Source of the DNA: Gammaproteobacteria bacterium
GTDB taxonomy: Bacteria; Pseudomonadota; Gammaproteobacteria; Pseudomonadales; Pseudohongiellaceae
DNA: 64,000 nucleotides
NCBI GenBank assembly: GCA_029253585.1
Contig: JAQWZF010000036.1
Location: 1-64,000 of the forward strand
Direction of reading: 5' to 3'
The notes below the pieces were generated by a model. That model saw only the letters and a program-made list of their open reading frames with translations, did no database searches and was not told the DNA's origin. Positions 1-64,000 of this stretch are shown piece by piece. Within the stretch, counting starts at the first letter, position 1. Every line of letters begins with the position of its first letter. Position numbers and translations under genes: made by a program.

Positions 1-64
1 GGCCAAGGAACCTATGCTGTCACTCCAAGACCTGAAAGCCACGAATACTCAATATGGTAGCTAA
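1..64 (+). other. Possible 3' end of an upstream gene (partial)
   Basis: Two forward frames are open from the window edge, one ending at the TAG at 58-60 and the other at the TAA at 62-64. Either could be the tail of a gene ending just before the start at 70. The sequence is too short to choose a frame or assign a family. If it is coding, it would be co-transcribed with the membrane protein that follows. Confidence 0.2.
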
Positions 65-69
65 AAATA

Positions 70-837
70 ATGTCATTTTTGATAAATTATCCTAGCCTAA
101 TATTTTGCTTTTTCCCCGTGCTTTTCGCACATCTAGTAACATCCTACTTGCGGAAACAACACTGGTCTGAGATTTGGCTAGCAATGGGCATTCCAGTAGG
201 TCTACTAGGAAGCGTTGTAGGAGCCACTTCGATGGCGATTTCTAATGCGGACTTTAATAGCATTTATCCCGCTTCAGCAATTATGTTACTGACAACCCTT
301 TATGGTTCCATCATATCCATGCTTGGATATTTCGCTCGCCAAGAACATGGTCAATCAAGCGTAAGTCCAATTTCAACGGTTCAATTAGTCATATTGCTAG
401 GAGTATTCTGGAGCCTCAATGCATCGGCTATGATGAGTAGTCTTTCATTTAATATGTACCTTTCAACAGAAGTCGCTGTTATTCATCTATCCGTTATAGG
501 CGCATCAGTATTTTTATCTGCAAAACCAAATTATATAGACACCATTTGTGACGCAGCTTTAATGGGCGCAAGCATTAGTGTTGTCGTCGGAGTGATTGCG
601 CTCTACTCAGGTCAAACAGAGAGGGAAGCGGCGATTCTAATTTCAATGAATGGCCTTACTTACGGTCTGTTAATCTATATCTCAGCATACTTCTTCAGCC
701 TCAAGTATCCGACAGGAGAAGAAGTCAGTTTTAGCCGTTTAAATTGGCACTGGATGGAAATTGTAACGTTCTTGATCTTTATGTATTTTTCAACTGAAAC
801 AATTCGTGAGTACCTAAAAAATGGATTAGCAGCTTGA
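70..837 (+). CDS. MotA/PomA-like membrane protein with internal duplication (copy A)
   Basis: This 255-residue polytopic membrane protein has about eight predicted membrane segments, near residues 8-26, 35-55, 64-88, 101-120, 130-151, 160-181, 186-211 and 226-243. Residues 40-86 (GIPVGLLGSVVGA, then SIYPASAIMLLTTLYGSII) follow the third and fourth membrane helices of the flagellar stator proteins MotA/PomA, including the paired threonines (75-76) of the TTLYG motif. A second, weaker copy lies at about residues 163-208 (ALMGASISVVVGVIAL, then LTYGLL). Residues 7-25 and 131-151 resemble the early MotA segment (PSLLIVLGG in typical members). The large cytoplasmic domain between MotA helices 2 and 3 is missing. 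The protein aligns along its length with the one encoded at 1135-1884. The homology is my reading by eye; an ion-channel role is inference. No strong ribosome-binding site is visible. Confidence 0.7.
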   Translation: MSFLINYPSLIFCFFPVLFAHLVTSYLRKQHWSEIWLAMGIPVGLLGSVVGATSMAISNADFNSIYPASAIMLLTTLYGSIISMLGYFARQEHGQSSVSPISTVQLVILLGVFWSLNASAMMSSLSFNMYLSTEVAVIHLSVIGASVFLSAKPNYIDTICDAALMGASISVVVGVIALYSGQTEREAAILISMNGLTYGLLIYISAYFFSLKYPTGEEVSFSRLNWHWMEIVTFLIFMYFSTETIREYLKNGLAA

Positions 838-1134
838 ATAACATTAATTTTGAGGTTCGGTTTTTTACAGGAATCGTTCGTCCAGAATAATATGTAATAC
901 GCTCAGATGGAACCTACTTGGGAAAGTGGGGTGAGCCCCTAGGGTGGGGTGCTGGCTGGGCGGTTACTAGGAAATAAGGGTGGGGCAGCTATCTAGGGAA
1001 TAAGAGCCAGTGGATACGCATTGAACGGTTAAGGTTATGGGTGCTTCCACCTGCCCGAGTTGTGGTGATGAGCATGCTAGATAAAGACAAAGAATTTGCC
1101 GACCGTATATTCGCGCACCTGACTTGCAACACCT
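838..1134. other. Intergenic region between the two paralogous membrane genes
   Basis: The two flanking genes converge on this stretch. It is G-rich around 915-1005, with loosely repeated AGG/GGGTGGGG blocks. I see no convincing gene, terminator or mobile element in it. A short forward reading from about 1041 has no family resemblance and runs into the end of the reverse-strand gene. Confidence 0.4.
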
Positions 1135-1884
1135 TTAGTCCGCGAAAGATAGTAGCAATAATCCGAGAACAAAAATCAAAATTACTAATGCCCAGCCAAC
1201 AAATGACCAGCCTATTGGCGTAACCCCGTTAACGATACTGGGTCTCCTTAGTTTTATAACTATCGAAAGAAATAAGGCGTATAAAAAACTGAGATATGAA
1301 ACAGCTAAAGTTGGTCCTATGCTTCTTGGGTCATCGAGGACAGTAAGTACATAAATTGAAATTACGAAAAAGAGAAAAAGCCCTAAAAAAGGTAAGCTTC
1401 TTACTACAATCTCAAGAACATTGACTTGATTGGTAATCTTACTCAGCCCGGCAATTATACCGATACCACCCAGAACCAAAATCACAGAAGGAAGGTTCAA
1501 GTAAGCCGGAAGGCCCGGTTCAGTCCCAATCGCATAAAGAACAGTCAAGGTAAAGATACCGCATGCAATAGACGGCCTTATCGAGGAGGAAGATACAATT
1601 TTAACCTCGGTGTTATCGATGATAGATGTAACCCCATAGAAAAAAATACTATAAATGGCCACTAGGAGCATGACAAACACTGCGGGGAAAATTGCCTCTG
1701 GATCACTCATATTAGCCAGCATCGCTATTGCCCCAATGATGACACCGATAAGGCCGACCTCAAGTACGATATGCCGGACGAAAGCAGTGCCTTGGTGATA
1801 AGAATCTGTGGCTACGTAGGCAGCGACCAAGGAGCCTAATACAAATATTAAAGAACCGAACTCTATATACGAAGCTACTAGCAT
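1135..1884 (-). CDS. MotA/PomA-like membrane protein with internal duplication (copy B)
   Basis: This 249-residue protein has about eight membrane segments and is the homologue of the one encoded at 70-837. Residues 44-86 (VGLIGVIIGAIAMLANMSDP, then EAIFPAVFVMLLVAIYSIFF) closely match the helix 3-4 region of PomA. Residues 167-210 (LGLFLFF..., LDDPRSIGPTLAVSYLSFLY) match the same region again, keeping the DP-x-x-IGP-x-x-AV signature. Residues 8-24 and 131-147 (LPSVILVLGGIGIIAGL) each recall the PSLLIVLGG segment that opens MotA. The protein therefore reads as two tandem stator cores, each lacking the FliG-contacting cytoplasmic domain. The start is backed by a GGTGAGGGG ribosome-binding site at 1889-1897. 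The function is unknown; candidates are an ion channel or a motor-like energiser. No MotB/PomB partner is visible in the window. Confidence 0.72.
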   Translation of the reverse strand: MLVASYIEFGSLIFVLGSLVAAYVATDSYHQGTAFVRHIVLEVGLIGVIIGAIAMLANMSDPEAIFPAVFVMLLVAIYSIFFYGVTSIIDNTEVKIVSSSSIRPSIACGIFTLTVLYAIGTEPGLPAYLNLPSVILVLGGIGIIAGLSKITNQVNVLEIVVRSLPFLGLFLFFVISIYVLTVLDDPRSIGPTLAVSYLSFLYALFLSIVIKLRRPSIVNGVTPIGWSFVGWALVILIFVLGLLLLSFAD

Positions 1885-2457
1885 AATTACCCCTCACCAC
1901 TTGCTGCAATCAAGGCAGTTGAGACACCGCCTTATCGAATTTTATATTTACAATGCGGCTGTGAACCAAGGGTACACAATCTAAGGTAACTATCCTAATG
2001 TATTCTTATAAAAAAATTCCGTACTTTTCAAATCAGTTCTAGCAAGTGTCAGCAGCAACTATAACCATAAGCTGTGTGCGTTAGCACCCCCCGTTCCTCA
2101 AATAAGCCCCCCTAAGGCTGCAGAGGGCAGATGTAATGGCTGTTGGGGCTTCCTCACAGTAAGAAGGCATCTAAAGAGCTAGAGGTGCTAGGAGGGGTAG
2201 AGAGTGATAAAAGCTTATCAGGGCTTAGGTTTTTGTCACATAAATGGGTAATGAGATTCTTAGCTTTAGTAACACTGTTAGTAACACCATTTATAAAATA
2301 TAAAATAAAGTCGATTAAAAACAATAGTTTATTCTATCAATACGACTCCTGCCTCTTGCCACTAGCTTGTTCAAAAATATTCAGTACATATCAAAATTCG
2401 AAGTATATAATTCTAAAGTTTCAATTATGTCATAAATTTATTAAAGGAGACTGAGAG
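1885..2457. other. Intergenic region, no gene recognised
   Basis: This holds the upstream region of the reverse-strand membrane gene and of the small forward gene at 2458. It is AT-rich from 2260 to 2450. An open forward frame at 2143-2454 has no recognisable domain or ribosome-binding site, and its low-complexity AT-rich composition suggests non-coding DNA. Confidence 0.4.
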
Positions 2458-2751
2458 ATGGTTTTAGTAAACCTTCAATTGAAAATCAAGCAAGACGTCA
2501 GGGACGAATTTATTACGTGGTTCCATTCCGTTTTACCAGATACACGCTCTTATGATGGTTGTTCAGAGGTAAGCGCATGCGACCTCCTTGGAGATGAAAG
2601 CGCAGTGGAGGTCATAAGTCGATGGGAGAGCAAGGCGCACTATGATAAATATTTGGCTTGGAGAGAAGAAGACGGGACGCTCGACACTCTTGCGAACTAT
2701 CTAGCTGCGGATCCAGAGTTTAGGTTTTTAGAGGTAACTCTTCACATCTAA
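2458..2751 (+). CDS. Antibiotic-biosynthesis-monooxygenase (ABM) fold protein
   Basis: This is a 97-residue small protein of the dimeric alpha/beta-barrel ABM superfamily. The supporting pattern is an N-terminal beta strand (VLVNLQLKIK), then an amphipathic helix, the segment SYDGCSEVSACDLLGDES, then VEVISRWESKAHYDKYLAWREE (residues about 51-72) and a closing strand LEVTLHI. The family includes heme-degrading and quinol monooxygenases, but this sequence does not indicate a substrate. A clear ribosome-binding site (AAAGGAG, 2443-2449) sits 8 bases ahead of the ATG, so the start is secure. It stands alone, with a candidate terminator about 225 bases downstream. Confidence 0.75.
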   Translation: MVLVNLQLKIKQDVRDEFITWFHSVLPDTRSYDGCSEVSACDLLGDESAVEVISRWESKAHYDKYLAWREEDGTLDTLANYLAADPEFRFLEVTLHI

Positions 2752-3364
2752 TCCGAAACTGAAGTTTGAGGGGTACGCTCTTAGGCCCGGAATGAAGCGC
2801 AGAAGCGTCAGTATTCTGCCCCACGCAGATTACCGAATGGAGAGAAACGCCTTTTAAGCGCGTTACGCAGTCTTTTGAACGCCATCCCTGAGCAACCTGA
2901 GCTGTCACGGCATCAGTCAGCACTTAGAGGCCTTATAGCCGGTAAAAGCTAGCTGTACGACTTTCATTTACACAAGCCCGCAGCGGTAATAACGCCTCTG
3001 TGGGTTTTTATGTATGCGCAAGTGGTAGCCGGCTCCAAGCAGCAATAAGTGAGGTTTGCCTCAAGAAGTTTTGAGACCGCTACTGGGTAGTTATTACCGG
3101 CCCAATAAACCATTCCAGAAATGAAATATGCCTAAATATGGGTCATATCAAAATATGGCAGCAATTGAATACAAAAAAATAGTAAGAACGCCAAAACTAT
3201 CAGTTTCACGAGTATGTCTTTTTAGCTATTTCTCCAGCTTCCTTGGTTCTCCGCTCTTGTTATTAGTCTTTTCATTCCTCTTTAACTGTCTTGAATAATT
3301 ACGTGAAAAATCCAATGGAACCTGGAAAAATTCATTCCACAGAAGTCAATCCCCGAATAAGAAA
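2752..3364. other. Intergenic region with terminator, otherwise no gene seen
   Basis: Apart from the terminator at 2977-3009, I recognise no gene here on either strand. All frames are short and show no family resemblance. The right end is the downstream flank of the reverse-strand flagellin gene, and no hairpin terminator is evident for it. Confidence 0.4.
2977..3009 (+). terminator. Probable rho-independent terminator
   Basis: A 10-base-pair stem with one mismatch and one G-T pair (CCCGCAGCGG with CCTCTGTGGG) and an 8-base loop is followed by five T residues. It would end forward transcription, perhaps of the ABM-fold gene ending at 2751. Confidence 0.55.
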
Positions 3365-4585
3365 TCAGCGAATCAAATTTAACACCAAATTTTTATAGTC
3401 TTGCCCAGTTTTTAACATTAGCATGCTAGCTTCCTTCATTATTTTGGATTTAGTAAGATCGAGTGTCGCTTTAGCATAGTCTGTATCTTCAATTCTGGCT
3501 TTTGAGGCCATTTTATTGCTCTGATTTTCAGTGATTGCATTCATGCTTGATTCGAGGCGATTAATATAGGCTCCTACCTTTGCTAACTTGGAGGTGAAAG
3601 AATTCAAGACGGAGTCTATGGCCTTTAGAGTATCTTGTGATCCGTAAGGCGCGTATGGATACGTCACCATAAGCGGAGCAACATCGCCCCTGTGCACTGT
3701 GGGAAGGTAGGGGGAGTTCTCGGGCAGAGCGTCGGACGCATCGAGAGCAACAAAAAGATCGTTGCTGGTACTATGTTGTAACGCAATACTAACAACCCCA
3801 GAATTGTTCGAGCCCGATACACTAATGCTGTATCCCGTTTGTTGCCCGATGTTTGATATCAATATAGGGTCCCCATCGATTGCTGAAGTAGCGGCGGAAT
3901 TTATCGTATCAATATCTGATTGGGAAAGGCGGTAGCTATATACCTGCGCCTGTTGGTTGGGTACATTATAGAGGGTGAAGGAAAGTATGTCTCCAGATTT
4001 GATATTTGTTGAGTCTGCAATTGTTAATATCTGCGCGTTTCCGTTAACAAAGCCCGTTCCAGACCGGGACAGCGTATTGTCTAGGGCGTTATAAGTAGTC
4101 CCGAGATCTAGATCAATAGTTGCAGTACCGTCGCTGATTTGAATTACTCCGTTACTGCCAGCAGAACCATCGAAAAGGTTCATTTCATTCCAATGAGCCC
4201 GCTTTGATATCGCGATAATCTCATCTCTCAGCTGGATATATTCGCCGACAAGGACAATATTATCACTTGCTGAAAAGGTCTCACTCGCAGACGCAATTGA
4301 TATAGTTTTCATTTTGCGAATCATGCTTAGCACTGATTCAGCGTTAGCTTCGTATGTTTGCAATAAAGAAATGGCGTCGTTAATGTTTTTCATTGCCTGG
4401 CCGGCAGTTGCGACTTCAGAGTTCATTCGAGCAGCCATCGCTGCCCCAGCCGCATCAATCGAGGATGAAGTTATGCGCTTTCCTGTTGCCAGCTTGGTAG
4501 CAGACTCAGCGAACAGTTTTTCGGCCGCGCGAGCGCTCAATATCGCCGTATTTACGTTATTTGAATTGTTGATGCCTATCCCCAT
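3365..4585 (-). CDS. Divergent flagellin
   Basis: This 406-residue flagellin would form the filament subunit exported by the flagellar type III system. The N-terminal D0/D1 domain is visible at about residues 5-145 (LATGKRITSSSIDAAG, where typical flagellins have SSGKRINSAADDAAG, then INDAISLLQTYEANAESVL). The C-terminal domain is at about residues 320-406 (LAKVGAYINRLESSMNAIT, ARIEDTDYAKATLDLTKSKI, ending NLVLNLIR). Residues about 150-310 form a variable region. The diverged AADDAAG box makes it an atypical member. No other flagellar gene (fliD, fliS, hook or export) is nearby, and no sigma-28 promoter could be picked out upstream. It may be an accessory or relic flagellin. Confidence 0.88.
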   Translation of the reverse strand: MGIGINNSNNVNTAILSARAAEKLFAESATKLATGKRITSSSIDAAGAAMAARMNSEVATAGQAMKNINDAISLLQTYEANAESVLSMIRKMKTISIASASETFSASDNIVLVGEYIQLRDEIIAISKRAHWNEMNLFDGSAGSNGVIQISDGTATIDLDLGTTYNALDNTLSRSGTGFVNGNAQILTIADSTNIKSGDILSFTLYNVPNQQAQVYSYRLSQSDIDTINSAATSAIDGDPILISNIGQQTGYSISVSGSNNSGVVSIALQHSTSNDLFVALDASDALPENSPYLPTVHRGDVAPLMVTYPYAPYGSQDTLKAIDSVLNSFTSKLAKVGAYINRLESSMNAITENQSNKMASKARIEDTDYAKATLDLTKSKIMKEASMLMLKTGQDYKNLVLNLIR

Positions 4586-4776
4586 TGGGTATTAATCGAC
4601 AGTTGTGCAACAAAATTTTAACACTCAGCCGCATCCTGTCTTAGTAAGTGCACCACAGAAAAATAAGGGAACGTTGATTTGATGAAAAACCAAATGTTGA
4701 TGCAACTGAGAGGTGGGGGTAACTATAACAATAATGAGAGTATGCCACGCCGCTGCTCATTCCCTAGCCACGTAAT

Positions 4777-5379
4777 TTGCCGTATTGCATCAGTGTGGCT
4801 CACCTGAGCGGTTATGTAGTAGACGGTATCAAATTTGTTGGCTGGTCTACTGTTACTACCCTAGGGAGTTATTATTGGGCCGCCATTACTTACCCAATGC
4901 TAATGGTAATTTTTACCGTCATCGTGCTCTTCAAGCACTACATCGCTAATAGCAATTTTGAGATAAGGAATCGCTGCAAGGTGAACTTGCTGGCGTTTAG
5001 CCCTATGTTCCTGTTTGCTGTTCTAGTCATCTTGTTTCGATTAGCAGGATTCGAGTCGTCTACCGCTATCACCATGCTGGCGGCGACTATCTTCTTCCTC
5101 TTCGTTATGTTGCTGCAGACTAACGGTAATATCTTCTGGGCATCTCTGCGCTTGAAGTTACTTATGTCCGTTCCTACGCATAAGAATATTAATACCCTGG
5201 ACGAGATCTTGGGAAATATAGAGAAGCTGAGAATTACCGAGGCATTAAAGGCTAGTAATGGCATGCAGCGCAATACGGCAAAGCTGCGCAGTGTTTCGCT
5301 CTCTACGCTGAACAAGAAGATAGCAAAGTACGAAAATGTGCCGAAGACTTTCAGCGACTTAGCGTCTTCGACGCGATAA
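4777..5379 (+). CDS. Membrane protein with C-terminal Fis-type helix-turn-helix
   Basis: This is a protein of about 200 residues (TTG start at 4777, or GTG at 4795; neither has a good ribosome-binding site). It has three predicted membrane helices at about residues 36-55, 70-90 and 96-114. A cytoplasmic segment at 141-186 (LDEILGNIEKLRITEALKAS, then RNTAKLRSVSLSTLNKKI) has the spacing of the Fis/NtrC-type DNA-binding helix-turn-helix. That domain normally sits at the end of sigma-54 activators. Here no AAA+ or receiver domain is present, so the protein would be a membrane-tethered DNA binder. The target and signal are unknown. The helix-turn-helix call is fairly firm; a regulatory role for the neighbouring flagellin is speculation. 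Confidence 0.65.
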   Translation: MPYCISVAHLSGYVVDGIKFVGWSTVTTLGSYYWAAITYPMLMVIFTVIVLFKHYIANSNFEIRNRCKVNLLAFSPMFLFAVLVILFRLAGFESSTAITMLAATIFFLFVMLLQTNGNIFWASLRLKLLMSVPTHKNINTLDEILGNIEKLRITEALKASNGMQRNTAKLRSVSLSTLNKKIAKYENVPKTFSDLASSTR

Positions 5380-5527
5380 AGTCTAGACGACTCGCCTCCT
5401 AATTCAGGGCCCCGAGGCCACTGGCGAATATCACACCACTAATGCTGCTATATTCTCGCTTTAGGATGCTGCGTAAATTTTATCGCGTTGACTGCGACTT
5501 TCCTCCCCAAGACTGCGAGACTTGAAT

Positions 5528-5862
5528 ATGTCAGCTTTTCCTCCGTGCCCAAAATGCAGTTGTGAGTATGCCTATGAGGATGGCTCTCTCTTGGTCTGTC
5601 CCGAATGCGCACACGAATGGGTGCCAGGTGAGGAGCCGCTGTCTGAAGAGAGGGTGATCATTAACGCTAATGGCAATGTGCTCGCCAATGGCGATACAGT
5701 ATCTTTTATCAAAGACCTGAAGGTGAGGGTAGCTCTTCGGTAGTAGAGGTCGGCACAAAAGTGAAAAGCATTCGCTTGGTCGAAGGCGACCACGATATTG
5801 ATTGTTAAATCGACGGTGTCGGAGCGATGAAATTGAAATCCATGTGCGTTAAGAAGGCGTAG
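5528..5862 (+). pseudogene. yjdM: phnA/yjdM pseudogene (frameshift plus nonsense)
   Basis: Reading from the ATG at 5528 gives the zinc-ribbon start of PhnA/YjdM (CPKCSCEYAYEDG, then VCPECAHEW) and [20 protein letters not shown]. At about 5726 a base is missing. The next frame continues the family sequence exactly ([20 protein letters not shown], then DHDIDC), until a TAA at 5806-5808 replaces what is normally a lysine. The same frame then resumes as IDGVGAMKLKS and ends at 5862. Total length and order match an intact protein of about 112 residues, so this is one gene with two independent lesions. PhnA/YjdM is a conserved small protein whose link to phosphonate use is historical. Confidence 0.9.
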
Positions 5863-6029
5863 TAAGCCGATTCCGGTGCTTTCAACACTATTTGGATCTT
5901 TCTTTATTTAGAGCTTTCTGACTGTCACGAGCTTCAATCCAGCACTGTTTCGCCCAAGCATGGAATTGCCTATACTGCGGCATTGGTGTTGAAGTTTATA
6001 TGCTTGCTCGGAGCTCCGTTTGAATAGGA

Positions 6030-7457
6030 ATGACCTTAACTATGTATGAAGCAAATTGGATGTCAATCATCCCTCCATTGCTGGCAATAGGCCTAGCAAT
6101 CGTAACGCGGCAAGTAATCTTATCCCTCAGTGTTGGTATCTGGATCGGCTTCTGCCTGCTCGAGTCGGTTAATCCTGTTTCTGGCATAGGGCTAGCGCTA
6201 GACGGCGTAGTCAATGTGTTTTCCGATGCCGGCGATACGCGGGTTCTCATGTTTACCTTAATAATCGGTGGGCTTATCGCCACTATTGAAAAGGTAGGCG
6301 GCGTTCGTGGTTTCATCCACTTGTTAGAGCATCGAAACTGGGTTAGCAACGGCAAGCGCGCGCAGTGGTTGGCCTATGCAACAGGCGTAGTGGTTTTTAT
6401 TGAATCGAATATAACGCTGTTAATTGCTGGTGCGATATCGAGGCCACTTTTCGATAGATACAAGATATCCAGGGAGAAGCTGGCTTATATTATCGATTCA
6501 ACATCTGCTCCCATCTGCGTGCTGATTCCATTAAATGCCTGGGGTGCCGTAATTATCAGTCTGCTCGGTTCGGCCGAGATCGACAACCCCATCGATATTT
6601 TTGTCTATGCGATACCGTTCAACCTCTATCCCATTGTAGTGATCCTGTTCTGTGCCTTTGTCATATTTCGCGATGTTGAAATTGGCCCAATGAAAAAGGC
6701 GCAAGAAAGAACCGAGGCTGGTGATCTACTGTGGCCCAATGCGACGCCTATGGTAGATCCCGCGATCCTTTCCCAGCAGGTCGACCATAGTGATGCTGAC
6801 AAGGCGCGATTCATGATCGTACCGATTGTGGTCATGGTGATAAGTATGCCCTTAGGCTTGTATGTGACTGGCGATGGTGATCTAAGCGCTGGCTCTGGGT
6901 CAACATCTGTTCTATGGGCTGTCCTTGCCGCTCTGGTTACGTCGTGGGTTTTAACTTTACAGCAGGGCCGCATGGGTCTCGAAGAGTTAATGCAGATATT
7001 CTTAAAGGGAGCAGGGGGGCTGTTGCCGGTGACGATGATCTTGTTGTTCGCGCTGGCGCTCGGGGATGTTGCTAATCTTTTGGGTACCGGTGCTTATGTT
7101 GCTCAACTGGTGCAGGAAAGTATTCCTCTAGCCTTTTTGCTGCCCCTGCTGTTCATTATCTCGGGCTTTATAGCTTTTGCGATAGGTTCTAGCTGGGGAA
7201 CGTTTGCCATCATGATACCGCTGGCCATTCAGATCTCTGTCTCTCTCGATCTGAATAGCTCACTTTTTCTTGCTGCAGTATTGTCTGGCTCGGTGTTTGG
7301 AGATCATGCATCGCCAATAAGCGACACGACTGTTGTCGCGTCGATGGCCTCGGCGACAGACCATATAGATCATGTAAGAACACAATTGCCCTATGCGTTG
7401 ATTAGCGGTGCCATCGCAGCGTTCGGTTTTCTGCTGCTGAGTATGTTTCTTCTTTAG
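6030..7457 (+). CDS. NhaC-family Na+/H+ antiporter
   Basis: This 475-residue inner-membrane transporter has about twelve membrane segments and belongs to the Na+/H+ antiporter family PF03553. The best signature is near residue 420, SGSVFGDHASPISDTTVVAS followed by MASATDHIDHVRTQLPYAL, which is typical of NhaC-like carriers. The first conserved half carries IESNITLLIAGAISRPL and STSAPICVLIPLNAWG. Members exchange sodium for protons, and some carry organic substrates instead. A second ATG at 6042 lies 12 bases after AGGA (6026-6029) and is at least as good a start as 6030. The gene is monocistronic between two pseudogenes. The sequence does not settle substrate specificity. Confidence 0.88.
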   Translation: MTLTMYEANWMSIIPPLLAIGLAIVTRQVILSLSVGIWIGFCLLESVNPVSGIGLALDGVVNVFSDAGDTRVLMFTLIIGGLIATIEKVGGVRGFIHLLEHRNWVSNGKRAQWLAYATGVVVFIESNITLLIAGAISRPLFDRYKISREKLAYIIDSTSAPICVLIPLNAWGAVIISLLGSAEIDNPIDIFVYAIPFNLYPIVVILFCAFVIFRDVEIGPMKKAQERTEAGDLLWPNATPMVDPAILSQQVDHSDADKARFMIVPIVVMVISMPLGLYVTGDGDLSAGSGSTSVLWAVLAALVTSWVLTLQQGRMGLEELMQIFLKGAGGLLPVTMILLFALALGDVANLLGTGAYVAQLVQESIPLAFLLPLLFIISGFIAFAIGSSWGTFAIMIPLAIQISVSLDLNSSLFLAAVLSGSVFGDHASPISDTTVVASMASATDHIDHVRTQLPYALISGAIAAFGFLLLSMFLL

Positions 7458-7462
7458 CAAAG

Positions 7463-9060
7463 TTAATCCATCGCTCTTATTTCTGTTATAGGAATCATTT
7501 CGATATCCTTAAACCTTTCGCTCGCCGGAGAGTTTTCGCCGATTAGATTACCGATGCTGGAGTAGGTGTCAGTAACAAATACAGACTCATTGCCGTGGGT
7601 CTTGCGAGTGATGCCAAAATTAATCCTGTCGCGTTTTTGCTGAGGTATCTGGTTCAACATGTTCTTTGTAGCCCAAACAGAACCGTTTCGGGCAAAATCG
7701 CTAATGCGTGAAGCTTAGTTAATTGTCTCGCCCAGCACGGTGAATTCGACGTGCCCGCCAACATGATAACTGCCAAACCATTCCTGGCCTTCATTCAGCC
7801 CTAATTTTGAAATATTTCGCTAAACCATCCTTTTCTAGCCTGCCATTGCTGCGTAATTCCCTTCATCATTTTCTGCAGTTCGAGAGAGCACTCTATAGCG
7901 TTTAACTTGTAGTCACAGTCTGGCTGCGGTAAAAAGTAGTAAACCATGCCATCGCCAGCGTGCTTGCCGTAAGTTCCATAGAATCGACGAAATATGGGCG
8001 CGCTCTCTTGCCAAATGTTGTTGATCAGCTCGAAGTATTCTTCTGCGGGCAGTTCCGAACAAATTTTTATCGAATTCTGCAGGTCTGCCACCATGACGGT
8101 GACATCGGTGAGATAGGGCCTGCGCCTTTTTATCAATTCATTAATAACCTGATTCCGTCTGCTCAGAAAATCTAGCAGATAATCGTCATCGCGAACCACA
8201 GGGCTGTGGGTGAAAAAAATTCCTTCACGATAGAAGCAGACATAGAGGTCATGTCGTGAAAGATCCCCCGTTGTCGTCTGACAGCATAGTAGGGAAGTGA
8301 ATCATTGGCTCTCTTTCCACTGGTGCAGCGTGATCGTAGACGTCTTTGAGGATACCGAGTTCATCGCCATCCAGCGCCGTGTAGATCTTGATCAATGCCT
8401 GTTGGCTTAGTCTTTTCTTGCCGGCTGCGAGATGAGGGCGTAAGAGCTCCCATATGCGGTCAGGATCTGTCCCCGCTTCGGTGCTGAATAGCAATTTAGT
8501 AGATTACGAGACTCTAGGTCTGTTGGAAGCTTGCTGCTATGGTTGAAAAATGAGTGCTGTGCCTGATTATTCCACCAGATAAGCTCGAAGTTGTTGTTCA
8601 CCATATAGGATGGGCAAGGTAGGTCTTCCAGGCTGCCATCGAAAGAAAGGTTCTGGCTCATCTGTGGTGAGGACAGTCTGCCGGGCGATCCCTGCCCGGC
8701 ATCCGAGGAAAGAGTTCTTGTGGCTTTTTCGAGTTCGATTGCATCCGATGAGCCGGAAAATTCAGAGCTTGTAAATGTAGCTGCGCTTGCTTCGTTTTCC
8801 ACTAACTGTAGCAGGGGAGTGTTGCGCTCGTTAAATTCCCTGGCGATTTGCGCCATGCTTTGGCCCTGCCTCTTTAGTTTCTGCACCTGCTTAATACGTT
8901 CGGCTGCGTCCTCGTGGAAGTAGCCGAGCCGTTTAGCGCGGCTCTCGCTTTCGCTAGGCGCCTTGATTACTGGGTTCGGTAGTGAGCCTAAGGTCACATA
9001 GTTAATGAGTGTGGCTCGAGAAATTCAAGTAATTTCAATAAGTTGTTTGCTAGTCAGCAT
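7463..9060 (-). pseudogene. MerR-PAS-adenylate/guanylate cyclase pseudogene
   Basis: This is one broken reverse-strand gene. From an ATG at 9060 it reads MLTSKQLIEIT-stop-ISRATLINYV, a MerR-type helix-turn-helix with TGA at 9027-9025 where glycine is expected. It then runs to a PAS-like region (about 8620-8500, LPCPSYMVNNNFELIWWNNQ). Shifts near 8495 and 8270 lead into a class III cyclase domain (TVMVADLQNSI, then GTYGKHAGDGMVYYF). A third shift near 7805 precedes GLNEGQEWFGSYHVGGHVEF and TVLGETIN. There a TAA (7717-7715) interrupts before ASRISDFARNGSVWATKNML, and the frame closes at 7463. That makes five lesions in about 530 codons. The ancestor would have coupled a sensor to cyclic nucleotide synthesis. 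Confidence 0.9.
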
Positions 9061-9090
9061 GATTTTCCGCTCATTTCTGAAGTTTGGGCA

Positions 9091-9157
9091 GTATAATTAG
9101 ACAGTATAGACGTGCCAAAAGTAGAAATAGACTGTATGCGAAGCTGTATAATTAGAC
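9091..9157. repeat. Pair of 12-bp direct repeats GTATAATTAGAC
   Basis: Identical 12-mers lie at 9091-9102 and 9146-9157, 55 bases apart. They fall in the gap between the MerR-cyclase pseudogene start (9060, reverse) and glpE (9311, forward). Each contains TATAAT. Related AGTATAGAC and AGACTGTATG fragments lie between them. They could be operator sites or promoter -10 elements, but no matching -35 box is obvious. Confidence 0.4.
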
Positions 9158-9310
9158 TTTATAAGTAGTTGGCTGCAGGCATCCCATGCCTAGGCTATGC
9201 AAGGTTGTTGGGGTATAGATATTCGTAAGGGCGCAGCCCATAGCGTAGGCTGACTGCAGAAGCTGCTATCATTGCGGCTACTCAAGAATATCAGCAGGAA
9301 TTGACAACAG

Positions 9311-9640
9311 ATGGAATTTAAACGAATAGACGTGCATCAGACGCGGGCAATGTTAGATGAAGCGGCCGAGAGCGGCCTTCAATTGGTGGATATACGAGAT
9401 GAGCAGTCCTTTATCAATGGCCGGATCAGCTCAGCACTGCACCTAGACAACAGTGGTGTGCACTCCTTTATTGAAAACGCCGATCAGAGCAAGCCTCTTA
9501 TCGTCTATTGCTATCACGGTAATATGAGCCAATCTGCCGCCGCTTATTTTTCGGAACAGGGATTTGAAGACGCTTACAGTATGGACGGCGGTTTTAGCGA
9601 CTGGGAGGTCAATTTTTCCGACAAGGTTGTGACCGGCTAG
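9311..9640 (+). CDS. glpE: Thiosulfate sulfurtransferase GlpE (single-domain rhodanese)
   Basis: This 109-residue cytoplasmic rhodanese is essentially the length of E. coli GlpE. The active-site loop CYHGNMS (residues 67-73) has catalytic Cys67 and the CxHGNxS pattern that separates GlpE from other rhodaneses. LVDIRDEQSFINGRI near the start and GGFSDWE near the end are also typical. It transfers sulfane sulfur from thiosulfate to cyanide or thioredoxin. The stop codon shares CTAG with the stop of the convergent gene at 9637-10068. Confidence 0.92.
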   Translation: MEFKRIDVHQTRAMLDEAAESGLQLVDIRDEQSFINGRISSALHLDNSGVHSFIENADQSKPLIVYCYHGNMSQSAAAYFSEQGFEDAYSMDGGFSDWEVNFSDKVVTG

Positions 9641-10068
9641 GGCTTAGCCGAATTCTCGAGATCTCGCTTAGCGAACATACGCTTGGCCGTCATTGCCGTT
9701 ACCATGTAGATCATGTTGATCATTGCCCAGGCAAAGATTTCCAGCGTCCACAAGGCATGTGTTTCAGGGTCGACAAATTTGGCGGCCAAGATAAGAAGAG
9801 ACCAGGCGAGCAACCCCACTAGCGGGAGCCCCGAGACCAGCCCCCAATTTCTGTCCCATTGGCGAATTGCAGCAATATTAAGCACGGCGCTTCCGGCCGT
9901 AGCAGCAAACACTATAAGTATGATCAATGTAGTCCAGAGCATCGCTGAGTTGGCTTCGCTTTCGGCGGCTGCTAATACGTTGTTTGATAGGCCTAGTACG
10001 AACAAACTAAAGAGAGCGGCTCGATACTTCGATCTATGGAGAAATTTACTGCTTCTAACACTAGGCAA
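9637..10068 (-). CDS. Small membrane protein of unknown function
   Basis: This 143-residue protein has an N-terminal signal or anchor segment (about residues 17-34, ending ALAAAESEA... from residue 33) and three further hydrophobic helices at about 43-65, 79-97 and 107-127. The charged C-terminus (AKRMFAKRDLENSAKP) suggests an inner-membrane protein with a cytoplasmic tail. I do not recognise the family. It is convergent with glpE and overlaps it by 4 bases. Confidence 0.6.
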   Translation of the reverse strand: MPSVRSSKFLHRSKYRAALFSLFVLGLSNNVLAAAESEANSAMLWTTLIILIVFAATAGSAVLNIAAIRQWDRNWGLVSGLPLVGLLAWSLLILAAKFVDPETHALWTLEIFAWAMINMIYMVTAMTAKRMFAKRDLENSAKP

Positions 10069-10463
10069 AGTCTGTTTCCTTGTTGCTCTATTTCTGTGCG
10101 CTGTCAGTTAGATAGCGCCTGAGATGCGGTTCCAGCTTGCTGCTTAATCTCAGAATGCGCAACGGGATTAAAACAAAGTCAGCTGATTTGGGAAAGGATT
10201 CTTTTGTGCGTTTCTACTTTTAGGCAGTCTTGTAACTATGTAGGCATAGTCGCAAATAGCAGCTCAATTGGCTTAGCTACGATGATTCTGTGCAGCTCAG
10301 GTGTTTGGCACAGGGGTTTGACATAGGGTGTTAGTACAGAAGTTTAGTCCAATCGGGATTCTACTTAGTCGAACAACATTCCACTAAATTATTAATTGCT
10401 AGTCCTTTTACGCAGACCATGGGCAGGTAAACTATCTAGACAATCATTCTTCGGGAGTAATCA
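10069..10463. other. Intergenic region, no gene seen
   Basis: This divergent spacer lies between the reverse-strand membrane gene and the decayed lipoprotein gene. No coding frame, RNA gene or clear hairpin was recognised. A GGGAG ribosome-binding site directly precedes the ATG at 10464. Confidence 0.4.
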
Positions 10464-11384
10464 ATGAATATACGAGTTTCTACTGGGCTAATTTTACTAG
10501 CCACACTTACAGCTTGTGCAAACGGTCTTTCTTCTAGCCTGGCGCCAGATCGAATAATTGCCGAACGCGGAGGATTTGTTCCTGAAGGAATCGAGTATGA
10601 CAATAATCGTAACCGGTTTCTTGTCGGGTCGATCGCCGATGGCACCATATACGAAGTCACTTCCAGTGGCAGACTTGTTACTGCTATTGCTTCGCCAGAT
10701 CTAAACGCCTCCGTGGGTATAGAAGTCGATGAAGTGCGCGATCAGCTATTCGTTGCGAACTCGAATACGGCAACTGCTAACGGAGCCGCCGAACTGGGGT
10801 ATCTATGATCTTGCTACTGGCGAGCAGACAGCTATTGTCGATCTGACTGCAAGCATTCCCAATAAGCCAAGCGACTCTGGCCATTTTGCGAGTGATGTGG
10901 CGGTGAGTTTGACAGGTGTTGCTTATGTCACTGACAGCAGAATGAAGATCGTCTACAAAGTTAACCGTTATCATCAAGCGAGCGTGTTACTAGATTTTTA
11001 TATATAGATGCTGAATATGGGTTGAACGGAATTGAGTATCACCCGTCTGGCATTTTAATAGTGGCTTCACCTGCTACAGCCTAACTACTTAGGATTCCGG
11101 TCGACAATCCGCAACGCTGGGCAGTGATAGACCTAGATTTTCCTGCGACAGGTGGAGATGGCTTGGTATGGGCATCTGGCGGAAGTCTGGCGGTAATATC
11201 CAATAATAGTAGCCGCGTAAGCAGTTACCTCAGCGATGATAATTGGCGTACAGCTCGACTGAGCGGTATGGCTATTTATTCAGGGCAGTCCTCGACGGGC
11301 GCGGTAGTTGGTGATGAGATTTATGTTGTACAGCCACATTTTTCAGACGCTGAACCGCCTGAAATAGTGCGCGCGAAGTTTTAA
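10464..11384 (+). pseudogene. Beta-propeller (SMP-30-like) lipoprotein pseudogene
   Basis: The first segment (10464-10808) starts with a lipoprotein signal (LILLATLTACANG, Cys18) and the propeller-like VPEGIEYDNNRNRFLVGSIA. A frameshift near 10793 leads into GIYDLATGEQTAIVDLTASI and HFASDVAVSLTGVAYVTDS. A second shift near 11005 leads into AEYGLNGIEYHPSGILIVAS. A TAA at 11082-11084 interrupts that frame, which then runs on through IPVDNPQRW to the stop at 11384. Three lesions in an otherwise collinear gene of about 300 codons indicate a dead gene. The ancestor resembled SMP-30/gluconolactonase-type periplasmic propellers; the substrate is unknown. Confidence 0.82.
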
Positions 11385-11774
11385 AGCTAGCAAACCATTG
11401 AGGGACATGGCCGACTCCATAGGGCTGGGGATGCTAGCGTTTCGTGCTAAGCATCCAGGTTCTTCATAGCAAGGCACTGGCAGTGCGCTCGCTCTAACAG
11501 CCTCAATCTAACTTTAGCTCTAGCTCTACCTCTGTCTACATCTGCATTCCAATCGTAAATAGGATCTAGTGCAAGAAGCCAAAGCTAAATGTTTTGTCAA
11601 ATCCTATAGCACGCCTATAACTTCAATCGTGTTAACGGTCCTCAACTTTTCGCCCGGGCTTTTCTTAAGCGTTACCGCGTCGAGCGCCATCACAGCTTGA
11701 ATCAATAGCTTTGCTAGCTCCTTAATACTGAGCATAGCTGCAGCTATTCATTCTGCAGTTTGAAGGCTGTCGAT
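11385..11774. other. Intergenic region, no confident gene
   Basis: This lies downstream of both the dead propeller gene and the reverse-strand AbgT gene. A short reverse frame at 11604-11735 (43 codons, MLSIKELAKLL...) lacks a ribosome-binding site and a recognised family, and I do not call it a gene. No terminator hairpin was identified. Confidence 0.35.
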
Positions 11775-13355
11775 TTATTGCAAGACGAACTCTACAGGTG
11801 CGTTCGGTCCGAGCAATAATCCCAGTACAACCCAGATTATAGTGAGCAGCAAACCTGAACCTAATAGAACCATCGAGTAGGGCAGCATCGTCGCGGCCAG
11901 ACTTCCTAGGCCGAACCCTTTCTGCCAGCGCTGACAGAACACCAGTATCAGAGGAAAGTAGGGCATGAGAGGCGTGATGATATTTGTTGCGCCATCGCCA
12001 ACACGGTAGGCCGCCGTGCTCATCTCTGGGCTGATACCAATTAACATCAGCATAGGCACTAGTACGGGAGCGAGAAGGGCCCATTTAGCACTTGCGGAGC
12101 CTATAAATAAATTGATTGTCGCGCCAAATAATATGATTAATGCCATTAAGATCGAATCGGGCAGACTCGATCCCTCTAGAACTGCCGCCCCTTTGATCGC
12201 GAAAATAAGCCCGAGGTTGGACCAGTTGAACATGGCAACAAAATGCGCGGCGGTGAATGCGAGTACAAGATAATAGGAGAGGTCGGCCATTGCGTCGGTC
12301 ATCATCTTCACGATGTCGCGATGGCTCGTGACCGAGCCAGCGGCGGAACCGTAGGCCCATCCAGCCGCAAGAAAGAGAAAGAAGAAGCCAGCTACCAGAG
12401 ACTGAAACATCGGTGTCAGCCTTGCTTCGGGATTGGCATCTTCATTAATCAGTGGCGTGCCCGGGCCAATAGTAAGAAATACCCAGAGTGCGATAATGGC
12501 CAGACATGCATAACCGGCGCGCGCCAATCCCTTGCGTTCTGCATCACTTAGCGTGGTACTTGGATCTTTGATGACGCCAGCGGTACTACTCTCGGCATCA
12601 CCCGGCGCTATAGGTGCCAGGCGCGGCTCTATGATCTTATCAGTCACGTACCAGATTGAGGGTAAGAACACGAAAGTCATCGCGATGATGAAATACGCAT
12701 TGCCGGCAATATTGGCATCCCATGAGGGCTGGATAGTTTCGGCCGCGGCCTCGGTAATACCAAATAGTAGGGCGTCTAGCTGGCCCGGCAATAAATTGGC
12801 CGAGAAGCCACCGGAGACTCCGGCGAATGCGGCGGCGATGCCCGCTATAGGATGGCGACCGGCTGCAGCGAAGATCACGCCAGCCAGAGGTATGAGAACA
12901 ACATAGGCGGCATCGGCTGCTAAGTTGCCGACCATGCCGATGAGTGCAACCGCCGGTGTTAGCAGAAACCTGGGTGCCTTAGATACGGCGCCACTCATTG
13001 CGGAGGCGAAAAGGCCGGATCGCTCTGCTACCCCCGCGCCTAACATAACCACCAACACATAACCGAGTGGATGGAATCCAGTAAAGGTTACCGGCATATC
13101 TACCAGTAATCGTTGAATATTTGCAGCTGACAGGAGACTCTCTGCATTCACCATAATGGCATTGCCCGCAGCATCTACCTGGGTAGGGTGAGCAGCAGAG
13201 ACGCCTACAAGTGCGGCGAGGACGCTTACAGCTATGACAACCGCAATACAATAAAGAAAGATGAATACGGGGTCGGGCAGCTTATTTCCCGACTTTTCAA
13301 TCCAGGCTAGAATGCCTTTAACTTCATTGGCTTGTGTTTGAATATCCTCAGTCAT
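11775..13355 (-). CDS. AbgT-family transporter
   Basis: This 526-residue inner-membrane protein of the AbgT family begins with the characteristic WIEKSGNKLPDPVFIFLYCI. Family blocks include FTGFHPLGYVLVVMLGAGVA, NLAADAAYVVLIPLAGVIFA and, near the C-terminus, AYRVGDGATNIITPLMPYFP. Characterised members import p-aminobenzoyl-glutamate (E. coli AbgT) or export antimetabolites such as sulfonamides (MtrF type). The sequence does not decide which applies. There are no abgA/abgB hydrolase genes beside it. pabB at 22842-24221 makes the same p-aminobenzoate moiety but is not adjacent. Confidence 0.9.
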   Translation of the reverse strand: MTEDIQTQANEVKGILAWIEKSGNKLPDPVFIFLYCIAVVIAVSVLAALVGVSAAHPTQVDAAGNAIMVNAESLLSAANIQRLLVDMPVTFTGFHPLGYVLVVMLGAGVAERSGLFASAMSGAVSKAPRFLLTPAVALIGMVGNLAADAAYVVLIPLAGVIFAAAGRHPIAGIAAAFAGVSGGFSANLLPGQLDALLFGITEAAAETIQPSWDANIAGNAYFIIAMTFVFLPSIWYVTDKIIEPRLAPIAPGDAESSTAGVIKDPSTTLSDAERKGLARAGYACLAIIALWVFLTIGPGTPLINEDANPEARLTPMFQSLVAGFFFLFLAAGWAYGSAAGSVTSHRDIVKMMTDAMADLSYYLVLAFTAAHFVAMFNWSNLGLIFAIKGAAVLEGSSLPDSILMALIILFGATINLFIGSASAKWALLAPVLVPMLMLIGISPEMSTAAYRVGDGATNIITPLMPYFPLILVFCQRWQKGFGLGSLAATMLPYSMVLLGSGLLLTIIWVVLGLLLGPNAPVEFVLQ

Positions 13356-13438
13356 TATTAATCTTCCTGCTAGCTGATGCTTTTATATCGCGGTCTTTTA
13401 GAAATTTGTAGTAAATTCTCTGCTGCTATGGCCAGGCC

Positions 13439-14776
13439 CTAGCGGAGTAAACGGAAAAAAGTATTGAGTTCGTTTATGTAGCTCTCGGGCTGCTCCAACG
13501 CTGCAAAGTGGCCACCTTGATCCATTAGCGTGTAGTGCCGTAAGTCATAGGCGGCTTCGACCCAAGACTTGGGTGTTATGTAGATTTCCGCCGGATAGAC
13601 GGCGGCACCGGTTGGTACATCAATATATTCGATAGGCTTGGCAACCGGGGTCTTGCTGTTCTCATAGTAAATGCGCGCAGAGGAAGTAATCGTTTCTGTA
13701 TACCAATAGATGGAAATATTGGTCAGCAGCTCATCTTTAGTGAAGTGATTATCCAGATAGCCATCGGCACCCTGGGGCATATCGCTCCAACCGTGGAATT
13801 TCTCAACAATCCAGGCGGCAAGCCCGGCAGGCGAATCATTTAATCCATAACCTAAGCTTTGTGGTTTAGTTCTTTGTATCTGCTGATAACCCACTTCATT
13901 CTGCATATAGGCAGTGCGTGCTTCGCGTAGCGTGCTTTCTGCCTCGGATACATTATTTCTTACCGTCTCGTCAGCGGGAGGGTTCGCTAAGACCATATTA
14001 GAGTGAAGCCCTATCAAGCGATCGGGATAGTTGTTGGCGAGGTAGCGATTAATAATGGCACCCCAATCACCGCCGGCTATGGCGTATTGTTCGTAGCCGA
14101 GTCGCTCCATGAGTGCGGCAAGCATGTGCGCAAATTTTTCCGGGCTGTAGCCTGGCTGGTTAGGCTTCTCTGAAAAACCGAAACCGGGAAGCGACGGCGC
14201 TATTACGTGATAAGAGTCTGTGCTGTTTCCGCCATGGGCTACAGGGTCAGTAAGTGGCCCAATGATTTTGGTGAACTCGGCCACCGATCCTGGCCAGCCG
14301 TGAACGACCATAAGCGGAATCGCATTGGGGTTCTCTGAGCGCTGATGAATAAAATGCATATCTAAACCATCGATTTCTGTTTTGAACTGATCGAATTGAT
14401 TTAATTGAGATTCTTGTTCACGCCAATCAAAATCATTCCGCCAATAACTAAGCAATTCAGCGAGATAACTTGAGTCGGTTCCGTATTCCCAGCTTGTCTG
14501 CCTTAGTTGATCAGGCATTCGAGTCGCGGCAAGTCTTCGCTGTAGGTCTTCGATCGCGGCATCTGAAACTTGGATCTCGAAGGGAAGGATGGGTGCATTG
14601 TTGGCAAGTTTTGCTTCTGGCATCGATGTCTCATTTGGCATTGGTTGGCTGTTGGCTAGGGTGTCGGGCTTGCGGGTAAGCAGATCGGGCTTAGCGAATG
14701 CTAGCGAGCAGAGTAGAATCGCCAGGGATAGTAGCCCAATTCGTTTAAACGGAAGGTCTGATAATCTTGATCGCAT
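13439..14776 (-). CDS. Exported epoxide hydrolase (alpha/beta-hydrolase with EHN domain)
   Basis: This 445-residue enzyme has an N-terminal membrane/signal segment (about residues 11-29), so it probably acts in the periplasm. Residues 65-175 form the epoxide hydrolase N-terminal domain (PFEIQVSDAAIEDLQRRLAA). The alpha/beta-hydrolase core follows, with the oxyanion motif HGWPGS (159-164), nucleophile Asp237 in GGDWG, and the C-terminal histidine in GGHFAALEQPE (His423). EKFHGWSD and YWYTETITSSARIYYE are typical of microsomal-type bacterial epoxide hydrolases. The reaction opens epoxides to diols through an aspartyl ester. It shares orientation with the AbgT gene about 80 bases downstream and may be co-transcribed. 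The natural substrate is unknown. Confidence 0.9.
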   Translation of the reverse strand: MRSRLSDLPFKRIGLLSLAILLCSLAFAKPDLLTRKPDTLANSQPMPNETSMPEAKLANNAPILPFEIQVSDAAIEDLQRRLAATRMPDQLRQTSWEYGTDSSYLAELLSYWRNDFDWREQESQLNQFDQFKTEIDGLDMHFIHQRSENPNAIPLMVVHGWPGSVAEFTKIIGPLTDPVAHGGNSTDSYHVIAPSLPGFGFSEKPNQPGYSPEKFAHMLAALMERLGYEQYAIAGGDWGAIINRYLANNYPDRLIGLHSNMVLANPPADETVRNNVSEAESTLREARTAYMQNEVGYQQIQRTKPQSLGYGLNDSPAGLAAWIVEKFHGWSDMPQGADGYLDNHFTKDELLTNISIYWYTETITSSARIYYENSKTPVAKPIEYIDVPTGAAVYPAEIYITPKSWVEAAYDLRHYTLMDQGGHFAALEQPESYINELNTFFRLLR

Positions 14777-14813
14777 TGGCTGCCTCTTTGTGGATAGTGG
14801 TTAGATATTTCTT

Positions 14814-15989
14814 CTATTTTTTTTGCATTTCTATCAATGTCTTAGTAAGTATTTCTAATGCTGAATCAACTTCTTCTTTGCTCACGTTGAGTGCGGGCAG
14901 CAAACGGATGCTATTTGCTCCCGCCTTCACTACAAGCAGTTTGTGGTTCTGCAGGTGCGCAATCAGTTGCCCTGCATCTGTTAGGCAATACAGGCCTAGC
15001 ATTAAGCCAAGACCTCTAACTTCACAAAGCAGCGTAGGGAAGCGTTCAACCAGTAGTTCTAATTCCTCCTTAAAATAGACTCCCATATTTCTGACATTGC
15101 TCAGAAAAATATCATCGACCAGCTCATCTAGAACCGCGTTCCCTACTGCTGTGGCAAGAGGGTTTCCGCCGAAAGTACTGCCATGACTGCCAGGCGCCAG
15201 AGCTAGAGCTACTTTTTCTATAGCCAAACAAGCACCAATAGGAAAGCCGCCGCCGAGCCCCTTCGCCGAGGCGAGCAGGTCCGGGGAGGCACCTAACTGC
15301 TGGTAAGCATAGAGGCTGCCAGTTCGTGCGATACCACACTGCACCTCGTCAAACATGAGTAAAATATCATGAGAGTCACACAAATCTCTGACAGCCTTAA
15401 GAAATTCGGTGCTGGAAACAGTGATTCCTCCTTCACCCTGAACCGGTTCAATTACAATTGCAGCTGTATTTTCGCTTATGAGGGCCTTCAATGAATCTAT
15501 GTTTCCAAATTCAGCTTGATCGAAGCCTGGATCACCAACGATGAAGCCTTCGCAATGTGCTGGATTGGCTGCGGATGCGATCGCGGCGAGGCTTCTTCCA
15601 TGGAATGCGCCAGTCATCGATATTATGCGATTGCGGTGAGATTGGCCTTTGTCGTGGAAATAACGACGGATAGCTTTGAAACCGCATTCGATAGCCTCGG
15701 TACCCGAATTGCAGAAGAAAACCCGATCAGCAAATGTATTCGCTGCCAGCTTCGCAGCCAACTCTTCTCCTGCTTCTATATTGTAGAGATTCGAAGTATG
15801 CCAGAGTCGCTTTGACTGTTGCGTCAGGGCATCGATCAATTTCGGATTGCAATGGCCCAGACTGTTGACTGCTATGCCCATAGCAAAATCGAGATAACGC
15901 TCACCCTCTTTGGTAAATAAATAAGAGCCTTCGCCGTGATCAAATTTCAGCTCTCGAGTTCCGTAGTTCTGCATGAGGGCAGAGCTCAT
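14814..15989 (-). CDS. argD: Acetylornithine aminotransferase
   Basis: This 391-residue PLP-dependent class III aminotransferase matches the ArgD length. Visible landmarks are NSGTEA (94-99), the GAFHGRS loop (128-133), EPVQGEGG (181-188), DEVQCGI (214-220) and PLP lysine 243 in SAKGLGGGFPIG. GSTFGGNPLA follows. It converts N-acetylglutamate semialdehyde to N2-acetylornithine in arginine synthesis, and ArgD enzymes often also serve lysine synthesis. It lies upstream of the epoxide hydrolase gene on the same strand with a short gap, though the two have no obvious metabolic link. Confidence 0.93.
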   Translation of the reverse strand: MSSALMQNYGTRELKFDHGEGSYLFTKEGERYLDFAMGIAVNSLGHCNPKLIDALTQQSKRLWHTSNLYNIEAGEELAAKLAANTFADRVFFCNSGTEAIECGFKAIRRYFHDKGQSHRNRIISMTGAFHGRSLAAIASAANPAHCEGFIVGDPGFDQAEFGNIDSLKALISENTAAIVIEPVQGEGGITVSSTEFLKAVRDLCDSHDILLMFDEVQCGIARTGSLYAYQQLGASPDLLASAKGLGGGFPIGACLAIEKVALALAPGSHGSTFGGNPLATAVGNAVLDELVDDIFLSNVRNMGVYFKEELELLVERFPTLLCEVRGLGLMLGLYCLTDAGQLIAHLQNHKLLVVKAGANSIRLLPALNVSKEEVDSALEILTKTLIEMQKK

Positions 15990-16107
15990 ATGTATATCCT
16001 AAGTCTCTAAATTGATTGATTTGCTTACTGCTATAGCTTAAAAAAATCAGCGGCAGTTTGCAGGATTAGAGTGTATCATTCTATGCAGAAATTACAGATG
16101 AGAATCC

Positions 16108-16747
16108 GTGATTGTTCCTGTTAAGAAAAAATCACTGGAGCTACCCGACAGCAATTCTGCATTGCCGGACAGGGCAGAAGCAATTCAAGCTGCAACCGAC
16201 CATATTGTATCCGGTAATCGCTTTGTCGAACCCCTGTCCGAACATCTGGAGAAAGCGGTATTCGGACTTGCGTGTTGCTGTGGCGCCGAAAGATAATTTA
16301 GGGAGCTAGAAGGCGTATTTATTACTGCCGCATGTTATACAGGGCATTCCCATAACCCTTCCTATGAAGATGAATGTTCTGGGGACGCCGGGCATACCGA
16401 AGTCGTCCTTGTCTTTTTTGACACAGGCAAAACTTCCTATCTAAATTTGTTTGCTGCTCTGTGGGAGTCCCATGCCCTGACTCAAGGCATGCGTCAGGGC
16501 AGCGATCAGGGTCCTCAGTATCGTTCAGTTATCTATACCAGCTGCGCAAAGCAAGCTATAGCCGCCAAGGCCAGGAGCGAGGCATTTTCGAGTGCGCTCA
16601 GTGGTAAAAGTTATTTTTTATAATTAAAAAAATCAGAGATTTGCCCGATTTTTATTATGCTGCAGATCATCCTTAGCATATATGGCGAAGAACTCCGGTG
16701 GTTACTGTGGTCTTGCCGGCACCGGTATCTGTTACCGGGCAGATTAA
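16108..16747 (+). pseudogene. msrA: msrA pseudogene (methionine sulfoxide reductase A)
   Basis: The translation follows MsrA end to end, but broken. LPDSNSALPDRAEAI is followed by HLEKAVFGLACCCGAER, where the invariant catalytic GCFWG has become ACCCG. Then comes a TAA at 16294-16296. The same frame continues ELEGVFITAACY, SYEDECSGDAGHTEVVLVFF, LTQGMRQGSDQGPQYRSVIY and stops at 16621-16623. A shifted frame gives IRDLPDFYYAADHP and another stop. A further shift gives YMAKNSGGYCGLAGTGICY, the MsrA C-terminus with its recycling cysteines, ending at 16747. Nonsense, frameshift and active-site missense changes together mean long-standing loss of function. Confidence 0.93.
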
Positions 16748-16867
16748 GGTTCTAGCCTGTTTGATTGGCGGCCGGAGGCCTCATCGTTACTTGGTTTAGC
16801 TGGGGACTGAAGCAGCTGTAACTGCCTATTTCTCTAGAGGAAAGAATTCTCTGATCTCGGTTTCTTT

Positions 16868-17965
16868 CTACAGTGCGTCCTCATAGCCTGAATCCCACAG
16901 CGCACTGCAAAATCCCCTCTCGAAAAGTACTAGGCTAAGCAGAGTGCTAGAGCTATCCGCTTTGATATGCTTAGCCATCTGTTTAGGCGGCTCATGATAG
17001 AAATCGGTAGCGATCAGATTCATTTCTCTACTGGGTGAAATCTCAAGCAATTCAATTTTTTGAGTACGAAATCCAACACCTCATTCATGTCTCGTAGAAA
17101 TTCAAGATCGTTATCCAGAGTGTCTACGAAGGCGCTGTTGAGCATATGCCCAATAATCTGCGACATGGAGGGACCCTCTGTCATCTTGTTTTCTAGGGGG
17201 GCTTTGTCGCGATTTCCACTGACCCCTACGGCAAGCAGTCGCGTGGCACCCAAATGAATCGGAGTTGAGGTGGGGCCAGCTGGTGCACTGCACCATCACC
17301 ATAGAGCTGGCTTCCAATTTTCACCGCTGGGGACAAGGCTGGTAACGCCGAAGAGGCCAGTAGATGGGAATGGCTAATCTGACTTCGTCGTCCAATACGG
17401 GTGGGGGCCTACCCAATCCTTGAGTCCCTTCACACCCTGATAGAAGGAGACTGATTCCCCCGTGTTGTATGGAGATGCGGTAATACTTAATGCATCGAGA
17501 AAGCCTTTATCTATATTTTTCTGAATCTTACATACTTTTAATACGCGATTGAGCAGGCTAGTAAGCGGGGAGTTGTCTAAAAGAGAGCGCGGCACATCGG
17601 CGGGCTTGCAGCGCATCGACGACAGTAGCATCGCAGACGCGCGCCCGAGCATATTTCCAGACTGCGGTGATAGATCTGGTTGCTGCTAATACCCTTCCAC
17701 ACATACTCTAGCAGCCTAACCCCCGTTCGAAGTCTATGGGCGTGGGAGGCGAGGGACGCAGCATTCAAAGCGCTCGCAGAGGTTCCGGAAATGATATGGA
17801 GGGGTTCTGTGCATTCTTGGGCTGTAGTTTAGCAATGGCGCCTAGCACGCCGACCTGGTAAGCCGCGCGAGCGCCACCTCCCGAAAGTAGCACGCCGATA
17901 CGTTCCTCATTCTTCCTTTCTAGTATATTAATTGTACTTCTCCCTTGCATTCGCTGGTATACCAC
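16868..17965 (-). pseudogene. Patatin-like phospholipase pseudogene
   Basis: The reverse strand encodes a patatin in several frames. RIGVLLSGGGARAAYQVGVL (near 17890) is the oxyanion-hole motif. A frame change near 17780 leads to IISGTSASALNAASLASHAH, the nucleophile elbow with its final glycine changed to serine. LLDNSPLTSLLNRVLKVCKI and SITASPYNTGESVSFYQG follow in the next frame. LASSALPA with YGDGAVHQLAP carries the catalytic Asp-Gly pair near 17290. Another shift leads to GATRLLAVGVSG and DNDLEFLRDMNEV, ending at 16868. At least four frame changes occur along a collinear protein. The ancestor was probably a membrane-lipid acyl hydrolase. Confidence 0.88.
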
Positions 17966-18064
17966 TTAACCTGCTTCTAATAATATTACTTTATTAACAA
18001 TCAGTTATGGCGGTTTTTTACAATTCTTGGTTAAAGCTTTGTATTCATCTAAGATTTTTCATAG

Positions 18065-19021
18065 ATGGCTAAGTCGGCGATTGCCCTCTATCATGGTGCT
18101 AACTGTCAGGTAGAGTCTCTAATGGTAACCCCAGCACAGATAGACCCGCTCGTAATCGCGATATCCTCTCGCGCCTTGTTCAACCTAGAAGATAGCCATC
18201 GCGTCTTCGAGGAGAAAGGCTTGGATGCCTATCAGCAATATCAGATATCGAAGGAAGACAAACCGCTAGAGCCTGGCGATGCCTTCCTGTTAGTGCAAAA
18301 ACTACTGGGGCTAAATGAGTTACTTGATGAGTCTCCTGTGCAAGTGATTCTACTCTCTAGGAATAGTGCGGATACTGGGCTGCGAATCTTTAACTCTATA
18401 CAGCACTACGGCCTTGATATAAGCCGTGCCGCATTCAGTGGGGGAGACAGTCCGTATCGTTACATCTCGGCCTTCAATAGCCACCTGTTTTTGTCCACCG
18501 ATGGCGCGGATGTTAGGCAGGCCTTGGAGCTTGGAGTCGCCGCGGCAACAATCTTGCCTTCTGAAAATAGCCGCACGCCTAACGAGAAGCTTAAGATAGC
18601 CTTCGATGGTGATGCTGTCTTGTTCTCAGATGACTCTGAAAAAATATTCAAAAAAAGAGGGCTAGAAGCTTTTACTGAGAATGAGCGTGAGGCAGCTAAT
18701 GAGCCTCTAAGCGGAGGCCCATTCAAGCCGGTTCTGGCGGCTCTGCAACAGATCCAAATGGCGTTTCCTCCTGGCGAAGCGCCACTGCGCACCTGCCTGG
18801 TAACCGCGCGTGCAGCGCCTGCCCATGAAAGAGTAGTGCGGACTCTGCGTGCCTGGAATATTCGCATTGACGAGTCTCTTTTTCTAGGTGGACTCGACAA
18901 AGGTGAGTTCCTTCGGGCATTCGATGCCGATGTCTTCTTTGATGATCAGGAAGGGCACTGTGAATCGGCACGAAATCACGTTGCTACGGGTCATGTGCCT
19001 CATGGCGTGGCAAATCAATAG
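18065..19021 (+). CDS. 5'-nucleotidase (cytosolic NT5C1-like family)
   Basis: This 318-residue protein belongs to the 5'-nucleotidase family PF06189. Key blocks are VIAISSRALFNLEDSHRVFE (about residues 30-49), where a HAD-like nucleophile aspartate is replaced by the family's own pattern, EKLKIAFDGDAVLFSDDSEK (about 178-197) with the catalytic DGD, and VRTLRAWNIRIDESLFLGGL with DADVFFDDQEGHCESA at the end. It should dephosphorylate nucleoside monophosphates in the cytoplasm. It is single and convergent with the TauE-like permease gene, and no terminator is apparent between them. Confidence 0.85.
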   Translation: MAKSAIALYHGANCQVESLMVTPAQIDPLVIAISSRALFNLEDSHRVFEEKGLDAYQQYQISKEDKPLEPGDAFLLVQKLLGLNELLDESPVQVILLSRNSADTGLRIFNSIQHYGLDISRAAFSGGDSPYRYISAFNSHLFLSTDGADVRQALELGVAAATILPSENSRTPNEKLKIAFDGDAVLFSDDSEKIFKKRGLEAFTENEREAANEPLSGGPFKPVLAALQQIQMAFPPGEAPLRTCLVTARAAPAHERVVRTLRAWNIRIDESLFLGGLDKGEFLRAFDADVFFDDQEGHCESARNHVATGHVPHGVANQ

Positions 19022-19050
19022 TAATTAAATCAGATTTTTATATTGTAAAT

Positions 19051-19851
19051 TTAAAGCAAATTATTTAATACAGTATAATACACCCCTAAAGCGAATAAGA
19101 TCACTATCAACAGACCCTCCAGCGCCTTTTCTGGCACCCGCGAGCTAAGACGCGAGCCTAGGGCAATAGCTGGCAAGGAGCCAATTAATAGGCTAGCCAG
19201 CAGAGTCAGGTCGACATACCCTGAGAACAGATAGCTCAGACCAGCAACAAATGTCAGTGGAACGGCGTGGGCTATATCACTGCCTATAACCCGCACGGTC
19301 GAAGTCTTAGCGTAGATCGTTAGAAGTATGGCCGCTGCAAAGGCGCCTGCGCCTACCGATGACAGCGTCACACAGACCCCCAACACAATTCCCATTCCTA
19401 CGGTCAGTTGGCTTCGATGTCTGGAGACAAAGCCCATCAGTCTTTCAGGCTTGCTCTCGCGAGAAATTATTCTTAATTTACTATTAAATATCAGTATTAT
19501 AGAAGTTATTGTTAACGTTATTCCTAGTATAGAAGTGAGGAGTTGCTCGAACTCTGGGGTCTGCTGGAATGTCGTTTGGTTAATAGCGCCATGAACCAGA
19601 AGCGCTGCGGGGATGCTGCCCAGTGCAAGCAGGCGGACGATAACCCAGTCTACATTACCTGCTCGGTGATGTGAGAGTGCGCCACCTGCCTTGGTTATTG
19701 CCGCGTAAAGCAGGTCTGTCCCAATAGCCACGGGGGCAGGATAGCCGAAAAGCAGAAGCAGGGGGGTCATAAGGGAGCCGCCTCCGACCCCGGTAAGCCC
19801 GATGGCGAAGCCAACCGCTGTGCCAACAGCGATATGTAGCGTGAGTTCCAT
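19051..19851 (-). CDS. TauE/SafE-family permease (putative sulfite/sulfonate exporter)
   Basis: This 266-residue inner-membrane protein has about eight helices. The N-terminus GTAVGFAIGLTGVGGGSLMT is the hallmark first repeat of the TauE/SafE (DUF81) family, and the second repeat appears as GIVLGVCVTLSSVGAGAFAA (about residues 156-175). Members are implicated in export of sulfite, sulfoacetate or other sulfur anions. The gene is divergent from cysB with 135 bases between them, which makes CysB control and a sulfur role plausible. That part is inference from position. Confidence 0.85.
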   Translation of the reverse strand: MELTLHIAVGTAVGFAIGLTGVGGGSLMTPLLLLFGYPAPVAIGTDLLYAAITKAGGALSHHRAGNVDWVIVRLLALGSIPAALLVHGAINQTTFQQTPEFEQLLTSILGITLTITSIILIFNSKLRIISRESKPERLMGFVSRHRSQLTVGMGIVLGVCVTLSSVGAGAFAAAILLTIYAKTSTVRVIGSDIAHAVPLTFVAGLSYLFSGYVDLTLLASLLIGSLPAIALGSRLSSRVPEKALEGLLIVILFALGVYYTVLNNLL

Positions 19852-19953
19852 GGGTTAATAAATCCGCGCATAGCAGTAAAGTCGCGAGATTAGACGGAAC
19901 TAATTATATGTAAAAGGAATATTTTAGAATATTTTAATAACCAAAAGGAATAA

Positions 19954-20961
<1,008 letters not shown>

Positions 20962-20989
20962 CCGGCCGCTGTCTGTTAAGAGTCAAGCC

Positions 20990-21745
20990 TTAGGGCCGCT
21001 TCCCCTGGTCCTCTGTATTTGCTCGGTGAAGCCCGCATTCCTTGATAGTGGCTTCTTCCCACCACCAGCGGCCCTCTCGCTCATGCTGGTTTGGGCCTGT
21101 AGGCCGTGTGCAGGGTTCACAGCCTAGGCTGGTAAATCCGGCGTCGTGAAGCTCGTTGTAGGGCACATCGAACATGCGAATATAGCTCCAGACATCCTCT
21201 GAGCTCCAGTTCGCCAGCGGATTGATCTTGATCACCGGGTGCTCAGGGCTGGAAAAATTGTTGTCGAGCTCGACTACTGGCACGGCAGCCCGGGTGGGGC
21301 TCTGATCGCAGCGCTGCCCGGTGATCCAGGCGTCCACTGTTGCGAGCTTCGCCTTTAGCGGCTCAACCTTACGTATGCCGCAGCATTCCGAGTGCCCGTC
21401 CTTATAGAAGCTAAATAGGCCTTTGTGCTGAATTAGCTCGCTGATGCGCTGCGGGTCCGGGTGTAGCGTTTCTATAGGCAGGGAGTAGTGCTTTCGAACA
21501 CTCTCGATGAACGCATAGGTCTGCGGGTGCAGTCGGCCGGTGTCCAGAGTAAATACCCTTGGTGTGTCGAGGAGCTTGCTCGCCATTGCGATCAGGACTA
21601 CGTCTTCGGCCCCGCTGAATGAAATTGCCAGATTTGGCCATAGGTCGGCGACCTGGCGCAGTATTTCTTTGGGTTCGCTGCTTGCTAGATCTGAGCTGAG
21701 GTCTAGTACGTCTTGCGCGATTTGAGCTGTCGATGTGGATGTCAT
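20990..21745 (-). CDS. cysH: Fe-S-type adenylylsulfate (APS) reductase CysH
   Basis: This PAPS/APS reductase family enzyme reduces activated sulfate to sulfite with thioredoxin. From Met at 21745 it has 251 residues; an upstream in-frame ATG at 21868 would add 41 low-quality residues. [11 protein letters not shown] is the nucleotide loop. The adjacent cysteines in [11 protein letters not shown], the CxxC in LGCEPCTRP and the terminal ECGLH are all present. The two cysteine pairs bind a [4Fe-4S] cluster and are diagnostic of enzymes that use APS directly; the E. coli-type PAPS enzyme lacks them. The neighbouring cysB is its expected regulator. Confidence 0.93.
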
Positions 21746-22167
21746 GAAGTGGTTTTGCCAATTTAAAGTCGCTAATGGGGTAGAGCCGACACATTCTCGG
21801 CTATTTGTTCGGCTTGGTAAAGTGCTTGATGGGTTGTGGCCAAGCGGTTTAATTAAACTATTGCTCATTACGGCCGGTGGTGATGTTCCACGTGAAAAAC
21901 TCCAATAAAACTAAACACTTAGACAGTCTAAATGATTGCCTCTACCAAATCTTGCAGATTTTAGTGGCGATGAATCAATATCTAGTAATTAGACAGCCAG
22001 AGACTTTTTCTCCTGCTGTTTTGTATTGTTGATTTCTGGTAAATTGACGCTTTCTCAGGCAGGCAGGTCTAGGCAGAGTGCCCAGCTGGCTAGATTGAAA
22101 GTTGGCGCAAGAAGTCCGAGAAGGTCGCCGCAGCGAATAAAACAACCCGGGAGGAGAACTTTGCATC

Positions 22168-22785
22168 ATGGAACTAGCCTGTCTAGATTTGGAAGGAGTA
22201 TTGGTACCGGAGATTTGGATCGGATTTGCTGAAAAGACCGGTATCGATGAGCTGCGCGCCACCACGCGCGATATTCCTGACTACGACGTACTTATGAAGC
22301 AACGGTTGGCAATACTCGATCAGCATGGCCTGGGGCTGCCGGACATACAGGAAGTAATTTCTACTATGGAACCGATGCCTGGGGCCAAGGAATTTATAAC
22401 TTGGTTGAAGGAAAGATTTCAACTTATTATTTTGTCAGATACTTTTTACGAGTTCTCGCAGCCTTTGATGCGCCAGCTCGATTTCCCCACGTTGTTTTGT
22501 CACCGCCTGGTTGGAGACGAATCTGGCAGAATTGTCGACTATAAGCTGCGCCAGAAAGACCCCAAGCGGCAATCGGTTAAGGCCCTGCATGGTCTTAACT
22601 TCCGCGTCATCGCCTCCGGTGACTCTTATAATGACACAACTATGCTGGAAGAGGCCGATTCTGGAATCCTGTTTCGCGCGCCGGCCAATGTAATCGAGGA
22701 GTTCCCCCAATATCCTGCGGTTGAGACGTATGAGGAGTTGCGCCGCGAATTTTGTGCGGCCAGCGAGCGAGATCTTAGCGTTTAG
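22168..22785 (+). CDS. thrH: ThrH, phosphoserine phosphatase / phosphoserine:homoserine phosphotransferase
   Basis: This 205-residue HAD-superfamily protein carries the ThrH nucleophile motif CLDLEGVLVPEIW (Asp7, Glu9). LIILSDTFYEFSQPLMRQLD is motif II, and VIASGDSYNDTTMLEEADSG is motif IV with the DSYND acidic cluster. ThrH, known from Pseudomonas, hydrolyses phosphoserine or transfers its phosphate to homoserine, bridging serine and threonine synthesis. A strong ribosome-binding site (GGGAGGAG, 22150-22157) precedes the ATG. It is transcribed divergently from cysH. Confidence 0.93.
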   Translation: MELACLDLEGVLVPEIWIGFAEKTGIDELRATTRDIPDYDVLMKQRLAILDQHGLGLPDIQEVISTMEPMPGAKEFITWLKERFQLIILSDTFYEFSQPLMRQLDFPTLFCHRLVGDESGRIVDYKLRQKDPKRQSVKALHGLNFRVIASGDSYNDTTMLEEADSGILFRAPANVIEEFPQYPAVETYEELRREFCAASERDLSV

Positions 22786-22841
22786 GAAGATGGCATGCTG
22801 CGCAAGGGCCTAGCGCTACAGGTTTTACTTAGTATCTGAGG

Positions 22842-24221
22842 TTAGTCTTGTAATACACTGAAAATATTATTTATTTTATCGAAACATTCCTGGTACTCCT
22901 GCTCACACTCAGAGTCGGCAACGATGCCGCCACCTGCCCAGCAGGTGAGCTCATTGGCCTCCCACAGTAAGCTGCGGATGGTAATGCTGCTGTCGAAGTT
23001 GCCTTGAGAGTCAAGATAGAACACGGTCCCGCAGTAAGCCCTCCTAGGGACTTGCTCTAGCCTCTGGATTATAGTCATTGCGCTTAGTTTGGGTGCACCG
23101 GTTATCGAGCCTCCTGGGTAGCAGCTGGCGAGTATGTCTAGCGCGTCCCTGTCGGCCCTTAGGGTGCCCGACACGTCGCTAACCATATGATGGACATTGC
23201 TATAAGATTCGACGCTAAATAGCTTTTTTACTTCTATACTTCCTATCTGGCAGACTCTCCCCAAATCATTTCTTAGCAGGTCAACGATCATAAGGTTCTC
23301 GGCCCTGTCCTTTTCGCTTGCCAGAAGATCTTCTGCCAAATGTGTGTCAGCCTTCTTAGTTGAGCCTCTGGGTCTTGTCCCCTTGATGGGCTGGGTCAAT
23401 ACCGCTTTATCAGCGAGTCGTAGAAAGCGCTCCGGCGAGAGGCTTAGCAGGGCACCACTATCCCAGTTTAAATAGGCGGAAAAGGGTGCGGTAGTCGCTC
23501 TGCGCAGTCTGAGATAGGCGGCTAAGGGCTCGCCGTCGCCCTTAGCAGTAAAACTCTGCGTCAAGTTAACTTGATAACAGTCACCACTATCGATGCGCAT
23601 CTTAATATCTGTGAAAGCACGCTGATATTCCTCGAAACTAGAGCTGCTCTGAAAATTAGAATAAAGAGAAAAGCTCACGGCCTGCGCGCCTTCAACTGTA
23701 TCTAGCGCATTGTTAATAGAGGAGGCGGTCTCATCGATGTAGGCTTGGTCGCAGCCTGGGTGAAACCTAAGCTCGCAGGTATTTTCCTCGTGATCGATGA
23801 TGAGGGTCCAGAGATAGACACCGACGAAGCCATCATTTATGTGGAATCTTGCGCTATGTTTGAGTTCTGGGTATCCAAGATGAGCGATCACTGCGCCGGC
23901 AAAGTCATCGTCAGATACCGCTCCTTTAAGCTGTTCATTTAAGGGTAGATATGTGTCTTTTAACCATCTGATATTTTTTAATAAAATTTTACTATCTCTT
24001 GAGTCGCCAATGCGTTCACCTATATTTTCGGAACAAGAAATCTTGCCATTGCTTAGAATGATATGGGCAATCGGTGCCGCCGCGAGAATATCGCGTCTTC
24101 CACTGCGACCACCATGGCTTGCACTGTCCAAAAAAGCAGGCATGGCGAACGTATCCAAGGCGCGCATGAAAAGCTCGCTGTCTTGCTGGTAGGGTAGAAC
24201 TCGTGTGTTACTGCTGTGCAT
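22842..24221 (-). CDS. pabB: Aminodeoxychorismate synthase component I
   Basis: This 459-residue chorismate-binding enzyme makes 4-amino-4-deoxychorismate for folate synthesis with a PabA glutaminase (not in the window). The PIKGT motif has Lys280, the residue that marks PabB and forms a covalent adduct in E. coli; anthranilate synthase TrpE has alanine there. GDCYQVNLTQSF, LLSLSPERFL, DRAENLMIVDLLRNDLGRVC and CYPGGSITGAPKLSAM are other family blocks. The N-terminal half is the expected beta-sandwich domain. It lies on the same strand just downstream of roxA. Confidence 0.93.
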   Translation of the reverse strand: MHSSNTRVLPYQQDSELFMRALDTFAMPAFLDSASHGGRSGRRDILAAAPIAHIILSNGKISCSENIGERIGDSRDSKILLKNIRWLKDTYLPLNEQLKGAVSDDDFAGAVIAHLGYPELKHSARFHINDGFVGVYLWTLIIDHEENTCELRFHPGCDQAYIDETASSINNALDTVEGAQAVSFSLYSNFQSSSSFEEYQRAFTDIKMRIDSGDCYQVNLTQSFTAKGDGEPLAAYLRLRRATTAPFSAYLNWDSGALLSLSPERFLRLADKAVLTQPIKGTRPRGSTKKADTHLAEDLLASEKDRAENLMIVDLLRNDLGRVCQIGSIEVKKLFSVESYSNVHHMVSDVSGTLRADRDALDILASCYPGGSITGAPKLSAMTIIQRLEQVPRRAYCGTVFYLDSQGNFDSSITIRSLLWEANELTCWAGGGIVADSECEQEYQECFDKINNIFSVLQD

Positions 24222-24256
24222 AGCCTGTGCTGACGTGTTGCGGGAGCTTGATGGGC

Positions 24257-26799
<2,543 letters not shown>

Positions 26800-26839
26800 C
26801 TATTCCTTGAATTTTGTTCTGTAATCAATGCCGTGTTAC

Positions 26840-27541
26840 CTAGATCGTCGCCAGGAGACGCCGTCGCAGACCCCCGGCTGTTTCTTGCACTCGCTTTCGA
26901 TAAAAGATCAGCCGCCAGCGGCGTCCACCGAGTTGATGCCACAACACAGCGGAGCGGATGCCCGCAAGCAGAAGTGAACGGACGCGATTGGCTACATACT
27001 CGTTTTGTAGATAGTCCATCTGCCCCTGCACCTGAATGCGGTGTGGTAATGTGCTAATTGTATCCTGATAAAGAGTAGCAAGCTGCTCGAATGTTTGTTC
27101 CTGACGCAATTGCCCTTGTGTTTTTTCTTCGTCTTCCATTCGCCACGGCGTGGCATTCTCCGGTAAGAGTTGTAAGGCATGAATTCCCTGCAAGCCCACT
27201 CTAACAGCCTCTTGCATGGAGGGGTTCGCCTCCAGCTTGTTGCGTAGTAGCAGCATCCCTAATGTATAGCGAACCATGCCCGCGTTTTCTGGCGCCTTTA
27301 CCTGCTGGAATATGTCATGAAGGGACCGCAGACCCAGATTTAGGTGCCCAAGATTCGGATAGACATCGGCTTCCGTTCTTGGATTAAGAACCAATAGCGG
27401 ATTAACGCTCGCCAGAAGTTCGGTCTGGGAAGCATTGCCGTGTCCGGCGAGTTTAGATACCAGAGCCGCAGACTGGACTACGGCAGCCAGTGCTACGGTC
27501 TGCCATTCCCAGCGTGTGAGCTCACCGACAGAACTTTTCAA
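26840..27541 (-). CDS. hflD: HflD family protein
   Basis: This helical HflD homologue was linked in E. coli to lambda CII stability through HflCD and is kept mainly by its linkage to mnmA and pur[21 protein letters not shown] is the conserved N-terminal block, and [16 protein letters not shown] and [20 protein letters not shown] are typical. An ATG at 27586 would push the start deep into mnmA. The TTG at 27541 gives the usual N-terminal length, about 233 residues, and overlaps the mnmA end by 20 bases. The exact start is uncertain. Confidence 0.88.
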
Positions 27542-28637
27542 TGATGGCTCCCCCGAGACAGCGCTCGCCTTGATAAAATACGACATATTGGCCCGGTGTC
27601 ACGGCACGTTGTGGTGTAGCGAAATCGACTTGCAGCAGGCCATCTGTGTTGAGGCTAATTCGGCACTGTTGGTCAGGCTGGCGATAACGCACTTTTGCGG
27701 TACAACTAAGGGGCATAGCGTCGGGCTGCTTGTTCACCCATGCTGGATTACCTGCAAGTAGCTGGCTGGAAAACAACATTTGATGCTCAGAGCCTTGTGC
27801 GACCAATAAGACGTTTCTCTTCAAGTCTTTGTCTACAACATACCAGGGTGCCTCGTCGTGCTCGCTCAAGCCCCCTATACCCAGGCCTTGCCGTTGGCCA
27901 TAGGTATAGAACATCAAGCCGGCATGCTTGCCAATAGTCTCTCCGTCTACTGATTCGATTATCCCGGGTTGAGCCGGAAGGTACTGTTCGAGAAAATCTT
28001 TGAATTTGCGCTCACCGATGAAACAGATGCCTGTGCTGTCCTTCTTGTCGTGGGTGCGCAGGCCTAGCTTGGATGCTATAGCACGCACTTCGGGCTTATC
28101 CAGCTCGCCGACAGGAAACAGACTCTTGCTCAGGCAGCTCTCATTTACCTCGCAGAGGAAATAGCTCTGATCCTTATTATTGTCCAAGCCTTTTAATAAC
28201 CGGGTATGGGAGCCTACAACTTCCTTTCTCACATAATGCCCGGTCGATATAAAGTCTGCGCCAAGTTCGCCGGCATATTCAAGGAAAGCCTTGAATTTGA
28301 TCTCTCTGTTGCACAGTACGTCTGGATTGGGTGTGCGACCGGCTGAGTATTCTTTGAGAAAGTGTTCGAAGACATTGTCCCAGTATTCGGCGGCAAAGTT
28401 GGCGCTGTGAAGAGGTATTTCCAGGCTGTCACAGACTGACTGGGCGTCGGCCAAGTCGTCCATTGCGGTGCAGTATTCCGTGCCATCGTCTTCATCCCAG
28501 TTCTTCATGAACAGTCCTTCCACCTGATAGCCCTGCTCAATGAGAAGATAGGCGGCAACCGAGGAGTCGACGCCTCCAGACATGCCAACAATCACTTTAG
28601 TATTGCTGTGAATTCTCTGTTCCTTGTCTATCTTCAT
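27522..28637 (-). CDS. mnmA: tRNA-specific 2-thiouridylase MnmA
   Basis: This 371-residue enzyme installs the 2-thio group on wobble U34 of Lys, Glu and Gln tRNAs. The PP-loop is [10 protein letters not shown] (residues 18-27). The two catalytic cysteines are Cys109 in [13 protein letters not shown] and Cys205 in [18 protein letters not shown] and [11 protein letters not shown] are also characteristic. Its sulfur arrives through IscS, TusA, TusBCD and TusE; tusEBCD lie at 43.8-45.2 kb in this window. It overlaps hflD downstream. Confidence 0.96.
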
Positions 28638-28680
28638 GATTTATCTGCTTATATTTAGCTCAATAATGCGCACTGTTAGT

Positions 28681-29124
28681 TTAGGGCAGCTGTACAACAT
28701 TGAGTGGAAAGTTCACGCCACTCAGATAGTCTCGAATAACTTTTAGCACCAGAGGGCTGCGCAGCTCAGATTCAAAGTCTTCTAACTCTTTCAGAGTCAG
28801 CCACTTTGCCTCGAGTATGTCCGGGTCGAGATTTCGTCCTGTTCTAGGTTCTATTGCTTTGGCGACAAAGCAGTGGCGAATATAGGTAATACCGTTTTCA
28901 GCAGAGGTATACTGATAGATACCCAATAGTTGTTTGAGTTCGACGCGCCATGCGGTTTCTTCAAGAGTTTCTCTCAATGCGGCGTCGAATAGCGATTCGC
29001 TTGGCTCAACATGGCCGGCAGGTTGATTATAGACGAGGCGGCCACCGGAATTCTCTCTCACCATTAAGAATTTACCATCGCGCTCCACAATTGTGGCCAC
29101 CGTTATGTGAGGGAGTTCGTGCAT
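28681..29124 (-). CDS. nudJ: NUDIX hydrolase, NudJ-like
   Basis: This 147-residue protein has the Nudix box GHVEPSESLFDAALRETLEE followed by TAW; the usual terminal glycine of the box is alanine. The flanking sequence (HITVATIVERDGKFLMVREN before, YIRHCFVAKAIEPRTGRNLD after) and its position upstream of mnmA match NudJ. NudJ in E. coli is a broad phosphatase that acts on HMP-PP and nucleoside triphosphates. It is probably co-transcribed with mnmA across the 43-base gap. Confidence 0.85.
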   Translation of the reverse strand: MHELPHITVATIVERDGKFLMVRENSGGRLVYNQPAGHVEPSESLFDAALRETLEETAWRVELKQLLGIYQYTSAENGITYIRHCFVAKAIEPRTGRNLDPDILEAKWLTLKELEDFESELRSPLVLKVIRDYLSGVNFPLNVVQLP

Positions 29125-29292
29125 AGTAAAAGGGCCTGGTTTGCTCAGATTTAGAAAAGGGCTAATGCTAGCTGCTAAAAGCCTTCGCGATCAATGCTCT
29201 AGCTATGAAATTTAAATGCTCGCTTAAGCTTTGCTCTTTAGCTTGCTAGCAGAAACATGGATAATGAGGAATTACACAGCGATTTAAAGACT

Positions 29293-29778
29293 ATGAGCAA
29301 ACTGACCCATATTGATAGCAAGGGCAACGCCAAGATGGTGGATGTCGGAGAAAAACAGTCCACGCACCGTATAGCGACGGCAAGTGGCAGCATACGTATG
29401 GCAAGCGAAACACTAGCCTTGATCGCCGCGGGCGGTCACAAGAAGGGCGATGTAATTGCCATTGCCCGCATAGCTGGTATACAAGCGGCCAAGAGCTGCT
29501 CTGGATTAATCCCGCTTTGTCACCCCTTGATGTTGACATCGCTAGACGTCGCCCTAAAGTTAGATAGCGCTCAGAACTGCGTATTGATTGAGGCTACCTG
29601 TAAGGTGAACGGACAAACCGGGGTTGAGATGGAGGCACTGACAGCAGTTTCCGTGGCGGCGCTGACAATCTATGATATGTGTAAAGCCGTAGATAAGAAT
29701 ATGGTCATTGAGGCAATCTGCCTGAAAGAGAAGCTTGGCGGCAATAGCGGCCACTACCAACGCTCGGAACCGGTATAG
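29293..29778 (+). CDS. moaC: Cyclic pyranopterin monophosphate synthase MoaC
   Basis: MoaC acts with MoaA (not in the window) in the first step of molybdopterin synthesis. From the ATG at 29293 the start [20 protein letters not shown] matches the family N-terminus; an ATG at 29257 adds 12 residues. [20 protein letters not shown] and [20 protein letters not shown] hold the conserved active-site lysine, histidine and glutamate region. It opens a tight moaCDE cluster with 5-6 base gaps. Confidence 0.94.
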
Positions 29779-29783
29779 CACCT

Positions 29784-30038
29784 ATGTTACGTATTCAATA
29801 TTTCGCCAGCATTCGTGAGACTCTGGGGCGCAGCGATGAAGAGCTCGAGCTGCCGGCTCAGGTGGGCTCAGTACAGGATCTTATAGATCATCTTTTGGGT
29901 GTAAACCCCAGCTTTCAAAGGGTTTTTAGCGCACAGAATATGGTATTGACCGCTGTGAATCAGACCGTGGTTGATCTTGATCATCCAATTTCAGAGAATG
30001 ACGAAGTTGCCTTTTTTCCCCCCATGACCGGCGGCTAA
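29784..30038 (+). CDS. moaD: Molybdopterin synthase small subunit MoaD
   Basis: This 84-residue ubiquitin-like sulfur carrier starts LRIQYFASIRETLGRSDEEL and ends AFFPPMTGG. The terminal Gly-Gly is the site adenylated and converted to thiocarboxylate by MoeB. It pairs with MoaE, encoded 6 bases downstream. Confidence 0.94.
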   Translation: MLRIQYFASIRETLGRSDEELELPAQVGSVQDLIDHLLGVNPSFQRVFSAQNMVLTAVNQTVVDLDHPISENDEVAFFPPMTGG

Positions 30039-30044
30039 TGACTT

Positions 30045-30518
30045 ATGATTAGCATCCAAAATCAAGATTTTTCTATTGCCGATGAATATGCGGCTCTGCG
30101 TCACCGCGCTGGAGATGCTGGCGCTATCGTTACGTTTACTGGCCTAGTGCGCGAGGTTTATGACGTGCCTGCAGAAGGCTCTGAATCTGCAGCGGTTAGC
30201 TCGTTGTTCCTGGAGCACTACCCTGGAATGACCGAGAAATGCCTGCAGGAGATCCAGCAGCAAGCCGAAGCGAAATGGCCATTGCTGGCCACAAGAATCA
30301 TCCACAGGGTAGGCGAGTTACATGGAAAGGATCAGATTGTGTTGGTAGCTACGGCTAGCGCGCATCGGCTTGCGGCTTTCGAGGCTGCCGAATTCATCAT
30401 GGATTACCTGAAGAGCAAGGCGCCGTTCTGGAAGCAGCAAAAAACTGCAACCAGTAGTGTCTGGGTCGAATCCAGAGATTCAGATAAGGCTGCGATAGAG
30501 CGCTGGCAAGATTCCTAG
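30045..30518 (+). CDS. moaE: Molybdopterin synthase large subunit MoaE
   Basis: This 157-residue catalytic subunit inserts two sulfurs from MoaD into precursor Z. Typical blocks are GAIVTFTGLVREVYD, SLFLEHYPGMTEKCLQEI, RIIHRVGELHGKDQIVLVAT, and the lysine-rich MDYLKSKAPFWKQQ containing the catalytic lysines. It is last in moaCDE and converges on rluE, with stops 1-2 bases apart and no room for a separate terminator. Confidence 0.95.
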   Translation: MISIQNQDFSIADEYAALRHRAGDAGAIVTFTGLVREVYDVPAEGSESAAVSSLFLEHYPGMTEKCLQEIQQQAEAKWPLLATRIIHRVGELHGKDQIVLVATASAHRLAAFEAAEFIMDYLKSKAPFWKQQKTATSSVWVESRDSDKAAIERWQDS

Positions 30519-30519
30519 C

Positions 30520-31059
30520 CTAGAAATCGATTATCTTGCTTTCCCCCGGCTGCAAATCTCCTAGTTCCCATTGGCCAATCTTGATGCGGATAAGGCGCAG
30601 TGTAGGAAACCCCGTCGCCGCCGTCATACGCCGAACCTGCCGGTTGCGACCCTCGGATATCGATAGTTCAAGCCAACTGGTAGGGATCTGTTGACGCTCT
30701 CTGATCGGCGGGTCGCGATCCCAGAGTATGGGTTCGGCTATACGTCTAGCCTCTGCGGGCCTGCTAGGGCCATCCTTAAGGTCGACCCCCTGACGCAGAG
30801 CGGCGAGAGCGCCTTCGCTCAGGTCTCCTTCGACCTGTGTTAGATAGGTCTTAAACTTCGCGTACTTGGGATTACTAATCTTCTGTTGCAATTTACCGTC
30901 GTTGGTCAGGATTAATAAACCCTCGGAGTCTTTGTCCAATCTGCCCGCGGCATAGAATCCCTTTCTTGTTATGTATTCGGCAAGCGTGCGGTGAGGGGGC
31001 TCCGACGTGAATTGGGATAAAATAGAAAAAGGCTTATTGAACAGCATTATCTGAGGCAT
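30520..31059 (-). CDS. rluE: 23S rRNA pseudouridine synthase RluE
   Basis: This 179-residue RsuA/RluE-type pseudouridine synthase lacks an S4 domain, as RluE does. It starts IMLFNKPFSILSQFTSE, carries the catalytic Asp42 in AAGRLDKDSEGLLILTNDG and ends with SEGRNRQVRRMTAATGFPTL. RluE modifies U2457 of 23S rRNA. In related bacteria icd lies near this locus; it is not present here. Confidence 0.92.
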   Translation of the reverse strand: MPQIMLFNKPFSILSQFTSEPPHRTLAEYITRKGFYAAGRLDKDSEGLLILTNDGKLQQKISNPKYAKFKTYLTQVEGDLSEGALAALRQGVDLKDGPSRPAEARRIAEPILWDRDPPIRERQQIPTSWLELSISEGRNRQVRRMTAATGFPTLRLIRIKIGQWELGDLQPGESKIIDF

Positions 31060-31243
31060 TAGGCTTGTATCGGTAAAATTGAGGAAGGCTTAAGCTTGGC
31101 GCAAATAAATATCTGCCGGTGGTTCGAATGACCTCCAGAATGCCACTAGATGCGAGAGCATCAATCGCGCTCCCAACTCCTTCAAGGCTTCATGCGCCCG
31201 GAAGCTGGGGGCCTGCATCAATTATTACTTCGGCCCGTTCATC

Positions 31244-31564
31244 CTAAGTTGTCAGCTCATCTTCAATCGCAGGTGTTGCCACGTCATTGGTGGCTGCGGC
31301 AGAAATGGAATCAGAATTCTGTTCAGGGCTTGCCTGATCGCTGTTTGGGGCCGGCGCATTATCGACGGCATGAATATTCGCCGCATGCAATCCCTTGGGG
31401 CCTTCGACCGTATCGAACGAGACTAGCTGTCCGGCCTTCAAGGTTTTATAACCGTCCATGCCGATGGCGGAGTAGTGCGCGAATAAATCTTCACCCCCTT
31501 CATCGGGCAAAATAAAGCCAAACCCTTTTGCGTTGTTGAACCACTTAACTTGCCCGGTACTCAT
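31244..31564 (-). CDS. cspD: Cold-shock-domain protein with C-terminal tail (CspD-like)
   Basis: Residues 1-68 are a cold shock domain with RNP1 (KGFGFI, 14-19) and RNP2 (LFAHY, 27-31). Residues 69-106 are an Ala/Asn/Ser/Asp/Glu-rich disordered tail not found in the 74-residue E. coli CspD. Position next to clpS-clpA, divergently transcribed, is the conserved cspD position. CspD binds single-stranded nucleic acid and inhibits replication in E. coli. The ATG follows GGAG at a good distance. Orthology to CspD rests mainly on position. Confidence 0.85.
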   Translation of the reverse strand: MSTGQVKWFNNAKGFGFILPDEGGEDLFAHYSAIGMDGYKTLKAGQLVSFDTVEGPKGLHAANIHAVDNAPAPNSDQASPEQNSDSISAAATNDVATPAIEDELTT

Positions 31565-31835
31565 GAGCGAACTCCGTACTTCTTATTATTTTTTATTTTT
31601 TTACTCCGAGGCTTACGCCCCAATAAAGTCTATACAGGAATGATTCGTCAATGTCAAAAAGGCGGCACCCGAATTAGCGAAAGCAGGTCCTATGAAGGTC
31701 TTGAAAATGGAGGAGAAGGCCCAATTTAACTGTATACTAGAGGCTTTCGGGAGCATGCATGATTAGGCAGACACTCCGCGAAAAGGGCCAATCTTTGGCC
31801 AGAACGTCTTGAGGCGAAGTGAATAGTTAAATGTT

Positions 31836-32231
31836 ATGAGTGAGAAAGACCTAGAAATGATTCCACTACGAATGTCGACAGGCTTACCGGGGCCAAATAA
31901 TTCGGACGACGGTAACGAAGAACGAATCGACCACGATTCTGGTTTCGCCGCAGTAACAGAAAAACCTAAATTGCAGAAGCCACCGTTGTACAAAGTCGTG
32001 TTAATAAATGACGACTACACCCCAATGGACTTCGTTGTCGAAGTGCTATGCTCATTCTTCGCCATGAATGTTGAGAAAGCGACCCAGATTATGTTGAAAG
32101 TTCACACCGAGGGTAAGGGAGTGTGTGGCGTTTTTGGAAAGGACGTTGCCGAAACAAAAGCAGCGCAGGTTAATGAATATGCTCGTGAATGTGAACAGCC
32201 ATTGCTCTGTTCGGTAGAGATAGACAGTTAA
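31836..32231 (+). CDS. clpS: ATP-dependent Clp protease adaptor ClpS
   Basis: This 131-residue N-recognin delivers proteins with N-terminal Leu, Phe, Trp or Tyr to ClpAP. The core [20 protein letters not shown] followed by [15 protein letters not shown] and [20 protein letters not shown] is canonical. The N-terminal extension (residues 1-46) is longer than usual, and an ATG at 31860 is an alternative start. Together with clpA, bpt and aat nearby it makes a complete N-degron unit. Confidence 0.94.
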
Positions 32232-32369
32232 CTATCGACACAGATACAAAAGACTTTGTATTACAGATAAAGAGATTAATAAGGGCAGGGTAAATACACA
32301 AAATTTAGATTGATCCGTTTAGATTTTTTATTCGTTCAGGTCAGGTGTAAAGTTAGCCAAAGGGCAATT

Positions 32370-34664
32370 ATGTTAAGTAAAGATCTAGAAGCAACACTTA
32401 GCGAAGCGTTCAGAAGCGCTCGTAAAAAGCGCCATGAATTTATGACGGTCGAGCATTTGCTACTCTCGCTATTGGACAATGAAGTTGCGGCGAGCGTGTT
32501 AGTGGCATGCGACTGCGACTTGGGTCGTCTGCGCGACGAGTTAGTCGATTTCGTAGATGCGACGACGCCGTTAATTCCTGAGACTGAAGAAAATCGTGAG
32601 ACGCAACCAACCTTAGGTTTTCAGCGTGTGCTACAGCGCGCGGTATTTCATGTGCAGTCTTCCGGAAAGAGAGAAGTAACTGGCGCAAATGTACTTGTTG
32701 CAATCTTTAGTGAGCAAGAATCACAGGCCGTCTATTTCTTGCGCCAACAGGATATCGCCCGGATCGATATTGTGAACTATATTACACACGGCATCTCAAA
32801 AATTCCTGGTCAAGAAGGTGAGCGAGATGTGCCTCCCGAACAACTGGACGAGGAGGCAGCGGCAGATAGCGCAAGCAACCCATTGGATAGCTTTGCCACA
32901 AACCTAAACGGAGAAGCGGAGCAGGGTCGGATTGATCCGCTTATTGGTAGAGAGGAGGAGGTTAATCGTGTAGTGCAGGTACTTTCCCGTCGCAGAAAAA
33001 ATAATCCATTACTGGTGGGCGAATCGGGTGTAGGCAAGACAGCCGTCGCTGAAGGTTTGGCGAAACTCATAGTCGAGGGCAATGTGCCAGAGGTGCTCTT
33101 GGGCAGTGTTATCTATTCTCTGGATCTTGGTGCGCTATTGGCGGGAACTAAATACCGCGGCGACTTTGAAAAAAGATTTAAGGCATTACTGGGCGAGTTA
33201 AAGAAGAACCCGCACGCAATTCTTTTTATCGATGAGATTCATACCATTATCGGAGCCGGCGCTGCATCCGGCGGCGTCATGGATGCGTCTAACTTACTAA
33301 AACCAGTTCTCACATCGAGCAATCTGCGTTGCATCGGATCAACTACCTATCAGGAATATAGAGGCATCTTCGAGAAAGATCGCGCCTTGTCGCGACGCTT
33401 CCAGAAAATAGATGTCGATGAGCCTGATGTAGATACTACCTATAAAATTCTTAAAGGGCTTAAGTCCAGATTCGAAGAGCATCATGATCTTCGCTATAGC
33501 GATAAGGCGCTGAAGGCCGCTTCCGAATTAGCAGGGCGCTATATCAATGATCGTTTTATGCCCGACAAGGCAATCGATGTAATTGATGAGGCAGGAGCCT
33601 ATCAACGCTTGCAGCCCAGCAGTAAGCGCAAGAAACTTATTCAGGTTAATGACATGGAAAAAGTGGTTGCAGCTATAGCGCGCATACCTCCGAAACATGT
33701 TTCGAGTTCGGATGTAGAGTCACTTAAAAATATTGAGCCGAATCTAAAGATGGTAGTTTTTGGACAAGATCATGCTATCGAGTCATTGGCTACGGCTATA
33801 AAATTATCCCGCGCCGGATTGAACGATGGTGAAAAACCTATAGGTTCATTTCTATTCTCCGGCCCTACCGGGGTCGGTAAGACAGAGGTAAGCCGGCAGC
33901 TTGCGAAAATTATGGGCATAGAGTTATTACGCTTCGATATGTCCGAGTATATGGAGCGACATACAGTTTCGCGTTTAATAGGTGCGCCTCCAGGCTATGT
34001 TGGCTTCGATCAAGGCGGCTTGCTTACAGAGGCGGTTAGCAAGAACCCACACTGTGTATTGCTATTGGATGAGATCGAAAAAGCGCACCCCGATGTTTTC
34101 AACTTATTGCTTCAGGTGATGGATCACGGCACCCTAACAGATAATAACGGGCGCCATGCAGATTTTAGAAATGTGATACTAATCATGACTACGAATGCGG
34201 GCGCGCAAGAAATGGCACGCTCATCGATAGGTTTTACAGAACAAGATCACACCACAGACGGCATGGAAATAATTAAGAAAGCCTTTACGCCTGAGTTTCG
34301 GAACAGGTTGGATGGGATCATTCAGTTCGGTGCCTTAACCAAAGAAACTATCCGTACCGTTGTGGACAAATTTCTTGTCGATCTACAGGTACAACTCGAT
34401 GAGAAGAAGGTATTGCTGAATGTCGATGACAGCGCAGTCGACTGGTTCGTCGAACATGGCTATAGCGAATCCATGGGTGCAAGACCTATGGCTAGACTTA
34501 TCCAAGAGAAGCTGAAGAAGGAATTGGCCGAAGATATCTTATTTGGAAAATTATCAGCCAACGGTGGAGAAATTCAGGTCAGCTGTAAGAATGACGAGCT
34601 AGTTTTAACTATCAGTGAGAGAAAACCGCAGGAGAAGAAGGAGTTAACTCCTGCTAAAAACTAG
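32370..34664 (+). CDS. clpA: ATP-dependent Clp protease ATPase subunit ClpA
   Basis: This 764-residue AAA+ unfoldase starts at the ATG at 32370 ([20 protein letters not shown]), backed by AAGGG upstream. A TTG 60 bases earlier would add non-homologous residues. The N-domain (1-145) binds ClpS. D1 has Walker A GESGVGKT and D2 has [14 protein letters not shown], with [11 protein letters not shown] near the end. It feeds substrates to ClpP (not in the window). Its stop shares CTAG with the stop of the convergent infA. Confidence 0.97.
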
Positions 34665-34879
34665 CGAGCGCGATAGGTAATGCGGCCTTTGCTTAGGTCG
34701 TAGGGAGTAAGTTCTACGCGAACCTGGTCACCGGTTAGAATTCGGATGTAGTTCTTGCGCATCTTGCCGGAAATGTGCGCAGTCACGATGTGCCCGTTTT
34801 CCAGTTTTACACGAAACATAGTGTTAGGAAGGGTGTCGACGACCTCGCCTTCCATTTCAATTTGATCTTCTTTCGCCAT
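34661..34879 (-). CDS. infA: Translation initiation factor IF-1
   Basis: This 72-residue S1-like OB-fold protein is the usual IF-1 length and starts [20 protein letters not shown]. It is nearly invariant across the family. It binds the A site of the 30S subunit. It overlaps the clpA end by 4 bases in convergent orientation and heads toward bpt-aat upstream on the same strand. Confidence 0.97.
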
Positions 34880-34973
34880 TAGCGAACCTCAATGTATTTA
34901 TTAGCGGCCGCATTGTGCCGTATTTTCTCGAGATAAGCAAAGATGTGGAGGCAACTCCTTTCAACGCTGACAG

Positions 34974-35693
34974 CTAGTTTAGGAGTATCCACTTGCCTTC
35001 TATCAGCATTTCTAAAGGCCTGTATGCAATCTTATACTCCATCTTGGCACAGCCTTTGATCCAGTAGCCCAGGTAGAGATAGTCTAATCCGAGAGACCGG
35101 GCCTGTTCGATTTGCCAGAGAATGGCATAGTTGCCCAGAGATCGCTTTTCCTGCGCAGGGTCGAAGAAGGTGTATACCGCCGAAAGCCCGGAAGCCAGGA
35201 TGTCACTCACGGCAACGGCTATTAGCTTCTGCTCTAGGTAGAAACAATAATAGCGCCCGCCCTCTACACTACTGCGAATGAAGGCATCGAACTGCTCCGC
35301 TGTTGCCGGGTGCATATCGCCGTCGCTATGGCGCTTTTCAATATAGCTCTGATAAAGCTGGAAGGCTTCATCGCCTTCCAGGGTCGAGTGCTCGATAACC
35401 CGCAGATCGACGTTTCGATTCCAAATTCTTTGGAATCGCTTGTGCCGTTTGTAGTTTTGTACGGGTAGGCGACAGGAGATACAGGCATGGCAGTTTTCAC
35501 AATCCGGCCTATACAGATGTGCGCCGCTGCGCCGGTAACCTAACTCACTCAATCTGGTATTCAATTTCTGATCTATTGTCAATTCTGGATCAACGAAAAC
35601 AGTTGCGGCAGGCTCCTGCGCCTTATAACTACAAGGGTGGTCGGAGGTGCGAAACAGTCGAATCGTATCGCTAACTTTGGGTTTCGAATTCAT
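34974..35693 (-). CDS. bpt: Aspartate/glutamate leucyltransferase Bpt (ATE family)
   Basis: This 239-residue aminoacyl-tRNA-protein transferase adds leucine to N-terminal Asp or Glu and so creates ClpS substrates. The N-terminal ATE domain contains DHPCSYKAQEPAATVFVDPE and the cysteine cluster CENCHACISCRLPV; the C-terminal GNAT-like half contains YTFFDPAQEKRSLGNYAIL and YLYLGYWIKGCAKMEYK. It is adjacent to aat with a 12-base gap. Confidence 0.95.
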   Translation of the reverse strand: MNSKPKVSDTIRLFRTSDHPCSYKAQEPAATVFVDPELTIDQKLNTRLSELGYRRSGAHLYRPDCENCHACISCRLPVQNYKRHKRFQRIWNRNVDLRVIEHSTLEGDEAFQLYQSYIEKRHSDGDMHPATAEQFDAFIRSSVEGGRYYCFYLEQKLIAVAVSDILASGLSAVYTFFDPAQEKRSLGNYAILWQIEQARSLGLDYLYLGYWIKGCAKMEYKIAYRPLEMLIEGKWILLN

Positions 35694-35705
35694 ATCGCTC
35701 TTTAA

Positions 35706-36410
35706 CTATCTCTCAGCGTTAACACGTAAATGCCAGGGTCCCACCATGCCTTGCTGAGGTAGCAGTTCCCGCAACAGTTCAGCAAATTCATCGCGGCTTA
35801 TCTCGATGGCACCTAAGGTCTCCAAGTGTTCGCTGCTAACCTGACAGTCGATAAGTTTATAGTTCCATTGCTGTAGCTGCTTTACAAGATTCACCAACGC
35901 GATTTTCGATGTATTGCTTTCAAAGCTAAACATAGACTCTCCGAAGAAGAGCTGGCCGATGGCAATGCCATAGAGCCCACCTACAAGTCGCTCTTCGCAC
36001 CAAACCTCTACCGAATGCGCATGGCCGTCTTCAAACAATTGAGTATAGGCGGCTCGCATCTCATCTGTTATCCAAGTGCCAGGCGAATCTCCTCGCGGCT
36101 CGGCACAACAGGCCATAACCTGCGCAAATGCCGTGTCCATGGTGACCTTATAGAGAGACTTGTTTAGTGCTTTCTGCAGGCTCTTACTTATTTGCAAATC
36201 TTTCGGGAATAGCACCATGCGAGGGTCTGGAGACCACCAGAGTATGGGCTGACCCTCTTCAAACCACGGGAAGATGCCATTGTTATACGCAGCCAGCAGC
36301 CGCTCAGGGCTCAGATCGCCTCCCACGGCCAGAAGACCATTGGGGTCATCCAGTGCAAGGCTGATGTCCGGAAAATGCGTGTCTGCTAGGTTTAGCCAGG
36401 GCAGCGGCAT
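35706..36410 (-). CDS. aat: Leucyl/phenylalanyl-tRNA-protein transferase
   Basis: This 234-residue transferase adds Leu or Phe to proteins with N-terminal Lys or Arg. Signatures are GLLAVGGDLSPERLLAAYNN, GIFPWFEEGQPILWWSPDPR and GGLYGIAIGQLFFGESMFS. It forms an operon-like pair with bpt, and both products feed ClpS-ClpA. Confidence 0.96.
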   Translation of the reverse strand: MPLPWLNLADTHFPDISLALDDPNGLLAVGGDLSPERLLAAYNNGIFPWFEEGQPILWWSPDPRMVLFPKDLQISKSLQKALNKSLYKVTMDTAFAQVMACCAEPRGDSPGTWITDEMRAAYTQLFEDGHAHSVEVWCEERLVGGLYGIAIGQLFFGESMFSFESNTSKIALVNLVKQLQQWNYKLIDCQVSSEHLETLGAIEISRDEFAELLRELLPQQGMVGPWHLRVNAER

Positions 36411-36433
36411 CTGTTCAGGCGTTTCCTCGCGGC

Positions 36434-37411
<978 letters not shown>

Positions 37412-37643
37412 TCAGGTACTTGTCCAGCGCACGTTTATGTGAGTCGAGAAAATTTGTTATGTGAAGGCAAAGTGCCAAATTTAAAGCCTTGGCGGGGCAT
37501 ATTCTACTCAATTTTGAGCCTCAGGGACCGTTAAACTACTATGGGTTTCGACTTTAGGTCGGCTTACGCCTGAAGAAAGGCGCACAAATCGTGACCTGCT
37601 CCTGACTATTCTCGAAACGATGCTATAAACTACGTGTAGGTCT

Positions 37644-39980
37644 ATGAATAAATTGAAAAATGCAAGCATGAAAAATAGCGGACAAGATCCAGAAATCAGC
37701 AATGTTATGCAGCGTCTGGTGCGAGAAGGTACGCTGATTGCTTATTCCTTGCTCGCTCTTTTTCTGCTGATCGCACTAATAAGCTACTCACCAAGCGATC
37801 CGGGCTTTACTACGACCGGCACTTCAGATGAGGTTGCTAACGCGGTTGGGGTCTACGGCGCGTGGCTGGCGGATATATTTTGGTATCTCCTGGGCTACCT
37901 GGCCTTCGCCTTTCCGGCCTTGCTCATCTTTAAGGTATACACCTCATTTCGTGAATCCGCGCTCGAATCAGAGTTTTCATGGCCTATGTTTGGCCTAAAG
38001 ACAGGCGGCTTCGTCCTTCTGGTGATATCGGCCTGTGGCTTGGCTACATTGCACTTCCATATCTCGGAAGAGTTGCCTTCAGCCGGAGGTGTCATCGGGT
38101 CCCTGGTGGCAGACCTCAGCATTCCAGTCCTCGCAACTCTGGGTAGCACGCTGCTGCTACTTGCCGTGTTTCTATTCGGGCTGACCATAACCGTAACTAT
38201 CTCCTGGCTTACCGTGATAGATAAGCTTGGCGCTGCTACCTTAAATACAGGTTCTGTAACCCTGACTCGCATCCAGAAGTGGAAGGAAGACAGGAAGCAG
38301 GAGCGAGCCACCAAGGATAGGCTGGAAAGTCGCAAAAAAGTTCTCGATATTCATATCGAGAAAGAGGCGAAGCGGGTCCCTCCTAAAATCAAGGCGCCAG
38401 CTGCGAAGAAATCGGCAAAGAGCGTACGTGTTGAGAAAGAAAGACAGGGCACTCTGTTCGCAGCCTCGTCTGTTAAAGAATTGCCGGCCATTGGTCTATT
38501 GGATGCCTGGCAGGAAACTAACGAATCTGGTTTCTCTAAAGAGTCTCTAGAGGCAATGTCGAAGCTTCTCGAATTGAAGCTCAAGGATTTTGGCATAGAG
38601 ATCGAGGTGACGGCTGTAAATCCAGGACCGGTCATTACCCGATTCGAGGTTCAGCCTGCACCTGGCATTAAGGTCAGTCGAATTAGTAATCTCGCAAAGG
38701 ATTTGGCTAGATCACTGGCTGTGATCTCTGTGCGCGTTGTCGAAGTAATTCCTGGCAAGACGGTCATCGGTATCGAAATACCGAATGAGACCCGCGAGGT
38801 AATTCAACTTAGTCAGGTATTGTCCACGCCGGATTTCGACCGCGCCTCTTCGCCGCTCAGCATGGCGTTGGGTCACGATATTGTAGGCAAGCCTGTCATT
38901 GTCGACCTTGCCAAGATGCCACATCTACTCGTTGCAGGTACTACCGGCTCGGGTAAGTCCGTTGGTATTAACGCGATGATATTGAGCTTGCTATTCAAGT
39001 CGACGCCGGAACAAGTGCGCGTAATCATGATAGACCCGAAAATGCTGGAACTATCGGTTTATGACGGCATACCACATCTACTCACGCCGGTAATTACCGA
39101 CATGAAAGATGCTGCCAATGGTCTTCGCTGGTGCGTGGCTGAAATGGAACGGCGCTACAAGCTGATGTCGGCCCTTGGTGTACGTAACCTTGCTGGCTTT
39201 AACAAGAAGGTCACGGATGCAAAGAAGGCTGGGGCTCCTATTATGGACCCAACCTGGAAAGCTGATCCTATGTTATTGGAAGAAGAACAATCAGCACCCG
39301 AGTTAGAGGCCTTGCCCTGCGTTGTGGTGATCGTCGACGAGCTAGCCGATATGATGATGGTTGTGGGCAAGAAGGTCGAAGAATTGATCGCTCGCATCGC
39401 ACAGAAAGCACGAGCATCTGGTATTCATTTGATTCTGGCGACACAAAGGCCTTCAGTTGATGTGCTAACCGGTTTGATCAAGGCGAATATACCAACCCGT
39501 CTTTCGTTTATGGTTCAATCGAAAGTGGATTCGCGAACTATCTTAGGCGAGGGTGGAGCCGAGCAACTTCTCGGTAATGGGGATATGCTATTCCTCCCAC
39601 CCGGTGGCGGTATTCCGACTCGTGTCCATGGTGCCTTCGTCAGCGATGAAGAAGTACACCGCGTTGTGGCAGATTGGAAACAAAGGGGTAAGCCGGTCTA
39701 TATAGAGTCTATTACCCAGAGCGTCGACGATCTGGACATGGGCGCCATGAACAATTCGGGCGCCGGCGAGGGTGAAGAAGACGATGCGCTCTATGACGAG
39801 GCGGTAAGATTCGTCACCGAGTCACGCAAAGCTTCGATCTCGGCGGTGCAAAGGAAGTTGCGTATTGGCTACAACCGAGCAGCGAGGATGATCGAATCCA
39901 TGGAAATGGCCGGCGTAGTTTCTGAGATGGGCAGCAACGGAGCGAGAGAAGTCATCGCGCCACCACACCCACTTGATTAA
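37644..39980 (+). CDS. ftsK: DNA translocase FtsK
   Basis: This 778-residue membrane-anchored motor couples septation to chromosome segregation. Four N-terminal helices lie at about residues 30-190. A short charged linker covers about 200-300. The RecA-like motor has Walker A GTTGSGKSVGINAM (about 435) and VVIVDELADMMMV. The C-terminal gamma winged helix, ISAVQRKLRIGYNRAARMIE, recognises KOPS. The linker is much shorter than in E. coli FtsK, a common variant. It leads into lolA. Confidence 0.95.
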   Translation: MNKLKNASMKNSGQDPEISNVMQRLVREGTLIAYSLLALFLLIALISYSPSDPGFTTTGTSDEVANAVGVYGAWLADIFWYLLGYLAFAFPALLIFKVYTSFRESALESEFSWPMFGLKTGGFVLLVISACGLATLHFHISEELPSAGGVIGSLVADLSIPVLATLGSTLLLLAVFLFGLTITVTISWLTVIDKLGAATLNTGSVTLTRIQKWKEDRKQERATKDRLESRKKVLDIHIEKEAKRVPPKIKAPAAKKSAKSVRVEKERQGTLFAASSVKELPAIGLLDAWQETNESGFSKESLEAMSKLLELKLKDFGIEIEVTAVNPGPVITRFEVQPAPGIKVSRISNLAKDLARSLAVISVRVVEVIPGKTVIGIEIPNETREVIQLSQVLSTPDFDRASSPLSMALGHDIVGKPVIVDLAKMPHLLVAGTTGSGKSVGINAMILSLLFKSTPEQVRVIMIDPKMLELSVYDGIPHLLTPVITDMKDAANGLRWCVAEMERRYKLMSALGVRNLAGFNKKVTDAKKAGAPIMDPTWKADPMLLEEEQSAPELEALPCVVVIVDELADMMMVVGKKVEELIARIAQKARASGIHLILATQRPSVDVLTGLIKANIPTRLSFMVQSKVDSRTILGEGGAEQLLGNGDMLFLPPGGGIPTRVHGAFVSDEEVHRVVADWKQRGKPVYIESITQSVDDLDMGAMNNSGAGEGEEDDALYDEAVRFVTESRKASISAVQRKLRIGYNRAARMIESMEMAGVVSEMGSNGAREVIAPPHPLD

Positions 39981-40010
39981 AAGAATTTACAGGACTAGCA
40001 GCCATAAATT

Positions 40011-40673
40011 ATGAAAACATTTTATATGTCCACCGCTACTGCCTGCATGCTTACATTGCTTCCTGCAGTCAGCCTCATAGCACAATTTGCTCCCAGTCTA
40101 ACGACAATGGACCGGCTGGATGCGCTGCTTAATGATATTGCTACACTACGCTCGGATGTCGTGCAGCTGATCGTCGAATCCGATGGCGGTGTGCTCGAAG
40201 AAAGTGAGATACAGATGATGTTGAAGAAGCCCGATGGGTTCTATTGGGAAACACTCACGCCTTTCCCTGAACTCATAGTTACCAATGGCAGTACCCTTTG
40301 GAATTATCAGCCAGACCTGGAACAGGTAGTTATTGAAGACTGGCATAGCAGCCGCTCCGAATTAGCCGCACAGCTACTCAGCGGCAATATCGAATCTCTG
40401 GAAGGGGACTATCGCATTGAAGGGGTGACATTGGATACCAGCGAGCATCAGGAATTCGAGCTGTTGCCCAAGGCTGCCGATAGCGTCTACCAACTTATTT
40501 CGATTAATTTCATGAATTCAGAGCTAGAGTCTATCTACCTCAATAGCAAGAATGGGCAACAGACGGTTTGGCGTTTTGAGAATGTAGTACGTAATCAAGC
40601 GATATCCGATGCACAGTTCGAGTTCGTGCCCCCTGCAAATATTGAGATAATTGAGAATGATTATGCCCAGTAG
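40011..40673 (+). CDS. lolA: Outer-membrane lipoprotein carrier protein LolA
   Basis: This 220-residue periplasmic chaperone ferries lipoproteins from LolCDE to LolB. It has an N-terminal signal segment (residues 7-25), then MDRLDALLNDIATLRSDVVQ, MLKKPDGFYWETLTPFPELI with the expected tryptophan, and NGSTLWNYQPDLEQVVI. It follows ftsK by 30 bases, as in many gammaproteobacteria. rarA, which often follows lolA, is absent. Confidence 0.9.
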   Translation: MKTFYMSTATACMLTLLPAVSLIAQFAPSLTTMDRLDALLNDIATLRSDVVQLIVESDGGVLEESEIQMMLKKPDGFYWETLTPFPELIVTNGSTLWNYQPDLEQVVIEDWHSSRSELAAQLLSGNIESLEGDYRIEGVTLDTSEHQEFELLPKAADSVYQLISINFMNSELESIYLNSKNGQQTVWRFENVVRNQAISDAQFEFVPPANIEIIENDYAQ

Positions 40674-40723
40674 CCTAGCGATTTGCATTAGTACGATAAC
40701 CCAAATAGAAGCGAACTAGTAAG

Positions 40724-41101
40724 GTGTCTACTTACATTGCTATAGCTTTTGGTGGCGCACTAGGCGCAGTATCTCGTTACTGGCTCCATAGCGCAGTGCA
40801 GAGGTTTAATGATAGCGGCTTTCCTCTTGGGACCTTTGCTGTCAACGTGCTGGGTTCATTTCTTATTGGAATCTTCTTCGTCTTACTGGCAGAAAAAGCC
40901 AAGATAGCAGAGCAGTGGCGCCCAGTCATCGTCGTGGGTTTTTTGGGCGGCCTGACCACATTTTCAACTTTCTCCCTCGATGCACTTTTGTTATTCGAAC
41001 AGGGCCACTACAATACCGCACTTTTCTATATCATTAGCAGTGTCGCTTTGTGCCTAATTGCCGCTTTTGCGGGTATGCAAATATCGCGGGTTCTGCTCTG
41101 A
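40724..41101 (+). CDS. crcB: Fluoride exporter CrcB/Fluc
   Basis: This 125-residue four-helix membrane protein starts with GTG. Conserved blocks are FGGALGAVSRYWL, FPLGTFAVNVLGSFLIG with the central asparagine, and GFLGGLTTFSTFSLDAL with the phenylalanine box. It exports fluoride as an inverted dimer. No fluoride riboswitch is apparent in the 50 bases upstream. It is probably co-transcribed with lolA and serS. Confidence 0.93.
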   Translation: MSTYIAIAFGGALGAVSRYWLHSAVQRFNDSGFPLGTFAVNVLGSFLIGIFFVLLAEKAKIAEQWRPVIVVGFLGGLTTFSTFSLDALLLFEQGHYNTALFYIISSVALCLIAAFAGMQISRVLL

Positions 41102-42402
<1,301 letters not shown>

Positions 42403-42403
<1 letters not shown>

Positions 42404-43788
42404 TGGATCTGCTGCCGATATTTCTCAATATCAAGAAGCAGAAATGTGTGGTAGTCGGTGGTGGTGAAGTCGCCTTCAGGAAGGCCTGCCTGCTATTACG
42501 GGCGGGGGCGAATCTCACTATTATCGCGGTGTCCATTGAAGAGCAACTACGTCAGCTATGCGTACAACATGACGCGGCCGTCATAGAAAAAGCGTTTGAC
42601 AAATCGGATCTGGAAGGCTCAACTCTGGTTGTTGCGGCTACCGACGATACCCGGGTTAATGAGAGGGTGAGTGTTGCAGCTAACAGCCTGAGCATACCTG
42701 TTAATGTGGTTGACCAGCCGCATCTGTGTTCATTTATTATGCCATCGATAGTCGATCGCTCACCGATCGTCATAGCCATTTCAAGTGGTGGTAGCTCTCC
42801 CGTGCTAACGCGCAAACTGAAAGAGCTAAATGAAACTATGATTCCCGGCAGGATCGATAAGCTCGCGGAACTTCTGGGCTCATACCGAGGGCGGGTTAAA
42901 GCTGGCATAGAAGACTTTTCCGGAAGGCTCCGGTTTTGGGAAGGCGTTCTCGATAGTGAGATTCCGGAGTTGGTCTATAGTGGTCAGGATGATAAGGCCA
43001 GAGAGGCTTTGGATGCTCGACTTGCCCAGCCTATCTGTGAGCGAGTCACGGGAGAAGTTTATCTGGTAGGAGCTGGCTCAGGCGATCCCGATCTGCTAAC
43101 ACTGCGCGCATTACGATTGATGCATAGGGCTGACGTCGTTCTCTACGACAGACTGGTATCACCAGAGATTCTCCTCAAGCTTCGACCCGATGCCGAAAAG
43201 ATCTATGTTGGCAAGCAGAGTGCCAACCATGCGGTTCCCCAAGAAACCATTAATCAAATGTTAGTGCGCCTGGCTAGCGAGGGGAATAGGGTGCTTCGAC
43301 TCAAAGGCGGGGATCCTTTCATATTTGGGCGCGGCGGAGAGGAGCTAGAGTCGCTGGCCGAGGCCGGAATTCCATTTCAGGTAGTCCCTGGTATTACAGC
43401 GGCCTCTGGTTGTGCCAGCTATGCAGGCATCCCACTGACTCATCGAGACTACTCCCAGTCTGTCCGTTTCCTTACGGGTCATACCAAAGACGGAAGGGTA
43501 CCTTTAGAATGGGATATTTTGGCTAGGGAACAACAGACTCTTGTGTTCTACATGGGCCTCGCGGGGTTGCCGGTCATCTGTGAGGAGCTCGTGTCCCATG
43601 GCATGCCTTCGAATACCGCTGTAGCAGTCGTTCAACAGGGCACGACTCTGAATCAGAAGGTGCTGGTAGGAAAGCTGAATACTATTGCAGAGTTGGTCAG
43701 AGAGCAAAAAATACAAGCGCCAACGATAATTATCGTTGGCGAAGTAGTGAATCTGCACAAATCACTCTCGTGGTTTAACGGTAACTAG
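42403..43788 (+). CDS. cysG: Siroheme synthase CysG
   Basis: This 461-residue fused enzyme has an N-terminal precorrin-2 dehydrogenase/ferrochelatase (residues 1-200, VVGGGEVAFRKACLLL, then AATDD) and a C-terminal uroporphyrinogen III methyltransferase (about 215-455, VYLVGAGSGDPDLLTLRALR, LYDRLV, VVPGITAASGCASYAGIPLT). It makes siroheme for sulfite and nitrite reductases. That fits the CysB/CysH sulfate pathway in this window. It is coupled to serS. Confidence 0.97.
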
Positions 43789-43807
43789 ACATTTCCGAAA
43801 AGCACGC

Positions 43808-44152
43808 TTAGAGACAATTCTCGGGCTTTGGCAAACCTGCGATCTTGCTTGCGGTCTTAGCCGGGGATCCCTTAAACAATTTCATCAGGTAGATGCTCCT
43901 TCCCTTGTCGCTGCCAAGGTCTCGCTTGACCAGATTAACCAGTGCGCGATTAGCCGGGGACATCTGGTGGCGATTATAGAATATGCGCAGAAGGTTGATC
44001 ACCTCCCAGTGTGAAGGCCCTAAAGTAATTTGTTCCTGCGCAGCCAGCGTTGTTGCAACTACCTCATTCCAGTGTTCAAGACTGACTAGATAACCTTCTT
44101 TGTCCAGTGCTACCTCTTGGCCATCTAACAGCAATGTTTGGGCTTCGCTCAC
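43808..44152 (-). CDS. tusE: Sulfur relay protein TusE
   Basis: This 114-residue DsrC-family protein carries its active cysteine as the penultimate residue (LPKPENCL, Cys113). DKEGYLVSLEHWNEVV and LGPSHWEVINLLRIFYNRHQ are characteristic. TusE takes persulfide sulfur from TusD and passes it to MnmA. It is last of tusDCBE, 3 bases after tusB. Confidence 0.94.
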   Translation of the reverse strand: MSEAQTLLLDGQEVALDKEGYLVSLEHWNEVVATTLAAQEQITLGPSHWEVINLLRIFYNRHQMSPANRALVNLVKRDLGSDKGRSIYLMKLFKGSPAKTASKIAGLPKPENCL

Positions 44153-44155
44153 AAT

Positions 44156-44446
44156 CTAGAACCAGCTAACTATTTTGTCATGGTCACAGCAAAGCTTCAC
44201 AAAGCGGGCGGTATCTATAAGCTCTACTGAGTCCGCAGCCTTTGTGAGGATTGCCCGCGCTAGCATGTCTTCTCGCAAGCCATAAATCTTACAAGTCTTG
44301 TCGATCGCTTCTAGTTTTCGAGCAGAGTTAGTGTAGTAGGTGCCATCTTCTGTAAATAGAATCGCGTCTCCGTCGGCAATTATCTTAAGGCAACTTTCTA
44401 GCAGCTGAGTATCAGGACTCTTACTGATTGTATGCAGGCAACTCAT
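44156..44446 (-). CDS. tusB: Sulfur relay protein TusB
   Basis: This 96-residue DsrH-family subunit of the TusBCD hexamer starts MSCLHTISKSPDTQLLESCL and contains DAILFTEDGTYYT. It overlaps the tusC stop by 4 bases (ATGA), as expected for a coupled operon. Confidence 0.9.
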   Translation of the reverse strand: MSCLHTISKSPDTQLLESCLKIIADGDAILFTEDGTYYTNSARKLEAIDKTCKIYGLREDMLARAILTKAADSVELIDTARFVKLCCDHDKIVSWF

Positions 44447-44823
44447 AGGTTGAACACCGTGTCAGATGATTCGATCATCTGCGCTATCGATTCGCCGTTG
44501 ACGATCTGCATGCCGGATAATAATTCAGACTCGCTGATATCTCGCTCCTCAAGAGACTGGCGATCGGCGTATGTCTTCTCAATGCCATAAAGCTCTAACG
44601 TCTCTAGGGCGTTGCCAAGGGTTTTGCTTTCGATAGCCGAGCCGTCCTGCCCCTTCAAGATTTGATAAACCCCATCGCCAAAGAATATATAATTAACGTC
44701 TTGTTCGAACACCGCCGAAGCCAGGGCCATGTCCAGGCAGAGATTCGCCTTATTCTGGCCATAGGGTGCCGCACGACTAATGAAAGTAATCCGGCTTTTC
44801 TGTGATTTGGAGTTTTCTGTCAC
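44443..44823 (-). CDS. tusC: Sulfur relay protein TusC
   Basis: This 126-residue DsrF-family subunit has the start ITFISRAAPYGQNKANLCLD followed by YIFFGDGVYQILKGQDGSAI, which marks it. It sits between tusD (5-base gap) and tusB (4-base overlap). Confidence 0.92.
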   Translation of the reverse strand: MTENSKSQKSRITFISRAAPYGQNKANLCLDMALASAVFEQDVNYIFFGDGVYQILKGQDGSAIESKTLGNALETLELYGIEKTYADRQSLEERDISESELLSGMQIVNGESIAQMIESSDTVFNL

Positions 44824-44828
44824 GAGAT

Positions 44829-45218
44829 CTACCCAAAATTAACAAGTCGATCGGAATGTATCGCCGCATCGACTAGCTGTCCAAGACCGGCTACTTCCGA
44901 ACTTATATATGCGCTGGCAGTGCCCAAGTCGTGTCGATCGGCTTCGGTCTGATTCAGAACGCCGCGCCTTAGTGCCGAGCTAACGCAGATGACAGAATCG
45001 ATGCTGTGCTCTTCGATCAAGTCATTCCACTGTTGTTGAAGATTGTTCTCATCCTGTGCCACTACCGTAAGTTGGGAAGCGTTATGGACCCCGTCACCAA
45101 AGAAGAAAAGCCGATAGAGTTCGTGACCCTGATCGATAACCGACCTGGCGAAGCGCAGCGCGGAGGAGGCGGCCTCGAAAGAGTAGGGAGCAGCATATAT
45201 GACGATTGAAAATTTCAC
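44829..45218 (-). CDS. tusD: Sulfur relay protein TusD
   Basis: This 129-residue DsrE-family subunit begins KFSIVIYAAPYSFEAASSAL, with HELYRLFFFGDGVHNAS. The sulfur-accepting cysteine is in SVICVSSALRRGVL (about residue 78). It heads the tusDCBE operon, which supplies sulfur for tRNA 2-thiolation by MnmA. Confidence 0.93.
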   Translation of the reverse strand: MKFSIVIYAAPYSFEAASSALRFARSVIDQGHELYRLFFFGDGVHNASQLTVVAQDENNLQQQWNDLIEEHSIDSVICVSSALRRGVLNQTEADRHDLGTASAYISSEVAGLGQLVDAAIHSDRLVNFG

Positions 45219-45267
45219 AGGTTCAGTTTAATCCAGACAGGCTGTCATGACTAATTCTAGCAATAAA

Positions 45268-45293
45268 AAACCCCAGGCTAGCTGGGGTTTAAA
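45268..45293 (-). terminator. Rho-independent terminator after yccA
   Basis: CCCCAG and CTGGGG form a perfect stem around a short loop (45271-45287). The reverse strand carries a run of six T residues immediately after the stem. It lies just past the yccA-like stop and ahead of tusD, so it separates the two reverse-strand units. The forward strand has only TTT after the stem. Confidence 0.75.
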
Positions 45294-45317
45294 TTCAATC
45301 TAACTGTAATTCTCTAA

Positions 45318-45989
45318 CTATTCTCTGCCAGTTAATGCGCCCAGCAGGTGCAGCAAGTGAACAAAGATATTAATAATACTCAGGTACAGCGATATGGTCG
45401 CCATTATATAGTTGCGCTCCCCGCCGTTAACTATGCGACTGGTGTCAAACAAGATGAAACCTGACATCAACATAATCACAGCAGCAGAAACTGCCAAACT
45501 CAGCGCTGGTATTTGCAAGAAAATATTGGCGATCATGGCAACAATAACCACCATCATTCCAGTGAAGATGAAACCACCCAGGAAATTAAAGTTCTTGCGA
45601 GTGGTAAGCGCATAACCTGACAGAGACAGGAAGATAATCGCTGTGCCCCCAAGTGCCTGGGCAACAATAGCAGAACCATTAGCATAGGCCGCCAAGTAAA
45701 CTGAAATAACAGGGCCTAATGCGCCGCCCCATAATCCGGCAAACACGAAGATAGCTACTAATCCCTTAGAGGAATTAGCCGTAGATCGCACAACGAATGA
45801 CATAATAAAGCCACCAATCAGCAGCATCATTCCAACACCTTGGCTAACTTGCAGCGCCATAGTGGCTACCGCACAAATTGCACTGAAAAACAGAGTCATG
45901 GACAGCAGCATATAGGTATTACGAACTACCTTATTGACAGATAGTGCCGATTCCTGGCTTCGGCCAATATTTAAATCAACTTCGTTCAT
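45318..45989 (-). CDS. yccA: Bax inhibitor-1/YccA family membrane protein
   Basis: This BI-1 family protein has seven predicted helices and 223 residues from the ATG at 45989. That ATG has GGAG 6 bases upstream; a TTG at 46001 overlaps that ribosome-binding site and is less likely. FSAICAVATMALQ, GMMLLIGGFIMSFVVRST and ISLYLSIINIFVHLLHLLGA are typical. E. coli YccA is an FtsH substrate and modulator. The yccA-tusDCBE order resembles Pseudomonas. Confidence 0.9.
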   Translation of the reverse strand: MNEVDLNIGRSQESALSVNKVVRNTYMLLSMTLFFSAICAVATMALQVSQGVGMMLLIGGFIMSFVVRSTANSSKGLVAIFVFAGLWGGALGPVISVYLAAYANGSAIVAQALGGTAIIFLSLSGYALTTRKNFNFLGGFIFTGMMVVIVAMIANIFLQIPALSLAVSAAVIMLMSGFILFDTSRIVNGGERNYIMATISLYLSIINIFVHLLHLLGALTGRE

Positions 45990-46192
45990 CGTTTTCTCCA
46001 ACTAGGGTTGAATAAAGTAATGCTCAAAATAGGTAACGACCGCAGGCCGTTAGACTTTATATAGATATGAGGGTGTAGCCCGTGATTTCAATGTCTTAGG
46101 CCAGTATAAACCTCAATTTAATAAAAGAATGATACGCGGAAACCACCCAAAATCAACGGATTTCGGACAAAGTAGACTAGCGGAATGTCTGG

Positions 46193-46220
46193 TTGACTGT
46201 GACGGGGATTGTAGTAAGAT
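46193..46220 (+). promoter_or_regulatory. Sigma-70 promoter of tRNA-Ser
   Basis: TTGACT (46193-46198) and TAAGAT (46215-46220) are separated by 16 bases, about 15 bases ahead of the mature tRNA 5' end. Both boxes are one or two changes from consensus. Confidence 0.65.
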
Positions 46221-46235
46221 TCTCCACCGTACCGC

Positions 46236-46325
46236 GGAGGGGTGGCAGAGCGGTTGAATGCACTGGTCTTGAAAACCAGCGAGGGTGAAAGCCCTCCGAG
46301 AGTTCGAATCTCTCCTCCTCCGCCA
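46236..46325 (+). tRNA. tRNA-Ser (anticodon UGA)
   Basis: The gene folds as a class II tRNA. The acceptor stem is GGAGGGG with CTCCTCC, followed by G and an encoded CCA (46323-46325). The anticodon stem CTGGT/ACCAG holds the loop CTTGAAA, giving anticodon TGA. A long variable arm GAGGGTGAAAGCCCTC is present, and the T arm GAGAG-TTCGAAT-CTCTC completes it. It reads UCN serine codons. Confidence 0.97.
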
Positions 46326-46393
46326 ACTTATACCGTCATTTCAGCCTTCCAGGCCCCTTTTTTTCTCAGCATACCCAAAAACATACCAATATT

Positions 46394-46842
46394 TTGTTGC
46401 TCTTGATTCCAAGTCTGAGTAAATCCCGAGGCTGGACCCAAGTTCAGGGTCTGCAAATTTTGAGTGATAACGGTGAATTTCTTCTTTCCGGATACTCGGG
46501 GCTATTTATTCCCGACACAGCAGCTGCGCGGGGACGAGCAACAGAAAAACTAAGAGGCTGGAATGCTATATCCAATAGTAGTCCTGCTGAAGGCCTTGAA
46601 ACTGCTTTGAAAGCCTACGCCAGTCAACCCCTTCATTATCTATATATGTGTTTGGGGATGACTATACAGGAGCATCATATGATGAAGTCTTAGATGTAAT
46701 CGACCGCTGGAATGTTGATGAATACGGTAACAGGTTGGCGTCCATCCACGGAATTGGGTTTCCTTGGGGAATTGGGGATCGCTATGCAACGCTGATGAAG
46801 GAGGTGGCTTACAGGAACAAAGGAGTTTTTCTTGGATTGTAA
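46394..46842 (+). pseudogene. vWA-like domain gene remnant
   Basis: The first frame reads ...RGWTQVQGLQILSDNGEFLL and SPAEGLETALKAYASQP, like the middle of a von Willebrand factor A-type domain protein. After a frame change near 46650 the reading continues FGDDYTGASYDEVLDVIDRW and ends IHGIGFPWGIGDRYATLMKE, then NKGVFLGL, a vWA-like final helix and strand. No proper N-terminus or start is present, so this is a 5'-truncated and frameshifted remnant. The family assignment is by eye. Confidence 0.6.
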
Positions 46843-47100
46843 ATCCTAATGACCTCTAAAAATAACTCAAAATAATGTACGGAAGTAGTCAGGCTATAAA
46901 GCAGATTAGCCAACTATCTCGCCAAAGTATTCGATTCCTTCGTAATTCCAATTGCCTGTAAATTGGACATTCTGTACTTCGCTCTCGTCTGCCGTGAAAG
47001 AATGGCGATTTAATCAAGGGCTGTAGAAAAATGTTCGCCCATCAGTTATCAACTTTGCGAATATCCTAATTGAATAGATTTATATGCGTCTGACTCCCAC

Positions 47101-48054
47101 CTAATTCTCCTCTACATCAAACCTATCGCCATGAAAATTGATAAGCTCTTCGCCAATTACCTGGTAGAGAGCATAGCCATTATGGCCAATTCCACCCACG
47201 AAATATGATTTATAACCAATCTCCAGAGAATCAAGATACTTCATGTATTCGATAATTGATTCATAGTTGAATCCGTTGGTTCCTCCCCAGAGCGCAATCT
47301 CGATGCGTGGTCCATCGCTTTCCGCATATTCTCTAGCAAGGGTATAAGCATCATTGCCTTCACCGAAATCGAATCTTGTCGGCTCGGCTGCTCGGGTGTC
47401 ATATTCAACGCCATTATTTTCCGAAATCTGATACTCAACTGAGTAGGCAGCTCCTCCCGGTGCTCCGGATGAAAATAATTCCGGATACTTAAACATGATT
47501 CGGGTTGTGCCGCGACCACCTTGGGAAAATCCCTGGATAGCGCGACCGGATCGATCGGCGAGAGTTCGATAGTTCGAGTCAATATGAGGTATAAGCTCTT
47601 CTACAAATAAGTCCTCTCCCATTGATTCAAGAGGCGCATAATTATAGTGACTAAGAATCCCTCCATTGACGAAAACGTAGATAGCCGGATCTGCCGCAAC
47701 CGAGGACATCGCGTCAATCAAGTGGGGGATTGGGTATAAGCTCCTAGTTTCACTCCCAGGTCTTCCTCCGTGCAAATAGTAGACGACTGGAAACCGTCTA
47801 TTGGGGGCTTCCATGTAGTGTGGCGGAAGATAGATGGTGTAACCGACATTTCTCTGCATCGACGGACTTAGGAAAGTTCTGTGATGTACTCCTGGTGGTG
47901 CTTCCAGATCTTCGGGAAAGGGGTTCACCCATTTGAATTCAGTGCCACGGAACATGAGTTTTTCTTCGGCCGCAAAGCTAGAGCAAAAGAAAAATAGGGT
48001 ACTGAAAAATATCGTCAGTAGTTTATAGATAGGTTTTTCCATCTTTATCATCAC
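47101..48054 (-). CDS. Secreted esterase (esterase D/enterochelin-esterase-like)
   Basis: This 317-residue alpha/beta-hydrolase has a signal peptide (about residues 5-29, ending CSSFAAEEK). RNVGYTIYLPPHYMEAP and FPVVYYLHGGRPGSE are the family opening and oxyanion region. The nucleophile elbow is GFSQGG (about residues 174-179), and the terminal histidine is in GGIGHNGYALYQ. It probably acts in the periplasm or outside on carboxylic esters. The substrate is not known. It is monocistronic. Confidence 0.85.
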   Translation of the reverse strand: MMIKMEKPIYKLLTIFFSTLFFFCSSFAAEEKLMFRGTEFKWVNPFPEDLEAPPGVHHRTFLSPSMQRNVGYTIYLPPHYMEAPNRRFPVVYYLHGGRPGSETRSLYPIPHLIDAMSSVAADPAIYVFVNGGILSHYNYAPLESMGEDLFVEELIPHIDSNYRTLADRSGRAIQGFSQGGRGTTRIMFKYPELFSSGAPGGAAYSVEYQISENNGVEYDTRAAEPTRFDFGEGNDAYTLAREYAESDGPRIEIALWGGTNGFNYESIIEYMKYLDSLEIGYKSYFVGGIGHNGYALYQVIGEELINFHGDRFDVEEN

Positions 48055-48707
48055 TCAAGAGGTGCTAAAAATGTAACTTCGCCTTTCGGCCAGGAGCCGA
48101 CATTAAAATTTAGTTTCAAAAACTAAATCTGCTTCAATCTCGGTTTGATTGCTAAGTATTGGTTGCATACTAGTATTGATCAAGTTGTTCGTACATATAG
48201 ATGAACACGCTTGTACTTGCCAGTGCAGGATAAAGATCTGCAATTTCTTTCCGTACGGATACCATAGATGGACTGGATGTCGCTATAGAATCTCGAATAT
48301 CATCAAGAATGTTATTGTGAGTCACATCTGATGATGCAGCAAGCTATCAGGTTTATCCAGAAGACCTACATCTCGCAATGGTAAGAATCAGCCAAAGCTG
48401 ATTCGAATCAATCTCTCCCGTCCAGTACTTGCATATCTCGAACAAAGGGCTAAATGGATGGGGTATGTTTCTTCCGCAAGCCAAAAGCACCCCCATCGAG
48501 CAGTCTCCAGCGCCAGCCAGACGGATGATGAGGACTGAACCCTCCCAGTAGGCGCTAGCGTCCAACAGGGATTTGCCGCAAACCAACCCCTCCGATCAAT
48601 GAAGGCATGAAAACCAATTCGCAGTTGCCACAATCCAAACACAATTAACCCCAACATGGCCCTAATTGCAGTATTGCGAAGTTAGATTTGCTTGTTTTAA
48701 TAAAGCC
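48055..48707. other. Intergenic region, no intact gene recognised
   Basis: A reverse-strand stretch around 48353-48657 is open in two frames with many Trp, Leu and Cys codons, but neither frame resembles a known family or has a ribosome-binding site. It could be the ruin of a membrane protein gene. Nothing else was identified. Confidence 0.35.
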
Positions 48708-48785
48708 TCAATCAACTACAAATTGATTGAAACCTCCTAGAGCTTGACCCCGCTTGAAGGCCCTCATCTAGAGGGCCTTTTTTTT
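48708..48785 (+). ncRNA. Candidate small RNA with terminator
   Basis: A perfect 8-bp hairpin (TCAATCAA/TTGATTGA, 48708-48730) is followed 26 bases later by a perfect 9-bp terminator hairpin. No forward-strand gene ends here, so the terminator must serve some other transcript. A short RNA ending at 48785 is the simplest explanation. No convincing promoter was fixed. It could instead be the 3' end of a lost gene. Confidence 0.35.
48757..48785 (+). terminator. Strong rho-independent terminator (forward)
   Basis: AAGGCCCTC (48757-48765), loop ATCTA, GAGGGCCTT (48771-48779), then an unbroken T run to 48785. The T tract is on the forward strand only, so it does not serve prc, whose reverse-strand 3' end lies 20 bases to the right. 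Confidence 0.8.
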
Positions 48786-48804
48786 GCGGCATAAGGGAGA
48801 AAAT

Positions 48805-51024
48805 TTAGCGGTTGGGCCGGGTCACCGGCGGGGTTACAGAGCTTACTCGATTCGCATTGAGCGCAATGAAGTCTGCAAGAATACGTCCGCTTTCAAGGAG
48901 TAGTGGATCACCCTCGTCCTCGGTAGCATCCTCTTCAGGCTCATCTGGACCTGCAGTGTCGTCGCTCGCTATTAGCGACTCTTCATCGTCCTCTTCGTTT
49001 AAATCTTCAACCCACTCATTCAGAGGTAGGCCTTTAAGCAGGCGGCGCATATTTTCAGCATCGAATTCTGTGCGCCGAGATTCCTCACGTTCTTCCTTAA
49101 CTTTTACTTCGTTAAGAGACAGCTGTTCTCTCTGACGAATAACACGAGTACGCTCGATCTGTTCGCGAAGATAAATAAAATCCGGGGAGGTTTCGGCTCG
49201 CTCCTCATGACGCGTCTGCAACTCTGGCAACAGGGCCTGAACCGCTAGATAGGGGCGGTATTCAACTGGGCGCACGGTATCCCAGGGTAGGGCACCGTCA
49301 AGGCTGCTCTCGCCTATATCTTCATAGGCATCGTAGAAATCGGGAAATATAATGTCCGGAATAACGCCGCGGTGCTGAGTGCTCTCACCGGAGATTCTAT
49401 AGAACTTGGAGCGAGTTAACTTAACCTGGCCATAGTCCATCGGAATGATCTCCTGAACAGTTCCTTTGCCAAAGGTCTGGCCGCCCAGGACAATGCCGCG
49501 TTGATAGTCCTGAATAGCCCCCGCAAAAATCTCTGAAGCCGATGCGCTTGTTCTATTCACCAGGACAGCCAGTGGGCCGTTGTATGCCACTTCCGGGTCA
49601 TTGTCTCCGAAGGATCTAGTGAAGCCATTGCGCAAACCCGAGTATCGAATCTGTACCGTAGCACCTGTCTCTATAAATAGGCCTACTAATTGATTCGCTT
49701 CGCTCAAGCTACCGCCGCCGTTGTTTCGTAGGTCCACCACTACGGCGTCGACATCTTCTTCTTTTAATTCATCGAGAAGGGCATGCACGTCTCGAGTCGA
49801 ACTCTTGTAGTCGGCATCACCGCGTGAAGCCGCCTCGAAGTCAAAATAGAAAGTGGGTAGATCGATAATGCCAATTTTATACATATCGCCGTTATAGCTT
49901 AACTCGATCACTTCTTTCTTCGCCGATTGATCTTCGAGCTTAACGGTGTCGCGAGTGATACTCACAACTGTCGCGTTCGATTCGCTTACAGCATCAACCG
50001 GAATCACATTAAGACGAACCACGGTGCCTTTCTCGCCACGAATTTGTGCGACCACATCGTCAAGCCTCATGCCAACGACATCTTGCAGCTCGCCATCTAC
50101 ACCCTGACCAATAGCAATAATGCGATCTCCAGCCTGTAATTCACTGCCCCGTTCGGCTGGGCCGCCCTTAATAAGTTCGGCTACCTTCGTATACTCTTCC
50201 TCGGTAGTAAGCTGTGCGCCAATGCCTTGCAGGGAAAGCGACAGACCCATATTGAAGTTTTCAGAGTCACGCGGTGAAAAGTAGGAGGTGTGAGGATCTA
50301 CAGCCGTGGCAATGGTTGCCATATAGGTCTGAAAAATATCCTTGTCGTTAGTCTTGGATATCTGGCTTAGCTGATTACGGTAACGCTTGCTGAGCTTTTC
50401 TTTGATTTCTTCGTTGTCATCACCTGTCAACTTCAGGCTCAGGACACTGTTCTTGATTCTTAGTCGCCATAGCTCGTCTAGCTCTGCCAGCGATGCGGCA
50501 TAGGGGGCGTCTTCACGATCGATAGCTATAGACTCATCTATAGTAAAGTCCATTTCATCAATATGGTTCTCTACACGATCTACGGCGTAGATCATGCGTT
50601 CGAGAATGCGTCTGTAGTAGACATTATAGATTTCGAATCCGGGCTCGACACTGCCGCTCTCGAGGCTATTGTCCAGAGTATAGCGGTAGCCACTAAGGCG
50701 ATTTATATCTTCATTGAGAAAATACAGTTTGGAGCCATCAAGAGAGTCGATATAGCTATCGAATACGGTGGAGGAGAAATTATCATCGATGCTAACCGAG
50801 GAATAATGCTTGGTTTCTAACTCATTCAATAGATTCAGCGCGGTTTCACCATGAATAGGCTGACTCTCAAGGGGGGTATACAAGGCATCAACATCGAGAA
50901 CGGTGCTCAGCTGGCTGGGCTCTTCCTGTGCAGCCAACGTGGATGCCAAGAGGATAGAGCATGCCGTGACAGCGGCTTTCAGCATGAATCGATTTCGTTT
51001 ACATTTTGGTGAACTGTTCTTCAT
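48805..51024 (-). CDS. prc: Tail-specific (C-terminal processing) protease Prc
   Basis: This 739-residue periplasmic serine protease has an N-terminal signal sequence (about residues 12-32, ending STLAAQEE), an N-terminal helical domain, a PDZ domain at about residues 240-330 (GIGAQLTTEEEYTKVAELIK, GGPAERGSELQAGDRIIAIG), and the S41 core with LVNRTSASASEIFAGAIQDY (Ser) and GKGTVQEIIPMDYGQVKLTR (Lys). The C-terminal 70 residues are very acidic. Prc trims proteins with nonpolar tails and controls peptidoglycan hydrolase levels. It is single. Confidence 0.95.
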   Translation of the reverse strand: MKNSSPKCKRNRFMLKAAVTACSILLASTLAAQEEPSQLSTVLDVDALYTPLESQPIHGETALNLLNELETKHYSSVSIDDNFSSTVFDSYIDSLDGSKLYFLNEDINRLSGYRYTLDNSLESGSVEPGFEIYNVYYRRILERMIYAVDRVENHIDEMDFTIDESIAIDREDAPYAASLAELDELWRLRIKNSVLSLKLTGDDNEEIKEKLSKRYRNQLSQISKTNDKDIFQTYMATIATAVDPHTSYFSPRDSENFNMGLSLSLQGIGAQLTTEEEYTKVAELIKGGPAERGSELQAGDRIIAIGQGVDGELQDVVGMRLDDVVAQIRGEKGTVVRLNVIPVDAVSESNATVVSITRDTVKLEDQSAKKEVIELSYNGDMYKIGIIDLPTFYFDFEAASRGDADYKSSTRDVHALLDELKEEDVDAVVVDLRNNGGGSLSEANQLVGLFIETGATVQIRYSGLRNGFTRSFGDNDPEVAYNGPLAVLVNRTSASASEIFAGAIQDYQRGIVLGGQTFGKGTVQEIIPMDYGQVKLTRSKFYRISGESTQHRGVIPDIIFPDFYDAYEDIGESSLDGALPWDTVRPVEYRPYLAVQALLPELQTRHEERAETSPDFIYLREQIERTRVIRQREQLSLNEVKVKEEREESRRTEFDAENMRRLLKGLPLNEWVEDLNEEDDEESLIASDDTAGPDEPEEDATEDEGDPLLLESGRILADFIALNANRVSSVTPPVTRPNR

Positions 51025-51231
51025 AAGTCTCCACTGAGTTCATTAAAACTGAGTTTCTTAAATCATGGTTTGTCGCGAGATGATGGAGTTCAACAGGCGA
51101 AATAGCTCCAGACCCATTTGGATATTTAGAGACTAAGCGAAATAAGCCCGTGAGAGAAGGGCTTTGACGCCTAATCTGGGTCTAGAAAAGGTCCAGATCT
51201 CGTGTCAGGGTTTCTAAAGCTTACTTTGTCG

Positions 51232-52434
51232 CTATTTAATAGGCTTCTGGCGAGCAGATGCGTGCCTTTCTACCCGTTCCACATCGATGTATCTATCGGT
51301 GATGGCGCTGGAGCCATGGCCCGCATCATCTCTCACATGTTCTCTAGGCCGGTGCTTTACGTCCTCCGATATCCCGGTGTGGCGAAGCCAGTGGACGGTC
51401 GCGGCACCGAGGCGCTCTGCGTCTTCAACGAAGCCGTTGGCGCGCATCTTATCGGCTGCCGCATCGAAACATTTCTGCACTATGCCACGAATTTGACGCG
51501 TGCTAATTATGCCACCTTTACCGCGGGTCTTGTGAATGAGAGGAGTAGCCTCGCCCGGCGTGGGGAGGCTGGGAAGGCCCCGTGATAATCGATAGCGCTT
51601 AAGCGCTTCCAACATAGCATCGCTAACCGATATCTCGCGCTCCTTATTACCCTTACCAACTGTCAGAAACCACCAATTCCCTTCCTGGTCGGCCTGAAAA
51701 TGGCCCATTTGTGGCTGCCATCGACTTGTATCAACCAATTCGGATATTCGCAAATACATCGCAAAGAGCGCATTCATAATAAATAGCGTACGCTCGTGCA
51801 CCAGGGGCTGTTCCGCCGCCATCTGCTCTGCTGTCTCAATAACGAAATCCCATTGCAGCGGGGAAAGCCGGCGTATCTTGCCTTGGCTCTGCTGCTTGCG
51901 CAGAAACTTGCTCTTCTGACGTATCTGGGCAACTGGATTAGCGGAGATGTAGCTCTCTTGAATGAGCAAGTTAAAGAAGCTGCTGAGCACGCTAAACAGC
52001 GACTGCAGCGCCGCTTGGGACACGACAAACTCTCCACCGGTTTGGACATAGGGGCGCCAGTCGGTGTTTGGGACACGCTCTCCCTGTCGCAGTAAAAACC
52101 GCGGGACATTCTTGTCCCCAACCCAATTATTGGGAGGCTGCTTTGCAAATTCGATATAGGCTTCAATATCTTCTCTAACGATTTGTTTTAAATTCTTTTT
52201 TGAGATTATTAGACACCAGTGTAGGAAGTGCTCGATCTCCCGTCTATAGGTACTAAAAGTATCGGGGCTACCGCGGTAGCTGAAGATAAACTCTGCCGCA
52301 TACTGATAATCGTCTACTGCATCCTGGGGGGCATCGAGTAAGAGATGCTTCAGCGATGTAACAGGCCGCTTGAATGGATTCGGCATTTCTTCGAGGGTAT
52401 CGAAGAAAGCGGGAGGACAGTTCACATTAGACAT
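51232..52434 (-). CDS. Tyrosine recombinase/integrase family protein
   Basis: This 400-residue recombinase has all catalytic residues visible: Arg229 (LRISEL), Lys261 (GKGNKERE), His348 and Arg351 (HWLRHTG), His373 (DDAGHGSSAITD) and Tyr382. The N-terminal SAM-like domain (about 40-165) binds core DNA. No att repeats, tRNA junction or other mobile genes flank it, so it looks like a stand-alone chromosomal recombinase. The target is unknown. Confidence 0.9.
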   Translation of the reverse strand: MSNVNCPPAFFDTLEEMPNPFKRPVTSLKHLLLDAPQDAVDDYQYAAEFIFSYRGSPDTFSTYRREIEHFLHWCLIISKKNLKQIVREDIEAYIEFAKQPPNNWVGDKNVPRFLLRQGERVPNTDWRPYVQTGGEFVVSQAALQSLFSVLSSFFNLLIQESYISANPVAQIRQKSKFLRKQQSQGKIRRLSPLQWDFVIETAEQMAAEQPLVHERTLFIMNALFAMYLRISELVDTSRWQPQMGHFQADQEGNWWFLTVGKGNKEREISVSDAMLEALKRYRLSRGLPSLPTPGEATPLIHKTRGKGGIISTRQIRGIVQKCFDAAADKMRANGFVEDAERLGAATVHWLRHTGISEDVKHRPREHVRDDAGHGSSAITDRYIDVERVERHASARQKPIK

Positions 52435-52616
52435 TAGCTTGTTGCTTCAATATTATGTTTCAGTTGTAGTTTAGCGCAATAAAATATCTATAGCACTGAT
52501 GCATATTTAGGTGCTTAGCTATTGAATTGTCGAATGTTTTCCTAAGCTCAATGTTAAGTCGGTGGATTCTCGACTTACTTGATAGCCTATCGTTAAGATC
52601 AGCTCGCTTTTGCTAA

Positions 52617-52645
52617 TTGGCAAAGCTGTATCCTGATTGTACAAT
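52617..52645 (+). promoter_or_regulatory. Predicted modA promoter
   Basis: TTGGCA (52617-52622) and TACAAT (52640-52645) are spaced by 17 bases. Transcription would begin near 52652, inside the ModE-type operator. The -10 box lies within a perfect 16-base palindrome, CTGATTGT/ACAATCAG (52633-52648). Confidence 0.7.
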
Positions 52646-52648
52646 CAG

Positions 52649-52672
52649 CGTTATATAAATGGGTATATAACG
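52649..52672 (+). promoter_or_regulatory. ModE-type operator
   Basis: A perfect inverted repeat, CGTTATATA, six bases, TATATAACG, sits directly after the -10 box and ends 11 bases before the modA start. The half-sites match the known ModE recognition pattern. Molybdate-bound ModE here would block transcription start, giving repression when molybdate is plentiful. Confidence 0.85.
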
Positions 52673-52683
52673 GCAATCCTACT

Positions 52684-53442
52684 TTGACAACAATCATCAG
52701 ATACAGACTACTTGCTGCTCTTGCACTAATTCTGTCTCCAGCGGCCTATGGAGACAGGCTGAATGTGGCCGTTGCTTCCAACTTTGCTGCGCCAATGGAG
52801 GAAATCAAAAAAGTTTTCGAGTCACGATCTGAGCATGAACTGGTCATAGTCCGAGGGTCAAGCGGCAAGCACTATGCCCAGATTCGCAATGGTGCGCCAT
52901 TTGATGTGTTCCTCTCCGCCGACCAGGCCAGACCACAGCGCTTGTTGGAAGAGGGCATAGCTATCCAGGGAACTCTTGGGACATACGCCTTGGGGCGTCT
53001 GGCGCTATGGAGTAGAAAAAACGGTCTCAATCTCGGTAGGGAATATCTATCAAATACAGATAATTACGAGACGCTCGCAATAGCTAACCCACGCTTAGCC
53101 CCTTACGGGCTGGCGGCTGCCGAAGTATTGGAAGCTATTGGCTTACAATCAGACCTAAACATCAAAATGGTCACGGGGGAAAATATTGCCCAGACCTATC
53201 AGTTCGTCTACAGCGGTAATGCGGATATAGGGCTAGTCGCCTATTCCCAGACGCTTTCTCCAGCGGTTCGCGGCCAAGGCTCCTCCTGGCTTGTGCCTAG
53301 TGAGTATCATCATGCAATACGGCAAGATATGGTGTTGCTAACAGAGTCGCTTGCCGCCAGGGAGTTCGCCGCTTTTATGGACAGCGACTTGGCGCGGGAA
53401 ATCCTCACAGACCAAGGCTACCTTTCAAGTGAGGATCGATAA
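52684..53442 (+). CDS. modA: Molybdate-binding periplasmic protein ModA
   Basis: This 252-residue substrate-binding protein has a signal peptide (about residues 1-23). RLNVAVASNFAAPMEEIKKV opens the mature protein, and VRGSSGKHYAQIRNGAPFDV FLSAD is the oxyanion site region. It starts with TTG, as no in-frame ATG is available at the correct length. It is first of modABC under the operator at 52649-52672 and captures molybdate or tungstate. Confidence 0.93.
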   Translation: MTTIIRYRLLAALALILSPAAYGDRLNVAVASNFAAPMEEIKKVFESRSEHELVIVRGSSGKHYAQIRNGAPFDVFLSADQARPQRLLEEGIAIQGTLGTYALGRLALWSRKNGLNLGREYLSNTDNYETLAIANPRLAPYGLAAAEVLEAIGLQSDLNIKMVTGENIAQTYQFVYSGNADIGLVAYSQTLSPAVRGQGSSWLVPSEYHHAIRQDMVLLTESLAAREFAAFMDSDLAREILTDQGYLSSEDR

Positions 53443-53444
53443 TA

Positions 53445-54128
53445 ATGCCGCAAGATTATGATATTGCAGCTTTAATTATTACTCTTAGGCTTGCAGCAAC
53501 GACTACTATTATCTTGCTTATTGTTGGCACCCCGATAGCGTGGTGGCTGGCAAACACCCGTTCCCGGCTGCGCAGCACCATCGAGGCCATTATCGCCTTA
53601 CCCCTGGTGCTCCCACCAACTGTGCTGGGATTTTATCTGCTACTGGCCTTTAGCCCTGATGGACCTGTAGGCCGTGCTGTATCAGTGGTGGGTCTGCCTT
53701 CGCTGGCATTTTCTTTTACCGGCCTAGTCCTGGGATCGGTAATCTATTCCATGCCGTTTGTAGTTCAGCCCTTGCAGAATAGTTTTGTCAGCCTGGGTAA
53801 TCGGCCTCTAGAGGTTGCTGCCACATTAGGCGCCTCTGCCATTGACCGCTTTATCAGCGTAGTGCTGCCATTGTCTAAAATGGGCTACCTTACGGCGGCG
53901 GTCCTTGGCTTTGCGCATACCCTTGGGGAGTTTGGCGTCGTACTGATGATTGGCGGAAATATCCCCGGGCAGACGCAGGTACTCTCAATCGCCATCTACG
54001 ACCATGTGGAGGCCCTTGAATATGGCCAGGCTCACTGGCTGGCCGCAGGTCTACTAATAGGCTCTTTCCTCGTGCTATTAATGGTTTACGGCGCGAATCG
54101 TCGAATTCACTTGATGAAGAAAGCATGA
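53445..54128 (+). CDS. modB: Molybdate ABC transporter permease ModB
   Basis: This 227-residue permease has five to six helices and the ABC-coupling loop ALEVAATLGAS-like region (RPLEVAATLGASAIDRFISV). LPLVLPPTVLGFYLLLAFSP and HTLGEFGVVLMIGGNIPGQT are typical of ModB. It begins 2 bases after modA and overlaps modC by 4. Confidence 0.95.
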   Translation: MPQDYDIAALIITLRLAATTTIILLIVGTPIAWWLANTRSRLRSTIEAIIALPLVLPPTVLGFYLLLAFSPDGPVGRAVSVVGLPSLAFSFTGLVLGSVIYSMPFVVQPLQNSFVSLGNRPLEVAATLGASAIDRFISVVLPLSKMGYLTAAVLGFAHTLGEFGVVLMIGGNIPGQTQVLSIAIYDHVEALEYGQAHWLAAGLLIGSFLVLLMVYGANRRIHLMKKA

Positions 54129-55207
54129 TTGAGGTCGAACTACATCTGCAGGGCTCCGAGTTCCAGCTGAATGCCGAGTTCAGCGTTCCTGGCCATGGCG
54201 TAACCGCCGTGTTCGGCCCCTCGGGCTGCGGCAAGACGACGCTTCTGCGAGCGATAGCAGGGCTCGAGCCGGATGCTATGGGGAGCGCACGGGTGAATGG
54301 GAAGAAGTGGCAGACGCCTCATGAACGGCTTCCAGTGGAGGCTAGGAGGGTGGGCCTGGTGTTTCAACACCCAAGTCTATTTCAACATCTGACTGTGGAA
54401 GAGAACCTGTTCTATGGGGCAAAACGTTTGGAAAACGCATCTAAACCTTTTGATTTAACAGAATTAATTCTTATTCTCGGTATCGAAAAACTGCTTAAAC
54501 GTCACCCCGGCAGCCTATCAGGCGGGGAGCTGCAACGCGTAGCTCTGGGACGGGCCTTGCTGGCAGAGCCAAAGCTATTACTCATGGATGAACCCCTTTC
54601 GATGTTGGATCAGGCGAGCAGAGGGATACTCATTCAGCTTCTCGAGAGATTTCTGCAACAGATTGATATACCTGTTCTTTATGTTACTCATTCCAGTGAG
54701 GAAGTAGCCCGTCTGGCGGACAATCTGGTTCTGCTGTCCGGTGGCAGGGTAACAGCTTGCGGTCCCACGACAACCGTGCTGGCTTCTTTGAATAGCGAAT
54801 TAAGTCGCAGTGAAAACGCATTCAGCGTACTTCAGGGGAGAATCTCCAGTAAGGAATTACCTGGATTGCTGTGCGTGGAATGTAGTGACGGTATAGACCT
54901 AAAGGTACCGGCATCCGAGACCATGGTAGCTAATCACTATAATCTGGGCAGAGCCGTTAGATTGCGCATTCGTGCCCGAGACGTGAGTATCTGTCTTGAA
55001 CGGCCGCAGCAGAGCAGCATCCTAAATATTCTGCCAGCTGTGATTGTGGAGATTTCCACCTCAAGCGATAGCGGAAGCCGGGTGATCAAATTGGATATAG
55101 CAGGCATGCATATCCTATCGAAGATCTCAGATTACTCGGTTCAACAGCTGGGTTTTCATACAGGACAGGCCGTTTTTGCCCAAATAAAATCTGCATCACT
55201 TGTTTAA
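54125..55207 (+). CDS. modC: Molybdate ABC transporter ATPase ModC
   Basis: This 360-residue ATPase has Walker A GPSGCGKTTLLRAIAG (residues about 31-46), signature LSGGELQRVALGRALL, Walker B LLLMDEPLSMLD, and a C-terminal TOBE/Mop-like domain (about 285-355) that binds molybdate and regulates transport in this family. It is coupled to modB by an ATGA overlap. The operon ends here, and no hairpin terminator was seen before 55311. Confidence 0.95.
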   Translation: MIEVELHLQGSEFQLNAEFSVPGHGVTAVFGPSGCGKTTLLRAIAGLEPDAMGSARVNGKKWQTPHERLPVEARRVGLVFQHPSLFQHLTVEENLFYGAKRLENASKPFDLTELILILGIEKLLKRHPGSLSGGELQRVALGRALLAEPKLLLMDEPLSMLDQASRGILIQLLERFLQQIDIPVLYVTHSSEEVARLADNLVLLSGGRVTACGPTTTVLASLNSELSRSENAFSVLQGRISSKELPGLLCVECSDGIDLKVPASETMVANHYNLGRAVRLRIRARDVSICLERPQQSSILNILPAVIVEISTSSDSGSRVIKLDIAGMHILSKISDYSVQQLGFHTGQAVFAQIKSASLV

Positions 55208-55311
55208 ATATTGCATGCATTTAATAAGATAGAAGATTTTATTAATGTCTTGATTGATTAAAGTGACCGGCGCCTGGGAAGGGCTGAAATTAGTAGCACA
55301 AGGCGGCTCCA

Positions 55312-56100
55312 CTAGGCCAGCATCAGAATCACACTGGAAGCCTTGAACAGGGCGGTAATGGGCATCCCCTCCGTCAGGGCCAGGTTATCTGCGCTTTTGT
55401 TCGTAATGACAGCGCTCAGAGTCTTACCACCCGGAAGCTCAATACACACATCCGCATTGACTGCGCCCCGATCTAGCTTGAGCATGGTTCCTCTTAGTAC
55501 ATTACGCGCACTCACCTGGAGCCCATCACCGACCGCAAGCGTTACAGATGAGGCCTTTATCATTGCCACAACCGAGACCCCCACATTTAGACTCATGTCG
55601 CGCCTGCTTTGCTCGGTCACCATGGCTACTATCTGCTGCTCGGGCGAGATACGGATCTGGAGCTCTGCATTCACAGAGCCGGCCTCTATGGTCGAAATAC
55701 TTCCAAGAAACTGATTGCGAGCACTGGTTTGTAAGAGGGTGCTTTTCACGAAATTTGATACATCGTCCAGTGAATTGAGCTGCTGATTCAGATTCTCTAA
55801 AAATAGATTATGTTGTTCTTGCAACTGCTTAAAACCATTAAGCATTTTCTTCCCATAGCTGGTTAGGTTTGAGCCCCCACCCATGTTTCCGCCAATACTT
55901 CTTGCAATAACTGGCCGCTCCGAGAGATTGTTAATTCGCTCCAGTCTATCCCATGCGGTTTTGTAACTAATTCCTGCGATCTTGGCTGCAGCTGTAATTG
56001 AGCCTGTTTCAGCTATTGCCTGGAGCAAATCGATCTGATCCAACTTCAGGCGCTTTGACGTGGTTTCCGTTAACCAAATTTGACCCTCGAGATTTGCCAA
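55312..56100 (-). CDS. modE: Molybdate-responsive regulator ModE
   Basis: This 262-residue regulator has an N-terminal winged helix (DLLQAIAETGSITAAAKIAG, ISYKTAWDRLERIN, residues about 23-58), a dimerising segment with NMGGGSNLTSYGKKMLNGF, and two Mop domains (about 125-190 and 197-262). It is full length, like E. coli ModE. It converges on modC. The operator at 52649-52672 is its predicted target. Confidence 0.95.
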   Translation of the reverse strand: MANLEGQIWLTETTSKRLKLDQIDLLQAIAETGSITAAAKIAGISYKTAWDRLERINNLSERPVIARSIGGNMGGGSNLTSYGKKMLNGFKQLQEQHNLFLENLNQQLNSLDDVSNFVKSTLLQTSARNQFLGSISTIEAGSVNAELQIRISPEQQIVAMVTEQSRRDMSLNVGVSVVAMIKASSVTLAVGDGLQVSARNVLRGTMLKLDRGAVNADVCIELPGGKTLSAVITNKSADNLALTEGMPITALFKASSVILMLA

Positions 56101-56605
56101 GAACTAATCCTTTTTTATAGAGGCAGCCACTATGCCATATATATAAGCACAACTAAGCAAGGAGGAGGAAGAGTGAGGCTCGCTTTTACACAGGCCTGCG
56201 CTTGATATAGATTAATCGGTATAAGTAAATGAGAAAATTTCTGCTCGTAGCTTCAGCCACAACGGTCTTTCGTGAAACGTCTGAGAACCTGGCAGGTGGA
56301 AAGCGGTGCCGTCGTTAATCTGCGCTTCCGGTCTCTCTTAGCTTTGCCGTCGAACGCAATAGCGGTTTCGACAGGCGATTAGGGGCGCCGAAGATTAACT
56401 CCAAGGCTGAACTGGAGCACCTAAACGATTAGTTCTTGCGCGAAGGCGGCTGCGCTTTATCAGAAATACATGTCTGCACGGGCCGAACAGGACAGCAAGA
56501 TTTTGAAAAAACGCAATAATATATAGATATTTTTATATGAAATTATAATAATAACAGAGAGTTATAATCTAAAAGCGATGTGAATATTTAGAATAGAGGG
56601 CTTAC

Positions 56606-57170
56606 ATGTCAAATCGCAGGATCAGAGCATGCCTGCTTGCAGTCTGTGCGGGACCCCTAGTTTGCTGCAGCAGCACTCCCGGCGGTGGTGATTTTAGGAA
56701 AATGTCGTCGACTGAATAAATTACCTACCATCGCACAGTTGAATTTCGGGATCAGGTTTACTTCGCCGATGAAATCCGGGCTGGTACGCATATCCGGCGG
56801 CGTTACTGTTACTGTGAGTGAGATATACATGGAGCTACAGAACCGCCTCACTAAGGCTGCCAGCTCCCTCAATGTGTTGAGTACGACCAGGATCTATTAG
56901 TCTCACGCGGCATTAGGAGGCCGCTCAGTCATCACAGAGGCAATTCACGCTTCGTTGCCGCGGCCTATACAATACAATCACAGACCCGGTTCAATGGTGG
57001 GCCATTAATGGCTGGACAGTGCCGTAACTATTAAGCTTTACGACAACAATTGTAGCCGTCCCTTGAGAGATATCAGTTTCAAATCACAAGAGGAGATTAC
57101 GGTCGTTTCCCGCGGCGATGGGCAGGGGCGGGCAATCGTACGTTTCCGCTTCAATCTCAGTGTAGATTGA
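56606..57170 (+). pseudogene. Possible decayed lipoprotein gene
   Basis: A GAGGG ribosome-binding site precedes an ATG at 56606 reading RACLLAVCAGPLVCCSSTPG, a lipoprotein-like signal, but the frame stops after 38 codons. Further on, separate frames give HRTVEFRDQVYFADE (about 56731) and LYDNNCSRPLRDISFKSQEE, ending GRAIVRFRFNLSVD (about 57167). These may be pieces of one former exported protein. The family is not recognised, and joining the pieces is conjecture. Confidence 0.3.
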
Positions 57171-57212
57171 GCGCATGGAGGCCACCGCAAGGGGTTCTGA
57201 CTCGCTTCTCCT

Positions 57213-57244
57213 CTATTTCCGGTAATCTTTATTACCGGAAATAG
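57213..57244. repeat. Perfect 14-bp inverted repeat (hairpin)
   Basis: CTATTTCCGGTAAT and ATTACCGGAAATAG flank a 4-base loop, CTTT. Two further pairs can extend the stem. There is no T tract on either strand, so it is not a standard terminator. It lies 70 bases beyond the gor stop on the downstream side of that gene. Confidence 0.7.
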
Positions 57245-57314
57245 GGGGGAGGCCTGTTTAGGGACGATAGCGCCCCAGATCACGGTTTTCAGTCACTCTG
57301 CCTCTATGGCCCGA

Positions 57315-58670
57315 CTAGGAACTCTCTTTCTGGGTTCGCATGGTGACGAACTCTTCGGCCAATGTCGGATGAATACCGATAGTCCTATCGAAGTCTGCTT
57401 TGGTAGCACCGCAGTTAATGGCAACAGCAAATCCCTGGACGATCTCTCCGGCGTCGGCTGCAACCAAATGCAGCCCCAGCACTTTATCTGATTGCCGGTC
57501 GACTATCAGCTTGACCATGGAGCGCTCGTCACGACCGCTTAACGTGTGCTTTAGCGGTGTAAACTGGCTCTCATAAACATCAACCTCGATTCCAGCGGCA
57601 ATGGCGTCTTGTTCCGACAGGCCAACTGTGGCGATGTTGGGGTGACAGAAAACTGCAGTAGCGATGTTGTTATAGTCCAAGGCGGCTGTATCACCGGAAA
57701 ACAATGCCCTAGAGACGATCTGGCCCTCGGCCAAGGCGACCGGGGTTAGCGCAACGCGGTCTATAACGTCACCCACGGCATAGATGCTGGGCACATCAGT
57801 TTGAAAATGATCATTTACCTTAATAGCGCCGTTTGTGCTTAGCTTGACCGCTACAGTGCCTAGGCCCAGATCGTCGGTAAGCGGAACACGACCAGTAGCG
57901 GCAATCACCATAGCGCAGCTCACCTTAGACCCAGACTTAAGTAATACACTCATCTTATTGTTTTCTTTCGTTATTTTTACAATATCTTCCTGAAGGCGAA
58001 GATCAAGTGACTTGGACATTTCGGCGCTGATGAAGCGCCTGACATCGTCATCGAAGCCCCGTAATAACTGATCTCCCCGATAAATCAGACTGGTCTTACA
58101 GCCTAGCTTGCTAAAGATGCTGGCAAACTCTACGGCGATATAGCCGCCACCCATAACCACGATCTCTTCGGGCAAGTTGTCCATAGCAAAGACGTCATTG
58201 GACGTGGAAACGAATTCGCTACCTGGAAACTCAGGCACCCAGGGCCAGCCTCCTACAGCGATGAGTATGTACTTGGCGGTGATATCCTTGCCATCTACGC
58301 AAACTTGGTTCGGGCCACTTATGCGCGCACGCGCCTCGAAGATGTCAACATCATTTGATTCAAGTATATTTTCATATATTCCATTTAAGCGCCTGATCTC
58401 AAGGTCTTTATTAGCTTTTAGGCTGGCCCAGTCGAAGCGTAAATTGTCGTATTGCCAGCCAAAACCCCTGCCGTCTTCGAAGTCATCGAAGAAATGCGCA
58501 CCGTAGCTGTATAGTTTCTTTGGCACACAGCCTACATTCACGCAGGTACCACCAAAGTATCTTTCTTCGGCGACTGCGACCTTAGCGCCTAAACTTGCTG
58601 CAATACGAGAGGCTCGAACGCCTCCTGACCCTGCACCAAGAACGAATAAATCATAATCAAATGTATCCAA
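57315..58670 (-). CDS. gor: Glutathione-disulfide reductase
   Basis: This FAD/NADPH disulfide reductase starts at a TTG at 58670, which gives the usual N-terminus (DTFDYDLFVLGAGSGGVRAS) with AAGGA 9 bases upstream. An ATG at 58724 would add 18 unrelated residues. The redox site is GGTCVNVGCVPKKL, the NADPH site is VVMGGGYIAVEFASIFSKLG, and the C-terminal GIHPTLAEEFVTMR holds the active-site His-Glu pair. It reduces oxidised glutathione. It is divergent from alkB. Confidence 0.95.
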   Translation of the reverse strand: MDTFDYDLFVLGAGSGGVRASRIAASLGAKVAVAEERYFGGTCVNVGCVPKKLYSYGAHFFDDFEDGRGFGWQYDNLRFDWASLKANKDLEIRRLNGIYENILESNDVDIFEARARISGPNQVCVDGKDITAKYILIAVGGWPWVPEFPGSEFVSTSNDVFAMDNLPEEIVVMGGGYIAVEFASIFSKLGCKTSLIYRGDQLLRGFDDDVRRFISAEMSKSLDLRLQEDIVKITKENNKMSVLLKSGSKVSCAMVIAATGRVPLTDDLGLGTVAVKLSTNGAIKVNDHFQTDVPSIYAVGDVIDRVALTPVALAEGQIVSRALFSGDTAALDYNNIATAVFCHPNIATVGLSEQDAIAAGIEVDVYESQFTPLKHTLSGRDERSMVKLIVDRQSDKVLGLHLVAADAGEIVQGFAVAINCGATKADFDRTIGIHPTLAEEFVTMRTQKESS

Positions 58671-58770
58671 GTTCCTGTATCCTTTTATTTCTTGTTCCAA
58701 CGATAGCTGCAATGGCCAAGACAAACAGCATTATGCCTCAGCAGCTCCAGCGAGAGTATTCAGACCCGCA

Positions 58771-59400
58771 ATGCAGGCAAATTTATTTGAAACGAATGAC
58801 AGTAGCAAAGATCCGATAAGGCACGCGTTGGGTGATGCCGAGCTACTCGAATTTCCACATCTATTCAGTCCTTCTGAGGCTGACCAAATCTTGGCGACGC
58901 TGATTCAGGACATACGCTGGCAGCAGGAATACTTGAAGATCGCTGGCCAGCTTCGAGCGGTGCCTCGTCTACAGTGCTGGATGGGTGATCATGGTAGTCA
59001 TTACGGTTATTCTGGAGTGAGACTTAGCCCCTGCCCCTGGGATGAAACCGTCAAGTCTGTCCACGCCCGCGTAAGTGAGCTAAGTGGCGCCCTATTCAAT
59101 TCGGTGCTTATTAATTACTATCGCAACGGCCAGGATAGCGTTGCCTGGCATGCTGATGACGAAAGAGAACTAGGCGAGGCGCCAGTTATTGCCTCGGTGA
59201 GTCTGGGCGCTGAGAGAATTTTTGAAATGAAGCAAAAAAATAACTCGCCAGCGAAAAAGTATCGGCTACCACTGCGACACGGGAGCCTACTGGTAATGGG
59301 CGAAACAATGCAGCAGCATTGGCTGCATCAATTACCGAAGGTAAAAGATTTGCAAGAGCCACGAATTAATCTCACATTCCGTAACATCATCGCCAGTTGA
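58771..59400 (+). CDS. alkB: AlkB-family 2-oxoglutarate-dependent dioxygenase
   Basis: This 209-residue protein resembles bacterial ALKBH2/3-type DNA repair demethylases. Iron ligands are His and Asp in VAWHADDERELG (about residues 129-140) and His in QQHWLHQLPK (about 180-189). RINLTFR near the end carries the 2-oxoglutarate-binding arginines. LINYYRNGQDSVAWHADDE and IASVSLGAERIFEMKQ are typical. It reverses N1-methyladenine and N3-methylcytosine damage. It is only distantly related to classical E. coli AlkB. Confidence 0.9.
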   Translation: MQANLFETNDSSKDPIRHALGDAELLEFPHLFSPSEADQILATLIQDIRWQQEYLKIAGQLRAVPRLQCWMGDHGSHYGYSGVRLSPCPWDETVKSVHARVSELSGALFNSVLINYYRNGQDSVAWHADDERELGEAPVIASVSLGAERIFEMKQKNNSPAKKYRLPLRHGSLLVMGETMQQHWLHQLPKVKDLQEPRINLTFRNIIAS

Positions 59401-59457
59401 AATGACCGCGGATATCACAACCGGTGGTCAGAACCGAAGTAGCCAAGGTTAGAAGTA

Positions 59458-60600
59458 ATGAGTAACAGGGATTGTTTTGATATCTGCATAATCGGGGCCG
59501 GAGTCGTCGGCTTAGCTACAGCTTATGAACTCGCCAAGGAATTTGCCACAAGAAATGTCAGTATTGTTGTTCTCGAACAGGAGCCCAGTTTCGGCCAACA
59601 CACAAGTAGCCGCAATAGCGAAGTCATACATGCTGGAATCTACTATCCCAAGGCAAGCCTCAAAGCCAAATTCTGTGTGGCTGGCAAAGAGCTTCTCTAT
59701 GCACATTGCACTCAGTTCGATATTCCGCACAAAAAGGTAGGAAAACTAATTGTCGCTCAACAGTCAGAAATTAGCGCCTTAGAGAAAATCCACAGTGGTG
59801 CTACCAGCAATGGAGTTATGGATCTGCAGTTCCTGGACAAAACACAATTGAAAAAGCTGGAACCCGAGATAAATGCCGAGGCCGCTTTGCTTTCGCCATC
59901 TACGGGTATTATCGACAGTCATAGCTACATGCAGAGCCTGCTTCATCTCGCTGAAAATCTGGGCGTGCAATTCTCTCCCTTTTCTCGAGCGCAGAAAATT
60001 CTAGTTAAGGATGAGGGCTTCACCGTTGAATGTCTGCTCGACGAGAATCGCAAGCCAGAGGCTTATGCCTTCGATTGCAGCTATCTGATCAATGCTGCGG
60101 GACTGAGGGCGCAAGCATTAGCGCAGACAATCGATACCATGCCAGCCAAGGCTATTCCTACCCTTTATTATTGCAAAGGCGACTATTTCGATTACCGAGG
60201 AGCGAATCCATTTAAACACTTGATCTACCCAATGCCGGAGGCGAATACGGCAGGCCTAGGTGTTCACGCGACGATGGACCTGGCGTCGCAACTTAAGTTT
60301 GGTCCCGACACGGAGTATGTTGATCAGGCAAATTTTGAAATCGAAGCAGACAAGGCAGAAGTATTTGCGAAAGGTATCGCCTCCTATTTTCCCGCTATTA
60401 AAGCCGGCGACCTAAAACCTGCCTATGCAGGGATTCGACCTAAACTGGCAGGGTCGGGAGAATCTCCGGCAGACTTTATAATACAAGAGCAAAACATCCA
60501 CGGTCTTCATGGCTTGACGCAGTTGTTCGGCATCGAATCCCCTGGGCTTACTGCCAGCCTAGCTATAGCTAAGCGCATCGTTGAGGGTGTTTCGATATAA
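59458..60600 (+). CDS. lhgO: L-2-hydroxyglutarate oxidase-like FAD oxidoreductase
   Basis: This 380-residue DAO-family flavoenzyme has the dinucleotide motif IIGAGVVGLATAYELAKE near the N-terminus, the L2HGDH-family block SSRNSEVIHAGIYYPKASLK (about residues 51-70), and a C-terminal GLTQLFGIESPGLTASLAI. The family oxidises L-2-hydroxyglutarate to 2-oxoglutarate and feeds electrons to the quinone pool. The gene follows alkB by 57 bases, and an operon is possible. Other substrates in this family cannot be excluded. Confidence 0.82.
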   Translation: MSNRDCFDICIIGAGVVGLATAYELAKEFATRNVSIVVLEQEPSFGQHTSSRNSEVIHAGIYYPKASLKAKFCVAGKELLYAHCTQFDIPHKKVGKLIVAQQSEISALEKIHSGATSNGVMDLQFLDKTQLKKLEPEINAEAALLSPSTGIIDSHSYMQSLLHLAENLGVQFSPFSRAQKILVKDEGFTVECLLDENRKPEAYAFDCSYLINAAGLRAQALAQTIDTMPAKAIPTLYYCKGDYFDYRGANPFKHLIYPMPEANTAGLGVHATMDLASQLKFGPDTEYVDQANFEIEADKAEVFAKGIASYFPAIKAGDLKPAYAGIRPKLAGSGESPADFIIQEQNIHGLHGLTQLFGIESPGLTASLAIAKRIVEGVSI

Positions 60601-60634
60601 GCGTCTAGCTAGCCCGAAATAACCGAGCTGCCTG

Positions 60635-61120
60635 CTACAGAGTCTGAGAGTGTTTTGAGATACCTGCACCTGTTGCGAGGTGCTTGTTGAGCCTCGATTC
60701 TATCGCGCGGCGAAGCCGTCGATCAGTCTTGTGAAACTGCAAGCCTATGCCCCTACTTTTCCCCTCGCGGAAGCTCACTGGCATTACCCAGGCCACTGTT
60801 GCGAGGGTACAAAATTTTCACATGCGCCCGGCAACCGCAACACAAGGCAAACGATGTCAATGAATTGATAAGTCTCTAGCAACTTACTGGTTCAGTCTCC
60901 TGCGCCTTCAACACTTACTGTTCCTTCCGAGTTTCCTGTTCACCTACTTCCTAGAGCTCCAATATGAGGCCGTGCAACAGAGATGAAAAGCCCGCCATTG
61001 TTTAAGAATGGCATATACGACATCTGCAATACACTAAGGCTGTCGATACGCACAGAGAGTATTCGGATTTGAGGATTGCTGTCTGGGTTTATGATGATGG
61101 CTACAGTCCATTGCGGTGAT
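60635..61120 (-). pseudogene. pilZ: pilZ pseudogene (type IV pilus PilZ protein)
   Basis: Just downstream of holB, where intact pilZ normally sits, the reverse strand reads NPQIRILSVRIDSLSVLQMS and YMPFLNNGGLFISVARP. That frame stops at a TGA. After degraded sequence it resumes with VAWVMPVSFREGKSRGIGLQ and FHKTDRRLRRAIESRLNKHL, ending HSQTL and TAG at 60637-60635. These pieces match the start (RILSV, YMPF-NGGLFI), the V-W-P-GIG-QF core and the conserved end of PilZ. The middle is out of frame with several stops. PilZ supports type IV pilus biogenesis, so loss implies that the role is gone or redundant. Confidence 0.82.
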
Positions 61121-61157
61121 GTATTTAGCTACAACCGCAAGACTGTCTAAATGAAAT

Positions 61158-62216
61158 CTAGCTAAGTTCCAACTGACTCCATCGCCAGAGAATGGATTCC
61201 ATGATTAGCTGCGGATTTGGATTGCTTGCCGAAGCGAGTTGTTTTCTTGCCAGCTCAACTTCTGTATGGAACAGGGCAAGTGAACTGGCCACCGACTGAG
61301 TGACCTGTTGGTCGTTACTGGGTTTAAGTAGCGTGTACAAGCCTGCAAAGGCCGGGTCGTCTTCGCGCACCTCGCTTCCAGTCAAGCAGTATTTAATTAG
61401 TTTAGACAAGAAGGCTGACAAGTGCAGTAAAACATCTGATTCTCCAATTTTCGGAGTCAATGCCAGGGCTTGCTGCGTCGATTTTTTGCCTAACTTCATG
61501 TCGCAGATGCTCTGTAGAAACTGCGCTCTACCCTCCATCCAATCACCACCGGCTAGCCGTAACGCAGTAAGCGGCCTCATATCACTGGCTTCGAGAAGTG
61601 CTTCGATATTGCTTCTGCCAAGAATAGCTCCCAGCCAATTTTTAGCGACACTCGCTTGAGGTGTTTGGAAATTGAGCTTCTGACAGCGACTGCGAACGGT
61701 CGCCACTAACCGGCCAGGATGATCGGAGACAAGAAGCAGATGGGTCTGCTTGTTGGGCTCTTCCAAGGTCTTTAGCAGTGCATTGGCGGCATTGCCGTTG
61801 AGTAGATGAGCGTCCTGAACTATCGCAACTTTCGCTCCACCAGAATGACTGCTGCGTATCACAAATTCAGACAGCCAGCGTATCTGGTCGATCTTGATAT
61901 TCTTGCTACCCTCCTCCACTTCGATATGAACAATATCTGGGTGGTTGCCTGCGCAGCCTTTCAGGCAGTTAGCACACTCACCACAGGGAACCCTTACCTC
62001 TTTGCCCGCAACTTTTTTCGTAGTTGGCTTAAGACAGAGCATGGTTCTAGCGAAACTCTTCGCGAACAGAGATTTACCCAAGCCCGCACTACCTGCAAGC
62101 AAGTAGGCGTGTGCCAGCTGGCCTGCAGCGAGAGCACGGCTGAGCTGTGACCATTGTTCTAGCTGCCAAGGCAAAGGAGCGGCAAAGCTATCGGCTGAAA
62201 ACGTTGACTCATTCAT
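61158..62216 (-). CDS. holB: DNA polymerase III delta' subunit
   Basis: This 352-residue clamp-loader subunit has the P-loop-like GSAGLGKSLFAKSFA, the zinc module CGECANCLKGCAGNHPDIVH, and LLKTLEEPNKQTHLLLVSDH with the sensor region TVRSRCQKLNF. It follows tmk by 14 bases in the conserved mltG-tmk-holB order. Confidence 0.95.
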   Translation of the reverse strand: MNESTFSADSFAAPLPWQLEQWSQLSRALAAGQLAHAYLLAGSAGLGKSLFAKSFARTMLCLKPTTKKVAGKEVRVPCGECANCLKGCAGNHPDIVHIEVEEGSKNIKIDQIRWLSEFVIRSSHSGGAKVAIVQDAHLLNGNAANALLKTLEEPNKQTHLLLVSDHPGRLVATVRSRCQKLNFQTPQASVAKNWLGAILGRSNIEALLEASDMRPLTALRLAGGDWMEGRAQFLQSICDMKLGKKSTQQALALTPKIGESDVLLHLSAFLSKLIKYCLTGSEVREDDPAFAGLYTLLKPSNDQQVTQSVASSLALFHTEVELARKQLASASNPNPQLIMESILWRWSQLELS

Positions 62217-62230
62217 AGGCTGTTTTCACA

Positions 62231-62869
62231 TTATGCGAACTTCGCAAGCCCCTGTTTGAGGACCTTCAAGAGATCTAGTTTTACCTGTTCCAGCGGCTTC
62301 GACGCGTCGATTACTACGCAACGCTCCGGCTCCGCTTTCGCTATGTCCAAATATCCCTGTCTAACACGATGGAAAAAACTCTGCTGCTCCTGTTCGATTC
62401 TATCCAGCTCACCTCTATTACTGGCTCTTTCCATGCCTACCGACGGGTCTAGATCAAGGATAATGGTGAGATCTGGGCGCAGTGTTCCTTGCACCATGGT
62501 TTGCAGCTGTTCTATCTTTTCAATGCTCAGGCGGCGACCATAGCCTTGATAGGCGAAGGTTGCATCCGTAAAGCGGTCGCAGACTACCCACTTTCCAGCA
62601 GCAAGCGCTGGCTCTATCTTCGCTTCAAGATGTTGAGCGCGTGCGGCGAATATCAGCAACAGTTCGCTTAGCTCAGACATGGACTCGTCATGGACGGCCA
62701 GCAGAAGCTCGCGTATTTCCTCAGCAATTAGTGTTCCACCCGGCTCTCTGGTAAGAATATACTCAATTCCATTCTCTTCAAGATGCGCTGTGATGAACCC
62801 AATATTGGTGCTCTTGCCCACACCTTCTGCGCCTTCTAATGTTAGAAAGAGCCCGCGTTTATCTGCCAT
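62231..62869 (-). CDS. tmk: Thymidylate kinase
   Basis: This 212-residue kinase phosphorylates dTMP. The P-loop is LEGAEGVGKSTN, followed by the DRx motif CDRFTDATFAYQGYGR and the TREPGGT loop. Length and order match gammaproteobacterial Tmk. Confidence 0.96.
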   Translation of the reverse strand: MADKRGLFLTLEGAEGVGKSTNIGFITAHLEENGIEYILTREPGGTLIAEEIRELLLAVHDESMSELSELLLIFAARAQHLEAKIEPALAAGKWVVCDRFTDATFAYQGYGRRLSIEKIEQLQTMVQGTLRPDLTIILDLDPSVGMERASNRGELDRIEQEQQSFFHRVRQGYLDIAKAEPERCVVIDASKPLEQVKLDLLKVLKQGLAKFA

Positions 62870-62915
62870 ATCTTTAGTTACCCTTGGTATAGCCTACACC
62901 GATCAATGCGCTCAT

Positions 62916-63938
62916 TTAATTAGCAATCTGCAACTGATACTCGCGTACCGCAGCATTATGCTCATCCAGCGAGCGAGAAAAATGGTGACTGCCATCCCCC
63001 TTTGCAACGAAATACAAATAGTCAGTCTGTTCCGGATTCAACGCGGCTACTATCGATTCCTCTCCGCTAAGGGCTATCGGGGTTGGCGGCAGTCCATCGA
63101 TACGGTAAGTATTATAGGGAGTCTGCTCGGATAAATCTTCACGGCGAATATTTCCGGCGTATCGATCACCCATCCCATAGATCACGGTAGGGTCGGACTG
63201 CAAACGCATACCCAATTCCATACGACTGACGAAGACTGCCCCGATCAGGCCACGCTCGCTATTGCTGGCAGACTCCTTCTCTATTATCGACGCCATGGTG
63301 AGAGCTTCATATTGATCGGCATAGGGCAATTCGCCCAGGCGTGCTGCCCAGGCAGCGCTCAAGACTGTGTTCAATTTTTTACTGGCTCTTAGCAATAATT
63401 CTATATCTGAAGTGCCCTTCGTATAAAAATAAGTATCCGGGTAGAGCAGGCCTTCCGGGTTCTCGCGACCGAGGTTCATGCCCGCCGACACCTCGGCTAT
63501 ACTCAGCCCGACAAGACTCGGTACTAAATTGTCCGCGCTCCAGATAGCCTGCAGAGCTTGCTCAAAAGTCCAACCTTCGACCAGAGTTATTCGGTACTGC
63601 ACCGACTCACCGTTAACGATCTTAGCTAGTAGCTGAACCGGGGTAATCCCTGGCTGGAGCTCGTATTCACCGGTTCTAATACTATTCTCTACGCCCTGTA
63701 CTCTTGCCATTAGTTTGAAAATTGTCGGGCTGCGCAAAAAGCCAGCCTCCGCTAGTTCGGCTGCAACACGGGAGAGCGAACTACCGGCAACAATCTCTAT
63801 CTTTACCGGAGCCTGTGGCGCCGCACTATTAGCAGCCAGATCTATTTCCGCAAACAAGGCGCTATAGCCAATGGTTACCACACTGATAAAGATTGCTAGG
63901 GTCGTGGCCCCTACTATGAGAATATTGCGTATGTTCAT
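62916..63938 (-). CDS. mltG: Endolytic murein transglycosylase MltG
   Basis: This 340-residue protein has one N-terminal membrane helix (about residues 7-29), a LysM-like part (IEIVAGSSLSRVAAELAEAG) and the catalytic YceG domain with the active glutamate in MASIIEKES (about residues 216-224) and LQSDPTVIYGMG. It cuts nascent glycan strands and probably sets strand length. It lies 46 bases upstream of tmk. Confidence 0.95.
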   Translation of the reverse strand: MNIRNILIVGATTLAIFISVVTIGYSALFAEIDLAANSAAPQAPVKIEIVAGSSLSRVAAELAEAGFLRSPTIFKLMARVQGVENSIRTGEYELQPGITPVQLLAKIVNGESVQYRITLVEGWTFEQALQAIWSADNLVPSLVGLSIAEVSAGMNLGRENPEGLLYPDTYFYTKGTSDIELLLRASKKLNTVLSAAWAARLGELPYADQYEALTMASIIEKESASNSERGLIGAVFVSRMELGMRLQSDPTVIYGMGDRYAGNIRREDLSEQTPYNTYRIDGLPPTPIALSGEESIVAALNPEQTDYLYFVAKGDGSHHFSRSLDEHNAAVREYQLQIAN

Positions 63939-64000
63939 TTCAATTGTTGGCTCGGAATATCTCGTTCGCCCAGTCTATTGCAGCGCAGGTGTATTGACCT
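63935..64000 (-). other. Possible 3' end of the gene upstream of mltG (partial)
   Basis: One reverse frame is open from the window edge to a TGA (63937-63935) that overlaps the mltG ATG as ATGA, the usual sign of coupling. Another frame is open to a TGA slightly earlier. In many relatives pabC lies here, but too little sequence remains to confirm it. Confidence 0.25.

Follow-up and report, generated by a model that had tools for sequence, protein, structure and literature searches.

A small, lineage-restricted family of two-core membrane proteins very probably derived from the flagellar stator protein PomA

Two neighboring genes at the start of a 64,000-nucleotide stretch of a Pseudohongiellaceae genome (assembly GCA_029253585.1, contig JAQWZF010000036.1, positions 1 to 64,000; the window) encode homologous membrane proteins, here called A and B, which very probably represent a small, lineage-restricted and unnamed family derived from the flagellar stator protein PomA. 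Comparisons at the sequence level establish homology to PomA, the order of the helices, deletion of the cytoplasmic torque domain and, in B, duplication of the membrane core, the last helix of B being the least certain element. The contig (C29 of the window's own genome, G000) starts at base 1 of the window, so the region upstream of A is out of sight.

Membrane cores of genes A and B

The sequence-only reading had described a pair of convergent, homologous genes of about 250 residues each, and both open reading frames were confirmed at 255 and 249 aa. The features discussed below are as follows.

70..837, + strand: gene A, 255 aa, A-type two-core PomA derivative
88..348, + strand: core 1 of A (TM2-TM3-TM4, residues 7-93, with Ser48, Thr75 and Thr76), placed by PDB match, helix limits from a low-confidence model
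361..705, + strand: putative core 2 of A (degenerate TM1-TM4, residues 98-212), placed only via relatives (A versus one-core profile, E 7e-6)
739..831, + strand: C-terminal helix of A with an NWHxxE motif, common to the A-type rows compared and C-type relatives
1135..1884, - strand: gene B, 249 aa, B-type two-core PomA derivative
1600..1863, - strand: core 1 of B (TM2-TM3-TM4, residues 8-95), placed by profile comparisons and shuffle test
1246..1590, - strand: core 2 of B (TM1-TM2-TM3-TM4, residues 99-213; Ser199 at the position of PomA T185), placed by profile comparisons
1141..1209, - strand: C-terminal helix of B (residues 226-248), predicted to run in-to-out like TM1, from a shifted A-B profile match and loop charges
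2458..2751, + strand: ABM-fold gene, 97 aa, beside B

PomA was the best NCBIfam family for both proteins (B, E 3.2e-15 in two stretches; A, E 1.8e-6) and, as structure 8brd, the best PDB match for both (first block of B, E 2.9e-7; A, E 8.3e-5). Neither protein reaches the curated cut-offs, A and B scoring 13.1 and 14.7 bits against 22.9 for MotA_ExbB and 27.5 and 56.1 bits against 341 for PomA. MotP and MotA were matched more weakly than PomA by proteins P0001, P0002, P0004 and P0009; the A-type protein P0007 matched MotA alone (E 0.04), and a C-type protein (about 351 aa) had no NCBIfam match. PomA ranked first and MotP second in NCBIfam, so that ExbB/TolQ is not the closest family, and NCBIfam, PDB and profile-profile comparisons agree that a four-helix transmembrane core homologous to that of MotA/PomA is present. 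The cytoplasmic torque domain between TM2 and TM3 is absent, as had been claimed, with about 13 residues there in B.

The strong resemblance of B to PomA, first seen by eye, was borne out at the profile level: with B represented by 9 of its 10 rows, its two TM3-TM4 blocks reached E 6.9e-14 and 1e-12 against a MotA/PomA profile of 45 rows, B_G578 being excluded from this profile, from the counts for B and from the core tree. The profile of the N-terminal part of B matches that of its C-terminal part at E 1.4e-15. The halves of the window's B align with a score of 65, reached by none of 500 shuffles (maximum, 60); among the five B rows subjected to this test, the other four gave 0 of 500 in three cases and 1 of 500 in B_G014. 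Against the profile of the one-core relatives described below, B matches with a TM2-4 part (E 2.3e-12) and a TM1-4 part (E 1.9e-9). The refined layout predicted for B is TM2-3-4, then TM1-2-3-4, then one further helix, in the manner of an offset duplication. This last helix is perhaps a TM1: aligning A with B shifted by one core (E 3.5e-5) places it on the next TM1 of A, and its direct comparison with PomA TM1-2 did not rise above shuffles. Scored against PomA, TM1-2 of the window's B reaches 58, which shuffles equal at their maximum, and the TM2 segment of its core 1, taken alone, gives a weak 41 with a 95% shuffle level of 39. Compared directly with the PomA profile, TM1-2 of A and B gave E 0.006-0.012, hardly beyond the best of 14 unrelated membrane proteins used as controls (E 0.013).

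Loop charges bear on the topology. With sides assigned as in PomA and helix limits set by hand, aided by a poor AlphaFold model, the nine B rows carry 54 K+R in 538 cytoplasmic residues versus 7 in 293 periplasmic residues, a pattern present in every row, suggesting that both termini of B lie outside and that every helix has its PomA orientation. The AlphaFold2 models gave no reliable fold (B, pLDDT 44.9, pTM 0.30, 2-row alignment; A, pLDDT 43.3, pTM 0.31, 4-row alignment; eight long helices each) and served for helix limits only.

For A, the claim of two cores per chain stood through its relatives and not through the window's sequence alone. Its halves show no internal repeat, 430 of 500 shuffles reaching the half-versus-half score, and core 2 taken alone stays below the 95% shuffle levels against PomA (TM1-2, 42 versus 44; TM3-4, 39 versus 41), as does the TM2 segment of core 1 (32 versus 35). 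A profile of five A-type rows (A_G816 and A_G793c excluded) nevertheless gives two matches with the one-core profile (E 1.9e-10 and 7e-6), and core 2 of A is hence taken as real but worn. Its match to the PomA profile is no better than E 0.0017 and, with the C-terminal helix added, its match to the corresponding part of B no better than E 0.012. Other A-type proteins, for example that of G000:C3, have one more helix at the front, an N-terminal TM1. The C-type proteins match A (E 1e-11) but not the one-core proteins (E 0.34), and B not clearly (E 0.027), so that they are placed in the family only provisionally.

One-core relatives, distribution and constraint

Relatives of the window's genome encode one-core proteins of 117-125 aa. 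Among 84 genomes of the genus, open frames occur in G019, G793, G820 and G006; the copy of G034 is truncated, that of the window's own genome has an internal stop (L156:4030-4218, - strand, equal to C20:18029-18217), and one further copy lies outside the genus in G765. A profile of six of these seven copies, leaving out the broken one of the window's genome and including the truncated S_G034, gave a single alignment with PomA from TM1 to TM4 that bypasses the cytoplasmic domain (E 7.7e-11), and TM1-2 alone matched at E 1.7e-6. TM1-2 of the G019 protein scored best with the PomA of its own genome (87), followed by that of G034 (82); the remaining 43 of 45 PomA sequences scored 61 or less, and the maximum of 300 shuffles was 58. 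The end-to-end alignment and the closeness to the genome's own PomA point to descent from a PomA of this group, and the one-core proteins are, from their sequences, the likely building block of A and B. In a core tree with 8 of the 45 PomA rows (S_G006, S_G034 and A_G006 left out), core 2 of B was grouped (support 90/72), core 1 of B was not (3 changes), and long branches meet. Chance similarity to PomA was ruled out by the profile matches, shuffles and unrelated membrane controls, and an ordinary MotA/PomA truncated by the assembly by the intact frames, the 10 B loci and the one-core relatives.

How might such proteins have arisen? An ancestral PomA would have lost its cytoplasmic torque domain, leaving four helices in a single-core protein of about 120 aa that survives in relatives; this unit would then have been duplicated, and offset trimming of its ends would have left two cores in each chain. 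Duplication followed by trimming elsewhere would yield the order TM2-3-4, TM1-2-3-4 and an extra helix. The apparent intermediates, namely, PomA, one-core and offset two-core proteins in one genus, suggest stripping, duplication and reuse of a motor protein.

Full-length B is confined to few genomes. It was found in 8 of the 84 genomes of the genus; at E 1e-15, a search of 390 genomes of the order gave six matches, full-length in the window's own genome, G765 and G578 and covering the PomA-like stretch only in the other three. B thus occurs in two other families of the order, with a broken A beside it in one. Among 369 genomes of the class searched at E 1e-6, 100 matched, and the match was uninterrupted over most of the protein only in the window's own genome; the others, not individually inspected, look like ordinary MotA/PomA stretches. 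Intact A-type genes are present in the window's own genome and in G793, two in each; those of G006 and G816 are cut by contig ends, and fragments occur elsewhere. A search of contigs with P0002 gave no match, and one with A-type rows gave three loci. The C-type was found in seven genomes. Nor is the adjacency of A and B unique to the window, since a stretch of about 2.6 kb in G765 carries a broken A along with B, a small gene and a one-core gene. As to mobile origins, a phage gene was rejected within the collections searched, there being no close relative in viral contigs or, for P0004, in phages, as was a plasmid gene: 16 plasmid records match P0004, none over 80% of its length.

Are these genes decaying, functionless relics of PomA duplications? 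We judge this improbable. It would account for the broken or truncated copies, which include the one-core genes of the window's own genome (C20) and G034 and the A genes of G014 and G765, for a second, degenerate A-like stretch seen by eye in G006, and for the degeneracy of core 2 of A and of the ion-site residues. Against this, B is encoded by intact frames both within the genus and in two other families of the order, and dN/dS was 0.11-0.35 in the 7 measurable of 9 pairs, all of them pairs of relatives that include neither A nor B of the window, with dS above 1 in three of the seven and two C-type pairs saturated. The loop charges conserved throughout the B rows likewise speak against decay.

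Ion-path residues, partners and neighborhoods

The sequence-only reading had A keeping hydroxyl residues at ion-path positions that B has lost. Core 1 of A does carry Ser48, Thr75 and Thr76 at the positions of PomA T158, T185 and T186, but the loss in the window's B is incomplete: hydroxyls are gone from these positions except for Ser199, which occupies the T185 position in core 2. The Na+-site threonines corresponding to T158 and T186 are absent from both of its cores. Across the nine B rows, T186 has been replaced in all 18 cores and T158 in 15 of them; in core 2, both are lost in all nine rows and a hydroxyl at T185 is retained in eight. Within the predicted helices of the window's B, ends trimmed, there is no D, E, K, R, H, N or Q. 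In Vibrio PomA, the available text of PMC6677748 describes T158A and T186A as abolishing the Na+-binding signal and T185A as affecting the PomA-PomB complex. Given the effect of the first two substitutions, the window's B seems incapable of PomA-like Na+ conduction; by analogy, it looks to retain the residue tied to B-subunit contact.

Where could a partner come from? In the window's own genome, contig C15 has a single PomA gene with a tandem pair of PomB paralogs behind it (L039:2862-6210), and these PomB genes are the only clear MotB_plug matches. Four ExbD genes are present (C4, C21, C23 and C29:77 kb). Further MotA/ExbB-family (PF01618) members lie at C1, as a 282-aa frame, and at C4, C23 and C29:77-78 kb; the ExbD-like gene of C21 (L146:6764-7180) is an orphan, with no PF01618 (ExbB/TolQ-family) match on its contig. 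As had been noted, no MotB/PomB partner was found beside A and B: in this genome, as far as the contig extends upstream of A, the closest MotB/ExbD gene is about 75 kb off on C29, and no ExbD/TolR gene adjoins the pair.

These observations tell against the suggestion that two fused cores form a pseudo-oligomeric ion channel, the window's B lacking the Na+-site threonines and, in its trimmed helices, all seven of the residue types just listed, and no axle gene having been found. A related idea, a free-standing, ion-driven mini-motor or energizer in which cores of A, B and the one-core protein encircle an axle helix that bears a membrane Asp, is unlikely in our view, even though core 1 of A retains Ser/Thr/Thr at the PomA Na+ site, the G765 locus brings a one-core gene, B and a broken A together, and D+E make up 56 of the 293 residues in the strongly acidic periplasmic loops of B. 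Against it stand the replaced threonines of the B cores, the restriction of clear MotB matches to the two PomB beside PomA with ExbD genes elsewhere, and broken copies of A in G765 and G014 and of the one-core gene in the window's genome. Moreover, a published rotary model depends on 5:2 asymmetry, as set out in the available text of PMC9389320, and two cores per chain alone cannot attain it. An arm-less stator ring of 2+2+1 PomA cores (one A, one B and one one-core protein) that drives or gates an axle is a very long shot; if true, it would be a natural hetero-ring restoring five-fold geometry from duplicated, offset chains. With the Na+-site threonines missing from the window's B, no MotB/ExbD gene nearby and neighbors that differ between loci, the family is probably no free-standing motor.

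Co-occurrence with PomA is uneven. At E 1e-12, PomA is matched in 7 of 8 B genomes and 6 of 6 one-core genomes versus 19 of 84 overall, counts that are uncorrected for kinship and include several incomplete genomes and, for the one-core genes, two broken or truncated copies. No match was obtained in 3 of 6 genomes with A-type genes or fragments, in 4 of 7 C-type genomes and in G014, which has B. PomA is seemingly not required for the family as a whole, since 7 of 18 family-bearing genomes have no PomA match.

The neighbors of the family genes differ between the loci of relatives, and these neighborhoods point to putative accessory islands; the A gene of G816 adjoins an integrase-like gene (by eye). 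Some neighbors recur. A 152-aa single-helix family (motif FVGLExxQSQ), of which the member scanned had no match in Pfam or NCBIfam, occurs in 13 of 16 genomes, each with 1-24 matches, often in arrays (copies lie at L115, L035, L116, L108 and L159). Of 25 family loci, 9 have one of its genes within 15 kb, compared to 0.93 expected under random placement; the C-type genomes G004, G007, G805 and G818 are outside the 16 searched, and their loci are absent from the 25. A gene of a 127-aa soluble protein family immediately precedes the C-type gene in all 7 genomes, for example as pairs at L109:5071-6533, L110:4457-5952 and L117:3652-5150. ABM-like genes precede the one-core genes of G820 and G006 (the latter just under the cut-off), making the ABM-fold gene near B a possible associate of the family. 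An MBL-fold hydrolase gene comes after the one-core gene of G019 and after the B gene of G036, with 75% identity between the two loci, as though a one-core and a two-core protein could fill the same slot.

These recurrent and otherwise varying neighbors are the case for a co-opted accessory-island membrane protein that has no motor link left, serves, for instance, envelope stress or competition, and works with the 152-aa family, the 127-aa family, the ABM-fold protein and the MBL-fold hydrolase. We consider this reading rather unlikely, though well ahead of relics or a motor. None of the three family loci of the window's own genome has a 152-aa gene within 15 kb, a common island does not prove a common function, and a known defense system was rejected, as 10 proteins compared with PADLOC gave no strong match (best E, 0.0086).

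Two further genes of the window lie near the pair. A divergent 406-aa flagellin (3365-4585, - strand; Flagellin_N E 3e-20, Flagellin_C E 6e-12) is about 1.5 kb from B and apart from the flagellins of C15 and C27, and positions 4777-5379 (+ strand) encode a predicted membrane protein with a Fis-type helix-turn-helix at its end (HTH_8 E 7e-5).

Proposed role and comparison with known systems

In flagellar stator proteins, the cytoplasmic domain is needed for work, and single cores form pentamers. The best explanation, which we put forward tentatively, is that A and B are members of a PomA-derived, torque-less, duplicated family acting as a non-torque subunit. Oligomers of A and B, built on the PomA-type core, would form a ring or wedge in the membrane that retains the surface for binding a helix and neither conducts Na+ nor touches a rotor. 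This assembly would bind a PomB/ExbD-type helix (that of PomAB or of the orphan ExbD) or another membrane partner, which would be damped, parked or scaffolded by it. That the function is such modulation or scaffolding of a bound partner is a more doubtful proposition than the subunit reading itself.

In keeping with the sequence-only reading, literature searches on duplicated, fused or permuted MotA/ExbB proteins and on PomA in Pseudohongiella, which left most subscription papers and bioRxiv uncovered, found no description of this family. Among known proteins, PomA (PDB 8brd/8bri; NCBIfam NF006527) is the closest, sharing the TM1-TM4 core, the DPxxIGP and LLxxLYG patterns of TM3-4 and the orientation; A and B differ from it in having no cytoplasmic torque domain, two offset cores per chain, lost ion-site threonines in B and no B-subunit gene found adjacent. 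MotA and MotP belong to the same fold family, mostly with weaker NCBIfam matches than PomA, and have a cytoplasmic domain that A and B lack. ExbB, TolQ, GldL and AglR are non-flagellar users of the fold, and the available text of PMC12505986 describes the cytoplasmic domains of non-flagellar A subunits as condensed to two or three helices. In A and B, this domain is a mere loop, the core is doubled and there is no adjacent ExbD. ZorA of the Zorya defense system has a MotA/ExbB/TolQ-type core in common with the family. Its profile spans 727 positions compared to the 250 aa of A and B, however, and the PADLOC match was weak and confined to P0004 (E 0.0086), with none for P0001 or P0002 and no Zorya genes among four neighbor proteins scanned from other loci. 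A parallel in architecture is a PomA tandem dimer, reportedly engineered by Sato and Homma in 2000, which has two PomA cores per chain, as do A and B, but is man-made and has full cytoplasmic domains. The A/B family offers a natural test of the role of the bare membrane core.
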